From positions 1 to 35,766 of the IMG/VR virus record IMGVR_UViG_3300031999_000106: a stretch of 35,766 nt of DNA; one strand, given 5' to 3'. The stretch's first letter is position 1; the number at the start of each line of letters is the position of its first letter. Position numbers and translations under genes: made by a program. The DNA comes from a virus. Positions 1-35,766 of the stretch are shown piece by piece. The notes under the pieces are model-generated. The model saw only the letters and a list, made by a program, of their open reading frames with translations, was not told the DNA's origin and did not search any database.

Positions 1-1
1 A

Positions 2-1219
2 AGCAGTTCAGAAAGCTCAAGTAGTTCTAGCAGTTCATTCAGTTCAAGCAGTTCCAGTTCTTCCAGTTTTTCCAGTAGCTCAAGCAGTTCTAGTTTTTCC
101 AGCAGTTCTAGTTCTTCAAGCAGTTCATTCAGTTCTAGTTCTTCTAGCAGTTCATTTAGTTCGAGTAGTTCTAGTAGTTCTATATCAAGTTCTAGTAGTA
201 GTTCCGCGGAAAGTTTCTCAAGCAGTTCTTCTTCATCAAGTAGTTTATCATCATCTAGTTCTTCAAGTTCTTTCAGTAGTTCTAGTTCTTCCAGTAGTTC
301 AGAAAGCTCAAGCAGTTCCAGTAGTGAAAGCAGTTCCAGTTCTTCCAGCAGTTCAGAAAGCTCAAGCAGTTCCAGTAGTGAAAGCAGTTCCAGTTCTTCC
401 AGCAGTTCAGAAAGCTCAAGCAGTTCCAGCAGTGAAAGCAGTTCCAGTTCTTCAAGCAGTTCAGAAAGCTCAAGCAGTTCCAGTAGTGAAAGCAGTTCCA
501 GTTCTTCAAGCAGTTCAGAAAGTTCAAGCAGTTCCAGTAGTGAAAGCAGTTCCAGTTCTTCCAGCAGTTCAGAAAGCTCTAGCAGTTCCAGTAGTGAAAG
601 CAGTTCCAGTTCTTCAAGCAGTTCAGAAAGCTCAAGCAGTTCCAGTAGTGAAAGCAGTTCCAGTTCTTCAAGCAGTTCCAGCAGTTCCAGTAGTTCCAGC
701 AGTTCAGAAAGCTCAAGCAGTTCCAGCAGTGAAAGCAGTTCCAGTTCTTCCAGCAGTTCAGAAAGCTCAAGCAGTTCCAGCAGTGAAAGCAGTTCTAGTT
801 CTTCCAGTAGTTCAGAAAGCTCAAGCAGTTCCAGTAGTGAAAGCAGTTCCAGTTCTTCCAGCAGTTCAGAAAGCTCAAGCAGTTCAAGCAGTTCAAGCAG
901 TTCTAGCAGTTCCAGTTCTTCCAGCAGTTCAGAAAGCTCAAGCAGTTCCAGCAGTTCCAGTTCTTCCAGCAGTTCTAGTTCTTCAAATTCATCAATAAGT
1001 TTAGAAAGTTCTTCTAGTAGTTCTAGTTCTTCAAGTAATTCTAGTTCTTCAAGTAACTCTAGTTCTTTCAGTAGTTCTTCATTCAGTTCAAGTTCGGCCT
1101 CATCGTTACCTCATAAAGTTGAATTCAAAGACGATACCTATGATTATAAATTTAAAGATAATACTAGTGATTATAAATTTAAAGACGATACTTATGATTA
1201 CAAATTTAAAGAACATTAA
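2..1219 (+). CDS. Serine-rich virion appendage protein (5' partial)
   Basis: The frame is open from the left edge to TAA at 1217-1219 (405 codons), so the N-terminus lies outside the window. Almost all of the visible protein is serine, with F at intervals near the start and E at intervals later. It ends in a short acidic/aromatic tail of three 9-residue repeats. Serine is written with mixed AGY and TCN codons, so the low-complexity protein is not a simple trinucleotide expansion. Four other proteins in the downstream virion gene block carry similar tracts, and I infer that this is a virion fibre or decoration protein whose folded head is upstream. No enzymatic motif is visible. Other frames across the repeat are also open, but they are by-products of the repetition. 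Confidence 0.8.
   Translation, partial: SSSESSSSSSSSFSSSSSSSSSFSSSSSSSSFSSSSSSSSSSFSSSSSSSSFSSSSSSSSISSSSSSSAESFSSSSSSSSSLSSSSSSSSFSSSSSSSSSESSSSSSSESSSSSSSSSESSSSSSSESSSSSSSSSESSSSSSSESSSSSSSSSESSSSSSSESSSSSSSSSESSSSSSSESSSSSSSSSESSSSSSSESSSSSSSSSESSSSSSSESSSSSSSSSSSSSSSSSSESSSSSSSESSSSSSSSSESSSSSSSESSSSSSSSSESSSSSSSESSSSSSSSSESSSSSSSSSSSSSSSSSSSSESSSSSSSSSSSSSSSSSNSSISLESSSSSSSSSSNSSSSSNSSSFSSSSFSSSSASSLPHKVEFKDDTYDYKFKDNTSDYKFKDDTYDYKFKEH
302..955 (+). repeat. 54-bp coding minisatellite
   Basis: The serine tract is built from an 18-codon unit starting GAAAGCTCAAGCAGTTCC, encoding E-S7-E-S9. GAA unit starts fall at 302, 356, 410, 464, 518, 572 and 626, exactly 54 bp apart. After an irregular stretch they resume at 707, 761, 815, 869 and 932. 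Changes between units are mostly synonymous serine-codon changes. The regular period suggests unequal crossing-over or slippage of a 54-bp unit, itself made of 9-bp AGCAGTTCN steps. Confidence 0.9.
1124..1216 (+). repeat. Three 27-bp repeats encoding FKDDTYDYK-type nonapeptides
   Basis: Units at 1124-1150, 1151-1177 and 1178-1204 encode FKDDTYDYK, FKDNTSDYK and FKDDTYDYK, followed by a partial FKEH at the C-terminus. This acidic/aromatic cap is very different in composition from the preceding serine tract. Confidence 0.9.
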
Positions 1220-1221
1220 AT

Positions 1222-1941
1222 ATGCCTGCACTACAGTATAAAAATAAGACAAAGAAACAATATATGCAATTATGGAGAGAAAAAAATAAAGAATATGTCT
1301 ATCAATATGGTAAGCAATATAGAAAAGTTCACTATAAAGAAATTAGATTAAATTGGAGAAATTGGTGGTTAAAAAATAAAAAACTTTGGTATCAATATAG
1401 TAAAAAATATAGTGATAGTCATCGAGAAGCAATGCGACTCAATCAAAAAAATTGGCGATTAAGACATTTAGAAAAAGCAAGATTGGAAAAAAGAATATAT
1501 ATGCGTGATTATAATAAAAGAGAAGAAGTTAAAGAAAAACAAAGATTATGGAAATTAGAAAATCCTAATTATTCTAAAGAAAAACAAAGATTATGGCGAT
1601 TAAAAAATCCTAATTATTATAATTCAAAAGAAAGAAGGATAAAGAAAAAAGCTGAAAATGCTTTATATAAAGAGAGATTTAGAAATGGTGGTAAATTAAC
1701 TATTCAAGATATTCAAAAGGTCTATGAAGATAATATCAAGAAGTATGGAACATTGACTTGCTATCTCTGCTATATTTCAATTCAATTCGGTGAAGATAGT
1801 ATAGATCACAAGACGCCATTATCTCGTGGTGGCACTAATGTAAAAGAAAATTTAGATATAGCACATTTTGTCTGTAATTGTAGAAAACATAACAGAACTG
1901 AAGAAGAATATAGAATTTTACTTAAAAATCAAACTACTTAA
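1222..1941 (+). CDS. Free-standing HNH endonuclease
   Basis: The 239-residue protein has a long basic N-terminal region rich in Y, K, W and N with internal repeats (KEKQRLW-x-L-x-NPNY occurs twice near residues 110-135), probably for DNA contact. The C-terminal HNH domain (about residues 175-230) shows CYLC, then DHKTPLSRGGTN, then H-x2-CNxRKxN. HNH enzymes of this type nick or cut DNA and often spread as homing-type genes. The gene sits between a virion gene and the terminase block, starts 3 bases after the upstream stop without a clear ribosome site, and is more A-rich than its neighbours, which suggests insertion. A remnant of a close relative lies at 34110-34382. Confidence 0.85.
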   Translation: MPALQYKNKTKKQYMQLWREKNKEYVYQYGKQYRKVHYKEIRLNWRNWWLKNKKLWYQYSKKYSDSHREAMRLNQKNWRLRHLEKARLEKRIYMRDYNKREEVKEKQRLWKLENPNYSKEKQRLWRLKNPNYYNSKERRIKKKAENALYKERFRNGGKLTIQDIQKVYEDNIKKYGTLTCYLCYISIQFGEDSIDHKTPLSRGGTNVKENLDIAHFVCNCRKHNRTEEEYRILLKNQTT

Positions 1942-1965
1942 CAAGAAAGGAGCTCTGATATATCG

Positions 1966-2271
1966 ATGTCAAATATCAGAAGTGAATATTATGTTGCTGA
2001 CGATGTAACCTTTAGAGGTTCGTTTGAAATTGATGGTGTGGCGCAGACGCCGGATGCCGGAAGTGCAAAGGTGCAAATATGGAAAGTAGGTTCCACTACT
2101 GCCATATTGACTGAAACTGCCGCAACAATATCAACAACGCAGATAAGATATAAATACACACCTTTAGTCGTAGGCACCTTTACATTATTCCTTTATGCTG
2201 CTTTTAATTCCGGCGCGGATAAGAGGACAGGAGTAATTGAATTTCTGGTCAAAAAGAAAGAGGCACATTAA
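1966..2271 (+). CDS. Small beta-sandwich-like protein
   Basis: This 101-residue protein has alternating hydrophobic/polar strands, a central TPDAGSAKVQIW segment and a KYTP-x4-GTFTLFLY segment, the look of an Ig-like or other beta-sandwich domain. There are no catalytic motifs. An AAAGGAG site at 1946-1952 precedes the ATG. The TAATG overlap with the terminase small subunit gene indicates translational coupling. It may be a structural accessory protein, but I do not recognise the family. Confidence 0.7.
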   Translation: MSNIRSEYYVADDVTFRGSFEIDGVAQTPDAGSAKVQIWKVGSTTAILTETAATISTTQIRYKYTPLVVGTFTLFLYAAFNSGADKRTGVIEFLVKKKEAH

Positions 2272-2870
2272 TGATTAGTGAAAATTCGTTGGCAAATTTA
2301 AGAGTTACTAAACCAAAAAAAGAAGGGTATGGCTACCGGTATGTGATACCGCAGGATAAAATTGATGAGTTGTTTACTTATTTGGCTGAAGGCATATCAT
2401 TAAAACAATCGGCTAAAAAAGCCAAGATTTGTTTTGAAACCGCAAGGAAGTATTTTAGGCGTGGTGATGAGAAGCGCGGGATAAAGCCGCTTCAATGGCG
2501 TTTGACTGTATTCCAAGATAAGATTTCGGAGAAATATAATGTACTTTTGGTTGAGCGCCGGGGTGAAATGGTTGATATTCTCCGTACAAGCATAAACCAT
2601 TTAAAAGAGAGAATTAAAGAAAAAACTTGTAAATTCTGCGAAGGCACAGGAATACAGACCGGTAAAGACGATATGAAAATAGTATGTCCTATATGCAAAG
2701 GCGAAGGGAAAATTATGGGTTCATTAATGGACAAGTCAACCTTAAGAGACTTAGACCGGTTAATTCGCCTTGAGGTATTTTTGCTTGGCGGAGTTACTCA
2801 AAAAGAAAAAGAAAGAAAAATGTTAAGCGCGGAGGAGATTGCTGGTGGAAGTGATAACGAAGGAAATTAA
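2271..2870 (+). CDS. terS: Terminase small subunit (putative)
   Basis: The 199-residue protein has a helix-turn-helix-like segment at about residues 30-65 (LAEGISLKQSAKKAKICFETARKYF split over two helices), consistent with recognition of phage packaging DNA. A zinc-binding segment at about 118-145 has two C-x2-C-x-G-x-G motifs (CKFCEGTG and CPICKGEG), like a DnaJ zinc finger. Its 3' end overlaps the large-subunit gene. The assignment rests on the HTH and the position directly before TerL; TerS sequences diverge widely. Confidence 0.72.
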   Translation: MISENSLANLRVTKPKKEGYGYRYVIPQDKIDELFTYLAEGISLKQSAKKAKICFETARKYFRRGDEKRGIKPLQWRLTVFQDKISEKYNVLLVERRGEMVDILRTSINHLKERIKEKTCKFCEGTGIQTGKDDMKIVCPICKGEGKIMGSLMDKSTLRDLDRLIRLEVFLLGGVTQKEKERKMLSAEEIAGGSDNEGN

Positions 2871-4434
2871 AAGAATAGACTGGCAGAAAGAAATAGACAG
2901 CCGGTCTCAACAAGATGCGAGGAAGTGGCAGATCAAGGAATATCGGCGCTGCGCTGAGGATAAAATCTATTGGTTCAATAACTATATCTGGACAATAGAT
3001 ACGCGTAGAGCTCCAGCTCCTACTATTATTCCTTTTATATTATGGTCTAAACAGATAGAATTAGTTAAGCAATTAGATAAATACGAAGATTTATTCATTG
3101 ATAAACCGCATGATCTCGGAATTTCTTGGACAATTATGGGATGGGAATTACATCAAGCTTTGTATACTAAAGGTTTTACTGCCTTGAATATTTCAAGAAA
3201 AGAATCAGAAGTGCAAGATTCCGGCAATACCTTTCATGCTTTACATGGAAGAGTATTATTTATGTATATGAGATTGCCACCTTTTTTAAAACCAAGAATA
3301 CATAACCCGTTTTTAATATTTGCTGTGCCTTCAATGAACTCCATAATTAAAGGTGAATCGTCAAACCCCAATGCCGGTAGAGATACTCAATATAGATTTA
3401 TTTTTATTGATGAAGCGGCTTGTATAGAATGTTTAGATGAAATGTGGAAAGGAGTCCGCGCTGCTACAAATACTGTTTGTCTTAATTCAACTCCGCCGAA
3501 AGAAAGTGTAAATAATAAGTTTGCTGAAATTAAAGATATGCCTAATTCAGGATTTACTAAAATGAGATTTCATTGGAAGGATAACCCCCAACATGACGAA
3601 AACTGGTATAATAAAAAGACTGCTTCTATGACTGAAGAAGAAATAGCACAAGAAGTTTTGGTGGGTTATGATAAGGCAAAAATTAACCGTTCCTATCCAG
3701 AATATGGCGATGGGATACATCTATTAGGCCATAAGGTATATCTTAATCCTAAATCAAAGTTATACTGTTTTGTTGATTTCGGCCTTGAGGGAGAGGTATT
3801 CATTTTTGCCCAAAAGGATTTTGAGGAGAGGTTATTTATCTTGTATTATAAGATATTCTTCAATATGCTCACTCCAGAGTTGTATCATGAGTTTATTAAA
3901 TGCTTGGATGCTTTAGGTTATACAGGGGAAATTAAAGACATGGTTTTTATCGGTGATAAATCAGGGAATAAAAGAAACCGAGTTACTAAGACCAGCGTGA
4001 TAGAAGATTATAAAAAGGTTTCTAACGGCTCAATAGATATTCATACGCGAGAAATCTCTAATGATGAAAAGATGAAATGCGTAAAGGCATGCTTCAAGAA
4101 ATATATCAATGGCCGGCCGCAGTTCAATATTTCAGATGAACCAACTTGCTTGGAATTGGCAAAGTGCCTGAAAAATGTTACGCTTAATAAGACCGGACAA
4201 GACCATATCGATAATAAATATACTCATGCGGTTAACGCGATTGAATACGGTATAAACTATTTATTTCCTAAAACAAAAGCCGCGGGTATTGTTGTAGGCA
4301 TAGATCCGGGTGAGGAAATAAAAGATGATAATGGCAAAGTAATTAGGACAGTTGAGCCGGTAATGACCAGAGGCGCTTCTGTGGCTTCTGTAATAAATAG
4401 ATACAGAACAGAAAGAAGGGGGTTACTACAATGA
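2845..4434 (+). CDS. terL: Terminase large subunit (packaging ATPase and nuclease)
   Basis: This protein drives DNA packaging into the prohead and cuts concatemers. The ATPase half shows a Walker B motif (FIFIDEAA, about residue 190) and the coupling motif NSTPP. The Walker A region reads DKPHDLGISWT, without the usual G-K-S/T. The RNase H-like nuclease half shows FVDFGLEG, VFIGDKSGNKRN and, near the end, HAVNAIEYG. The length of about 530 residues is normal. The frame also permits TTG at 2839, but GGAGGAG at 2831-2837 sits too close to it; GTG at 2845 has proper spacing. The gene overlaps terS and, by ATGA, the portal gene. Confidence 0.92.
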   Translation: MEVITKEIKRIDWQKEIDSRSQQDARKWQIKEYRRCAEDKIYWFNNYIWTIDTRRAPAPTIIPFILWSKQIELVKQLDKYEDLFIDKPHDLGISWTIMGWELHQALYTKGFTALNISRKESEVQDSGNTFHALHGRVLFMYMRLPPFLKPRIHNPFLIFAVPSMNSIIKGESSNPNAGRDTQYRFIFIDEAACIECLDEMWKGVRAATNTVCLNSTPPKESVNNKFAEIKDMPNSGFTKMRFHWKDNPQHDENWYNKKTASMTEEEIAQEVLVGYDKAKINRSYPEYGDGIHLLGHKVYLNPKSKLYCFVDFGLEGEVFIFAQKDFEERLFILYYKIFFNMLTPELYHEFIKCLDALGYTGEIKDMVFIGDKSGNKRNRVTKTSVIEDYKKVSNGSIDIHTREISNDEKMKCVKACFKKYINGRPQFNISDEPTCLELAKCLKNVTLNKTGQDHIDNKYTHAVNAIEYGINYLFPKTKAAGIVVGIDPGEEIKDDNGKVIRTVEPVMTRGASVASVINRYRTERRGLLQ

Positions 4435-5804
4435 AACGAAAAGCTAAAATAATACAAGAATCAAGCGAAGTGGTAGTTAATTTTAACGAGCGCGCTAAAC
4501 GCTCTGTAGAAATTCAGCGTAGATTAGCTGAAGCATATCCGATGGTAGGCGGTTCAAGTGATGATTCTCTGTGGCGCTCATTGACTACTAATCAGGATAG
4601 AGATCTTAATCTGCTTACGCAACGTAGGATGCAGGATATCGCTTTTTACCTATATGATAGCAATCCTATGGCAGGCAGGATTATTGAAATCATTGAGGAT
4701 TTTGTCATCGGAGATGGTTTCAGTTATACAGCGCAAGACCCTGATGTCAAAGAAGTATTGGATAACTTCTGGGAAGACCCAGATAATAACTTAGATGAAG
4801 AAATGAATGTCAATGTTGTAGAGTTATTTCTTTTCGGAGAACTTTGCCTGCCTGTCTGGGTCAACTCAGCTGACGGTGCTGTGAAGTTAGGGTATATAGA
4901 CCCCAAGACAATATTGAAAATTAAAAAAGATTCTAATAATACTAAAATAAATAAGACTTTAATCTGGAGAAAGCCCAGCGGTTCAATAGAAAGAGAAATA
5001 AATATTATCAATGTTGATAAAGCATTGAGGTCTGAGACTTATGGCAGATTAGTAGGAAATTGTTTCTATTTTACGATTAATAAAGTAAGTTCAGCAACGC
5101 GGGGTAGAAGTGCGCTATTAAGGCTCGCCGATTGGCTAGACGGATACGACCAATTCCTTTTTGCGAGATTAGAACGGGCATTTCTGCTGAATAATTTTAT
5201 TTGGGATATTGAATGTGAAGGAATGGATAAGGGAGAATTAGAAGAATTTGTTAAAACTATAGCTATACCTCGACCCGGTTCAATAAGAGCGCATAATGAA
5301 AAGGTAAAATGGAAATCTGAAACTCCAAAGTTAGAATCTGCTGACGCTTCAGAAGAGGCAAGATTATTTAAACAGCAGATATTAGGCGGTTCTGGATATC
5401 CAGAGCATTGGTTTGGTGAAGGTTCTACAACGACTAGAGCAACTGCGAAAGAGATGTCCGCTCCGGTATTAAAAAGTTTAAAGTCAAAACAGAAAAAAAT
5501 TAAATTTATGATTAAGCGGATATTCAATTTTGTTATTGACCAAGCGATAATTGCCGGGACATTATCTAAAGATGTTAATAGAAGTTTTAAGATAATACCT
5601 TCGCCGATTGTTTCAGGAGACAGCAGTAAAGGCGCTGCTGAAGCGATGAGTGGTTTAATCGGCGGTTTAGTTCAGGCTTCTGATAAAAAATGGATAAGCG
5701 ATAAAAAAGCAAAAATAGTTTTAAATGCGGTAATTAGTCAATTAGGCGTTGATATGGAAAGCGATACTGACGATGAAAAGGAGGAAACGATAAATGAAAA
5801 ATAG
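4431..5804 (+). CDS. Portal protein
   Basis: The 457-residue protein follows TerL with an ATGA overlap, the classic position. Family-like features are the N-terminal segment RRMQDIAFYLYDSNPMAGRI, the G-DGF turn after it, a GYIDP segment and ARLERAFLLNNFIWDI in the middle. Further along, the stretch around GSGYPEHWFGEGSTTTRATA corresponds to the conserved portal region. Portal dodecamers form the head vertex through which DNA is packaged and to which the connectors bind. The gene overlaps the next gene by 11 bases. Confidence 0.92.
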   Translation: MKRKAKIIQESSEVVVNFNERAKRSVEIQRRLAEAYPMVGGSSDDSLWRSLTTNQDRDLNLLTQRRMQDIAFYLYDSNPMAGRIIEIIEDFVIGDGFSYTAQDPDVKEVLDNFWEDPDNNLDEEMNVNVVELFLFGELCLPVWVNSADGAVKLGYIDPKTILKIKKDSNNTKINKTLIWRKPSGSIEREINIINVDKALRSETYGRLVGNCFYFTINKVSSATRGRSALLRLADWLDGYDQFLFARLERAFLLNNFIWDIECEGMDKGELEEFVKTIAIPRPGSIRAHNEKVKWKSETPKLESADASEEARLFKQQILGGSGYPEHWFGEGSTTTRATAKEMSAPVLKSLKSKQKKIKFMIKRIFNFVIDQAIIAGTLSKDVNRSFKIIPSPIVSGDSSKGAAEAMSGLIGGLVQASDKKWISDKKAKIVLNAVISQLGVDMESDTDDEKEETINEK

Positions 5805-6792
5805 CATTAAATTCCTGTTTGAAAATAATGAGAATAAAATACTGCTCGATAAATTAGACGAGATTATAAAATTATATACTTCTAAAAAAGATGGAAATAT
5901 AAAAGAGGAAATTGAGGCAATCAAAAAATCCTTCAAAGAGGCAATATATAAGATAATAGAATCAGGAATTAAGGATATCGAATTTGACAAAATATCTGCT
6001 GACGCAAAAAGTTTGTTTATAGATTTTATATCTAACATAGATATAAAATCTCTGGAAGCGAAAGATAAGCCTTTACTTCCGCAATTAGAAAAAATACTTC
6101 AGTTATACGCTTCAAAACGGCGTGGAGATGAAGTCAAGCAAAGCTTTGAAGAGTTGAATCAGTCCTTCTGTGAATGTATTAAAGAAATAATAAAATCAGG
6201 CAATATTGATATCCAGCTTGAAAAAATGCCTCCGTTCTCTGCTGAGCTTTTTGATAAGTTTACGGAGTATAAATATTTAGCAGAACAGCCTGACGGCAAT
6301 AAACAGGCCTTTAATACATTCAAAGAAATGAAAGACAGTAATGTAGATTATAAAGAATATAAGTTTACAATAAAAATGAAAGAAGCAGAAAAGAAAATAG
6401 GTAAATTTGCACTATATCATCAATGGTGGAAAGGAAAACATTTAGAAAGCAAAAAAATAGAAAGTTTTATCATTGCTACTGATTTTAATATTGATTTGTT
6501 TTTGGATGTTAACCCTTTAAAAGAAGATTTTAAAGAAGCGATATTTTATATCAAACCTTCAAAATATGAGGTTATGCAGGTTAATGAATCTACTACTTTT
6601 GTAGCCCCGCGAAGCAGCCTCAATATCACCGAGATGCCAACATGGATGAAAATAGTTGATATGGGGAATGTATCCATTTTGGAGTCCACAGAATTAGAGA
6701 AAACAATAGAGTTTTCAGGCGATAAACTTAAAGGAATATTTAGTGCGAAAAGAGATAATGAGAGTTCAGATTTCTGGAGCTTAAAAAAATAG
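5794..6792 (+). CDS. Head-module protein with duplicated helical N-terminus
   Basis: The 332-residue protein lies between portal and capsid genes. The first 155 residues are two copies of a helical segment: LL-x2-L-x2-I-x2-LY-x-SK is followed in each by SF-x5-I-x2-II-x-SG and a further helix. The C-terminal half includes ALYHQWWKGKH and ends with KLKGIFSAKRD-x6-FWSLKK. To me this resembles the LigD-type 3'-phosphoesterase-like domain found in some phage head modules (ending K-LKG-x3-x-R-x-W-x-L), but that is a weak, memory-based match. A minor head or assembly role is inferred from position only. Only a noncoding island separates it from the capsid-assembly genes. Confidence 0.75.
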   Translation: MKNSIKFLFENNENKILLDKLDEIIKLYTSKKDGNIKEEIEAIKKSFKEAIYKIIESGIKDIEFDKISADAKSLFIDFISNIDIKSLEAKDKPLLPQLEKILQLYASKRRGDEVKQSFEELNQSFCECIKEIIKSGNIDIQLEKMPPFSAELFDKFTEYKYLAEQPDGNKQAFNTFKEMKDSNVDYKEYKFTIKMKEAEKKIGKFALYHQWWKGKHLESKKIESFIIATDFNIDLFLDVNPLKEDFKEAIFYIKPSKYEVMQVNESTTFVAPRSSLNITEMPTWMKIVDMGNVSILESTELEKTIEFSGDKLKGIFSAKRDNESSDFWSLKK

Positions 6793-6795
6793 TTC

Positions 6796-6824
6796 TTGAC
6801 AAAAAGATTTTTATTGTATATATT
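6796..6824 (+). promoter_or_regulatory. Sigma70-like promoter inside the late cluster
   Basis: A perfect -35 TTGACA (6796-6801), a 17-bp spacer and TATATT (6819-6824) form one of the best promoters on the plus strand of the window. Transcription would start near 6831. The first structure met is the terminator at 6881-6917, so the default product may be a short RNA of roughly 85 nt unless termination is suppressed. Confidence 0.75.
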
Positions 6825-6846
6825 TTAAGCAGATAGGGTTATATAC

Positions 6847-6877
6847 TTATCCACAAGATATCCACAGGATAGTCCAC
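6847..6877 (+). promoter_or_regulatory. Three phased DnaA-box-like repeats
   Basis: TTATCCACA (6847-6855, the exact consensus DnaA box), ATATCCACA (6858-6866) and ATAGTCCAC (6869-6877) occur in direct orientation exactly 11 bp apart, on one face of the helix. They lie inside the transcribed leader between promoter and terminator. Host DnaA or a phage initiator may bind here. Confidence 0.65.
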
Positions 6878-6880
6878 TTT

Positions 6881-6917
6881 ACGGATTTATTATAGAGATA
6901 TAGTAAATCCGTTTTTT
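6881..6917 (+). terminator. Intrinsic terminator with GAGA loop
   Basis: ACGGATTTA (6881-6889) pairs with TAAATCCGT (6904-6912). An inner TATA/TATA stem closes a GAGA tetraloop, and six T follow (6912-6917). It lies just upstream of the ribosome site of the capsid-assembly gene, so it would attenuate transcription into the capsid genes. Confidence 0.8.
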
Positions 6918-6940
6918 GTTAGTTAATAAGGAGGTGCCCT

Positions 6941-7252
6941 ACGCCATACCCCAACGAACACGCGTGCAGAGTTGCAGAACCACTTCCTTCTGGTTCATCC
7001 GTAACTGCACGCAAAACAATCGCTCCAGGTATAAGTATAATTATTCAACGCCCTAAAAGTGGCGACTCTATGCACGCACAATCCTATCGTTTTTCAAAAC
7101 ATCAATTCACTTCTGAAGAAGCGAAAGCATGGTTAAAGAAACATAATATTTCCTATATATCATTTGAGCCGGCAAGCTCCGGAGAACAAGAAACACGAAA
7201 GGAAATTATTGGAAGAATAACCAAAGAACTATCCGGTGCCTTAATTGTTTAA
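6941..7252 (+). CDS. Small capsid-assembly protein, apparent ACG start
   Basis: The frame of the ATG at 7070 stays open back to 6923. In it, an ideal AAGGAGGT (6928-6935) stands 5 bases before ACG, followed by PYPNEHACRV. Many phage head-maturation proteins, as I recall them, begin MPYPNEHA or a close variant, and later carry an F-(T/S)-x-EEAK-x-WL segment; here it is FTSEEAKAWLKKH at about residues 58-70. Both hallmarks in one frame make 6941 more likely than the internal ATG at 7070, which has no ribosome site. The product would be about 103 residues. Its end overlaps the protease-capsid gene by 8 bases. A mutated ATG or an assembly error at 6941 is the main alternative. Confidence 0.7.
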   Translation, partial: TPYPNEHACRVAEPLPSGSSVTARKTIAPGISIIIQRPKSGDSMHAQSYRFSKHQFTSEEAKAWLKKHNISYISFEPASSGEQETRKEIIGRITKELSGALIV

Positions 7253-9851
7253 ATTAAATCAAACCAATATAGTTTGTTTTTTAGAAAGTACTTCTTCCGG
7301 AGATATCTGGAAGGTGATGATTATCGAAGAAGGGCTTTCTAAAAACGGAAAATATTATACCAAAGAAGCCCTCCAAAAAGCAGTTCCTCTTTTTGAAAAA
7401 TCCAAAGTTTGTTTCTACGAATGGAAAGATAAACATTTTGACCATATTCCATTAGCATTAGAGAAAATTCGTCCAGAAGGCTTTCCTCTCCAGACCGCGG
7501 GGTATCTTGATAATGTTAAATATGAAACCGTAAAAATCGAAGGGAGAGAAGTTACTGGTTTAACCGGGTCTCTGCATTTACTTGAGGAAAATAGCAAGGT
7601 CCAAGAGTTAAAGCAGATGCTCATAAATGCTTGGCAGAAAGGATTAAAAAACTTTCTTGGTTTGTCAATAAACGCGGAAGGCCCGTCAAGTGTGCGTATG
7701 CTTAATGGCCAACCGGTAACGGTGGTAAACGGGATTAGTAAAGTATTCAGCACGGATTTTGTAACTCAACCTGCGGCTGGCGGTGAGTTATTAAAAATAA
7801 TCGAAAGCCTAAACCAAAGAGGAGGTAGCGAAAAAATGTTTAAGAAGATTCTTGAGGCCTTAAAGGCTTGGAATCCGAAATTATTAGAAAGCGTGGATAT
7901 CGAGAATATCACCGGAGAAGAAGTAATCAGTATTTTTGAGTCGCTGGTCAAAGAAGCAAAAGAAAAGAAATCCGCTAAATGTTCTGAGTTAGAAGGTATT
8001 GTTAAACATTTAAAGGATAAAAAATATGACGAAGCAGAAAAACTGCTTAACGAAGTCATTAAAATGAAAGAAATGACTGACGAGGAGTTAGTAAAAGCTG
8101 ATGACTCTGCATTATCTCCTGAACAGTTAAAGAAAAAACAGGCATTGCTTAAAGCACAATCAGACGCTGCTGCAGCGGGGCAGACAGAAGCAAAAAAGAA
8201 ACAAGATGCAATAGATGCCAAACAAAAAGATATCGAGGCAAAACTTATCGATATGGAAAAGAAGGCTAAGACTCGCGAGTGCAAAGAGATGTTGCAGTTG
8301 GTGCTTGATGAGAGTAACCTTCCCGAGCCAGTAAAAGGCAAAATAAAAAAGAATTTTGAAAATAAAATATTCACCGAAGCAGAAATTAAAGAATCAATAA
8401 AATCTGAACGCGAAACATTGGCCAAATTAATCGAAAGCAAGGCTATAATCGATTTTGGCGGAGATATTGAAGGAAGTTTCGTCGAAAGAGAACCAGTTAC
8501 AAGGCTGCAGGCATCTATGGATTTAATGCTTGGTTATAAACCTAGCGATGCCGAAAAAGATAAGTATAAAGATATTGATGGATTTACATCATTAAGAGAA
8601 GCCTATGTGGCTTTTACGGATGACCCCGGGATCTCTGGAAGATTAGGCCCGAAAGCAATTTCAAGATTGACGGAAGCTTTAGACGATAATAGTACATTTA
8701 CTTACGCTTTAGGTTATTCTATGCAGAGAAGGATGCTTCCTGAATATAAATCAATCCCAGAACTTTGGAGAAAAATAGCGGTTACTACACCGATAAAAGA
8801 TTTTAAATTGCAAGAAAGAATACAATGGGGAGGCTTTGGCGTGCTTCCTACAGTTCAGGCTGCAAGAACGGTTGCAGGTACTCCTATTGATAGTGAATCT
8901 CCTAATTATCCTGAACTTGGATTCCCGACCGACCAAGAAGCAACCTATGCAATCATGACCAAAGGTGGAATGATTACCATTACCAGAAGAATGATTATTG
9001 ATGACGATTTAAAAGTGCTTACTGGTATTCCAAAAAGAGTAGGTAAAGCCGCTGGTTATACATTAAATCAGTTTGTATTTGATTTAATGATAGGTTATGG
9101 TGCTTCTGGTATTAATACAGCTAAGATCTACGACAAAGATTATGCCGGCACAACCACAGTACTTTATGCGACATTGCATAAAAATTACAGAACAGGCGCC
9201 TTAGGTTATGATAACCTGCAAGATTTATTGAATGATATGTGGTATCAGTGTGAACTTGGTTATAAGACTGATGTTGCAACACAGATAACTAATGGTACAA
9301 CATTAGTGGTTACAACTACTACATATATTAAAGCAGGAGACTATCTTTGGATAGATGGTGAAATAGTTAGAGTTGACACTGTAACTAATACTACTACATT
9401 AGAAATCACAAGGGGATTGTTTGGAACAAGTAGCGCTACACATGAAGTAGCAGCTGATGTACGTAAGGTAACTCAATTCTTAGGTACAGAAAAACCTACT
9501 CTCTGGGTACCTCGTTCTTTAAACGGAACTGCATTAGCATTAGTCGCTCCCGGAAAACATCCTGAAAACGCAGAAGGCGGAATAAACACATTGGCTGGCC
9601 AGTTTGATGTTCAGCAAAGTCCGTTCCTTCGCGGTGATGAAAATAACTATTATCTAACAGCAAAAACTTCTGACATAGAAGGTATTGAAATAGGATTTTT
9701 AAACGGCAAAGAAGAACCCGAGATTTTAGTGCAGGATCAACCTACGGCCGGCAATGTGTTTCTCTACGATACAATCCGCTATAAAGTGCGCCATGAGTAC
9801 GGCGGAGCAGTTGTTGACTTCAGGGCATTTGCAGGTGCGATAGTAGCATAA
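7245..9851 (+). CDS. Prohead protease-scaffold-major capsid fusion
   Basis: One 868-residue frame covers three capsid-assembly roles. Residues 1-195 look like a prohead protease of the T4 gp21/herpes-type fold: NGKYYTKEAL, a His-rich KHFDH (candidate catalytic His), LGLSINAEG (candidate catalytic Ser) and STDFVTQPAAGG. Residues about 200-400 are charged and coiled-coil-like, rich in K, E, A and Q, as in scaffold or delta domains. Residues about 420-868 are an HK97/Mu gpT-like capsid protein (IPELWRKIAV, then IQWGGFGVLP, VDFRAF near the end). The upstream start is TTG with a poor ribosome site; a strong internal start at 7836 gives scaffold plus capsid without the protease. A beta-rich insert interrupts the capsid at about 685-745. 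Confidence 0.85.
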   Translation: MFKLNQTNIVCFLESTSSGDIWKVMIIEEGLSKNGKYYTKEALQKAVPLFEKSKVCFYEWKDKHFDHIPLALEKIRPEGFPLQTAGYLDNVKYETVKIEGREVTGLTGSLHLLEENSKVQELKQMLINAWQKGLKNFLGLSINAEGPSSVRMLNGQPVTVVNGISKVFSTDFVTQPAAGGELLKIIESLNQRGGSEKMFKKILEALKAWNPKLLESVDIENITGEEVISIFESLVKEAKEKKSAKCSELEGIVKHLKDKKYDEAEKLLNEVIKMKEMTDEELVKADDSALSPEQLKKKQALLKAQSDAAAAGQTEAKKKQDAIDAKQKDIEAKLIDMEKKAKTRECKEMLQLVLDESNLPEPVKGKIKKNFENKIFTEAEIKESIKSERETLAKLIESKAIIDFGGDIEGSFVEREPVTRLQASMDLMLGYKPSDAEKDKYKDIDGFTSLREAYVAFTDDPGISGRLGPKAISRLTEALDDNSTFTYALGYSMQRRMLPEYKSIPELWRKIAVTTPIKDFKLQERIQWGGFGVLPTVQAARTVAGTPIDSESPNYPELGFPTDQEATYAIMTKGGMITITRRMIIDDDLKVLTGIPKRVGKAAGYTLNQFVFDLMIGYGASGINTAKIYDKDYAGTTTVLYATLHKNYRTGALGYDNLQDLLNDMWYQCELGYKTDVATQITNGTTLVVTTTTYIKAGDYLWIDGEIVRVDTVTNTTTLEITRGLFGTSSATHEVAADVRKVTQFLGTEKPTLWVPRSLNGTALALVAPGKHPENAEGGINTLAGQFDVQQSPFLRGDENNYYLTAKTSDIEGIEIGFLNGKEEPEILVQDQPTAGNVFLYDTIRYKVRHEYGGAVVDFRAFAGAIVA
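7821..7838 (+). promoter_or_regulatory. Internal ribosome site and ATG for scaffold-capsid
   Basis: GGAGGT at 7821-7826 stands 9 bases before ATG 7836-7838, in frame with the long fusion (codon 198) and exactly at the protease/scaffold border. Initiation here would yield a 671-residue protein starting MFKKILEALKAWNP. Nested starts of this kind are known from lambda C/Nu3. Confidence 0.75.
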
Positions 9852-9952
9852 TAAAACCCGAGTTAATGGCGATGACCGGGGCTTTCGAGGTAATTTGACA
9901 GTCCCGGCACAGCTGTTAAGCTGAAAAATGCTTAATGTTAAGGAGGTATTAA

Positions 9953-10300
9953 ATGTCTAAATTTACAAGATACAAATATGGTGTGGCAAATGAAAGAGGC
10001 ACTGCCATAACGAAAACAAGTGCCTATCCTATCACAGAAGCAGATATTTTAAGGATAGGTCAATTTTTTGTTTGTAGTGGTGTTACCACGTTAACTTTGC
10101 CTGTGGTCAGTGGAAATTTAAAAGGCGTAAGTGTGTATGTTACCGGAAATAATGCTGCTTCAAAAGTCGCAGTTGCGGCTGGTTTCGGAGGCGGTGGCGG
10201 TGATTATGATACAGTAACAGTAGGAGCATATAATACAGTAGAATTTTGGTGCGATGGAACTAATTGGTATGCGTTATCGTCTTCTGTAGGCGCAAGCTAA
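9953..10300 (+). CDS. Head-fibre/decoration-like protein
   Basis: The 115-residue protein is a paralogue of the N-terminal domain of the next gene: both begin with a (F/P)TRYKY-(G/S)-VAN core and share an ITEADI-type segment, TLPV-x-S-x-NL(K/R)G, AAGFGGG and a final EFWC-(D/N)-GT-x-WYAL. The pattern (VTLTLP...DGTNWYAL) resembles small trimeric beta domains in phage head fibres and tail fibres. A strong AAGGAGGT precedes the start. Its position directly after the capsid gene supports a capsid decoration role. Glycines cluster at about 75-83. Confidence 0.75.
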   Translation: MSKFTRYKYGVANERGTAITKTSAYPITEADILRIGQFFVCSGVTTLTLPVVSGNLKGVSVYVTGNNAASKVAVAAGFGGGGGDYDTVTVGAYNTVEFWCDGTNWYALSSSVGAS

Positions 10301-10310
10301 GGAGGGCTAT

Positions 10311-11534
10311 ATGCCTAAACCAACCAGATATAAATACTCTGTCGCAAACAGAAGAGGGGAACCTCTTACAGTAACAGCAGATTACTCGCTTACAGAAGCG
10401 GATATTATGAAAAGCGGTAATTTATTTATTAAAATTACCGCAATAGCTCAATTAACCCTTCCTGTTGCTAGCGATAATTTAAGGGGCGCTAGTATCTATG
10501 TAACAACTACAGATCAAGCAAATATATATACCGCTGCCGGTTTTGGCGGAGGTATTACTACAACTGATACAGTTCAGCTAGGAGCATATGAAACTGCTGA
10601 ATTTTGGTGCAATGGAACATATTGGTATGCTTTGAACGCTACTGTTGCTGCAGCTGGTTCTAGTTCTTCTAGTTCTTCAAGTAGTTCATTCAGTTCAAGT
10701 AGTTCAAGTAGTTCATCTAGTTCATTCAGTTCTAGTAGTTCCAGTTCTTCAAGTAGTTCATTCAGTTCAAGTAGTTCATCTAGTTCATTCAGTTCAAGCA
10801 GTTCAAGTAGTTCATCTAGTTCATTCAGTTCAAGTAGTTCATCTAGTTCATTCAGTTCAAGCAGTTCAAGTAGTTCATTCAGTTCAAGCAGTTCATCTAG
10901 TTCAGAAAGCTCAAGCAGTTCTTCCAGCAGTTCGAAAAGCTCAAGCAGTTCATCTAGTTCAGAAAGCTCAAGCAGTTCTTCCAGCAGTTCAGAAAGCTCA
11001 AGCAGTTCATCTAGTTCAGAAAGCTCAAGCAGTTCATCTAGTTCAAGCAATAGTTCTAGTTCATCTAGTTCCAGTTCGTTTACTGGTGAAGGTTGGTTAG
11101 GGTTAGGCGCTGAATCACTGTATTCAGTCTGTGAAGACGATGGTTCAAGCACTACTATCGAAGCCGCTTTGAATGGAACTAATGTTTGGAAACATACTGC
11201 TAATGAAACCCATTTCTTCATCATTGATTTAGGGGCAACTCGGAATGTCCAGCAAGTTAGAGGCCGTTCTGGTGGAGATGCAAGTTGTGATCCTACTAAT
11301 GTAAATATCTATGTTGGTGATAATCCGGCTGATTTTGGTGCTGCAATTTATTCAGGGATTACAAACTGGCAAGATACAACTATTTGGCAAGAAATTGATA
11401 TTGCCAATACTAATGGTAGATACGTTAAAGTAGAGATTACCACTACAGAAAGTGGGATTAAGACTCTTGAGTTCGGTGGGCCTGCTACCGGATATTTCAA
11501 GATATTCGATGTTTATGTGGCAGCGGCAGTTTAG
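10311..11534 (+). CDS. Head-fibre protein with poly-Ser stalk and discoidin-like domain
   Basis: Three parts are visible in 407 residues: an N-terminal beta domain (about 1-115) homologous to the preceding protein; a 140-residue serine tract with F spaced mostly 9 or 12 residues apart, then E, K and N spaced 9-10 apart; and a C-terminal domain (about 257-407). The C-terminal domain has IDLGATRNVQQVRGR, NVNIYVGDNPADFG, WQEIDIANTNGRYVKVEIT and IFDVYV, the pattern of an F5/8C (discoidin) carbohydrate-binding module. The layout suggests a capsid-bound base, a flexible stalk and a terminal sugar-binding head. The ribosome site is GGAGG at 10302. An antisense L/E-rich frame here is a by-product. 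Confidence 0.82.
   Translation: MPKPTRYKYSVANRRGEPLTVTADYSLTEADIMKSGNLFIKITAIAQLTLPVASDNLRGASIYVTTTDQANIYTAAGFGGGITTTDTVQLGAYETAEFWCNGTYWYALNATVAAAGSSSSSSSSSSFSSSSSSSSSSSFSSSSSSSSSSSFSSSSSSSSFSSSSSSSSSSSFSSSSSSSSFSSSSSSSSFSSSSSSSSESSSSSSSSSKSSSSSSSSESSSSSSSSSESSSSSSSSESSSSSSSSSNSSSSSSSSSFTGEGWLGLGAESLYSVCEDDGSSTTIEAALNGTNVWKHTANETHFFIIDLGATRNVQQVRGRSGGDASCDPTNVNIYVGDNPADFGAAIYSGITNWQDTTIWQEIDIANTNGRYVKVEITTTESGIKTLEFGGPATGYFKIFDVYVAAAV
10659..11078 (+). repeat. Serine-codon repeat tract
   Basis: These 140 codons are almost all serine, built from short units of AGT/AGC/TCA/TCT. The first part repeats TTCAGTTCAAGTAGTTCATC-type units; the second repeats TCAGAAAGCTCAAGCAGTTC-type units, also present in the gene at 2-1219. 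The 20-mer TTCAGAAAGCTCAAGCAGTT occurs at both 10958-10977 and 406-425. Confidence 0.9.
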
Positions 11535-11543
11535 TTAAAGTAA

Positions 11544-11574
11544 ATTAGGGGAGAGAAACAATTTCTCCCCTAAT
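11544..11574 (+). terminator. Intergenic hairpin (weak terminator or processing site)
   Basis: ATTAGGGGAGA (11544-11554) pairs with TCTCCCCTAAT (11564-11574) in an 11-bp stem. No T-run follows, so it may act as an RNA-stability or processing element rather than a full terminator. It separates the fibre gene from the next small gene. Confidence 0.5.
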
Positions 11575-11591
11575 AAATATAGGAGATTAAA

Positions 11592-11933
11592 ATGGCAGCG
11601 CCGGCATATAAATGTCCATTTAAAGTTAATGCGGGGGCTGGGATAACTTGCGAAGCTGTCGCTTGCGGTATGTATAATGTCATCGAAGAAGACTGCAATA
11701 TTATTATGGTTAACCGCAGGCGTTTTCAGTTATTAGGAAAAGTCGTTCCTAGTATAAATATTTATTCCAGTTCATCGAGTTCTAGTTCTTCTAATTCTAA
11801 TTCTAGCTCTTCATCTAGTTCGAGTATTTCTTCTTCTTCTAGTTCTAGTTCTAGTTTTTCCAACAGTTCTTCTTCTAGTTCTAGTTCTAGTTTTTCCAGC
11901 AGTTCTTCTTCTAGTTCTCGAAACGCTGAATAA
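11592..11933 (+). CDS. Small Cys-containing protein with poly-Ser tail
   Basis: The N-terminal 58 residues include four cysteines (CPFK, ITCEAVACGMY, EDCNII) and an IIMVNRRRFQLLG segment. The remaining 51 residues (codons 11766-11918) are mostly Ser with N, I and F at intervals, ending RNAE. A GGAG site precedes ATG. Its place between the head-fibre and connector genes and its serine tail suggest a minor virion protein. I do not recognise the N-terminal fold; the cysteines could bind metal. Confidence 0.7.
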   Translation: MAAPAYKCPFKVNAGAGITCEAVACGMYNVIEEDCNIIMVNRRRFQLLGKVVPSINIYSSSSSSSSSNSNSSSSSSSSISSSSSSSSSFSNSSSSSSSSSFSSSSSSSSRNAE

Positions 11934-11953
11934 ACTTAGAGGAGATAGAATAA

Positions 11954-12226
11954 ATGAACAAAGATGCAATTAATGGGTATGGAATGGTATTACGGTTTGT
12001 TACGCCTGCATTAATTGCAATTACGCTTTTTATCCTCGGGATGATAAGGACTGATATGTGTTCAATAAAGGCAGAAACCAAAGCCAATTTTGATAGATTA
12101 GAAGCAGTGGCACAGATTAACTTTGACAAAATAGATCTGCAATTAAGTAACCATCTTTCGCATCATCAACAATTTGATAAAGAGATATTTGAAAGATTGA
12201 CCAAAATAGAAACAAAGATTAAATAA
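11954..12226 (+). CDS. Small membrane protein with C-terminal coiled coil
   Basis: The 90-residue protein has one hydrophobic segment at about 10-30 (VTPALIAITLFILGM core) followed by a charged helix likely to form a coiled coil (NFDRLEAVAQINFDKIDLQL, then FERLTKIETKI). AGAGGAG lies upstream. A membrane anchor inside a connector block is unusual; it could be a holin-like or infection-related protein. No motif decides the function. Confidence 0.65.
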   Translation: MNKDAINGYGMVLRFVTPALIAITLFILGMIRTDMCSIKAETKANFDRLEAVAQINFDKIDLQLSNHLSHHQQFDKEIFERLTKIETKIK

Positions 12227-12227
12227 T

Positions 12228-12950
12228 ATGTCCTATACGAGAGAAGATTACCTAGCGCGCCTTGAAACGGTTTTGCAAGACGACGCGGAGAAACTGCAAC
12301 CCAACGATAAATACCGTATTTTATCCCGGGCTGTATTGATTTTCTCTAAAGATAGGCCACATTCAAAAGTTCATGAACTGACTGGTGATGGCACAGCTTA
12401 TGATTTTGCTCTACCGACTGACTGGGTAGATAACTTTTCTTATATCAAAGGCGAGATAGAATATCCGGCAGATGATTATCAGAATCCGCAGTATGTTGAA
12501 TCAATAGACTGGAAGTTCTTTAAGAAATTGGTTTCAACTGTTACAACTACTTATCTAAGATTTCTTACTTTTATACCGGTAAGCGCTAAAATAGCGAGAT
12601 TTGAATATACGTTGCCTCATACGTTAAATGAGACGACTTGTACCATTGATGATAATGATATAGAGGCAGTGGTAACATTAGCTGCCAGTCTTTGTTTCTG
12701 GGCTCTTGCGGCAAAATTTGCACAAAGTACTGACTCTACCCTTGAAGCGGATGTTATTGACTATCAGCGAAAATCAGATTTATATACCAACTTGGCTAAA
12801 GAACAACTGGCTATATATAATTCACTGATGGGCTTAGGGGAAGAGGCTAAAGGCACTGCGGCTGCCTCAGCCGGAGTCGCCATTAAGGACCTTGATATAA
12901 TTTATTCATGGTCTGAAGATATGCTGACACATCCGCTCAGATATCGTTAA
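12228..12950 (+). CDS. Head-tail connector/adaptor protein (putative)
   Basis: The 240-residue protein starts one base after the previous stop. It has the layout of phage head-tail adaptors that follow the capsid gene: helical N-terminus (YTREDYLARLETVL), a central beta region with LPTDWVDNFSYI and IEYPADDY, then IDDNDIEAVVTLAASLCFWALA and a long helix with YQRKSDLYTNLAKEQLAIYN. Such proteins bind the portal ring and close the head. The assignment comes from pattern and position, not from a specific motif. Confidence 0.65.
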   Translation: MSYTREDYLARLETVLQDDAEKLQPNDKYRILSRAVLIFSKDRPHSKVHELTGDGTAYDFALPTDWVDNFSYIKGEIEYPADDYQNPQYVESIDWKFFKKLVSTVTTTYLRFLTFIPVSAKIARFEYTLPHTLNETTCTIDDNDIEAVVTLAASLCFWALAAKFAQSTDSTLEADVIDYQRKSDLYTNLAKEQLAIYNSLMGLGEEAKGTAAASAGVAIKDLDIIYSWSEDMLTHPLRYR

Positions 12951-13004
12951 TATACCCCAGAACGAAGAATTTGGAGAAGGCGGAGATAGAAACCTCTTAT
13001 AATA

Positions 13005-13040
13005 TATTATATATAATAACTATATATATTATATATAATA
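13005..13040 (+). repeat. Two copies of a perfect 14-bp palindrome
   Basis: TATTATATATAATA occurs at 13005-13018 and again at 13027-13040, 22 bp apart (about two helical turns). Each copy is self-complementary, and the two can also pair with each other. They fill the 117-bp gap between the connector and tail-completion genes. The flanks GGAGATAG and CTATCCTCC partly pair as well, so a large AT-rich hairpin or cruciform is possible. Confidence 0.75.
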
Positions 13041-13067
13041 TATATCTATCCTCCCACCTTAATTGAA

Positions 13068-13514
13068 GTGTCATTAAGCTTAATCCGTACACAAATAAAG
13101 ACTAAACTGGAAGCAATCTCCGGCGTGGAGAAAGTTTATGATTATAAACGTTTCTGTTCTGACTGGGCGACTTACAAGGATTTATTTATAAAGGACTCTA
13201 AAGTAAATACTTGGGAAATTGAAAGAAGGTCTTTCTCAAGGATGGCAAGAGGAGGTTCCGGAGATGTCGAAGATACAAGCCATGAGTTTATTATCCGCGG
13301 TTTTTATTCTTTCTATGATGCTCTGGCGACTGAAAAAACGTTCCAAGACCTAGTGGAAACGATTTGCGCTGATTTCATTGACGACCCTACGCTGGGCGGA
13401 AAAGCGAAAATAGTGCATGTGCCGATTACAGGCACTTTTACAATAGGGAAACTCGGAGAAGTTCTCTGTCATATAGTTGAGATAAATATTAATATTGAAG
13501 ACCGTATCATTTAA
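13068..13514 (+). CDS. Tail completion/terminator-like protein
   Basis: The 148-residue protein starts at GTG without a clear ribosome site, just after an AT-rich palindromic spacer. It begins with a helix (LIRTQIKTKLEAISGVEKVYDY split) and continues with a beta region (HEFIIRGFYSF, then ICADFIDDP and a strand-rich end IVEININIED). This matches the general fold pattern of tail terminator/minor tail proteins, which lie just before the tail tube gene. Family assignment is inferred. Confidence 0.6.
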   Translation: MSLSLIRTQIKTKLEAISGVEKVYDYKRFCSDWATYKDLFIKDSKVNTWEIERRSFSRMARGGSGDVEDTSHEFIIRGFYSFYDALATEKTFQDLVETICADFIDDPTLGGKAKIVHVPITGTFTIGKLGEVLCHIVEININIEDRII

Positions 13515-13525
13515 AAGGAGGGAAG

Positions 13526-14587
13526 ATGACCAGTAAGATTAGTAGAATTGCTCAGTTAGCGGGCAAAGTAGAAAGTAACAGCGGCTCAGCGGAAACATTA
13601 GATGCCACTAATGCAACAATATTAGCATATGATCCTGTAATGGATGCAGAGTTCGAACAGTTCAAAAGAAACCCAGTAACTAAACACATGTCGCGCTTCG
13701 GCTCAGAGCCGGGGGCAAGGAAGATGTCTTTGACATTTAAAGCAGAACTGATGGGCCCTGTTGCAAATTGTAGAGGCACTACCTTACCAATAACCCCATT
13801 TTTAAGGGCCTGTGGATTATCAGAAACTTTTCCGAATAACAATTCCAATCTTTATATTCCTATATCTAATAATTTTGTAACTTGCACAATAGCTAAATAT
13901 GAAGACGGATTCAGAAAGACAATGCTCGGCGCGGCCGGCAACGTAAAATTCCAGTTTAAAGTTGGCGAACCAATATTCTGCGAATTTGCCTTTCAAGGTA
14001 AATATTCAGAACATAGTGATACAGCATTATTGTCGCCGACATACCCGGCACAGGTGCCATTCATTTTTATGGGCGCTACGGTTACTATTGCCGGAAATTC
14101 GTTAGTACTGGATGCTTGCGAACTTGATTTACAAAATGAGATAGTGATTTCCCCAAGGCCACAGGATCCTTCCGGGATTGATTATGCGAAGATTACTGGA
14201 AGAAACCCGATAATGACATTTGATCCAGAATTGGTTGCGACTACTGACCATAATTTTTATAGTCTGATAATGTCCCGTTCAACCATGACGGTAGTAATAA
14301 TAATGAATGACTCTATTGGAAATTGTATCAATTTTTCACTTCCAGCAGTAAGATATACTGGTTTGAAAGAAGGAGATAGAGGTGGTATTAGGATAATGAA
14401 CGCTACCTGCGAAGTATGCAAGAATTCTGATGGCGGCAATGATGAACTGACTATAACAATGGGAGCTTCATCGAGTTCATCTATGTCTAGTTCTTCCACA
14501 TCTAGTTCTTCTAGTTCTAATAGTTCTAGTTCTAATTCTTCTAGTTCTAGTTCTTTTAGTTCTAGTTCTAGCTCTCGTAGCGTATAG
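13526..14587 (+). CDS. Major tail tube protein with poly-Ser C-terminus
   Basis: The 353-residue protein has a body of about 314 residues with tail-tube features: GSEPGARKMSLTFKAELMG early on, KFQFKVGEPIFCEFAFQGKY in the middle, and repeated beta strands. The last ~40 residues form a serine tract (14468-14575) with M, T, N and F interruptions, ending RSV. Position before the chaperones and tape measure supports the call. Tube proteins form the hexameric rings of the tail and often carry C-terminal Ig-like decoration domains; here a serine tail takes that place, so each ring could display six tails. Confidence 0.82.
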   Translation: MTSKISRIAQLAGKVESNSGSAETLDATNATILAYDPVMDAEFEQFKRNPVTKHMSRFGSEPGARKMSLTFKAELMGPVANCRGTTLPITPFLRACGLSETFPNNNSNLYIPISNNFVTCTIAKYEDGFRKTMLGAAGNVKFQFKVGEPIFCEFAFQGKYSEHSDTALLSPTYPAQVPFIFMGATVTIAGNSLVLDACELDLQNEIVISPRPQDPSGIDYAKITGRNPIMTFDPELVATTDHNFYSLIMSRSTMTVVIIMNDSIGNCINFSLPAVRYTGLKEGDRGGIRIMNATCEVCKNSDGGNDELTITMGASSSSSMSSSSTSSSSSSNSSSSNSSSSSSFSSSSSSRSV

Positions 14588-14605
14588 AAATAGAGGAGCG
14601 TTTAT

Positions 14606-15085
14606 ATGCCTTCAGAATTTGTATGCAATATACAAATGGATTTGGCTATCCCTGATTTTATGGATGCCAGTGTTCCGTTAAAACAGATTGCTGAAGAAAT
14701 AAAAAATGATATTCAGCAGAATATCCGTTTGCAACGAGGTCTTGACGGAGCATCCTTTCCTGCCCTAGAAAGAAAAACAATATCAAAAAAAGGTTTTAGC
14801 GCGGCATTGATTGAAAAAGGGATTTTACTCGGTGCTATCCATGCCTATGTACCATATAAAAATACAGCAGTTGTTGGGGTAATTGGCAGAGGTGAGCCAA
14901 AACGAGATGAAGTAGCAAGAAGGCTTCAGGAAGAAGGGGTGAGGACTAAAAAAGGAAGAATTAAAAAATGGATATTCTTTGGCATTTCTTCAAAGATGAA
15001 GAAAGAAATAAATTTAAGGATGGAACGCTGGGTAAGAGAGAGAATACAGAAAGCTGCGAAAAAGTTTATTAACCTAAAGTATTAA
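14606..15085 (+). CDS. Phage virion morphogenesis protein (HK97 gp10/Mu gpG-like)
   Basis: The 159-residue protein has a helical N-terminus (VPLKQIAEEIKNDIQQNI), a central segment with FPALERKTISKKG, and a very basic C-terminal half with FFGIS, WVRERIQKAAKKF. The pattern (dimerising helices, a strand region, basic tail) matches small tail-completion/morphogenesis proteins. Here it sits between tail tube and chaperone genes, later than usual. GAGGAG lies 9 bases before ATG. Confidence 0.65.
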   Translation: MPSEFVCNIQMDLAIPDFMDASVPLKQIAEEIKNDIQQNIRLQRGLDGASFPALERKTISKKGFSAALIEKGILLGAIHAYVPYKNTAVVGVIGRGEPKRDEVARRLQEEGVRTKKGRIKKWIFFGISSKMKKEINLRMERWVRERIQKAAKKFINLKY

Positions 15086-15097
15086 AAAGGAGAAAGC

Positions 15098-15508
15098 ATG
15101 ATAGACGCAATTGCTGTAGGTCAGATAAAAGAATATGTATTAAAATCAGATAAAGAAAATCCGACGATATGGTTGATAGGCCCGTTAGACTCTATTACAA
15201 AAGCAAAGATTATTTCGAGTTTCGGGAAGGTTGAAATAAAAGATGGCAATCCTGTCTATGTGCAGGGCGAGATGGATTTGGCATTGAATAATTTCTCTAT
15301 CGTCAAATACGGCTTGAAAGGTTTTAAGAACTTTAAATCAGGCGATAAAGAAGTTGAATTCAAGACTGAAAAGGTAAAAGTTTTCGGCGCGGAAATTGAG
15401 GCAGTCTCAGACGATATATTAAAAATAATCCCTTTATTTGCTATTACTGAATTATCAAATGTTATCTGGGGAGAGAATCAAGTAAGTTCTGAATTAGCAA
15501 AAAACTGA
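15098..15508 (+). CDS. Tail assembly chaperone (gpG-like)
   Basis: The 136-residue product of the unshifted frame ends ITELSNVIWGENQ, then the slippery site and TGA. Its place between tail tube and tape measure, and the frameshift signal at its end, match lambda G. Chaperones of this type coat the tape measure during tail assembly and are absent from the finished virion. AAAGGAG precedes the ATG. Confidence 0.82.
   Translation: MIDAIAVGQIKEYVLKSDKENPTIWLIGPLDSITKAKIISSFGKVEIKDGNPVYVQGEMDLALNNFSIVKYGLKGFKNFKSGDKEVEFKTEKVKVFGAEIEAVSDDILKIIPLFAITELSNVIWGENQVSSELAKN
15499..15505 (+). other. Programmed -1 frameshift site A AAA AAC
   Basis: The heptamer A AAA AAC is in phase with the chaperone frame (GCA AAA AAC TGA), directly before its stop. 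The -1 frame is open from 15493 across this point into the next coding segment. Slippage would give CTG AAA TTG GCA after AAC, making a 239-residue fusion (136 + 103). This matches the conserved G/GT arrangement of siphovirus tails. Confidence 0.85.
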
Positions 15509-15816
15509 AATTGGCAGTTGAAGTCTCAAGTTTAGGACTTAACTGCCATAATTGTAATGAATATCAGAAGAAATTCCGGGGTTGTTTCGGAAAACCGGTT
15601 CAACCATATCTGATAGAAGGAAAACCAGCAGATAGATGTGTAGCAAAGATATTACCTCCAGAGATAAAAGAATATATTAGATATTATGAATATTATAAAA
15701 AAGGGTATCTTCCTTTTAAGGGCAGCGTTTCAGAGCAGCCGGTCAAGATGCTTGATATATTCGACATATTGGAATCAGCGGAAATAGAAATGATTAATAA
15801 AAAATATAAGGTGTAA
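15505..15816 (+). CDS. Tail assembly chaperone extension (T part of gpGT)
   Basis: This segment is most likely made only as the -1 extension of the upstream chaperone; the first independent candidate start is a TTG at 15511 without a ribosome site. It contains a four-Cys cluster (NCHNC, GCFG, DRCVAK), a KEYIRYYEYYKKGYL helix and an acidic end (LDIFDILESAEIEM). In lambda the T part binds tail tube subunits and draws them onto the tape measure. The Cys cluster could bind zinc. The tape measure gene starts 2 bases later. Confidence 0.8.
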   Translation: MKLAVEVSSLGLNCHNCNEYQKKFRGCFGKPVQPYLIEGKPADRCVAKILPPEIKEYIRYYEYYKKGYLPFKGSVSEQPVKMLDIFDILESAEIEMINKKYKV

Positions 15817-15817
15817 T

Positions 15818-17755
15818 ATGCCAGAACAGAATTTTAAAGTTTTCTTATCATTTAAGGATGAGGCTACGGGTAAATTTATAAAGGCTACGGAAGACCAAAT
15901 TAATTCTATGAAGAAATTGGGTCTTACTATAAAGAAAGAAGGCGGAGCTGCGGCTATTGATATAGATAAGATGGGCAAAGCAATGACTGAAGCTGGTAGG
16001 TGTGGTCGTTTTTTAGATTTTGAAATAAAAGGTCTTATGAAATCACTTGGTAGTTTACGTAATACGATTCTTGTTTATATGTTTGGTTTAAGGCCTTTTA
16101 TTAATTTTACTAAAGAATCTATTGAAGCAGCTCAAGCTCAAGAAGACGCAGAACGCCGTTTAGCCGCTGCTTTTGCGGCTACAGGCACTGGCTCAAGGGC
16201 AGGCGCTAATGCTATCATAGAACAAGCTAATGCCTTACAGACTTTAACTGGCGCTAGCGATAATGAAATAATCTCCGCTGCTTCAATATTAGCTACTTAT
16301 AAATTGAATGAACAACAGATTCAAAGACTACTTCCTTTATTAGTGGATATGTCTAAATTAGTCCGTTCTAGAAGCGGTGAAGAAATGAGTTTAGCTTCTA
16401 TCGCAAAGGCAACAGGACAGGCATTTTCTTCAAATGCATCTCGGTTAGAATATTTAGGTATTAAGCTTGATGAAACTACTAAAAAAACTAAAGATTTTGA
16501 CATTATATTAAAAGCAATAGCAGGTTCTGTTAGTGGTGCGGCTGCAGCAATGGCTGGGACTTTTAGCGGACAAATGAAGATTTATGCTGCTGCTATGCAT
16601 GAATATCATGAAAGTTTAGGTAATATCATAACAAAATCTCCATATTTTATTGCTGTTATACAGTTAATGACAGGAGAGATAAATAAACATAACGAGGCAT
16701 TAAAAAATTCACAGGCGCAAACAGATAATTTCGCTGAGGCATGGCGTAGAATATTGGCTGCATTGGTAGGAGTTTGGACTGTTCTTAATGGTATGATAAA
16801 TGTGATTAAAGGTGTAGGCCTTCAAATTGATATTATAGTTATCGGCATATCAGAATTTATCTCTAAAGTTTTATTAGGTGTTAATGCTATTATTATTGCT
16901 CTTTTGTCTGTAATTCCGGCAACTAAAGGAATACAAGAACAATTAATTAAAGCCGGTGATGAGATAGATTTATGGCGAGAAACATTTAAAATAACTAATG
17001 AGAATTTAATAAAAGATATGAATAGCGCTGCTGATTCTTTGTTTAATATGACAGGTAGCGCTGTTGATTTATATGCTAAAATTCTTGAAGGCGCTAGTAA
17101 TGTATCAGCGCAAATGAAAATAGATGTTAAGGGCCTCATAGGAGAATTAGACAATTTGCAGAATGAAACAGGGGCTAAATTTAATGCTATGCAGACATTT
17201 ATGCAATCATTTGCAACTGGAGCGCGCGATGCAATAGTTGATGGACTTATTAAAGTTGTTAAATTGGAGTTTTCTGGACTTAAAGATGTTGTGGTAAGTT
17301 TTGGTGATATAATGTTAAAAACTATAATGCAAATCATAGTTAATTTAATGCTTATGGCTGTATGGAGTAAGGCTGCAGGATTTTTAGGTTTCGCGGGAGG
17401 TTTAGCGGGAGGTTTAGCGGGTCATACTGGTGGATATCTTTTAAGTTTAGAAAATAGTTTCGGTTACCGTAAAAAATTCCACTCCGGCGGCGAGGTCCCG
17501 GCGACATTGCTTGAAGGCGAAGGTGTAGTAAACCGAGCTGGCATGCGTTCTTTAGGAGTGGATAACCTGAATAAGTTAAATCGCGGAGAGCAGGCTGGCG
17601 GAGGCGCAGTGGTAAATAATTATTATATTCAGACTATTGATGAGCGTTCATTCAGGGAAAGGCTTCAACAACACGGCGATATCTATGCTAATGCTTCGGA
17701 GGGGGCCATCAGGGACAATTCTTCATTGCGTTCAACTAGTCAAAGATGGGGGTAA
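15818..17755 (+). CDS. Tail tape measure protein
   Basis: The 645-residue protein is largely helical, with TMP hallmarks. The start includes FKDEATGKFIKATEDQINSM. There is a conserved region with IEAAQAQEDAERRLAAAFAA, then TLTGASDNEI, SSNASRLEYLGIK and a hydrophobic AGSVSGAAAAMAG. Two strongly hydrophobic segments follow near 330-370, and a GGLAGGLAGHTGG stretch leads to the typical C-terminal FHSGGEVPATLLEGEGVVNR. It sets tail length; a rod of this size predicts a tail of about 95-100 nm by the 1.5 angstrom per residue rule. Confidence 0.92.
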   Translation: MPEQNFKVFLSFKDEATGKFIKATEDQINSMKKLGLTIKKEGGAAAIDIDKMGKAMTEAGRCGRFLDFEIKGLMKSLGSLRNTILVYMFGLRPFINFTKESIEAAQAQEDAERRLAAAFAATGTGSRAGANAIIEQANALQTLTGASDNEIISAASILATYKLNEQQIQRLLPLLVDMSKLVRSRSGEEMSLASIAKATGQAFSSNASRLEYLGIKLDETTKKTKDFDIILKAIAGSVSGAAAAMAGTFSGQMKIYAAAMHEYHESLGNIITKSPYFIAVIQLMTGEINKHNEALKNSQAQTDNFAEAWRRILAALVGVWTVLNGMINVIKGVGLQIDIIVIGISEFISKVLLGVNAIIIALLSVIPATKGIQEQLIKAGDEIDLWRETFKITNENLIKDMNSAADSLFNMTGSAVDLYAKILEGASNVSAQMKIDVKGLIGELDNLQNETGAKFNAMQTFMQSFATGARDAIVDGLIKVVKLEFSGLKDVVVSFGDIMLKTIMQIIVNLMLMAVWSKAAGFLGFAGGLAGGLAGHTGGYLLSLENSFGYRKKFHSGGEVPATLLEGEGVVNRAGMRSLGVDNLNKLNRGEQAGGGAVVNNYYIQTIDERSFRERLQQHGDIYANASEGAIRDNSSLRSTSQRWG

Positions 17756-17758
17756 TTT

Positions 17759-18607
17759 ATGGCGAATTCTGATATTTTAGTTTTGAATCCTGAGTTTGGC
17801 CTTACTCAAACAATTTTTTTCAATACTTTAATCACTGAATCCGAGTCTGGCAAAGAATACCGCGACGCTTTATGGGATCATGGCTTAAGGGAATACCGGC
17901 TTAATTGCGAATTCCTTACCCAGGCAGCAATGGATGAAATTTGGAGATTTTATATAGATAGGAAAGGCGCTTATGATTTCTTTTTGGTTAAAATCCTTAC
18001 AGAATATCAGATATCTGATGAAAATGTTGGAACAGGTAATGGTGGGACAAAAGTATTCAATTTAGATTATTTTCCAGTTGATACAGTAGCTAATCATTCA
18101 TGCACAGTTGGAGGCGTAGCTAATACTGATTATACATTAAGCAATGATTTTGACAACGAAGTGTCAAAAATTACTTTTGGTACTGCACCTGCTAGTGGTG
18201 CAATTCTTGTTACTTATGAATATTATTTTAAAGTTAGATTTGCTGAAGATAAACTAACTAGAGAATTGGCGGCATATCAATTATTGCATGCCGGTATGGT
18301 CTTAAAAGAAGTACGTTGGACTACTTATACTACTCCTACCGGAGTTAGTTCTTCAAGTAGTTCATCCAGTTTTTCTTCTAGCTCTTCAAGCTCAAGTTCA
18401 TATTCCAGCTCTTCAAGTTCTTCTTCAAAATCAAGTTCTTCTTCTAGCTCATCCAGCAGCAGTTCTTCTTCATCCAGCTCATCGAGTTCCAGCTCTTCTT
18501 CAAGTTCAAGCTCTTCAAGTTTCTCCAGTTCATCAAGTTCGTCTAGTTTTTCATCAAGCTCATCCAGCTCATCTAGTTCAAGAAGTTCTAGCAGTTCAGG
18601 AGCTTAA
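17759..18607 (+). CDS. DUF2460-like distal tail protein with poly-Ser tail
   Basis: Residues 1-75 and about 160-195 (DALWDHGLREYRLNCEF, then FKVRFAEDKLTRELAAY) resemble the DUF2460/TIGR02217 tail-tip family (GTA ORFG12-like). A small beta insert lies between them (GNGGTKVFNLDYFP, DYTLS, APASGAILVTYEY). The last 84 residues (codons 18347-18598) are serine with rare F, Y, K and R. These serine codons are less regular than in the genes at 2 and 10311, as if the tract were older. The next three genes are the other members of a GTA-type tip set. Confidence 0.75.
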   Translation: MANSDILVLNPEFGLTQTIFFNTLITESESGKEYRDALWDHGLREYRLNCEFLTQAAMDEIWRFYIDRKGAYDFFLVKILTEYQISDENVGTGNGGTKVFNLDYFPVDTVANHSCTVGGVANTDYTLSNDFDNEVSKITFGTAPASGAILVTYEYYFKVRFAEDKLTRELAAYQLLHAGMVLKEVRWTTYTTPTGVSSSSSSSSFSSSSSSSSSYSSSSSSSSKSSSSSSSSSSSSSSSSSSSSSSSSSSSSSSFSSSSSSSSFSSSSSSSSSSRSSSSSGA

Positions 18608-18608
18608 T

Positions 18609-19469
18609 ATGTTAAGCTTATCCGCGACATTAATCACCATAAAAAATCAGGCTTTGCACAGGCCGGTTGAAATTCACGATTTATATTTAGGTAGCCAGAC
18701 TCTTGAAGATTCAAATACTCTGCATTTCGTTCATTTCTATCGCCCTATAACTTTTTTCACTTATATCGGGCATATTGAACAAAGTTATATCTCTTTAGGT
18801 GTGTTAAGAACTAGTGTTAAAAGAAGCGCTAAAGGAGAAATAGAACGCGTCAATTATCGTATAGATAATGTCAATAAAGCAATGGGCGCACAGGCGGCAG
18901 CGCATGATTTCCGCAATAAACGGGTAGTTACGCGACTTATCTTCAGAGACCATTTAAGTTCCTATCTGGATGCAAAAGTGGTTTTTGACGGGTTTATTCA
19001 GTCCATAGCTTTTCCAGAAAAAAGAATAGAAGCTACTTGCGTTCCGATAATCGGCTCATTGGATTTTGAGACCGGCTGGCCGTATCAGATACAATGCAAT
19101 GCTAAGTTCGGGGATAGTTATTGCACTATCAACAAGGAATTAGCCGCAAATAAAGTTACAGGCGCTGCGACTGGCGGGACTACTACGACTTTAATCGATA
19201 CGGTCAATTTAATCCAAGCAGATGATTATTGGAATTACGGGACGGTTACTTTTACTTCAGGAAATAATAGCGGAGACTCAAGAAAAATAGTCGATTTTGA
19301 TAGTGGTACGGATAAGGCAACTTTAGATTATGCCTTAGATAGCGCAGTGGCAGTCGGAGATACATTTACCATTTATCGCGGCTGTGATAAGACTTTAGAT
19401 ATGTGTACTACGCCATATGCTAATACTGACAATTATCATGGCTTTCATACAATACCGCTGACAAAATGA
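18609..19469 (+). CDS. DUF2163-like tail-tip protein
   Basis: The 286-residue protein has family-like features: RTSVKRSAKGEIERVNYRI, VVFDGFIQSIAFPEKRIEA, two cysteines in the WPYQIQCNAKFGDSYCTINK region, a late C-x5-MC and the C-terminal NYHGFHTIPL. A beta insert (about 180-250: GGTTTTLIDTVNLIQADDY, then SGNNSGDSRKIVDF) matches a domain common in phage tip proteins. The order DUF2460-DUF2163-NlpC/P60-tip protein is that of gene transfer agents and many siphoviruses. It overlaps the peptidase gene by 4 bases. Confidence 0.75.
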   Translation: MLSLSATLITIKNQALHRPVEIHDLYLGSQTLEDSNTLHFVHFYRPITFFTYIGHIEQSYISLGVLRTSVKRSAKGEIERVNYRIDNVNKAMGAQAAAHDFRNKRVVTRLIFRDHLSSYLDAKVVFDGFIQSIAFPEKRIEATCVPIIGSLDFETGWPYQIQCNAKFGDSYCTINKELAANKVTGAATGGTTTTLIDTVNLIQADDYWNYGTVTFTSGNNSGDSRKIVDFDSGTDKATLDYALDSAVAVGDTFTIYRGCDKTLDMCTTPYANTDNYHGFHTIPLTK

Positions 19470-19864
19470 GCCAAGATCTTAACAAACTTATCGGTGTCCC
19501 CTTTAAGCTGAACAGAAAAGATTTTTCTGGCTGCGACTGCCGAGGCATAGTCTGGCTATATTATAAATATGTAAAAGGAAAAGAATATCCATTTACCGAC
19601 GGAAAAAACATATTTTTTAGAAATAGAAAAAATGATATTGAACGCATGGTAAATGTTATAAAGACCTTTGCTAATCCTGTAAGTTTCAATGAATTGCAGG
19701 AAGGCGATATAGTGTTGATTAAGAATACAGGAGATATTGGGGCTTTAGGGATATGTATAAATAATAAGCAGCTACTGCACATGGATAAAATCATTGGTTC
19801 TTGCCTTACTAAATTAAGATATTTAAAAGATTTCTTTTTGATAGGATACCGCCCAAATGATTAA
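19466..19864 (+). CDS. NlpC/P60-family tail-tip peptidase
   Basis: The 132-residue protein begins with IGVPFKLNRKDFSGCDCRG; Cys25 in DCRG fits the catalytic Cys of NlpC/P60 peptidases. FNELQEGDIVLI and GALGICINNKQLLHM follow, with His105 as the likely catalytic His. Tip-located members open peptidoglycan cross-links during DNA entry. It has no signal peptide. ATGA overlap upstream and an 8-base overlap with the tip protein gene show tight coupling. Confidence 0.82.
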   Translation: MSQDLNKLIGVPFKLNRKDFSGCDCRGIVWLYYKYVKGKEYPFTDGKNIFFRNRKNDIERMVNVIKTFANPVSFNELQEGDIVLIKNTGDIGALGICINNKQLLHMDKIIGSCLTKLRYLKDFFLIGYRPND

Positions 19865-22800
19865 AAAAGTATTTTTCTTATTATTATTTTTATTAGGTTT
19901 TTATAATTACGCTTATGCTGACCCTATTTCAGTAGGCATATTTGTTGCTACAACTTTTTTCAGCGGAAGTGTAATCGCCTTTGCTGCGACTGTGGCTATT
20001 ATTCATTTAGCGATAATAGGCACAATCGTTTATTCTATTTATGCTACGGTAAGTGCATCTCATCAAAAAGATAAACTTAAATATCCAACCTCCCGATATT
20101 CCGCGCCGATAATAGATAATACCTTTTCTAATGAAGGGATTGTGCCAATAATTTATGGCGGCCCTATTGTCGTAGGCGGAAATATTATCTGGCAGTCAGA
20201 TCCAGGGACTACTGTGCAAAGATTTCTTGCATTAAGTATTGGAGAAGTTTCCGCAATTACTAATGTCCAAATTGATGAACAGGATATTGCTGGACTAACT
20301 GGCTGTAGTTATACAGCTTATTATGGAACTGCCAGCCAAACGCCAGACTCTCGAGCTGGCGGAGTTGTAAAAGGGCTTCGCCATCTTGCATATTTAGCTT
20401 TGACTATAACTGCCGGAGATAAGGTAAGCAGCAACCCGGTAGTTTATTGCCGAGTAACCGGAAGGAAGATAAAAACTTGGAACTCAATTATAAACAACTG
20501 GGATAGTAACGCGGTAAGCGCTTCTAAAAATCCGGCTGCGGTTATCAGGGACTATTTATTATTAAGCACTACTTTAAGTGGCTGCGGTCTATCCGAAGAT
20601 TTTATTGATAATGATAGTTTTGGCGATGCCGCAGAAACCTGTGATGAATTAGTAAGCAACGGCGCAGGCGGGACTGAAGCCAGATATGAACTGGATATAA
20701 TTATCGATACTAAAAATCCGGTATTGGATAACTTGGCAAAGATGCTGGTTACTTTTAACGGTGGTTTAATTAGAAGTGCAGGCAAATACAAATTAGTCAT
20801 TGAAAAAGCCAACCAGACAGCAGTTCAGGCATTTACCGAAGATAATATCACTCGCGGCACTTTTATTTATGGCTATGGAAAGGTGGAAGATACGCCGAAT
20901 AAACTTGGTGTTGAGTGGTTTTCCGCATTAGAGGCAAAAAATCCTAAACGCATCGCTTGGGTTGAGGATGAGTTAGACCAAGAAATACACGGTGTCCGCA
21001 ATGAAACCATAAGCGCAATGGGGATAATCAGGCAATCTCGGGCTAATCGGCTTGCTAAAAAGATAATGTATGATAGAAAAATTAATGATATTTGGTGCGA
21101 GTTTGAAAGCAATATGTCAGCGATGCACTGCGAGCCTTTTGATGTTGTTTCAGTTACACATACTCGTCCTAACTGGACTGCGGCGTTATTCAGGATTATT
21201 GAGATAAACGAGGCGAGCTTTGGAAACGCTAAATATCTCTGTCAGGCATATAACAGTTCAGTGCTTGACGACAGCTACGGCACTGGATTCGACGATTGGG
21301 ATTATGGTTCGCCACCTAATCCTTATGAAGCGGTGCCTGATGTTACCAATGTTGCATTAACGGAAGTCGGCTGGGCTAATACTGACGGGACTTGGGTAAT
21401 AAATATCGATGTTTCTTGGACTGCGCCGGCAAGCAAGAAAGAATTGCTACGGCTTTATATTATTGAGTTAAAGAAAGGTAGCGACGCTTATAAAGCTTAT
21501 GGAGTCGCGCCAACTTCAGCAACTACATTTCGCATAAGCGGAAATCTTAAACCTGCTGAGACTTATTATGTCCGCATAAAGACGCAGTCGAAATATGATA
21601 TTATCTCTAACGGGACAGTTTCAAATCCTATAACTTTAGTCGGTAATACTGCTGCCCCTTCTAATGTCGAAAACTTTTCTTATTCTTGGGGCAAGAATTT
21701 AGAATTAACTTGGAGTATAGTTACGGATTATGATTTGCAAGGATATGAAATAAGAGATGAAGATGCAAATTTCGGGACTGATGACAGCCATTTGATTTAT
21801 CGTGGCTTGACAAATAAGAAAGTTTTAATCCCTTCAAGTAGAACTCCGGGCACTTATTATATCAAGGCTATCAATACTAGCGGCATATATTCTTCAGCAT
21901 CTGTACATATTACCCCTGTAAATCCCGCACCGGCAATCCCCCTATCTTTAGAAAAGGCAGTAGTTTTTAATATCGGAAGATTATACTGGACTGACGATAC
22001 TGCTACTGACATTGAATATTATGAGGTCTATGAATCAAAAACTAATGCTTGGGCAGGCGAGGAAGTCTTATATTCAAGAGTATCAGGTAAACAAGCCTCT
22101 ATTAGTGGTGAGTCTTCGCAAAACGGAATGTCAGATGATAATGGCGTAGCTAATACTAATTATGTAACGGATTTGGATTTATCTGGCTGGGGGCCTGATT
22201 ATTGGAAAGGAAGCTATATTGAAATAGTCTCTGGCACTGGTAACGGACAGGAATTAAAAATCTCCGCTTACGATACCGACTTAGGCAAGTTTACTATGAT
22301 AAGTAATTGGACTACTAAACCTGATACAACTTCTAAATTTTTCCTTCATCCAGTCAGATATTATAAAGTAAGAGGTGTTGACGGCTTTGGGCCTGGCAAC
22401 TTTACCGCAACATGTGAGGTAAAATACATTGAATTCACCGAAGGTATGCTTTCCGACGCCATTATTACAGCGCGGAAAATCTACGCTGGAGAAGTTATCA
22501 CCTTATCGGCACAGATAAAAGACGCCATAATCACCTCAGCAAAGATATTTAGTTTAGCTGCTGAAAAGATAACCACCGGAACATTAGACGCGGCTAGAAT
22601 AGCCGCCAATTCTATAACAGTATCGAAACTCGACACGGGTATATTTGGTTCTGGCCAATTACTTGATAACGGAAATTTTGAAGATTGGACAGCAGGAGTA
22701 TCTGCTGATAGGTGGACATACTATGGTCCGGGTGGAACTGTAGGACGACAAGATAATCCTGCTTATGTAAAATTGGGGACTTATAGTGCAGCCATTACAA

Positions 22801-23681
22801 GAGTGGGTGCAAATTGTTATATACGCCAATCAATTATATTGCCGAAAGGACTTAGTTATTGGAAGGGTAGAACCATCACACTTGGATGTTGGGTTAAATG
22901 TGCAACAGCAAATGTAGCACAGATATCAATATATGATGGTGTAGCAGGGGCAGATTCCTCATATCATACAGGTGATAATACTTGGCAGTTTTTAACAGTA
23001 ACTTGTGTTATAAGTAATTCCGCTACCGTATTAGATATATATCTGTTTGTGTCGAATACAAACACATACGCTCACTTTGACGGTGCAATGTGTGTAGAAG
23101 GCTCTTATGCTATGCCTTATGCCGGCAAGATAGATGAACGTGCTGCAGTAGTATTTTATCAAACTACTGCCCCTACTTCTGGTATGAAAAATGGGGATTA
23201 TTGGATAGATACCGATGGTGGAAACCGATTTTATTTTTATCAAAGTAATACTTGGACAGATGTTCAAGATAAGAATAAAATTACTACTTTCCGTCAGCCC
23301 GCTGTTCCTACAGCATTAGCTGCCGGCGATTTATGGATTGATACCGATGATAATAAATTATATAGGGCGACTAATGCCGGAGACGACCAAATTACAGCAG
23401 GTGAGTGGGAATTAGTAAATGCTGCGATTGCTACAGGCTGGGCACATGCTTCCGATACAACAAAGATAGACGGCGGAGATATCTATACTGGCTCAGTTAC
23501 GGCTAATAAAATAACCGTTACTCAATTAGATGCATTAACAGTCAATACAGGAAGCCTAAATGTAGATGAGATTATTACTGTAGGTACTGCCGGAAAGGTA
23601 TACATTGATGGTGCGAATGAAGTGATTAAGGTCTATGATGCGTCGAATAATTTAAGAGTAGAATTAGGAAAGTTGAGTTAA
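19857..23681 (+). CDS. Central tail-tip/host-attachment protein (J-like)
   Basis: At 1274 residues this is the largest protein. The N-terminus is hydrophobic and resembles a signal peptide (MIKKVFFLLLFLLGF then AYADP), with a second hydrophobic stretch at about 25-65. The tip core has YSAPIIDNTFSNEGIVPIIYG and GAEARYELD-like (GTEARYELDIII) segments. Three fibronectin-III-like domains follow (about 494-600, 600-700, 700-850). A jelly-roll carbohydrate-binding domain at about 931-1090 starts LLDNGNFEDW. Next come two GD-(Y/L)-WIDTD repeats. Such proteins close the tail tube and bind the receptor. The FN3 and sugar-binding modules suggest a surface polysaccharide target. Confidence 0.85.
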   Translation: MIKKVFFLLLFLLGFYNYAYADPISVGIFVATTFFSGSVIAFAATVAIIHLAIIGTIVYSIYATVSASHQKDKLKYPTSRYSAPIIDNTFSNEGIVPIIYGGPIVVGGNIIWQSDPGTTVQRFLALSIGEVSAITNVQIDEQDIAGLTGCSYTAYYGTASQTPDSRAGGVVKGLRHLAYLALTITAGDKVSSNPVVYCRVTGRKIKTWNSIINNWDSNAVSASKNPAAVIRDYLLLSTTLSGCGLSEDFIDNDSFGDAAETCDELVSNGAGGTEARYELDIIIDTKNPVLDNLAKMLVTFNGGLIRSAGKYKLVIEKANQTAVQAFTEDNITRGTFIYGYGKVEDTPNKLGVEWFSALEAKNPKRIAWVEDELDQEIHGVRNETISAMGIIRQSRANRLAKKIMYDRKINDIWCEFESNMSAMHCEPFDVVSVTHTRPNWTAALFRIIEINEASFGNAKYLCQAYNSSVLDDSYGTGFDDWDYGSPPNPYEAVPDVTNVALTEVGWANTDGTWVINIDVSWTAPASKKELLRLYIIELKKGSDAYKAYGVAPTSATTFRISGNLKPAETYYVRIKTQSKYDIISNGTVSNPITLVGNTAAPSNVENFSYSWGKNLELTWSIVTDYDLQGYEIRDEDANFGTDDSHLIYRGLTNKKVLIPSSRTPGTYYIKAINTSGIYSSASVHITPVNPAPAIPLSLEKAVVFNIGRLYWTDDTATDIEYYEVYESKTNAWAGEEVLYSRVSGKQASISGESSQNGMSDDNGVANTNYVTDLDLSGWGPDYWKGSYIEIVSGTGNGQELKISAYDTDLGKFTMISNWTTKPDTTSKFFLHPVRYYKVRGVDGFGPGNFTATCEVKYIEFTEGMLSDAIITARKIYAGEVITLSAQIKDAIITSAKIFSLAAEKITTGTLDAARIAANSITVSKLDTGIFGSGQLLDNGNFEDWTAGVSADRWTYYGPGGTVGRQDNPAYVKLGTYSAAITRVGANCYIRQSIILPKGLSYWKGRTITLGCWVKCATANVAQISIYDGVAGADSSYHTGDNTWQFLTVTCVISNSATVLDIYLFVSNTNTYAHFDGAMCVEGSYAMPYAGKIDERAAVVFYQTTAPTSGMKNGDYWIDTDGGNRFYFYQSNTWTDVQDKNKITTFRQPAVPTALAAGDLWIDTDDNKLYRATNAGDDQITAGEWELVNAAIATGWAHASDTTKIDGGDIYTGSVTANKITVTQLDALTVNTGSLNVDEIITVGTAGKVYIDGANEVIKVYDASNNLRVELGKLS

Positions 23682-23682
23682 G

Positions 23683-23985
23683 ATGAGCACTTATGGATTG
23701 AGAATAAAAGATGCTGCTGGAACTACAATATTAGATACTTCTCATACAGTTGCGAGAATAAGATATTCAGCGGTTGTTGCTTCTGGTGCTAGTGGTTCAA
23801 CGACTTTATCAGATATATCAGGCAAGACGACTTATGCTTTTTCTATACCATTAGAAATGACAGGAGCTTATGGAAGTTTGGCTCACGATGTAGCTATCAG
23901 TGGAACTACTTTTAGTTGGACGGCTAAATCAGATGCTTATCATAGCAGTGCAAGTTCTCTTATCGGTGTAATAATAATGGATTAA
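23683..23985 (+). CDS. Tip-associated protein (DUF6453-like)
   Basis: The 100-residue beta-rich protein begins YGLRIKDAAGTTILDTSH, a motif I associate with small tail-associated proteins (YGL-x-(V/I)-x3-G-x3-LD). Directly after the tip gene, and similar at its start to the next protein, it is probably a tail-tip accessory or fibre base. No catalytic residues are seen. Confidence 0.65.
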   Translation: MSTYGLRIKDAAGTTILDTSHTVARIRYSAVVASGASGSTTLSDISGKTTYAFSIPLEMTGAYGSLAHDVAISGTTFSWTAKSDAYHSSASSLIGVIIMD

Positions 23986-23987
23986 TT

Positions 23988-24683
23988 ATGTCATACGGAT
24001 TAAAAGTACTCAATGCTAATTTAGCTCTTCAGATAGATTCTACTTATACAAACTATGCTCTTCATGAACATGGAGAAAATGTAACCACTGAGACCGAAGT
24101 AAATGTAGGTAATCATAAAATCGTTACTTTTTCATCTGCTACTCTACAAGCTCCTTTAATTGCAATAAAACCAAGTTCATCGGTTTATTGTGGATTAATG
24201 CGTTATATTAAATCAGGTAATAACTATATTGGGTTTGATATATTCGCAGATATAACTGCATATGCTACATTCAGTTGGCAATCATTTATACCTCCAATAA
24301 CTAAGAGCGCAGTCGCGTATGGATTAAGAGTGTATAACGCAAGTGAAGTTTTAGTCTTTGATTCAGGGCATATTCCAATGATTATTTCAGATGTTGATAC
24401 AGCAAATCCAGTTTACGATGCTGTGCAAACTATAACGCATCCTTCGGATTCTAACGCATATTATATTGTATCTCCTTGGGGAAGAATTTTACATACCCAT
24501 CCTGGTCAGGAATATAGTGAATTTTTTGAGTATATAGCAATGTTAAAATCTTTAAGCGCAACTCAAGTATCTTTCGGGGGTGGTCTCTTTTCCGATGACC
24601 CCTTTGCACCTCCAGATGTAGATGGGACTTGGGGATTTTGGCCGACTTTATGGACAATTATAACTGTAAAAAAGGCATTTTAA
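23988..24683 (+). CDS. Tip-associated protein with two YGL modules (DUF6453-like)
   Basis: The 231-residue protein carries two copies of the module seen in the previous gene: YGLKVLNANLALQIDST at the start and YGLRVYNASEVLVFDSGH at about 113-130. It ends with an aromatic, proline-rich segment (FAPPDVDGTWGFWPTLW). Duplication of the 100-residue module is likely. The end overlaps the lipoprotein gene. Confidence 0.65.
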   Translation: MSYGLKVLNANLALQIDSTYTNYALHEHGENVTTETEVNVGNHKIVTFSSATLQAPLIAIKPSSSVYCGLMRYIKSGNNYIGFDIFADITAYATFSWQSFIPPITKSAVAYGLRVYNASEVLVFDSGHIPMIISDVDTANPVYDAVQTITHPSDSNAYYIVSPWGRILHTHPGQEYSEFFEYIAMLKSLSATQVSFGGGLFSDDPFAPPDVDGTWGFWPTLWTIITVKKAF

Positions 24684-24889
24684 TATTTTTAATTATATTT
24701 TTTCTTTTAGGTTGTTCAACTACAATAAATAAAAGGCATAAAATATATCTTACTGATGAATTTTATGTATTGAAACTATATAGCGGTAAAGAATGGATGC
24801 CTGAATATATGGGTCTAAAAGAAAAGATAACTAAACAAGAACTTCGTTCAATACCTTCTTATTTACAAGATTGTTACGAAAAGGAATAG
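24650..24889 (+). CDS. Small lipoprotein (possible outer spanin)
   Basis: The ATG at 24650 gives 79 residues with a charged start (DNYNCKKG), a hydrophobic core (ILIFLIIFFLL) and a lipobox LLGC followed by STT, so signal peptidase II cleavage and lipidation are expected. A TTG at 24629 would add 7 residues. The mature part is about 60 residues with no known motif. Small phage lipoproteins near the late-operon end can be Rz1-like spanins, which would imply a Gram-negative host, but superinfection-exclusion proteins look similar. Confidence 0.68.
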   Translation: MDNYNCKKGILIFLIIFFLLGCSTTINKRHKIYLTDEFYVLKLYSGKEWMPEYMGLKEKITKQELRSIPSYLQDCYEKE

Positions 24890-24892
24890 CCA

Positions 24893-25096
24893 ATGTGCCA
24901 TCTAAAAAGAATTGATGCTAATCTGCAATTAGAAATCTTTGAAATGATATTTTTATACGCAATAGAAATTCCGTCATTTCGTTACAAACTTACTGCCATG
25001 ATAGAATCCCGGGATAGAGTTGATGAAGCAGAACTCGATTTAAAGCTTAGGAAGCTTGAACTCGAGATTATAAATCAAAAAGGAGGAATAGAATGA
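24893..25096 (+). CDS. Small charged helical protein
   Basis: The 67-residue protein starts 3 bases after the previous stop. It is helical; the second half is strongly charged (DRVDEAELDLKLRKLELEII) and could form a coiled coil. Not recognised. Its last codons hold the AGGAGG of the next gene, and the reading frames overlap by 4 bases. Confidence 0.6.
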   Translation: MCHLKRIDANLQLEIFEMIFLYAIEIPSFRYKLTAMIESRDRVDEAELDLKLRKLELEIINQKGGIE

Positions 25097-25239
25097 ATAA
25101 AAAATTATTAGTTAAATGGATAGGAATAATAATAGGCGTTTTAGGAGGTCTATTATTAATAACAAGACACCCGATATTGATAGGCATGGAAATAATAGGT
25201 GCCGGTATCTATTTCTATGCTAAAAGAGTAATAAAATAA
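25093..25239 (+). CDS. Short two-helix membrane protein (holin-like)
   Basis: The 48-residue product has two hydrophobic stretches (WIGIIIGVLGGLLLI and ILIGMEIIGAGIYFY) separated by TRHP, with basic ends (MNKK, AKRVIK). AGGAGG lies 6 bases before ATG. The size, double membrane span and place among small late membrane genes fit a holin, but that is inference. The ends overlap both neighbours (ATGA upstream, TAATG downstream). Confidence 0.68.
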   Translation: MNKKLLVKWIGIIIGVLGGLLLITRHPILIGMEIIGAGIYFYAKRVIK

Positions 25240-25598
25240 TGGAAGGAAAATTCTCCTTAAAAGAATTTATCACTGGCGGAGGCAAAACCTCGTGGTTTAA
25301 AAGCTGGGGATATGGCTGGCGGTTAATAGTTACTATACTTGTTATTCTTTTTGTTGCGGTAACTATATACCGAGCATTCTTTGTAAAGAATCAAACCCAG
25401 ACACAGTCGATGGTTGTTTATCCGTTTAGTTTCAGCAACATAACCTATGCGCCTCAGCAGCAACAGAAACAAGAAATAAAGAAGCGCCCTTGGTGGTTGC
25501 CAATCCTATTCATCGAGGGCTACGGATTTTCAGAATCAGGCATAGGAAATTCAAGGACAGGAATAGGTGGCAAGATAGGTGGTAGGTTAGAATTTTAG
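25239..25598 (+). CDS. Single-span membrane protein, last late gene
   Basis: The 119-residue protein has a GGGKTSWFKSWGYGWR start, one membrane segment at about 30-48 (LIVTILVILFVAVTIY), a Q-rich linker (PQQQQKQEIKK) and a Gly/aromatic C-terminus (GYGFSESGIGNSRTGIGGKI) that looks like beta strands and ends in F. It is not assigned. Placement after the holin-like gene suggests lysis or envelope interaction. Transcription ends just downstream at the terminator. Confidence 0.65.
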   Translation: MEGKFSLKEFITGGGKTSWFKSWGYGWRLIVTILVILFVAVTIYRAFFVKNQTQTQSMVVYPFSFSNITYAPQQQQKQEIKKRPWWLPILFIEGYGFSESGIGNSRTGIGGKIGGRLEF

Positions 25599-25616
25599 GT
25601 ATTGTAGAATTAGCAG

Positions 25617-25647
25617 AAGCGCCGTAGTCATTACGGCGCTTTTTTTA
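25617..25647 (+). terminator. Strong intrinsic terminator of the late operon
   Basis: AGCGCCGTA (25618-25626) and TACGGCGCT (25632-25640) form a GC-rich 9-bp stem with a 5-base loop, followed by T at 25640-25647. It separates the convergent plus and minus transcription units; the T-run reaches the stop codon of the minus-strand HNH gene. Confidence 0.93.
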
Positions 25648-26088
25648 TTGGTTAGAAACTACTTCTGTATAACCTAAAGAACCCAAAAATTCTATCAAAT
25701 GATAAGATCCTTCAACAATATGAATTCTTTTGTTGCAACCTATTGATTTTCTTAATGTTAAGTTATATATCTTACCAGTGTTACAGTTTTGAAGCACACT
25801 GGATAGCGTTCTTTCAAGTGTTACAGCATTTCTATGCCTTAAAACTGGCAAATCTGCCTCATTTTGACTAGCTATGTCTGATTGATGTAGGATTGCCAAA
25901 TGGTGTTCTTGACAAACTGGCTGTAAATTGTTTAATCGATTATTATTATGATTCTCGTCTTTGTGATGAAGTGTTTCTAAAACTTTATCACAGAAATTGC
26001 ACTTTCTCTGTTGTTCTTTCATTCGTTCTAAAATTTTACAAAAGCGGTATTTATTCATATATTCTTTAGCTTTTTCCCTGTTTCTCAT
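25645..26088 (-). CDS. HNH endonuclease (cassette B)
   Basis: The 147-residue product shows a short basic start with KEYMNKYR, then CNFC, LHHKDENHNNNRLNNLQPVC and EHH, a complete HNH/zinc pattern at about residues 29-67. The C-terminal 80 residues are of unknown fold and may bind DNA. I chose the ATG at 26088, which has AGGAGG 6-7 bases upstream; the longer reading from 26154 has no ribosome site and begins inside the leader. A structured RNA and its promoter lie upstream, so this looks like a self-contained homing cassette. Confidence 0.8.
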   Translation of the reverse strand: MRNREKAKEYMNKYRFCKILERMKEQQRKCNFCDKVLETLHHKDENHNNNRLNNLQPVCQEHHLAILHQSDIASQNEADLPVLRHRNAVTLERTLSSVLQNCNTGKIYNLTLRKSIGCNKRIHIVEGSYHLIEFLGSLGYTEVVSNQ

Positions 26089-26169
26089 CAGGCATCCTCC
26101 TACGAAACATAAATATCTTTGATTAACGCAACTTGCTTCTAAACAATACTCCATTTAACACCTAATATG

Positions 26170-26264
26170 AAAGGCACCTTTCGGACAGTTAAAGGATAAG
26201 CGGTTAAGCTCTCCAGTCCTACGAGTGCCTTTGTTAACAAAATAAAATCCGCCTTCCTTTAACT
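26170..26264 (-). ncRNA. Pseudoknotted leader RNA, copy B
   Basis: Read on the minus strand, P1 is AGUUAAAGGA plus GCGG (26264-26249) pairing with CCGC and UCCUUUAACU (26203-26187). P2 is AAAGGCAC (26232-26225) pairing with GUGCCUUU (26177-26170). A short GGAC/GUCC helix (26219-26216 with 26186-26183) extends P2. P1 and P2 interlock as a pseudoknot. GCGGAUUUU and CUUAACCG are shared with copy A. It begins about 7 nt after the -10 of the promoter at 26271-26299 and precedes the HNH start. Confidence 0.65.
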
Positions 26265-26270
26265 AATCAA

Positions 26271-26299
26271 AGTATAACATATTAGGTATTGATTTTCAA
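26271..26299 (-). promoter_or_regulatory. Promoter of HNH cassette B
   Basis: On the minus strand, TTGAAA (26299-26294), a 17-bp spacer and TATACT (26276-26271) form a good sigma70-like promoter. It overlaps the 3' end of the small zinc-protein gene, and its expected start coincides with the first bases of the pseudoknot RNA. Confidence 0.72.
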
Positions 26300-26488
26300 G
26301 ACATTTTTGTTTTCCCTGTTTTCCCGTTTTACCTGCTTCCGGCAACATTTTATACATATGTAACCAACTATTCTATCTTCTAATTTGCCTTCTTTATTAG
26401 GCATTTTTTTATGCGATACTAAAGGAAAATTTTGCGAAGTTGCTTTATGTTCTTCCATGCAAATTCTGCATCTTAATTTTAATTTCAT
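26282..26488 (-). CDS. Small four-Cys zinc protein
   Basis: The 68-residue protein has CRIC near the start and CIKCC at about 48-52, a pair that could bind one zinc, and a basic C-terminus (RKQVKRENRENKN). Its ATG overlaps the stop of the upstream HNH gene (ATGA), so the two are co-translated. It could be an accessory DNA-binding protein of the HNH cassette; no specific family is recognised. Confidence 0.62.
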   Translation of the reverse strand: MKLKLRCRICMEEHKATSQNFPLVSHKKMPNKEGKLEDRIVGYICIKCCRKQVKRENRENKNVLKINT

Positions 26489-27216
26489 ATCTTGGGCATC
26501 CTTTCTTCATTTATTGTTTCTATGCCATTGGTTCGCGGGATATTGAGAATATATCGTATTAAATTTTTTAAAAATTTTTTTCTATTTTTAGTAGGTATTC
26601 CACCATTGCATTGTAAACATAACATTCCAAAATCAGCTTTCTTCCATATTTTCTCATTTTCAGGAGTTCGAGGATTAAATTTAAGCCATGCCGTAGGACT
26701 TGCACGGTTAATAATATTATGGGGATTTTTATGGTCAAATTGAATTATATTAACTTTAATTTTTCGATTAAAATATATAAATTTACCACAGACTTGGCAA
26801 TTAGTCTTTTTAGGAATATAACCTTCCCAAGATTTTAAATTTTCTATACATCGTTTTATTATAACATTTTTAAAATAGTTTTTAGTCCATATTTTCTTCT
26901 TTTTTATATTTTTAGGAATTGAATAATATTTTTTCATATATTTTAAGATTCTCTTTTTGTTTTTTAGATAATATTTTTTACTCTGTTTTCTTATTTTTTC
27001 TTTATTTTTTTCTTTATATTGTTTATAATATTCTTTAGGGTAATTTTTTCGATAATTCCTAAAATATTCTTTATTTTTTCGGAGATATTTTTTATTATAA
27101 ATCTTCATTCTCTTCTTAACCTCTTTACGTTTATTATAGTGTTTCATATATAATTTCTTTTTTGCTTTATTTTTTTGATACCATCTTTTCCAAATTTCTC
27201 TTTTGTAAATAGACAT
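26485..27216 (-). CDS. HNH-type endonuclease with basic Tyr/Lys-rich N-terminus (cassette A)
   Basis: The 243-residue protein has about 110 N-terminal residues of K/Y/N-rich repeats (KEYYKQYKEKNKEKI, then QSKKYYLKNKKRILKYMKKYY in two pieces), comparable to the N-terminus of the HNH at 1222; both share YM-(K/R)-x-YNKR-(K/E)-EVK. The catalytic part has CQVC, IQFDHKNPHN and MLCLQCNGG, an HNH-like zinc domain at about 140-225. The start lacks a ribosome site: it lies 18 bases after a pseudoknot RNA. Very A/T-rich, like an acquired gene. Confidence 0.8.
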   Translation of the reverse strand: MSIYKREIWKRWYQKNKAKKKLYMKHYNKRKEVKKRMKIYNKKYLRKNKEYFRNYRKNYPKEYYKQYKEKNKEKIRKQSKKYYLKNKKRILKYMKKYYSIPKNIKKKKIWTKNYFKNVIIKRCIENLKSWEGYIPKKTNCQVCGKFIYFNRKIKVNIIQFDHKNPHNIINRASPTAWLKFNPRTPENEKIWKKADFGMLCLQCNGGIPTKNRKKFLKNLIRYILNIPRTNGIETINEERMPKI

Positions 27217-27233
27217 AATTTATTTAAAATAAA

Positions 27234-27328
27234 AGACGGGTTTCAGTTATCTTGAGAGAAACGGTTAAGTTTCTCAAACTTACTTCCCGTCTATTTTAGA
27301 TACAAAAATTCCGCTTCTCTCAAGATAA
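27234..27328 (-). ncRNA. Pseudoknotted leader RNA, copy A
   Basis: Minus-strand P1 is UUAUCUUGAGAGAAGCGG (27328-27311) pairing over 18 positions with CCGUUUCUCUCAAGAUAA (27264-27247); the only non-Watson-Crick pair is G27314-U27261, which would be an A-C mismatch on the plus strand, so the minus strand is the RNA. P2 is AGACGGG (27292-27286) with CCCGUCU (27240-27234). P3 is UAAGUUU-GAG-AAACUUA (27282-27266). P2 is followed by a U-rich run, so P2 may double as a terminator. A promoter lies just upstream. Confidence 0.72.
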
Positions 27329-27332
27329 TTAA

Positions 27333-27361
27333 ATCTTAACATATATTTTTTCTTTTGTCAA
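27333..27361 (-). promoter_or_regulatory. Promoter of HNH cassette A
   Basis: On the minus strand, TTGACA (27361-27356) is 17 bp from TAAGAT (27338-27333). The predicted start falls within the first bases of the pseudoknot RNA, the same arrangement as in cassette B. Confidence 0.7.
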
Positions 27362-27393
27362 CCAATAAATTACCTTATGACATCCGCGGCACC

Positions 27394-27417
27394 GCGATTT
27401 GTCAATTGTCAAATCGC
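27394..27417. promoter_or_regulatory. 24-bp near-perfect palindrome
   Basis: GCGATTTG-T-CAATTG-T-CAAATCGC is symmetrical except for one T-T pair. It lies between the radical SAM gene and HNH cassette A. It lacks a T-run, so it looks more like a protein-binding site than a terminator, although a transcript hairpin is possible. It may mark the insertion border of the cassette. Confidence 0.6.
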
Positions 27418-27456
27418 ACCAAACTTTAGCGCCACCTAGAAGCGTGATAATAGTCA

Positions 27457-28353
27457 TTATAATAATTTTTTATATCTACTCTGATTAACCATAAAAGTAT
27501 AAGCCTGTGGATAATCCATTTTCATAAATAACCAAGGCATATTTACCCATTGAGCTAATTTGATATATTTATCATCATAATACTTATCTTCAAAACGCAT
27601 ACAATATGGACGGATAAATAGTTTTTCTTTTATGGCTATATTTTTTAAAGTCCTAAATCTATATAAGTCTTCTTCAAAAGTAGAATTAAAACCAACTAAA
27701 ACATAAAATCTAAATGATTTAATTTTTGCTTTCTTTAAAATTGATATTCCTTGCTCAATTAATGGCTGATTCTTTATATTATCCCAAGCAAACCATAATT
27801 CAGACAATTTAGTCTTCTTTAATTCTTTCGCTATTTCATTGTTTAATAATCTTATATCTAATCCTTGATTATATTCTCCTTGTATTTTTTCTTTTTGTAA
27901 TTGTTTTAAGACTAAAATTAAATGTTCTTTTAAAGCTGTTGCATTATTGTCCAAAAAGACAACTGATTTTGCTTTACCATTCCAAATATCATATAAATCT
28001 GCTTCTACTTTTATATTTCCTTCTGATTTCCATACAATACAAAATGGACATTTTCGGATACACCCTCGAGTAGTAAAACCTAAATTGATATGAGGCTTTA
28101 CTATTTCTATTTCTTTCGGTAATTTTTTATATATATCATACCCAGAACCGCCGATTTCTGCTCTGCCTTCAAAATCTCTGCATTTATATTTATTTTTAGT
28201 AAAGATGCAAGATACATAAGTTTTGTCAACTGAGTTTATAAATAGTTCGTTATTCCAGATAACTTCGTCTCCTTTATCTAGATGATATTTTTCAATCTTC
28301 TTGAGAGCAAAATTAGGTATCTTACTATCTATATCAATTAGTAGTATTTTCAT
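27457..28353 (-). CDS. Radical SAM enzyme of unknown substrate
   Basis: The 298-residue protein has the Fe4S4-binding C98-x3-C102-x2-C105 (CIRKCPFC) in a TTRG context. Before it is a GGSGYD segment; after it come a DNN and a QGLDIRLL strand typical of the radical SAM barrel. It starts with KILLIDIDSKIPNFAL, like an N-terminal Rossmann-like or B12-binding-like part. Similar small radical SAM proteins occur in other phages, as I recall, without known function. It shares 20 bases with the upstream gene, so it belongs to the early operon rather than to the HNH cassettes. Possible roles are nucleotide, tRNA or protein modification. Confidence 0.82.
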   Translation of the reverse strand: MKILLIDIDSKIPNFALKKIEKYHLDKGDEVIWNNELFINSVDKTYVSCIFTKNKYKCRDFEGRAEIGGSGYDIYKKLPKEIEIVKPHINLGFTTRGCIRKCPFCIVWKSEGNIKVEADLYDIWNGKAKSVVFLDNNATALKEHLILVLKQLQKEKIQGEYNQGLDIRLLNNEIAKELKKTKLSELWFAWDNIKNQPLIEQGISILKKAKIKSFRFYVLVGFNSTFEEDLYRFRTLKNIAIKEKLFIRPYCMRFEDKYYDDKYIKLAQWVNMPWLFMKMDYPQAYTFMVNQSRYKKLL

Positions 28354-28639
28354 CTTCTTTTACACTTCTTACTTTCGCATTAAACACCTTAATAACTTTT
28401 TGAACCGTTTCATCACTTTGCACCTTGCGCGCTAGGTATAAAGTAGCAAATCTTTTCCGCTCTTCCTTGCTTAAGGCAAGCCACGCGAAATCGAGAGGTG
28501 CTTCGAAGCGCTCCCTAAAATTTTTGGTTATCTTCTCCCATCTTGCTGAATCGGCTTTGAGCTTTGGCTCATTTGTTATGATATACTCCAAAGCTTGCTG
28601 GAAACGCTGATAAGCGGATTTGAATTCGGTTATAGGCAT
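28334..28639 (-). CDS. Small helical protein of unknown function
   Basis: The 101-residue protein is helical and charged, with YQRFQQALEYIITNEP, ITKNFRERFEAPLDFAWLAL and KEERKRFATLYLARK. It overlaps both neighbours. No motif is recognised. Its position after the replication genes suggests an early phage function. Confidence 0.65.
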   Translation of the reverse strand: MPITEFKSAYQRFQQALEYIITNEPKLKADSARWEKITKNFRERFEAPLDFAWLALSKEERKRFATLYLARKVQSDETVQKVIKVFNAKVRSVKEDENTTN

Positions 28640-29043
28640 TGTATTTTCTTTAGATAGTATTGTTTGTTATATTCTTTTAATTTCTCTTTTTTTTCTTCAG
28701 CACGTTGTTTTAAGAATTGTGGCCTGAATACTTCTTTGAATATCAGAAATTCTTTCTTATAGTTCTCAAAAAGTAAGGAAAAATATTTTGAATCGGGGGC
28801 ATAAAATTTTATTTGTGATCCTTCTAATCGCGATTTCTTAAACTCATAAAAGGCAAATTTACAAGCCTGCATACAAGTGCTGTATTTTCCTCTTTTAGAA
28901 TTTGGCGGTAAGACAATCTTAGTAGAAATAAGTTTAAAGGTTTCAATGATGAAATTAAGCCGGTCTAGCATAGAGGTAGCATTGTCGTTGGCATCTTGTT
29001 TAAGAAAATCATAGGTTGATTGACTTACTCGTATATGTAACAT
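28630..29043 (-). CDS. Unknown early protein, basic C-terminus
   Basis: The 137-residue protein begins LHIRVSQSTYDFLKQDA, which looks like the strand plus helix of a small DNA-binding or dimerisation domain (for example ribbon-helix-helix), but this is not firm. The end (EEKKEKLKEYNKQYYLKK) resembles the Y/K-rich DNA-contacting stretches of the HNH proteins nearby. AAAGGAG lies upstream of ATG. It is the first gene after the noncoding region at 29044-29547, so it may be a regulator or replication accessory protein. Confidence 0.62.
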   Translation of the reverse strand: MLHIRVSQSTYDFLKQDANDNATSMLDRLNFIIETFKLISTKIVLPPNSKRGKYSTCMQACKFAFYEFKKSRLEGSQIKFYAPDSKYFSLLFENYKKEFLIFKEVFRPQFLKQRAEEKKEKLKEYNKQYYLKKIQCL

Positions 29044-29089
29044 AGGATCTCCTTTTTTAGCTGGTTCAATAAAAGTTCAGAGGTAATTT

Positions 29090-29128
29090 GTGCACAAAAT
29101 TTTTAGAAAGTTTTTGTGCACTTTTTTT
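29090..29128 (+). terminator. Hairpin followed by T7 on the plus strand
   Basis: GTGCACAAAA (29090-29099) pairs with TTTTGTGCAC (29112-29121), followed by seven T (29122-29128). On the plus strand this is a terminator shape, yet no plus-strand gene lies here. It could end a plus-strand RNA from the origin-like region, or act as a paired GTGCAC binding site. Confidence 0.5.
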
Positions 29129-29169
29129 GAGACAAAACCGTGTTTTAAGCCATTTTTGCCAAAAAGCGC

Positions 29170-29510
29170 GTAACGATGTAGTGGTTTAATTTTTCTCATT
29201 TTTTCCGTATCTGTTTATATTTTAATAAGTTCAGTCAAAATGACCTAAACCGTTATATCGTTACCATACACGGAAGAAATATAATTTTTTCATTTGAACT
29301 TAATTGAATTTTATTCATTTCAATTAAAATGAAACCAAAAAAATAATAGTATTGTTGTTTTGGCAACAGCATAACAGTTGTTAATATCCTGTGGATAAGT
29401 ATGTTAACTTATTGTTATTATTGAAGTTATATCGTTTCTCGTCGGACATCTCTTGTAACTTATTGATATTATTTAAGTTAGAAATAACGTAACGCATTCG
29501 TAACGCGATC
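29170..29510. other. Candidate replication origin with iterons and a DnaA box
   Basis: Within the 504-bp gene-free stretch 29044-29547, GTAACGATGTAGTGGTTT (29170-29187) and AAACCGTTATATCGTTAC (29247-29264) form an 18-bp inverted repeat with 15 matches around an AT-rich core. GTTATATCGTT recurs at 29426-29436. GTAACGC occurs at 29489-29495 and 29500-29506, 11 bp apart. A perfect DnaA box reads on the minus strand at 29398-29390 (TTATCCACA). A 9-bp AT-rich inverted repeat lies at 29300-29327. The primase-helicase gene is adjacent. I see no ORF of note here. Confidence 0.55.
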
Positions 29511-29547
29511 TAGCTATGAAATCAATTCAAAACTGATTTTATTCCTT

Positions 29548-32118
29548 TTAATCCAATAATCCTTTTGGAGCTTCTAATGTTGTAAGAGAAATAGAATCTC
29601 CCGTTAATGGATCATAAAATAAATTTGAAGGACACGGATATTTCGCAATTAAATCGTCCAACTTAGGCAAGAATCCCAGCGTATCAGAAGACCATTCCAG
29701 CCCGTGCTTGGAGATACGCAGCAACGAAGCCTTGCCTCTGCCGCCTGAGCCCTTTTCCACATATTCTATCAAGCCTGCGCGCATAAGGACATACATCCAT
29801 TTCTTTACTTTTTCTACTTTCCAGTCCATATATTCAGCCAAGTCCTTGTATTTGAAGATAAATTCATCTTCGCCAGCAGGGTTTTCCGGCTTCCAGTTAT
29901 TATCCAATGCCTTAATAGCCTTCCATAGTTCCTCTGCCGAAGGCCCCATCTCGTAAATAGTATATGTTAGCACCGCCTCGGATATCTTTTTGGCTACATA
30001 ATAGTCTGCTAACGTGGATATTAGATGTATCTTATCTGTTTTAGACTTCTCCTGTTTTCTGTGGAATTGGTGCAACAAAGTAACTACTTCTATCAATACC
30101 CGGAAGCGCTCTCTATCGCGCCTTATGCGTACTGGCTTATCTGGAAAGCTAGAGAATACTTCTTTAGCGTAAGGAATGATTACCTTAAAATCTGGATTTA
30201 AAAGCCGCTGGATATTCTTCCATAAGTTCAATTCTTTCTCGTCAATTTTAAAATCTTCCCCCATCGCTTTACGCACCGTAATATCGCCTATGGCCTGGGT
30301 TAGTTGCGGTGAGTCATCGCTAAATACGCTGAAATTCCGCGTTTCGTTTTCATCAAACATCTGCGCTTTAGTGGTAGTAACAAGAAAGCCCACCGGGCCT
30401 TTGACGCGCTTGGTTACTGTTTCCATATCTCCGGTTGCCGGGTCTTTTATCGGCATCATTAAAATCAGGTCGCCTTCTGACTGCGCGGTGCGGATTGAAT
30501 AATCGGCAGATTCGCTTCCTTGCAGTTCATTGATATAAACAATTCTATGCTGCAGGCCATCCTCAGGCAAGTGGAAAAATGCCTGCTGCGTAGCCTTAGT
30601 GATAAAATGGCAACCTTCTTCCGGTATGAGTTTTAATATATTTTGACAGGAGAATGATTTTCCGCTTGAGGCTTCTCCTTTTACGGTCATTGATAACGGC
30701 TCATTGAGTATACGCGAGGTAAAGCATAGATATACCATAAGCCGCAGCGTTTCTTCTCCTACTACGCCCATACGGTTACTAATGTCAATAACATAATAAA
30801 GGATGTTAGGAGTTTTTTCTAAAAATTTAATCGCTTCGTTCTTTTCATTTTCGGTCATGATATAAAGTTGCTTCGGCGTAAGCAACTTATCATGTTCTTC
30901 CTTTTCTAATTGCTTCTTGACTAGGTCCTCTAATTTGATTAAATCAGCGTCTATTTCTTTATCCTCAGTTGCGTTAACAAAACGCTTCCGGTTTGAGGAC
31001 ATACTAAGATTAATAATATCTTTATGCACTATCTTGCCAGCTTTAGATAATGTTAGAGATACCTTAAACTTCCTAGCTTTAGTAAATTCAAAATTGGTCA
31101 GCCGGAATTCATAATCTTTCTTTTTGAAAATCATCGCTTCCGGGTCGCGAAAAATCATAGTAATTATGCCGGCTTCAATCTGTTCCTTGCGGGCTTGTGC
31201 GTTTGTCAGAGGGCATTTTTCTTTATCGCAGTAAGGTTGTATTACTGCATCGTCGCAACCATAACTTTTATAATTTTTAGTAAAGACTGAATTTAGTATC
31301 GTAGTTAATTTCCTTTCAGTCAACGGCACTTCATTTTTTGTATTCCAGACACGAATTAGTGTTTCAATTTCAGGGTTAGGGATTCCTTTTTCTTTATAAT
31401 TTATAGTTAATCTGAAACAAGCATTATTAAGATGTCCTACTGCTACGCCTTGCTTTATCTTTTCTATGCAAGGCAGTTCTTTAGAATAGGGTTTCCGTTC
31501 TTCAGGAGTTTCGGAGATGATGATTTTCTTGCGGGCAAGTTTATGCAGTGTTATTATTGCGTCAAGCGTTTTTGCAGAAGTAAGCTTTATCTTTTCTATA
31601 TCTTTAATGTTGTCTATGAATGGATCATTTTTGTCAGTAACGAAAATCGTCTTTCCGTTTATTATATCACCAGCAAAAAGAGGCAGATTAATATAATTAC
31701 CGAAAGGCGTAGTTTCAGTGGTTTCATCTTGTTTTGGGAAGACCTCCGCAATAATCTCTAACTCTGTTAAAGCGAATTCAAAGACAAGGCGCGGCTTTAC
31801 CGCTTCGACTGGCTCGTCAAAAAAACAAAACAGATGGAATCCCTTGCTTTTACTGCGTTCCAAATAAATCTTTAGATTAAGATTTTCAAGCCTATGCTTG
31901 ATAACTAATGCTTTATTAAAATCATTTTCATCAAGATCAACGGCGATAAAATGCGTAAACTTATTGTCAAATAACGGATAAATGCCGATTCTTTGTTTGC
32001 CTTCAATATGGTCTTTATAGATTTGTTCTGTCAAATCTGACTTCATACAAAAATTATTCATTCCGAATGCGTTAGGATTTCCGGAAAAGAGATGAACAAA
32101 GGTTTTGAGGTGAGGCAT
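29548..32118 (-). CDS. Primase-helicase (AEP primase plus P-loop ATPase)
   Basis: The N-terminal third is an archaeo-eukaryotic-type primase domain: GIYPLFDNKFTHFIAVDLDEND (two Asp near residues 61-63), ERSKSKGFHLFCFF and FPKQDE followed by FGNYINLPL, as in TOTE-type primases. A Cys pair (CDKEKC) lies near residue 300. The C-terminal half has Walker A GEASSGKS (about 480), Walker B-like RIVYINEL (about 524) and a winged-helix-like end. It would prime and unwind phage DNA. I place the start at 32118, where AAAAGGAG precedes ATG by 7 bases; a longer reading from 32142 would absorb that ribosome site. Confidence 0.85.
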   Translation of the reverse strand: MPHLKTFVHLFSGNPNAFGMNNFCMKSDLTEQIYKDHIEGKQRIGIYPLFDNKFTHFIAVDLDENDFNKALVIKHRLENLNLKIYLERSKSKGFHLFCFFDEPVEAVKPRLVFEFALTELEIIAEVFPKQDETTETTPFGNYINLPLFAGDIINGKTIFVTDKNDPFIDNIKDIEKIKLTSAKTLDAIITLHKLARKKIIISETPEERKPYSKELPCIEKIKQGVAVGHLNNACFRLTINYKEKGIPNPEIETLIRVWNTKNEVPLTERKLTTILNSVFTKNYKSYGCDDAVIQPYCDKEKCPLTNAQARKEQIEAGIITMIFRDPEAMIFKKKDYEFRLTNFEFTKARKFKVSLTLSKAGKIVHKDIINLSMSSNRKRFVNATEDKEIDADLIKLEDLVKKQLEKEEHDKLLTPKQLYIMTENEKNEAIKFLEKTPNILYYVIDISNRMGVVGEETLRLMVYLCFTSRILNEPLSMTVKGEASSGKSFSCQNILKLIPEEGCHFITKATQQAFFHLPEDGLQHRIVYINELQGSESADYSIRTAQSEGDLILMMPIKDPATGDMETVTKRVKGPVGFLVTTTKAQMFDENETRNFSVFSDDSPQLTQAIGDITVRKAMGEDFKIDEKELNLWKNIQRLLNPDFKVIIPYAKEVFSSFPDKPVRIRRDRERFRVLIEVVTLLHQFHRKQEKSKTDKIHLISTLADYYVAKKISEAVLTYTIYEMGPSAEELWKAIKALDNNWKPENPAGEDEFIFKYKDLAEYMDWKVEKVKKWMYVLMRAGLIEYVEKGSGGRGKASLLRISKHGLEWSSDTLGFLPKLDDLIAKYPCPSNLFYDPLTGDSISLTTLEAPKGLLD

Positions 32119-32289
32119 AGCAAGACTCCTTTTTATCCCCACAAAGCAGCGAAGATATGAAACAATAAGTTTTCTTCAAGGCTTAAGGAGGTGCGTATAA
32201 GTTTTGCAACTTGGTAAGCACGCTTATAGCGCTATGGGATAACGCTTCGTTTCTGCCTGAGTTAAACTCCTGCTTTGTAGGATTGTTAA

Positions 32290-33039
32290 TTATTCTGTCT
32301 TTTCCGGATTTTCTTCTAATTCTACTTCAATATCTTGCTTGCGTCGATACAGAGTATCGAAAAATTTCTTCGCGAAAGCGTACTCCTCATCCGTACATCT
32401 ACGACTGAACTCAATCACCGGCAACGCATAAGTTCCTTTAGCACCTTTTTCTATCGTAGAAGATACTTTATAAACCCTAGCAAACATATCTTCTCCGGAA
32501 TACCGCGCCATAGAAAGAAATGTCTTGGCTACTTTTACCGCTGTCCGCATTAACGATAGAGAAAGCGGAAATTGAACTAAGCGATTGACTAACAGGCAAG
32601 GAAAGTTATAAACTTGAGCAAAAGTCGGCGGTTCGTCTCCAGACCATTCCGCGCCCGGCACTTCTTCTACAGGCTTATCTAGATATTCGGCAAATTCGTC
32701 TATTGCCATCGTTACCTTGATATTGTCTCTAGACATCATCACCAGGCCGCGCTCCACATCGAACTGGGCTCGGGTCTTGAACATAAACAATGGAATTATC
32801 TCAACGCTTTCACCGTAAATTTCACTGGTGATAGTATTAAAAAGTTGCCCCATTGTTGCCTTGCCATCAATACAGACCTGAGATAACCCTTGAGCGATGG
32901 CAAGACGGGCGATCTTCAAATCAGATTGATCCATTCCATCAAAACCCGCAGGAAGTTTTGTTTCGCCTGAGCCACCGGAAACGCGTGGTGCAAGAGCGCC
33001 TTCTTGTTTTACTTCTAAATCTTTAGATTCTTTTGTCAT
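32290..33039 (-). CDS. Putative phage ssDNA-binding/replication accessory protein
   Basis: The 249-residue protein has an unstructured start (GGSGETKLPAGFDG), then DQSDLKIARLAIAQGLS, GQLFNTITSEIYGESVEIIP and LFMFKTRAQFD. This pattern (L-x-I-x-Q, then G-x-(I/L), then V-x-(I/V)-P-L) is, from memory, that of a common family of phage ssDNA-binding-like proteins. The acidic C-terminus (VELEENPEKTE) is typical of ssDNA-binding proteins that recruit partners. It lies directly upstream of the primase-helicase in the same operon. Function is inferred. Confidence 0.6.
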   Translation of the reverse strand: MTKESKDLEVKQEGALAPRVSGGSGETKLPAGFDGMDQSDLKIARLAIAQGLSQVCIDGKATMGQLFNTITSEIYGESVEIIPLFMFKTRAQFDVERGLVMMSRDNIKVTMAIDEFAEYLDKPVEEVPGAEWSGDEPPTFAQVYNFPCLLVNRLVQFPLSLSLMRTAVKVAKTFLSMARYSGEDMFARVYKVSSTIEKGAKGTYALPVIEFSRRCTDEEYAFAKKFFDTLYRRKQDIEVELEENPEKTE

Positions 33040-33040
33040 C

Positions 33041-33448
33041 TTAACCCTCCTTCTTTGCCTGAATTATAGTTAATTCAGGACGAAAATAATACTTAAATAA
33101 CTCCTGCGGGAAGCTCTTACCTTCTTTTAGCATTTCTGAAATCAGAGAAGAAAGGGTTTTATTATGGATCTGCGGTTTAATACAGTCCCCGCGGCCTAAG
33201 TCTTCTTGAATATATCTAAACGCCTCTTCCTTCCTTTCTTTGTCTATCGAACAATACAAGGTTTCTTTTCTAATCACCGAACAACCAAGCACTGCTGATT
33301 TGAAACTCTTAAGATTGTGGTCATCGAGATATTCGATGAGCTTTGCTTCCGCAGCCTCTTTTTTTGCTTTCGCTTCAGACAGAGAAGCATCTATTTCCGC
33401 GACTTCCTGCCGAGCTTGCAACACTGCTGATAACAACTCATTTTCCAT
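33041..33448 (-). CDS. Coiled-coil early phage protein
   Basis: The first 45 residues of 135 form a coiled coil (VLQARQEVAEIDASLSEAKA, KKEAAEAKLIEYL). A basic/hydrophobic domain follows, ending SFPQELFKYYFRPELTIIQAKK. Such proteins often accompany phage recombination or ssDNA-binding genes; a Gam-like nuclease-inhibitor role is one possibility without specific evidence. It ends one base before the ssDNA-binding-like gene. Confidence 0.62.
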   Translation of the reverse strand: MENELLSAVLQARQEVAEIDASLSEAKAKKEAAEAKLIEYLDDHNLKSFKSAVLGCSVIRKETLYCSIDKERKEEAFRYIQEDLGRGDCIKPQIHNKTLSSLISEMLKEGKSFPQELFKYYFRPELTIIQAKKEG

Positions 33449-33452
33449 ATTT

Positions 33453-33602
33453 TCACTCCTTTTTTTGTATCTTGAATATCACTGTCCCGCAATCCGGGCA
33501 TTTGCCTTTTAGAGCCTTACGGCCATTTTTCATTACTACTTGCTGTGCGTCTTTTATTTCTTTTGCTGCTTTGCATTTCATACAATAGCCAGTTTCAGGC
33601 AT
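33453..33602 (-). CDS. Zinc-ribbon protein (DUF5679-like)
   Basis: A 49-residue protein with YCMKCKAAKEI, then KNGRKALKGKCPDCGTVIF: two CxxC pairs about 25 residues apart, the pattern of DUF5679-type zinc ribbons. The ATG at 33602 has GGAGGTG upstream, and the stop is followed at once by the next gene. A DNA- or RNA-binding role is likely. Confidence 0.75.
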   Translation of the reverse strand: MPETGYCMKCKAAKEIKDAQQVVMKNGRKALKGKCPDCGTVIFKIQKKE

Positions 33603-33605
33603 TCC

Positions 33606-33866
33606 TCACCTCCTTCTTTCTTTTGGTTTTTCCGGTATTTCTACCGTATTAATAAGGGTCTCTAATGTTAAGATAGAATAACCCATATTCATATTTATTC
33701 TAGTGAATATATTATTCATATCTATTGCCGATAGAGATGGGTTTCCTTCCTCTGAGTTTTTAAAAAGTGGTCGTAACTTTTCAAAAAGTTTAGTAACAAC
33801 AATTTGTAATCTGATAGAGGTTATTTCCATATTAGGCAAAGTTTCTTGAAAAATATTATCCATCAT
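33606..33866 (-). CDS. Small helical protein
   Basis: The 86-residue protein has helical, amphipathic stretches (RLQIVVTKLFEKLRPLF, MGYSILTLETLINTV) and a basic end (KPKERRR). GGAGGTG precedes a double ATG. Not recognised; it lies in an early operon of small proteins. Confidence 0.6.
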   Translation of the reverse strand: MMDNIFQETLPNMEITSIRLQIVVTKLFEKLRPLFKNSEEGNPSLSAIDMNNIFTRINMNMGYSILTLETLINTVEIPEKPKERRR

Positions 33867-34093
33867 TTCACCTCCTTTTTTACTTCAATTACTTCCGCCA
33901 ATTTCCATATAACCTTACCCTCCGGGTCTTTCAATGTAATTTCGCCTTTGGCATAGCGCTTGTCGGAGATATGATTGGCGTTGATTTTATGCACTGCTAA
34001 GACCTTAGCGCTGAAAGTATCGCGGGCAGGGATAGCTTGGGTTGTAATTTGGTTATTCAAAGTTGCGCTTAACACATAGATTTTCATAGACAT
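33863..34093 (-). CDS. Small beta-rich protein
   Basis: The 76-residue protein is strand-rich (KIYVLSATLNNQITTQAIP, GEITLKDPEGKVIWKL). AGGAGGT is 8 bases before ATG; that ribosome site lies at the end of the HNH remnant. ATGA overlap links it to the next gene. Unknown function. Confidence 0.62.
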   Translation of the reverse strand: MSMKIYVLSATLNNQITTQAIPARDTFSAKVLAVHKINANHISDKRYAKGEITLKDPEGKVIWKLAEVIEVKKEVK

Positions 34094-34109
34094 TTTTTAA
34101 CACCTCCTT

Positions 34110-34382
34110 TCTGTATTCTTCTTCGGTTTTGTTATGTTTTCTATAATTACAACTCATATGTGCTATATCTAAATTTTCTCTTTTATTAGTACCTTCTCTC
34201 GATAAAGGTGTTTTATGGTCTATACTGTCTTCTCCAAACTGAATTGGAATATAGCAAAGATAACAAGTAAGCGTTCCATACTTCTTGATGTTATCTTCGT
34301 AAATTTCTTGAACAGTTTGAATTGTTAATTTTCCTCCTTTCTTAAATCTTTCTTTATATAAAGCATTTATAGCTTTCTTTTT
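34110..34382 (-). pseudogene. 5'-truncated HNH remnant
   Basis: The minus frame encodes a stretch matching the intact HNH at 1222-1941 from KKKA-x-NALYKERF through CYLCY, SIDHKTPLSR, ENLDIAH to TEEEYR: 76 of 91 residues identical in my hand alignment. The complete HNH motif is present, but the N-terminal half is missing, an in-frame TAA stands just upstream, and there is no start codon there. The frame runs on to a stop at 34053. Its upstream edge overlaps the end of the preceding zinc-protein gene, and its downstream edge falls at the ribosome site of the next gene. Confidence 0.85.
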
Positions 34383-34581
34383 TATTTTTTAGACATTCCC
34401 AAGAGCAATAGTGATATCCACTTGTTTTTGAAGGCAGATAAACTGAACAAAAAGCTTCTCCGTTTTTCTTTCTTCCACCGTATTGAGCAAAACTACCTTC
34501 AATAATAATCCATTTATCTTTCATATAATCGAAAGATATCTTTCCACAAGTTTCACATTTCACTCCTTCGATTTTAGACAC
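34354..34581 (-). CDS. Small zinc-finger protein, 3' end joined to HNH remnant
   Basis: The 75-residue protein starts at GTG with GGAGGT 7 bases upstream. It has CETCGK near the start, then a central Cys (FCSVYLPS) and CSWECLKNK near the end: four or five Cys able to bind zinc, plus YHYC. The last codons (KKESYKCFI) are written in DNA that belongs to the HNH remnant in another frame, so the natural C-terminus may have been replaced. Confidence 0.68.
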   Translation of the reverse strand: MSKIEGVKCETCGKISFDYMKDKWIIIEGSFAQYGGRKKNGEAFCSVYLPSKTSGYHYCSWECLKNKKESYKCFI

Positions 34582-34583
34582 TA

Positions 34584-34832
34584 TTACCTCCTTCCTTCAT
34601 CGGAATATTTTTCAGCCCCACCAGTAATTCTTTGTCCTGCTGAAATTTTTTGTTTTTTAATTACTTTTAATTGGGGCTCATCAAAAGTAACACTTTCAGG
34701 ATGTTTACCGTTTTTATCAATAGGTGGTTGGACTGAAATTCTATCGCATCCTTGCAAGTAAGAATGCTTACTTACTGCTATACCTTTGAATCCAGATATA
34801 GTATCTTTTACAAAATCTCCCAATTTAACCAT
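34584..34832 (-). CDS. Conserved small phage protein (LGD-x-V-KD family)
   Basis: The 82-residue protein has LGDFVKDTISGFKGIAVSKHSYLQGC, written here as two runs: LGDFVKD and GFKGIAVSKHSYLQGCDRI. Then VQPPIDKNGKHPESV, FDEPQL and a C-terminal TGG. This is a familiar small phage/prophage protein with an SH3-like beta fold pattern; function unknown. Strong GGAGGTG before ATG. Confidence 0.72.
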   Translation of the reverse strand: MVKLGDFVKDTISGFKGIAVSKHSYLQGCDRISVQPPIDKNGKHPESVTFDEPQLKVIKKQKISAGQRITGGAEKYSDEGRR

Positions 34833-34846
34833 TTAACACCTCCTTT

Positions 34847-34969
34847 CTATTTATTTTCTAATAATTTAATTATCTTATCTAATTTATTACAGATAACTAA
34901 TGGAAAGAAGAACATCCAAATTGCATAGATAACTAATAGTATTACAATGAAACCATAAAACCCCGCCAT
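34847..34969 (-). CDS. Very short membrane protein
   Basis: A 40-residue product with one membrane span (FYGFIVILLVIYAIWMFFFP) and a charged helix (NKLDKIIKLLENK). AGGAGGTG lies upstream, and the ATG overlaps the previous stop in TAATG. Small single-span early proteins can target host membrane functions; no specific role is assigned. Confidence 0.65.
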   Translation of the reverse strand: MAGFYGFIVILLVIYAIWMFFFPLVICNKLDKIIKLLENK

Positions 34970-35127
34970 TATACATCACCTCCTTTTCTTTTTGGCGTAT
35001 TCCAAAGATAACTTTTACAATGGCTACAGCGAATTGGTTTTTTTGACCGACTACCCCAAATATGCCCACAACGAATACATTTACAAATAGTTACCGGTTC
35101 TTTGTGTAATTTGGTTATACCTTTCAT
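34969..35127 (-). CDS. Zinc-ribbon protein
   Basis: A 52-residue protein with CIRCGHIWGSRSKKPIRC and CSHCKSYLWNTPK: CxxCGH-x-W-x-SR followed by C-x2-C-KS, a zinc ribbon often found in small phage and archaeal DNA-binding proteins. GGAGGTG precedes ATG, and the promoter at 35148-35177 is directly upstream, making it the first gene of that transcript. Confidence 0.75.
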   Translation of the reverse strand: MKGITKLHKEPVTICKCIRCGHIWGSRSKKPIRCSHCKSYLWNTPKRKGGDV

Positions 35128-35147
35128 ATTCACACCTCCGCGTGCTT

Positions 35148-35177
35148 AATATATCACTAATAGTGGTATATTGTCAA
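35148..35177 (-). promoter_or_regulatory. Early promoter with operator-like palindrome
   Basis: On the minus strand, TTGACA (35177-35172), an 18-bp spacer and TATATT (35153-35148) form a promoter. The perfect palindrome CACTAATAGTG (35155-35165) fills the spacer, where a repressor would block polymerase. It overlaps the end of the nuclease gene and can drive the run of small early genes downstream. Confidence 0.75.
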
Positions 35178-35485
35178 GGTTTTTCTTTTACCTTCTTTAT
35201 AATTTTTTCTACAAACTCATCTAGCGTCTCTCTGCTTTCCCAATAAGTCATTGCTTCACCGCCGGCAATAATAAACTCAGATAGTTGGTAAAGTTGATAT
35301 TTAGTAACTATGCCTTTTTTACTTTTGAATTCTAAAAGGAATGGAACTCCTTTTACCACGCAGAAAAAATCTCCGGGCTTCTTACCGCCTAAATTGAAAG
35401 TATCCGGTATCTTCCAAACCCAGCAATTCGGATCTGCCTTCAGCATCTTCTCTTTAAATTTAGAATATAACTTACGCTCCGCCAT
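35174..35485 (-). CDS. PD-(D/E)XK nuclease, VRR-NUC/resolvase-like
   Basis: The 103-residue protein shows PGDFFCVVKGVPFLLEFKS: a catalytic D (GD), then E-x-K at the end of the next strand, the PD-(D/E)XK signature of VRR-NUC domains. T-x-YQ, L-x6-AGG follow, as in that family. Single-domain phage members may process branched or recombination DNA. It overlaps the upstream zinc-protein gene by 14 bases. Confidence 0.82.
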   Translation of the reverse strand: MAERKLYSKFKEKMLKADPNCWVWKIPDTFNLGGKKPGDFFCVVKGVPFLLEFKSKKGIVTKYQLYQLSEFIIAGGEAMTYWESRETLDEFVEKIIKKVKEKP

Positions 35486-35681
35486 GCCTTCTCCTCATTA
35501 CCCAACTTTTCTTACCGCTGCCTTTACGGGTCTTTAGAAACTTCTTCTTTGCTTCAAAAATAAAGGGTAGAAACTTTTCATGACAGGAATTACAAAAGCC
35601 ATAGACAGACATCCAAGGCATTTCAGACTGCGACTCTTTCTTGCCGCATTTAAGACAAGTCTTATCGTCTCTGGCCATCAT
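35472..35681 (-). CDS. Small zinc-finger protein
   Basis: The 69-residue protein has CLKCGK and FCNSCHEKFLPF about 20 residues on, a four-Cys zinc motif, and a very basic C-terminus (KKFLKTRKGSGKKSW, RRRHGG). Two ATGs stand in tandem after GGAGAGG. Its end overlaps the nuclease gene, suggesting co-translation; it may guide or bind nucleic acid. Confidence 0.7.
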   Translation of the reverse strand: MMARDDKTCLKCGKKESQSEMPWMSVYGFCNSCHEKFLPFIFEAKKKFLKTRKGSGKKSWVMRRRHGGA

Positions 35682-35766
35682 TTATCCTCTCCATTCCTTT
35701 ACTCTATATTTCTTTTGGGAAACTATTTTACTAAAAGCGGCTTGCTTAATCTTCTCATACTCCGCC
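35682..35766 (-). CDS. C-terminal fragment of an early gene (cut by window edge)
   Basis: An open minus frame enters from the right edge and stops at TAA (35684-35682), just before the next gene's ATG. The visible end reads EYEKIKQAAFSKIVSQKKY then RVKEWRG, basic and helical. No family can be assigned from this piece. Confidence 0.5.
   Translation of the reverse strand, partial: AEYEKIKQAAFSKIVSQKKYRVKEWRG

Follow-up and report, generated by a model that had tools for sequence, protein, structure and literature searches.

Pseudoknot riboswitches with a terminator platform, such as the fluoride, preQ1 and ZTP classes, appear to be the nearest functional analogue of the phage RNA described here, which likewise occupies a 5' leader, forms a pseudoknot (of helices P1 and P2) with a conserved unpaired core, and has a terminator-like end before the gene. 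Unlike them, it has no Rfam match, its putative terminator stem is itself a pseudoknot helix, and it serves nucleases and replication initiators rather than metabolic genes. Plasmid rep genes such as that of pT181 are attenuated through terminator-based leader control, switched by an antisense RNA. We propose terminator-based leader control of a replication initiator for the phage RNA as well, but antisense control was rejected because its loops are conserved while its stems vary, the reverse of what such control would favour.

The T4-type homing endonucleases I-TevI, segB and mobE have leader hairpins that cover the ribosome-binding site (RBS) in early or middle transcripts; the nearest case among this type is Seg43 of Aeromonas phage 25, where the RBS is open and a hairpin lies just ahead of it (PMC2988022). 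Like these hairpins, the phage RNA is a structured element with which a homing endonuclease message begins, and it is believed to restrict expression or set its timing; unlike them, it has its own promoter and a structure conserved across a family, and it leaves the RBS outside its helices, the GGAGG Shine-Dalgarno sequence, where present, lying past the last helix arm (P2a') and its U tract. The putRNA of HK022, which also acts in cis as a structured RNA close to where phage transcripts begin, has two stem-loops, binds RNA polymerase and suppresses downstream termination (PMC9378689), whereas P1 and P2 of the phage leader are interlocked.

The two window copies

The window, a 35,766-nucleotide (nt) stretch of viral DNA (IMG/VR record IMGVR_UViG_3300031999_000106), carries two copies of the RNA on the minus strand, copy A at 26264-26170 and copy B at 27328-27234. 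Both had been proposed in an initial annotation, and the computational analysis reported here found its coordinates, strand, boxes and interlocked layout all correct. Both copies fold as P1-P2-P1'-P2', and the pattern GCGGAWTTT-N25..55-CTTAACCG has exactly two matches in the window, whereas 100 shuffles contain none.

In copy B, the promoter (27333..27361; TTGACA at 27361-27356, 17 nt, TAAGAT at 27338-27333) is followed by the P1 5' arm UUAUCUUGAGAGAAGCGG (27311..27328), the P2a 5' arm AGACGGG (27286..27292), a segment (27277..27284) with the AGUA of a loop-E-like step (27284-27281) and the P2b 5' arm AGUU (27280-27277), the P1 3' arm CCGUUUCUCUCAAGAUAA (27247..27264), a segment (27234..27248) with P2b' AACU (27248-27245), GAA (27244-27242) and P2a' CCCGUCU (27240-27234), and a U-rich tract, UUUAUUUU (27226..27233), all on the minus strand. 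Behind it lies an HNH-like open reading frame (ORF) of 243 aa (CxxC...DH...CxxC; 26485..27216, minus; phrog_9443, E 2.2e-3). Copy A, also on the minus strand, has its promoter at 26271..26299 (TTGAAA at 26299-26294, 17 nt, TATACT at 26276-26271), the P1 5' arm AGUUAAAGGAAGGCGG at 26249..26264, a segment (26216..26232) with the P2a 5' arm AAAGGCACU (26232-26224), CGUA (26223-26220) and the P2b 5' arm GGAC (26219-26216), the P1 3' arm CCGCUUAUCCUUUAACU with one base bulged at 26187..26203, and a segment (26170..26186) with P2b' GUCC (26186-26183), GAA (26182-26180) and P2a' GGUGCCUUU (26178-26170); the ORF behind it (25645..26154, minus; 169 aa) is HNH-like as well (phrog_8048, E 4.5e-4). The HNH likeness of the two ORFs is weak at these PHROG E-values, and Pfam at 0.01 gave zero matches for either.

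These two copies are not the best examples of the RNA family, the U tract past P2a' being weak in copy A and copy B being without a clear Shine-Dalgarno sequence. Nested MFE folding gave a clear result for copy B (z -5.0) and an uninformative one for copy A (z -1.6), and it reveals P1 alone, as expected of a pseudoknot. A terminator scan did not report P2, because the loop limit of the scan is 8 nt.

Several other features of the window were recorded. A phage radical SAM protein (27457-28353, minus; phrog_9298, E 3.5e-59) is encoded just upstream of copy B, and between its gene and promoter B, at 27394-27417, lies a near-perfect, spacerless inverted repeat with 12-nt arms (GCGATTTGTCAA/TTGTCAAATCGC). 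A small ORF of 68 aa with two CxxC pairs (26282-26488, minus) sits between the HNH gene of copy B and promoter A. A third HNH gene (1222-1941, plus) is without the pseudoknot leader, and a stretch at 34111-34334 (minus) resembles HNH-coding DNA of L130 and is perhaps an HNH remnant. Several virion-region proteins (10311-11534, 11592-11933, 13526-14587 and 17759-18607, plus) have long serine-rich (SSSSSF-type) tracts.

A conserved family of interlocked RNAs

A loose pattern scan of IMG/VR, filtered on P1 and P2 pairing, was the first step and yielded further copies in other contexts, all directly upstream of HNH ORFs; additional patterns raised the set to the 24 distinct members that were aligned. 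A covariance model of P1 only (R1) then added copies from outside this alignment, several in the same phages (L116, L101, L239, L110, L128, L255, L258, L265, L280 and three in L229), and model R2 added five more. In all, the patterns and covariance models yielded 42 distinct copies, most of them from IMG/VR phages, a count of distinct sequences and not of independent events, with many contigs being fragments; single phages often hold 2-4 copies. The family is therefore larger than the initial annotation described, and the homologues with compensatory changes that it called for were found. Among genome contigs, the first pattern had 0 matches and the second matched 8 contigs, with the element in two (MAG contigs). 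Whole-genome scans of the phyla of these two MAG contigs matched 2 of 384 and 4 of 395 genomes, the two starting genomes included, and among the other four matches only L268 looked real; in these host phyla, the RNA is rare in bacterial genomes.

Searches of Rfam at the gathering score and at relaxed E-values gave nothing credible over the element, in agreement with the original statement that no described RNA family matches, and a literature search of open-licence papers found no description of it. DNA similarity to GenBank phages was limited to short weak pieces, where there was any match. We conclude that this is an undescribed structured RNA family, strongly conserved, in many uncultivated phages. 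In the related phages L113/L114 and L162/L167 (∼74% identical over 4 kb), the cassette occupies the same place, and the stretch covering the RNA and the start of the nuclease is unalignable by blastn, as if replaced or fast-evolving.

P1 comprises ∼16-18 bp, namely CGG/CCG and about 13 bp of highly variable sequence, and closes a loop containing the 5' half of P2; P2 consists of a G+C-rich P2a (5-7 bp) and a P2b of 4 bp. The initial model is refined in two respects: CGG/CCG is paired as the inner end of P1 and not single-stranded, and an AGUA/GAA internal loop lies within P2. AGUA opposite GAA is the signature of a loop-E (bulged-G) step, and the internal loop is probably loop-E-like. With AUUUUUUAUGUC in L1 and ACUUAA in L2, it makes up the conserved core, L1 as a whole being AUUUUUUAUGUCUAAA-like and L2 terminating in ACUUAA. 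A leader peptide in L1 (AUGUCUAAA) was considered and rejected, because by eye about one member in three lacks the AUG and the reading frame is not preserved.

Covariation, first noted from two copies, was upheld by the 24 aligned members and by later copies outside the alignment. Over 21 pairs, 93.1% of helix cells pair in the aligned sequences (shuffled, 66%; slid, 40-48%), both sides change at 16 of the 21 pairs, and the covariation value is 0.764 (shuffled, 0.233; slid, at most 0.165). Arm-swap controls agree, as for P2a and for P2b none of 20000 permutations attains the mean obtained with the own arms. In copies left out of the alignment, direct reading of the sequences shows the usually invariant CGG/CCG changed to CAG/CUG in L116, L239, L255 and L229, and to UGG/UCA in L110. 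Among 18 copies that came later, a crude automatic detector mostly recovered the interlocked helices; it mis-assigned three (L128, L229 at 1291 and L440), which were read by eye. One could envision the inverted arms as a DNA-level recombination or homing site, given that the cassettes are probably mobile and that several phages hold multiple copies. However, G-U is tolerated 48 times in the helices and A-C 11 times, which supports an RNA of this strand, the unpaired segments are conserved, and orientation and spacing to promoter and start codon are strict, so that a DNA element is barely conceivable.

In both window copies, P1 begins 6 nt past a sigma-70-type -10 box, with the -35 box at 17 nt, and the -10 box lies 5-7 nt ahead of P1 in 41 of the 42 copies; for the exception (L111), the script chose another site, and TAAACT is found by eye near the usual place. 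The placing of each copy at +1 of its own promoter draws its support from this fixed spacing and not from promoter score, because by score alone the window region is no richer than its shuffles (13 found, 10.6 expected; the region is A+T-rich). The sigma-70-type promoter would thus set the transcript start at P1 or within a few nt of it. This bears on the resemblance to HDV-like ribozymes raised at the outset. Such ribozymes are cleaved at the 5' end of a short P1 (about 7 bp) and have a P3/P1.1/P4 core. A self-cleaving RNA of this topology would account for the interlocked P1 and P2 and for the conserved unpaired core, but P1 is about 16 bp in all members, a known catalytic core could not be recognised, Rfam has no match, and cleavage 5' of P1 would do nothing because the predicted transcript already starts there. 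We consider this reading very improbable.

Downstream genes and the case for attenuation

By motif-based classes, ∼36 of the 42 copies lie ahead of nuclease-type ORFs of several HNH types (NUMOD3/HNH_3, HNH/HNH_5 and phrog_3377-type proteins). The HNH is apparently internally shortened in L165, and by eye the RNA is kept before an apparent HNH C-terminal remnant in L112 and L181. Co-occurrence with HNH genes is not exclusive: three copies lie ahead of phage replication initiators, namely a replication initiator in L265 (phrog_270), a replisome organizer in L440 (phrog_13246) and a DnaD-like helicase loader in L229 at 1291 (phrog_186), and a divergent copy in a bacterial MAG (L268) lies ∼300 nt before an ORF recognised by eye as tyrosine-integrase-like. 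Between this last copy and the integrase-like ORF, at 1249-1315 (minus), there is also a weak Rfam match to int-alpA RNA (30.2 bits; gathering, 35.8).

The RNA is thus the constant part and the downstream gene the variable part, which favours control of expression in general over an RNA subunit specific to the nuclease. The recognition RNA suggested in the initial annotation is weakened accordingly. Nuclease genes behind most copies could suggest an RNA subunit or guide comparable to omega RNA, but different nuclease types and three replication initiators follow the same RNA, Rfam has no HEARO match, and the positions that vary belong to self-paired helices, which leaves no variable segment free. 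The RNA is thus not tied to one nuclease as its partner and has no free guide to offer; we give such a role very little chance. For the HNH copies, it is plausible that the promoter and RNA are part of the mobile cassette.

The element keeps one orientation and sits in the 5' leader, after the promoter and before the start codon, and it is very probably a cis-regulatory leader of some kind, a statement likelier to be right than any single mechanism. Among the functions first proposed, a transcription attenuator fits best because, in nearly all copies, a U-rich tract (mostly 6-9 T in 10 nt, about 7/10, against a background of 3.0) follows P2a' just upstream of the start codon. We therefore envision, with about an even chance of being right, a cis-acting 5' leader of phage genes whose terminator stem is interlocked with the 5'-terminal helix around the conserved core. 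P1 would fold first; the core would organise the pseudoknot, whereupon P2a could close as an intrinsic terminator and the gene would stay off, or else polymerase would read through into the nuclease or replication gene. A small molecule, a phage or host protein, or folding kinetics could tip the balance, and HNH genes may use the leader to hold down, or to time, the production of a nuclease that could do harm. The promoter, the helices, the U tract and the spacing are read in the sequence itself; termination, the order of folding and a switching signal are what we infer. The covariation of both helices, the arm-swap controls, the promoter spacing, the U tract, the near-constant distance to the start codon and the excess of G-U over A-C all favour attenuation, as do unrelated U-tract-ending pseudoknots before replication initiators (see below), and that one RNA stands ahead of several nuclease types as well as three replication initiators suggests a control of expression that does not depend on what the gene encodes. 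Against it stand the weak U tract of copy A and a P2 loop that is long for a terminator. No helix that could compete as an antiterminator was found to be conserved, a GGUU/AACC pairing being possible in some members only.

Alternatively, the leader could act on translation or message stability, the 5'-terminal P1 protecting the message and the pseudoknot near the start codon limiting ribosome entry, with no termination. The position of P1 at the 5' end, a helix end about 10-20 nt before the start codon, and the regulation of T4 homing endonucleases by leader hairpins (PMC2988022) all suit such a role. However, it has no need for a U-rich tract directly after a G+C-rich stem, and the open position of the Shine-Dalgarno sequence does not favour it; we regard it as unlikely, though with some chance. 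Nor is it probable that the RNA attaches to the polymerase during transcription and alters its elongation through terminators further downstream. Such an RNA would sit at the start of phage transcripts and require no specific downstream gene, as HK022 putL sits just downstream of the early promoter PL (PMC9378689), but putRNA is two stem-loops of about 70 nt with no interlocked pseudoknot, whereas the phage element has a terminator-like end inside it and most copies serve a single short gene. We consider this quite improbable.

Replication-initiator loci and significance

To the attenuator reading could be added the tentative possibility of a ligand- or factor-sensing switch of a new class, with the terminator built into the pseudoknot that does the sensing. 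Phage replication genes would be its native setting, from which homing endonucleases would have captured it, and homing would then be tied to the state of the infected cell. The replication initiator gene does not have the RNA as a general feature, since this family occurs at just one of 80 replication-initiator loci and R2 found nothing when run on the 12.3 kb that surround the replication homologue of Pseudanabaena phage Pan5. A generic detector of interlocked helices that terminate in a U tract was run on 79 homologues of the L265 replication initiator; L445, which is the L265 locus itself, and six further loci exceeded all 237 shuffles in score. L447 (upstream of 3001) is striking, its P1 having 19 bp, its P2 13 bp, and its loops being unrelated; by eye, the U tract of L497 is unconvincing, leaving five of the six credible. 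These five (L447, L450, L473, L498 and L510) have, immediately ahead of the start codon of a phage replication initiator, interlocked pseudoknots that are unrelated in sequence and end in a U tract, and there is possibly a wider class of pseudoknot-terminator leaders before such genes, to which the present RNA may belong.

Because a terminator-like stem is embedded in the leader, a simple in vitro assay is possible, and the RNA offers a testable handle on the restraint of selfish homing endonucleases and of some phage replication genes. If the core senses something, it would be, to our knowledge, the first such switch on homing endonucleases.
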